A stretch of 6,840 bases of DNA from a bacterium (lineage in GTDB: Bacteria; Coprothermobacterota; Coprothermobacteria; Coprothermobacterales; JAADFF01), in the NCBI GenBank assembly GCA_027063755.1, contig JAMORD010000103.1, forward strand, positions 1 to 6,840, given 5' to 3'. The translations under genes and the position numbers were made by a program. Positions 1 through 6,840 of the stretch are shown here, piece after piece. Under the pieces are notes generated by a model. That model made no database searches. It saw only the letters and a program-made list of their open reading frames with translations, and was not told where the DNA came from. Numbering within the stretch: the stretch's first letter is position 1; each line of letters starts with the position of its first letter.

Positions 1-774
1 GGGGGCTTTCTTGTATATGCAGGTGGAGATGATGTTCTTGCTGTTTTTCCTGCGGATATAGCGGTAGATGCAGCCAACGACTTACAAAGGCTTTATAGAG
101 GAGAGTATAGTGGGGAGATAGGTATTCAGGTTGATGATAAAATTCTTGCATTTGAACTATTAGATAACCAGTATGGAGAAAAGAGTTCTTTTGTTGTCTA
201 TAAATCTATGGACGAAAGCATTATTATCGGAAATGTTCCTGGTAGGAGAATGACAATGTCTGGAGGAGTGTTGGTTACTCACTTTAAGCATCCTATGAGG
301 TTGTCTCTTGAGATGGTTTATAACCTGATGAAGGAAGCCAAGAAAAAAGGTAGAGATCGTGTAGCGGTAGCAGTGGTACAGAGAAGTGGATTGGAAATAA
401 GGACGTTTCTCAGGTGGAATGAGGTAGATAAAGCTAAGGAATGGGCGGAGAGGATAGAAAGGGGGATTGGTGGATTGAGTAATAGAAAGTTTTATATGAT
501 TATGCCATACAGAGATAGAGAAAATACATGGCGATGGAGAGATGCTGCTTTAGATGCCATTATGGATGCAGAGGTCGGAGATGTTGAGTCTGCAAAGATG
601 TTTATAAAAAACATTCTTCTTCATGGTGATAAGGATTGCGAGGAGGTTTCTAAATTGGTTGATTATTTGTTTGAAGGATTGAACGAAAAAAATCTCAGGA
701 AGGAACTTCCCAATAGGATAATGGGTGTCAGAGTCTTTATGGAAATTGGGGGTGATGATATTGTTGCTGGGTAG
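1..774 (+). CDS. cmr2: Cas10/Cmr2, type III-B large subunit (C-terminal part, 5' end outside window)
   Basis: This is the last 257 residues of the large subunit of the Cmr effector complex; the N-terminal part, including any HD nuclease domain, lies left of the window. The fragment opens in the second palm (GGDEF/cyclase-like) domain, where strand-turn-strand residues YAGGDDVLAVF carry the GGDD motif at fragment residues 8-11. In this family that motif binds the metals used to make cyclic oligoadenylate from ATP once target RNA is bound. The remainder (about residues 75-257) is the mostly helical C-terminal region, with a final palm strand pair near RDRVAVAVVQRSG. The gene ends at TAG 772-774 and overlaps cmr3 by 20 nt. 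Identity rests on the GGDD motif plus the following cmr3-4-5-6-1 genes. A second GGDD-like string at residues 250-253 is at the extreme C-terminus and is unlikely to be catalytic. Confidence 0.95.
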   Translation, partial: GGFLVYAGGDDVLAVFPADIAVDAANDLQRLYRGEYSGEIGIQVDDKILAFELLDNQYGEKSSFVVYKSMDESIIIGNVPGRRMTMSGGVLVTHFKHPMRLSLEMVYNLMKEAKKKGRDRVAVAVVQRSGLEIRTFLRWNEVDKAKEWAERIERGIGGLSNRKFYMIMPYRDRENTWRWRDAALDAIMDAEVGDVESAKMFIKNILLHGDKDCEEVSKLVDYLFEGLNEKNLRKELPNRIMGVRVFMEIGGDDIVAG

Positions 775-1837
775 AATAAAACCGCTAACCCCCCTGACTT
801 TTAGAAGTCCAAGGAAAATGGGAATAGGTGATGTGGTAAATACCTCGGGTATTATTCCTATTACAACTTTATGGGGTGTTGTTAGAACTGCAGTGGGTAA
901 TGCATTGGGGGTAGTATGGGAAGAATACATTTCCAACTATAAGAGTTCTTCTGTAGGACAAATTCTTGGAGATCCACGAGAGTATTTTTCGGACAAAATG
1001 GTTGTTTCATATCCCATGTGGTATAAGGATGGTGAGTTGTACATTAGAAATTTTCACACTATGATAGTAGCAAAGAGGAAGAAAGAGAACAGTGATGAGG
1101 AAGATGACGATTACAAAGTATTTGTTTTCAATCTTGAGAATGGAGTAGAGGAGGAGTTTGTAATAAACGGAAAAAAGAGACAGTTGAGAATTCCCGCACT
1201 TATAGATTTACCCCAACAGTATGAGGCTGTCGATGGTAGTGTCTGGATGCCGTTTTCAGAAGTTTTACAGATTATGAAAGATAGTGTTGGGGAATGGGTA
1301 GATGTGGATGTCTTAAAGCTGTCTCATTATGTAAAAAGTTATGTCCATACAGGAATAGGGATAGATAGGACTTCTCGGACTGTTGCAAAAACTTCAGATG
1401 GTTCAGGACTTGTTTATCGACTTCAATACTTGGAATTTGAAGAAATTGAGATGGCGTTTTGGTTAAAGATGAATGATGAAGAGAAGGAAAAGGAACTTGT
1501 GGGGTATCAGGAGGTTGTTCACATAGGGGGAAAGGGAGGACGGGCACTATTGACATTTGAGAAGTGGAATGAGAATTGGGATAGGTCTGGTAAGCATGTT
1601 GTACTTCTTTCACCTCTTGACCAAAAGACTACTATGGAGAGTCTGTTTGAGTTTGCCAGTGGGGCTACCATTCTTATGTGGAATAAAATTACAGGTTTCT
1701 ATAAGCATGAAAAAGACAAAAGAATTCGCCCGACAAAACTGGTACTTCCCCCTGGGGCTGTTTTTTGGTTTGACGAAAAAGGGTTAAATCGGACCAAGGA
1801 ATTTCTGAAAAATCACACTATATACATGACATATTGA
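755..1837 (+). CDS. cmr3: Cmr3, type III-B Cas5-like subunit
   Basis: This 360-residue RAMP protein is the Cas5-like subunit that, in characterised Cmr complexes, holds the 5' tag of the crRNA and contacts Cas10. Visible family features are the N-terminal strand and loop with PLTPLTFRSPRKMG (residues 10-23), where Cmr3 proteins have a PLDPLFFRDG-type motif; the helix beginning PITTLWGVVRTAVGNALG (35-52); the GIGIDRTSRTVAK segment (200-212); the glycine-rich HIGGKGGRALL (256-266); and the C-terminal PPGAVFWF strand (332-339). An acidic loop, ENSDEEDDD (111-119), is probably surface exposed. I chose ATG 755, preceded by GGGGGTG; a GTG at 725 would add ten residues and deepen the overlap with cmr2, and the family N-terminus favours the shorter form. 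It overlaps cmr2 by 20 nt and ends at TGA 1835-1837, 13 nt before cmr4. Confidence 0.93.
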   Translation: MILLLGRIKPLTPLTFRSPRKMGIGDVVNTSGIIPITTLWGVVRTAVGNALGVVWEEYISNYKSSSVGQILGDPREYFSDKMVVSYPMWYKDGELYIRNFHTMIVAKRKKENSDEEDDDYKVFVFNLENGVEEEFVINGKKRQLRIPALIDLPQQYEAVDGSVWMPFSEVLQIMKDSVGEWVDVDVLKLSHYVKSYVHTGIGIDRTSRTVAKTSDGSGLVYRLQYLEFEEIEMAFWLKMNDEEKEKELVGYQEVVHIGGKGGRALLTFEKWNENWDRSGKHVVLLSPLDQKTTMESLFEFASGATILMWNKITGFYKHEKDKRIRPTKLVLPPGAVFWFDEKGLNRTKEFLKNHTIYMTY

Positions 1838-1844
1838 GGAGGTG
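1836..1844 (+). promoter_or_regulatory. Shine-Dalgarno site for cmr4
   Basis: GAGGAGGTG overlaps the cmr3 stop codon and lies 6 nt before ATG 1851. It decides the cmr4 start: the in-frame GTG at 1842 is part of this site and so is unlikely to be the initiator. Confidence 0.85.
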
Positions 1845-1850
1845 TTCTAT

Positions 1851-2690
1851 ATGTGGGTTGGAAGTATTTATGCGCTTAGTAAGATACATGCAGGTGAAGG
1901 GGCAGATGTTGGATTTATTGATCTGCCCATTCAGAGGGAAAGACATACAGGATTTCCGGTTATAAGAGCAAGTGCGGTAAAAGGTGTTTTAAGGGATGAG
2001 TGTGAAAAAAATGAGAACTGCAAAGATAAAGTTAATAAGTTGTTTGGACCACCTCCAAGAGATGGTAAGCAACTGGAGGCTGGAGCTCTCATATTCTCAG
2101 ATGCCCGCATATTGGCATTTCCCGTTAGAGGGTATAAAGTGTATCCATTCTGGTGGGTTACTTGTCCGTATGTGCTGAATAGATATCTTAGGGATGTTGG
2201 AAAGTTTAATGAGAAGGTTGATGTTGGTGAAAGGTATGTTGGTTTAGAAAAGTACGATGAGGCCTATATAGAGGGTATTAAAGTGAGGGTTGAAAAGGTT
2301 GATGGAGAAGCGGCTGAAACACTAAAGAAAATCTTTGAACCTATTTTGGCTGATAAGATTATCACATGGGATGATTTTAAGAAGAGACTTATTGTAGTGC
2401 CCGACAACATATTTGCCCTTCTTGTGAGAAATGCCACAGAGGTCGTTGCGAGGATTGTTATTGATGATGATACCAAGACTACAAAAAACCTGTGGTATGA
2501 AGAGTTTTTGCCTATGGATACAATATTGTATTTTACCGTTTCCTATAGAAATGGCAACAACAAAGAGAAGTTTCCACTTGGCGATGAACTTGCCACATTT
2601 ATAGGAGGAGATATCACGGTAGGTAGTGGGGTTGTTTACATGAAGTTTACCTCTCTGTCTGGAGGTGAAAATAATGGTCAGAGAAGATAG
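1851..2690 (+). CDS. cmr4: Cmr4, type III-B Cas7-like backbone subunit and target-RNA nuclease
   Basis: Cmr4 polymerises along the crRNA and cuts target RNA at 6-nt intervals. The 279-residue protein has the family's signature in full: H13, then GFIDLPIQRERHTGFP (residues 21-36). D24 in this motif aligns with the catalytic aspartate D26 of Pyrococcus furiosus Cmr4, and H13 aligns with its H15. Next come the RAMP segment RASAVKGVLRDE (39-50), FGPP (65-68), SDARILAFPVRG (83-94), PDNIFALLVRNATEV (184-198), LWYEEFLPMDT (214-224) and the glycine-rich FIGGDITVGSGVV (250-262). Nothing is missing, so the RNase is predicted active. ATG 1851 is chosen from the Shine-Dalgarno site 6 nt upstream. The 3' end overlaps cmr5 by 17 nt, implying coupled translation. 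A short insertion with C51 and C57 follows the first RAMP motif. Confidence 0.96.
   Translation: MWVGSIYALSKIHAGEGADVGFIDLPIQRERHTGFPVIRASAVKGVLRDECEKNENCKDKVNKLFGPPPRDGKQLEAGALIFSDARILAFPVRGYKVYPFWWVTCPYVLNRYLRDVGKFNEKVDVGERYVGLEKYDEAYIEGIKVRVEKVDGEAAETLKKIFEPILADKIITWDDFKKRLIVVPDNIFALLVRNATEVVARIVIDDDTKTTKNLWYEEFLPMDTILYFTVSYRNGNNKEKFPLGDELATFIGGDITVGSGVVYMKFTSLSGGENNGQRR
2661..2665 (+). promoter_or_regulatory. Shine-Dalgarno site for cmr5, inside cmr4
   Basis: GGAGG lies 8 nt before ATG 2674, within the last codons of cmr4. It sets the cmr5 start; the in-frame GTG at 2665 overlaps the site itself and is therefore rejected. Confidence 0.8.
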
Positions 2691-3102
2691 GGTTGAGTAT
2701 ATAGATGCTTCTATTGCTAAGTTAGCTCTAAAGCATGCCAGAGAGGGAGTGAAGGTAAACAAGTATGCTGAAGTTGTAAAAGGTTTTCCGGCTATGGTTA
2801 TTACCGGCACCATATTGGGTGCCATAGCATTTGCAGAAGAAAAAAGCAAAGGGAAATCAGATACGGCACAGGCTTACGGCAAACTGATAGAACATATTCG
2901 TGAGCTCTGGCGTGAATTCTATGATGGGGAGAGTATAAAAGAAGATACTTTGCTTACAGACGTTTTGCTCACTTATCAGGAAAATGTAGATGGTTTGTTA
3001 AAGATATTTGTTCTACAGGAACTTACGCTTAAGTATCTTTCATATCTCAGAAGATATGCCACCGCTTTTGAGGAGGCGAAGGGGAATGGGCAGAGGTCAT
3101 AA
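2674..3102 (+). CDS. cmr5: Cmr5, type III-B small subunit (Cas11-like)
   Basis: Cmr5 is the small, all-helical subunit that forms the inner filament of the Cmr complex beside the Cmr4 backbone and helps hold the target RNA. The protein has 142 residues, within the usual range of the family, and reads as helices throughout with no transmembrane segment or enzyme motif. Recognisable parts are the N-terminal helix with a run of alanines and lysines (residues 8-24), and the helix KGFPAMVITGTILGAIAFAEEK (36-57), which matches the hydrophobic core helix of Cmr5 proteins. The C-terminal helices span roughly 90-136. The call depends partly on position between cmr4 and cmr6, since Cmr5 sequences diverge strongly. 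The tail NGQRS arises from the DNA that also encodes the Cmr6 start; the overlap with cmr6 is 17 nt. Confidence 0.9.
   Translation: MVREDRVEYIDASIAKLALKHAREGVKVNKYAEVVKGFPAMVITGTILGAIAFAEEKSKGKSDTAQAYGKLIEHIRELWREFYDGESIKEDTLLTDVLLTYQENVDGLLKIFVLQELTLKYLSYLRRYATAFEEAKGNGQRS
3071..3076 (+). promoter_or_regulatory. Shine-Dalgarno site for cmr6, inside cmr5
   Basis: AGGAGG ends 9 nt before ATG 3086 and supports that start over the in-frame TTG at 3008 and the later ATG at 3149, which has only a weak purine run upstream. Confidence 0.7.
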
Positions 3103-4000
3103 TAGGAGAAATAATGAAAGGAATAATAGACATAGTAGCGGGAAAAGGATGAAATGGCAAGGTGAACATAGTAGGAGTGCCCATGATGATAGTGTTAAAT
3201 ATAAGAACATCTCTGTATATTGGCATGTGGGGTGGAAATTAGAGAATACTTCTACTAATGGTGAGCAGTTGAAAAAATACATCATAAGGACAATGACAAA
3301 CTGGGATGGGAATGGTAGTTTTGAGGAATTTAAAAAGAGACGAGAGATTGTAAAGGCAATGGAAAATGTAGAAAAGAAAACAGTGAAGTTAACCTCTCGT
3401 CTTGCTGTTGGAATGGGATATTCCCATGCTATAGATATACCCGGAATCTCCCTTATGAGAAATTATGGTATTCCTTATATACCCGGAAGTGAGGTAAAGG
3501 GTATTTTGGCTGATGCATTTAGGTTGAAATACGGAGACAAAAGATGGGGCGATTACCTTCTGATATTTGGCGATGTGGGGAGGATGGAGGAAATAGATGA
3601 AAACTTTAGAATAAGGGGTACTGTAGTGTTTTTTGATGCTATAGTGCTTCCTATTGAGGAAAAAAATGAGAAGAAACAATTTTTTGATGCTGATGTTATG
3701 ACTCCCCACTATCGCAAGTATTACAGTGGGGAACATAGGATGCCTTTAGACGTTGAGAATCCCGTTCCTATCCCATTTATCACTGTTAGGGATGGAACGA
3801 GCATAGAGTTTCTGTGGATGGTTATAGCAGATCGGTTGAAAGAGAGAATTGCCATTATTGAAAAAGAAGGTCATGAAGTGGTATTGAAAAATCCTGAAAG
3901 TATAAATAAGGAAATAGAGGCTCTCATAGAATTTGTTTCTAAAGATCTTGGTTGGGGAGCTAAGAGAAGAGTGGGGTATGGAAGGGGTGAACCTGTATGA
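3086..4000 (+). CDS. cmr6: Cmr6, type III-B Cas7-like cap subunit
   Basis: Cmr6 is a RAMP protein that, with Cmr1, caps the crRNA 3' end of the complex. The 304-residue product shows the family core: SRLAVGMGYSHAIDIPG (residues 104-120), the RAMP motif GIPYIPGSEVKG (128-139), FGD (161-163), VFFDAIVLP (181-189), DVMTPHY (203-209) and the C-terminal glycine-rich loop GWGAKRRVGYGRG (289-301) that contacts RNA in RAMP folds. The first ~40 residues are unlike the rest: rich in Arg, Asn, His and Ser (MGRGHNRRNNERNNRHSSGK), probably disordered. The start at ATG 3086 rests on the AGGAGG 9 nt upstream; an alternative ATG at 3149 (MKWQGEH) would drop 21 of these residues. It overlaps cmr5 by 17 nt and its TGA overlaps the cmr1 ATG. 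Confidence 0.93.
   Translation: MGRGHNRRNNERNNRHSSGKRMKWQGEHSRSAHDDSVKYKNISVYWHVGWKLENTSTNGEQLKKYIIRTMTNWDGNGSFEEFKKRREIVKAMENVEKKTVKLTSRLAVGMGYSHAIDIPGISLMRNYGIPYIPGSEVKGILADAFRLKYGDKRWGDYLLIFGDVGRMEEIDENFRIRGTVVFFDAIVLPIEEKNEKKQFFDADVMTPHYRKYYSGEHRMPLDVENPVPIPFITVRDGTSIEFLWMVIADRLKERIAIIEKEGHEVVLKNPESINKEIEALIEFVSKDLGWGAKRRVGYGRGEPV
3983..3990 (+). promoter_or_regulatory. Shine-Dalgarno site for cmr1, inside cmr6
   Basis: AGGGGTGA, one mismatch from the ideal AGGAGGTGA, lies 6 nt before ATG 3997 and supports the ATGA stop-start junction of cmr6 and cmr1. Confidence 0.7.
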
Positions 4001-5271
4001 AAAAGGTTGAATTTAAAATGAAAGTTGTCACCCCCCTGATAATGTCTGGAGCTAATCAAAATAGGGCTGAAATAAGGGCATCTTCTATAAAAGGATTGAT
4101 TAGATGGTGGTTTAGAGAGTTGTTCAAGGAGAAAAAGGGGGAGGGAATTGACTATTCTAAGGTGCGGGAAAGAGAAAAGGAGATATTTGGATCCGCGTTA
4201 GAAGAAAAGGGGCAAGCAGGAAAAGTTTGGGTGTCGGTGAAAAGCGAAGGGGTGAGAATTAAAAAATTTGGAAAAGATAAGAGAATAGATACGAGAAATG
4301 AGAAAGGGTTAGCGTATTTAACACTTGGAGGAAAGGCTATAGGTGGTAGAGGGTATATAGATTCAGATTCTCGTTTTACTGTTACCTTGATGTTTGATAG
4401 TTCTCTAAATGATACAGGGGTAGAAGATGTTTTAAGAGCATTTTGGGCATCTGTCTATTTGGGTAATTGGGGGTTTCGTAGTAGAAGGGGATTTGGCAGT
4501 GTAGAGGTTGAGAAAGTCAGAGTAAGTGGTATAGAAGGAGAGTTAGCAGAAACACTGGAGAAGGTTTTTGTTCCTTTCTCTGAGAGTCTTTTTAGAGAGG
4601 CAAAAGGATGGATGAAGGGAAGAAAAGAAAGAAATTGTTGGATATTTAGAGAATTTGTAAAGGTAAGATGGAGAAACCTTAGGAGGGATAGCAAGAAGAC
4701 AACAACTAATTCTTTAGCAGGCTTAAAAAAATTGATGGGTAGTTACTATGATATTTGGGAAGTACTAGATGAAGTAGGATTGGCGTGGCAGGAAGCAAGA
4801 AAAAGTGTTCAGGAAAACAAGAGAGGAACGGATTTTAAACTAATGCAGAAGGGTACAAGAAGGTTATATCTTCCTTCTGTAGGTATGCCTGTGGGGTATT
4901 TTGCTATGAAACTTAGTCGACAGTTAGAAAGAAAATACAAGGAATGTGTGGAAGAATGTATGAAAAAGGGTGAAAGAAAATGTGAAAATAAGTGTAGAAG
5001 TGGAAGTGTTAGCTGGAATGATGGAAATTATGGCAAGGACTACGGAAGACTGGCTTCAAGGATTATCCTGAAAGTATGGAATGGCGGAGTAGGTATTGTG
5101 TTTGTAGATAAACCATGGAGAGCTGTTAAAGAGAGAAATGGCAAGGTAGAAGAGCTTAAAGTAGTGATGCGAGGGGGACTTGCTAGAGTTGTTGGAGTGC
5201 AGGGTAACGAATTTGATGTTGAAGATATAGCTGAGGATGTATTTGATAAATTTCAATTTCCCCAGATATGA
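3997..5271 (+). CDS. cmr1: Cmr1, type III-B Cas7-like cap subunit
   Basis: Cmr1 sits with Cmr6 at the crRNA 3' end of the complex and helps admit target RNA. The 424-residue protein begins with the family signature TPLIMSGANQNRAEIRASSI (residues 12-31) running into KGLIRWWFREL (32-42), the Cmr1 form of the RAMP motif. The first glycine-rich loop is GNWGFRSRRGFGSVEVE (156-172). The second half has RRLYLPSVGMPVGYF and, near residues 353-373, the GRLASRIILKVWNGG segment, typical of the Cmr1 C-terminal domain. Between them is a Lys/Glu-rich stretch with four cysteines, C317-x3-C321-x7-C329-x3-C333, which I do not recall as a general Cmr1 feature. It starts four nt inside cmr6 (ATGA) and is the last gene of the tightly coupled block. 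Its presence defines the system as III-B. Confidence 0.93.
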   Translation: MKKVEFKMKVVTPLIMSGANQNRAEIRASSIKGLIRWWFRELFKEKKGEGIDYSKVREREKEIFGSALEEKGQAGKVWVSVKSEGVRIKKFGKDKRIDTRNEKGLAYLTLGGKAIGGRGYIDSDSRFTVTLMFDSSLNDTGVEDVLRAFWASVYLGNWGFRSRRGFGSVEVEKVRVSGIEGELAETLEKVFVPFSESLFREAKGWMKGRKERNCWIFREFVKVRWRNLRRDSKKTTTNSLAGLKKLMGSYYDIWEVLDEVGLAWQEARKSVQENKRGTDFKLMQKGTRRLYLPSVGMPVGYFAMKLSRQLERKYKECVEECMKKGERKCENKCRSGSVSWNDGNYGKDYGRLASRIILKVWNGGVGIVFVDKPWRAVKERNGKVEELKVVMRGGLARVVGVQGNEFDVEDIAEDVFDKFQFPQI

Positions 5272-5296
5272 AAAGTTTCCTATTCTGGATTTCCCA

Positions 5297-5316
5297 GGGG
5301 CACCCGAAGGTGCCCC
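5297..5316 (+). terminator. Perfect 8-bp hairpin after cmr1: weak terminator or attenuator
   Basis: GGGGCACC and GGTGCCCC form a perfect stem around a CGAA loop, 25 nt after the cmr1 stop. The stem is G+C-rich in A+T-rich surroundings, as in intrinsic terminators, but the following bases (ATATTTGGTT) are not a solid U-tract, so read-through into the next gene is likely. It could also act as an RNA-stability or processing element between the cmr block and the effector gene. The hairpin is seen directly; its function is inferred. Confidence 0.55.
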
Positions 5317-5338
5317 ATATTTGGTTGAAGTGCTATAT

Positions 5339-5349
5339 AAGGAGGTGAT
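5339..5349 (+). promoter_or_regulatory. Exceptionally strong Shine-Dalgarno site for the HD effector gene
   Basis: AAGGAGGTGAT is fully complementary to the conserved bacterial 16S rRNA 3' tail over 11 nt, with its GGAGG core 7 nt from ATG 5353. It fixes the start of the downstream gene and suggests efficient translation independent of cmr1. Confidence 0.85.
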
Positions 5350-5352
5350 ATC

Positions 5353-6840
5353 ATGGGGTCAGCCTATGTAATTGTGGGGAATTCTCTTGAGAGAAATGTG
5401 AATTTTGTATTGGGCTATCAGAAAAGTAAATCTGATACACATCCAGGTTTTCTAATTACCAATTTTTTTACGCAGGAGCTGAAGGTTCCTGAGAAGGATT
5501 TCTTTGAAGTTGTTGGTGATATAAGAAAGTATCTTGACGGGAAAGTTTATTTAGAAGATGTTGTAGAAAAGATTGAAAATGTTTTTGGAGGAAATAGTGC
5601 TCAGTTTTATATCCGAATGTCGGCAGAACTGACACAGCTTTGGAAGTATATGGAAGGTGATATGGTAAATAGGTTGTATGCCACAGTTTTATATTGGAAT
5701 GACACAAAGAAAGATGTGAGAAGGATTCAAAATAATATCAGGAAGCTAATTTTACATGTAGTAAGGCAGTATTTCCCCAATGTTATTCCCGAAGCGGGGA
5801 GAGATATTTATTTTGACAGCAAGAGCGGTTGGGGTGTTCTAAAGAAGGGACTTATGGAGATTGTAAAAGACTTTGTTTGGTTTTATAAGGCTCACAAAGA
5901 GCATTTGCCTGTGTATGTGCCCACGACAGCCCAGAAGGTTGTATGGGATATGATCCATACTCTTACATATTTATACCCACATGTTATCAATGTCTATGCT
6001 GTAGAGGGACAAGAGGAGGTTTATAGGCTTCCCCACCTCCCCATGAACATAGACATTGTAGAACTGCAAAGCAAGATTTCAGCCATTCGCTCTGGTATCA
6101 AAGGGTTTCTTGAGGATGAGTGGGAGATTCTTGAACCTATATGGGATGATATTATCAGTGTTATCACCGGTTCCTACCGCTATATGCCATCTATGGTTTA
6201 TGATATGAACCTTCCTAAACCTTATATCGCCGCACTTGAAAATGCCATTCCTGTGCTGTCAAACTTATGGTCTGCCGACCGCATACCAGAAACTGTGGAA
6301 CATTCAGCAGGCCATTCTCGCCGTATAGTAGAGCGTTTTTCATATCTTATGAAGAGTAGTGATTTTATAAGTGATTGGGTACCACAAGATATGAAAGACG
6401 AATTTGTATTTATCATTGTCCTGGCGGCATACCTTCATGATATTGGACATACCATCGCTGAATTTATGGGTAAACCTGTTTTTATGTTTCCTGAAATTGT
6501 TAGGGCATATCATCATGTGTTTAGTGTGTATATGTTGGAGCATTATGCAGAAGATATGGGAGTTAAAAAGAATGAACATATAGATGAAGAGACATGGAAG
6601 AGACTTATAGATAGTGTGTATCTTGTATCCTTATATCACAGAAAGAATATGCATCTTGCCAATGCAAAAGACCATGGGGACTCATATTTTGCCGGTCTGT
6701 TTGGGCAGGGAATGTATGAGAAGTATATGCCCCTTATGATAGAGCATGAGAGGTTTAAAAGATTGCCCGAAAATTGGCAGGAGATGGTGCTTAGGGCTTC
6801 TATACTGTTTAAGATGCTTGATGAGATAGATGTGCAGATA
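5353..6840 (+). CDS. Putative CRISPR ancillary effector: CARF-like N-terminus plus HD phosphohydrolase domain (3' end outside window)
   Basis: The frame is open for 496 codons and runs off the window. The C-terminal part is an HD-superfamily domain: HSRRIVERF (H321), LAAYLHDIGH (H362-D363), YHHVFSVYMLEHY (H387, H388), SLYHRKN (H429) and LFKMLDEID (D490 or D493) match the H...HD...H...H...D metal-ligand pattern of metal-dependent phosphohydrolases. The first ~300 residues are not recognised with confidence. They contain a short hydrophobic strand at the start (AYVIVGN, 4-10), a strand ATVLYW (110-115), and a strand-helix-strand unit PVYVPTTAQKVVWDMI...VINVYAVEG (186-219) ending in YRLPHLP. This resembles the end of a CARF sensor domain, with TTAQK where CARF proteins often have TGGTK. 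No signal peptide or membrane segment is evident. Position directly behind a cyclase-competent Cmr operon suggests a cyclic-oligoadenylate-responsive nuclease, nucleotidase or messenger-degrading enzyme. HD is well supported; CARF and the role are inference. Confidence 0.8.
   Translation, partial: MGSAYVIVGNSLERNVNFVLGYQKSKSDTHPGFLITNFFTQELKVPEKDFFEVVGDIRKYLDGKVYLEDVVEKIENVFGGNSAQFYIRMSAELTQLWKYMEGDMVNRLYATVLYWNDTKKDVRRIQNNIRKLILHVVRQYFPNVIPEAGRDIYFDSKSGWGVLKKGLMEIVKDFVWFYKAHKEHLPVYVPTTAQKVVWDMIHTLTYLYPHVINVYAVEGQEEVYRLPHLPMNIDIVELQSKISAIRSGIKGFLEDEWEILEPIWDDIISVITGSYRYMPSMVYDMNLPKPYIAALENAIPVLSNLWSADRIPETVEHSAGHSRRIVERFSYLMKSSDFISDWVPQDMKDEFVFIIVLAAYLHDIGHTIAEFMGKPVFMFPEIVRAYHHVFSVYMLEHYAEDMGVKKNEHIDEETWKRLIDSVYLVSLYHRKNMHLANAKDHGDSYFAGLFGQGMYEKYMPLMIEHERFKRLPENWQEMVLRASILFKMLDEIDVQI

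Follow-up and report, generated by a model that had tools for sequence, protein, structure and literature searches.

CARF-HD proteins and the gene downstream of cmr1

In PADLOC-DB 2.0, proteins that join a CARF sensor to an HD domain are catalogued as two families, CARF7--CARF_HD (PDLC01933), which presumably goes back to the way Makarova et al. 2020 classified CARF proteins, and CARF7--CARF_CYTH_HD (PDLC01929). The combination, whose novelty was implied by the first-pass annotation of the DNA described here, is thus already on record, there and in reviews: CARF fused to an HD nuclease is listed in a review of 2021 (PMC7854544), and HD-family DNases are placed among the effectors activated by cyclic oligoadenylate (cOA) in the CRISPR classification of 2025 (PMC12669027). 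Additionally, CARF-linked RNA-polymerase systems and 'pppGpp hydrolase + RelA' systems were reported by Altae-Tran 2023, where a figure legend also names domains of the CYTH and HD types (PMC10910872). In the literature searched, which covered few subscription papers, we found no experimental study of any CARF-HD protein.

The window, that is, the whole stretch of DNA analysed, is a complete contig of 6840 bp belonging to a fragmented MAG (1.5 Mb, 251 contigs, about 88% complete). The genes cmr3, cmr4, cmr5, cmr6 and cmr1 are complete on this contig and cas10/cmr2 is present as its 3' part (Table 1), while no CRISPR array was found in the 6840-bp window. The operon had been called signalling-competent in the first-pass annotation; the intact GGDD motif of Cas10, the sole basis of this description, is confirmed, but the N-terminal half of Cas10 lies off the contig. 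As the palm GGDD motif is kept, synthesis of cyclic oligoadenylate by this Cas10 is plausible. The CARF-HD gene comes after cmr1 in the same orientation, with 81 bp between the two. Its ORF (5353-6840, + strand, 496 aa) starts with ATG and stays open to the final base of the contig, so that the assembly lacks its 3' end, and no second contig with a matching 3' end was found; same-clade relatives have 594-635 aa. The intergenic hairpin upstream of the gene presents a perfect 8-bp stem, with a regional folding z-score of only -1.55, and could serve as an attenuator or weak terminator.

Table 1 Features of the 6840-bp window, with the evidence on which each is based
Feature	Position	Strand	Evidence and remarks
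cas10/cmr2, C-terminal part with palm GGDD	1..774	+	family models and sequence
cmr3	725..1837	+	family models
cmr4	1842..2690	+	family models
cmr5	2665..3102	+	family models
cmr6	3092..4000	+	family models; start codon not fixed
cmr1	3997..5271	+	family models
GC-rich hairpin, cmr1/CARF-HD intergenic	5297..5316	+	terminator-like, poor T-run
Shine-Dalgarno AGGAGG	5340..5345	+	spacer of 7 nt to the start codon (5353); from sequence
CARF-HD ancillary effector gene (candidate)	5353..6840	+	496 aa, 3' end lost at contig end
CARF domain, CARF7/APE2256 type	5353..6102	+	residues 1-~250; profile and fold matches
CARF motif 1 VGNSL	5374..5388	+	residues 8-12; S11 aligned with the serine of TVGTSL (S12 in Sis0811)
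CARF motif 2 TTAQK	5923..5937	+	residues 191-195, TGGxK position; K195 on K169 of Sis0811
HD domain, Pfam HD-CE type	6250..6840	+	residues ~300-496; profile match and fold
HxxxH (H317, H321)	6301..6315	+	sequence and family alignment
HDxGH (H362, D363, H366)	6436..6450	+	sequence and family alignment
H387 (RxxH motif)	6511..6513	+	sequence and family alignment
H429 (YHR motif)	6637..6639	+	sequence and family alignment
DxxD (D490, D493)	6820..6831	+	sequence and family alignment

The window protein matches CARF7--CARF_HD at 7.3e-21 (72 bits) and shares with this family the N-terminal CARF7-type sensor, the HD-CE-type HD domain that follows it and the linkage to type III loci. It differs in its score, 72 bits only as compared to up to 597 bits for Synergistota members, in presenting TTAQK for TGGxK, in having L and A at the conserved W302 and G308, and in its missing C-terminus. 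In the same way, CARF7--CARF_CYTH_HD (4.7e-18) matches residues 119-495 of the window protein, and the CYTH-like part is either beyond the contig end or absent.

The sensor and the HD domain

A diverged CARF domain had been guessed in the first 300 residues, and profile matches, predicted fold and alignment now agree on it. In the PADLOC search, the window protein alone was also matched by Csm6 (1.5e-05) and CARF7--CARF_RelE (1.2e-04), an N-terminal profile made from the relatives only matched its residues 59-253 at 35.5 bits, and Pfam Cas_APE2256 scored 0.017, below its cut-off. The AlphaFold2 model, for which relatives were included in the alignment, has a mean pLDDT of 66 and a pTM of 0.72, mostly moderate confidence. 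It predicts a Rossmann-like CARF fold over residues 1-~250, with a first strand at residues 2-8 and, at the end of the domain, a strand (185-189), a helix (195-207) and a further strand (212-216). The top PDB fold match of this domain is the ring nuclease Sis0811 (cA4), with Z 13.8 over 209 residues and an rmsd of 4.1 A, and SSO1393 (Z 13.2) and Cami1 (Z 12.7) are matched as well; the CARF domain of the full-length close relative L014 reaches Z 19.9 against Sis0811.

In the alignment, S11 and K195 of the window protein fall on S12 and K169 of Sis0811, the residues mutated in Sis0811 structures. Crn1-type ring nucleases such as Sis0811 and SSO1393 are stand-alone CARF proteins without HD, whereas the CARF of the window protein is fused to an HD domain. 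Cami1 (CARF-RelE) belongs to the same CARF7 clade and is matched by the family profile at 7.7e-23, but its effector is a RelE ribonuclease.

The TTAQK segment, read in the first-pass annotation as a replacement of TGGTK, indeed aligns with the TGGxK loop of the relatives; T191 and K195 are kept and both glycines of the ligand loop are gone. Elsewhere in the domain, the first strand with VGNSL and E92 are also kept, and the family alignment shows G9 in 43/43, S11 in 40/43 and K195 in 43/45 sequences. Binding of cOA could be altered or lost in the window protein through TTAQK. As the loop varies across the clade, being TAGLK in Sis0811 and APGxK or TASYK in Thermotogota, the loss of the glycines alone does not imply that binding is lost. 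The serine and lysine of Crn1-type ring nucleases being retained, the protein may switch itself off by cutting its own ligand.

Pfam HD-CE (PF24391) matches the window protein above the cut-off, at 1.1e-06, and all 42 family HD domains scanned. The HD ligands proposed earlier (H321, H362-D363, H387/H388, H429 and D490/D493) were all found at their positions. In the alignment of 47 relatives and the window protein, H321, H362, D363, H387 and H429 do not vary at all (48/48 sequences), nor does D490 (46/46 aligned sequences); the exception is H388, a histidine in 24/47 relatives. Two further histidines that had not been named, H317 and H366, are each conserved in 46/47 relatives (47/48 including the window protein). 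Such constancy across 47 relatives, which come from several phyla, shows that these residues are not there by chance.

The HD fold is likewise present in the prediction, the HD part of the model matching exopolyphosphatase (PPX/GppA domain III, Z 13.0) and the cyclic-nucleotide phosphodiesterase PDE2 (Z 12.1) almost equally well, with values that, between mostly helical domains, reflect a shared arrangement and not function. The order of HDxxH is common to the window protein and cyclic-nucleotide PDEs, and in the profile alignment HDxxH and H387 lie on the PDE HDxxH and the following HH, with weak E-values of 0.1-0.3. Unlike PPX/GppA, the window protein is devoid of an ASKHA phosphatase domain, and identity to PPX/GppA and PDE is 10-17%. 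No match was obtained in the PDB with phmmer and the window protein; with the HD profile, the best PDB sequence match, a weak one (E 0.012), was the 'HD domain protein' 2o6i, which we take to be a dNTPase of Enterococcus faecalis, and exopolyphosphatase, Ppx-GppA_III and Cas3'' gave further weak matches. Two other assignments were not supported: a Cas3''/Cas3 HD nuclease of type I (TIGR01596, 0.031, 14.3 bits for a cut-off of 43.45, in a locus of type III-B) and a HEPN-type effector, the effector part of the protein matching HD families only.

Phosphodiesterases and Cas3-type nucleases bind two metals through an H-HD-H-H-D set that includes extra histidines, while dNTPases and SpoT-type hydrolases use an H-HD-D site. 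Because H387 and H429 are additional and invariant, two metals are favoured over the one-metal H-HD-D site of SAMHD1/EF1143-type dNTPases. With its HxxxH, HDxxH, H, H and DxxD motifs, the HD site is thus closer to that of a two-metal phosphodiesterase than to that of an H-HD-D dNTPase.

Relatives and their type III loci

Scans of reference genome contigs and of viral contigs with the window protein as single query gave no relatives, because this protein is diverged. With an alignment of three relatives as query, relatives were found in genome contigs, and there was no match in viral contigs. Profile searches yielded 11 reference-genome loci, of which 10 were accepted as CARF-HD (L017, from Acidimicrobiia, was left out for its weak, short match, E 1e-5), and were then carried to Thermotogota, Synergistota and Desulfobacterota genomes. 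Of the genomes searched, 18 of 103 from Thermotogota and about 21 of 185 from Synergistota gave matches covering the HD domain. The HD tree places the window protein in a clade of compact Thermotogota proteins (5 rows, support 100/98), on a long branch of 1.64. The window thus adds a genuine, if diverged, protein to the known CARF-HD family.

Linkage was counted from Pfam RAMP and Cas10 palm matches in 38 genomes, with 40 CARF-HD loci from three phyla. Among the matches listed, at least 18 of the 40 loci have a gene for a RAMP or Cas10 within 5 kb, at least 26 within 13 kb and at least 30 within 30 kb, figures that are lower bounds on proximity and come from related, hence not independent, loci; the other 10 have no type III gene on their contig among the matches listed. 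On chromosome-size contigs, a type III gene is found within 27 kb of every CARF-HD locus (13/13), and the four closest relatives are all within about 2 kb of cas10. Homologues are therefore mostly at type III loci, as the idea of a sensor-effector put forward in the first-pass annotation would have it. Cas7/Csm3-like RAMPs are immediately upstream of CARF-HD in L007 (Nitrospinae) and L009 (Desulfobacterales), a RAMP is near it in L008 (Ca. Lithacetigena), Cas10 and Cas7 are immediately downstream in L014 (Thermotogaceae), Cas6 and RT-Cas1 are near in L011 (Caldiserica), and CARF-RelE and Cmr1 in L012 (Synergistales), with an identical gene order in L013. L010 and L015 showed no cas gene on contigs of only about 5 kb each.

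Several of these neighbourhoods contain other genes. In Synergistales (L012:11772-16385, L012:17053-18651, L013:2665-7278), CARF-HD is followed by a 1537-aa fused Rpb2/Rpb1 RNA polymerase protein, and in L012 a sigma-54-type AAA protein and the CARF-RelE gene come next, before cmr1; the arrangement is reminiscent of what Altae-Tran 2023 describe as 'RNAPol + CARF' (PMC10910872). The Caldiserica locus L011 has two CARF-HD genes (6332-8488 and 12368-14458) with a double-AAA Clp-like ATPase in the opposite orientation between them, Cas6 and RT-Cas1 being downstream, and the CARF-HD of L010 is adjoined by a similar ATPase. In the Nitrospinae locus, two small ORFs that look nucleotidyltransferase-like by eye (L007:3727-4996) are immediately downstream of CARF-HD and are possibly a toxin-antitoxin type pair.

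The family itself is not uniform. Much longer Thermotogota members, of 961-1076 aa, occur among L038, L041, L042, L043, L050, L051 and L052, and the CARF loop reads APGHK, AGGLK or ASGPR in some of these loci, which suggests changes of ligand or function inside the CARF-HD family. The Desulfobacterales CARF-HD frame (L009:2290-4044) is broken by a single TAG codon downstream of YHR, which may reflect decay of this copy or a fault in the assembly.

The same MAG presents a second type III-B (Cmr) locus on contig C125 (1-5854, L023), where a 5'-truncated HD ORF (2-1234) overlaps the start of a complete cmr2/cas10 with GGDD, followed by cmr3. This HD fragment shares the RxxH, YHR and DxxD signature with the window CARF-HD and is diverged in sequence; it scores 15.5-18.7 bits with the family profile (E 0.017 against the genome), and alone it matched no PADLOC or Pfam family. 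It is a putative CARF-HD fragment. It was rejected as the missing 3' part of the window gene, since it overlaps residues 363-496 with a differing sequence and so belongs to a separate gene. A 342-aa ORF of C125 contains RNTFVH, a possible Rx4H motif of the HEPN type.

Proposed activity of the CARF-HD protein

From the computed domains, full ligand set, fold and type III linkage, we consider it likely that the window protein is a CARF-HD ancillary effector of the type III-B (Cmr) CRISPR system and that it works as follows. The Cmr complex would detect foreign RNA, upon which the Cas10 palm would synthesise cyclic oligoadenylate, probably cA4 if the nearest CARF relatives are a guide. By analogy with characterised CARF effectors, a CARF dimer would bind this messenger and, in the ligand-bound form, would activate the C-terminal HD domain, a predicted hydrolase of the two-metal phosphodiesterase type. 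The likeliest target would be nucleic acid, cut non-specifically so that the infection is stopped; nucleic acid as the HD substrate is a tentative choice, somewhat short of an even call. Because of the two-metal ligand pattern and the PDE/PPX-type matches, we favour an effector that cuts phosphodiester bonds, with nucleic acid before small nucleotides and these before the messenger.

A different substrate for a cOA-gated HD domain is unlikely but deserves weight, namely small nucleotides, the enzyme either lowering (d)NTP levels or breaking down (p)ppGpp or similar molecules. The HD and C-terminal part of L014 (226-599) aligns with the C-terminal half of PPX/GppA (313-503) with Z 12.8, three family members match Pfam Ppx-GppA_III (best 2.6e-05), and the presumed dNTPase 2o6i heads the PDB sequence matches; on the other hand, the H-HD-H-H-D set departs from the site of dNTPases and SpoT-type hydrolases, the known active site of PPX/GppA is located outside its HD domain, and the window has no RelA gene. 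Precedents are provided by the nucleotide-acting CARF effectors Cad1 and Chp (PMC11645235, PMC12715507) and by the 'pppGpp hydrolase + RelA' CARF-linked systems (PMC10910872). The fuller version, in which CARF-HD is a messenger-gated small-nucleotide hydrolase whose HD domain comes from a stock common with PPX/GppA and some members, such as the window protein with TTAQK, may answer a messenger other than cA4, appears rather unlikely. If small nucleotides were the substrate, type III CRISPR would be in direct control of alarmone or nucleotide pools.

It is improbable that the HD domain hydrolyses cyclic oligoadenylate itself, the protein being then an off-switch. The fold and motif order shared with cyclic-nucleotide PDEs, and a CARF domain nearest to ring nucleases with S11 and K195 kept, would suit such an enzyme; a second cOA hydrolase would however be redundant if the CARF is already a ring nuclease, the CARF-fused enzymes so far characterised are effectors, and the loci with one CARF-RelE and one CARF-HD are consistent with either role. 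Quite improbable, finally, is a decayed or re-purposed copy whose diverged CARF no longer senses cOA, a relic or a sensor of another ligand, as TTAQK, the long branch and the incomplete gene might suggest, given 496 open codons behind a strong ribosome site, the retention of all HD ligands and of G9, S11, E92 and K195 in the CARF, and the loop variation in other family members.

The reviews count the CARF-fused HD domain as a DNase, a label behind which we found no experiment. The analysis shows the family as a whole to be sizeable and tightly linked to type III loci, and its unvarying series of ligands points to a two-metal phosphodiesterase and not to an H-HD-D dNTPase. This poses a concrete, testable biochemical question, for which the compact Thermotogota proteins (594-635 aa) adjoining cas10 are convenient full-length stand-ins for the truncated gene.
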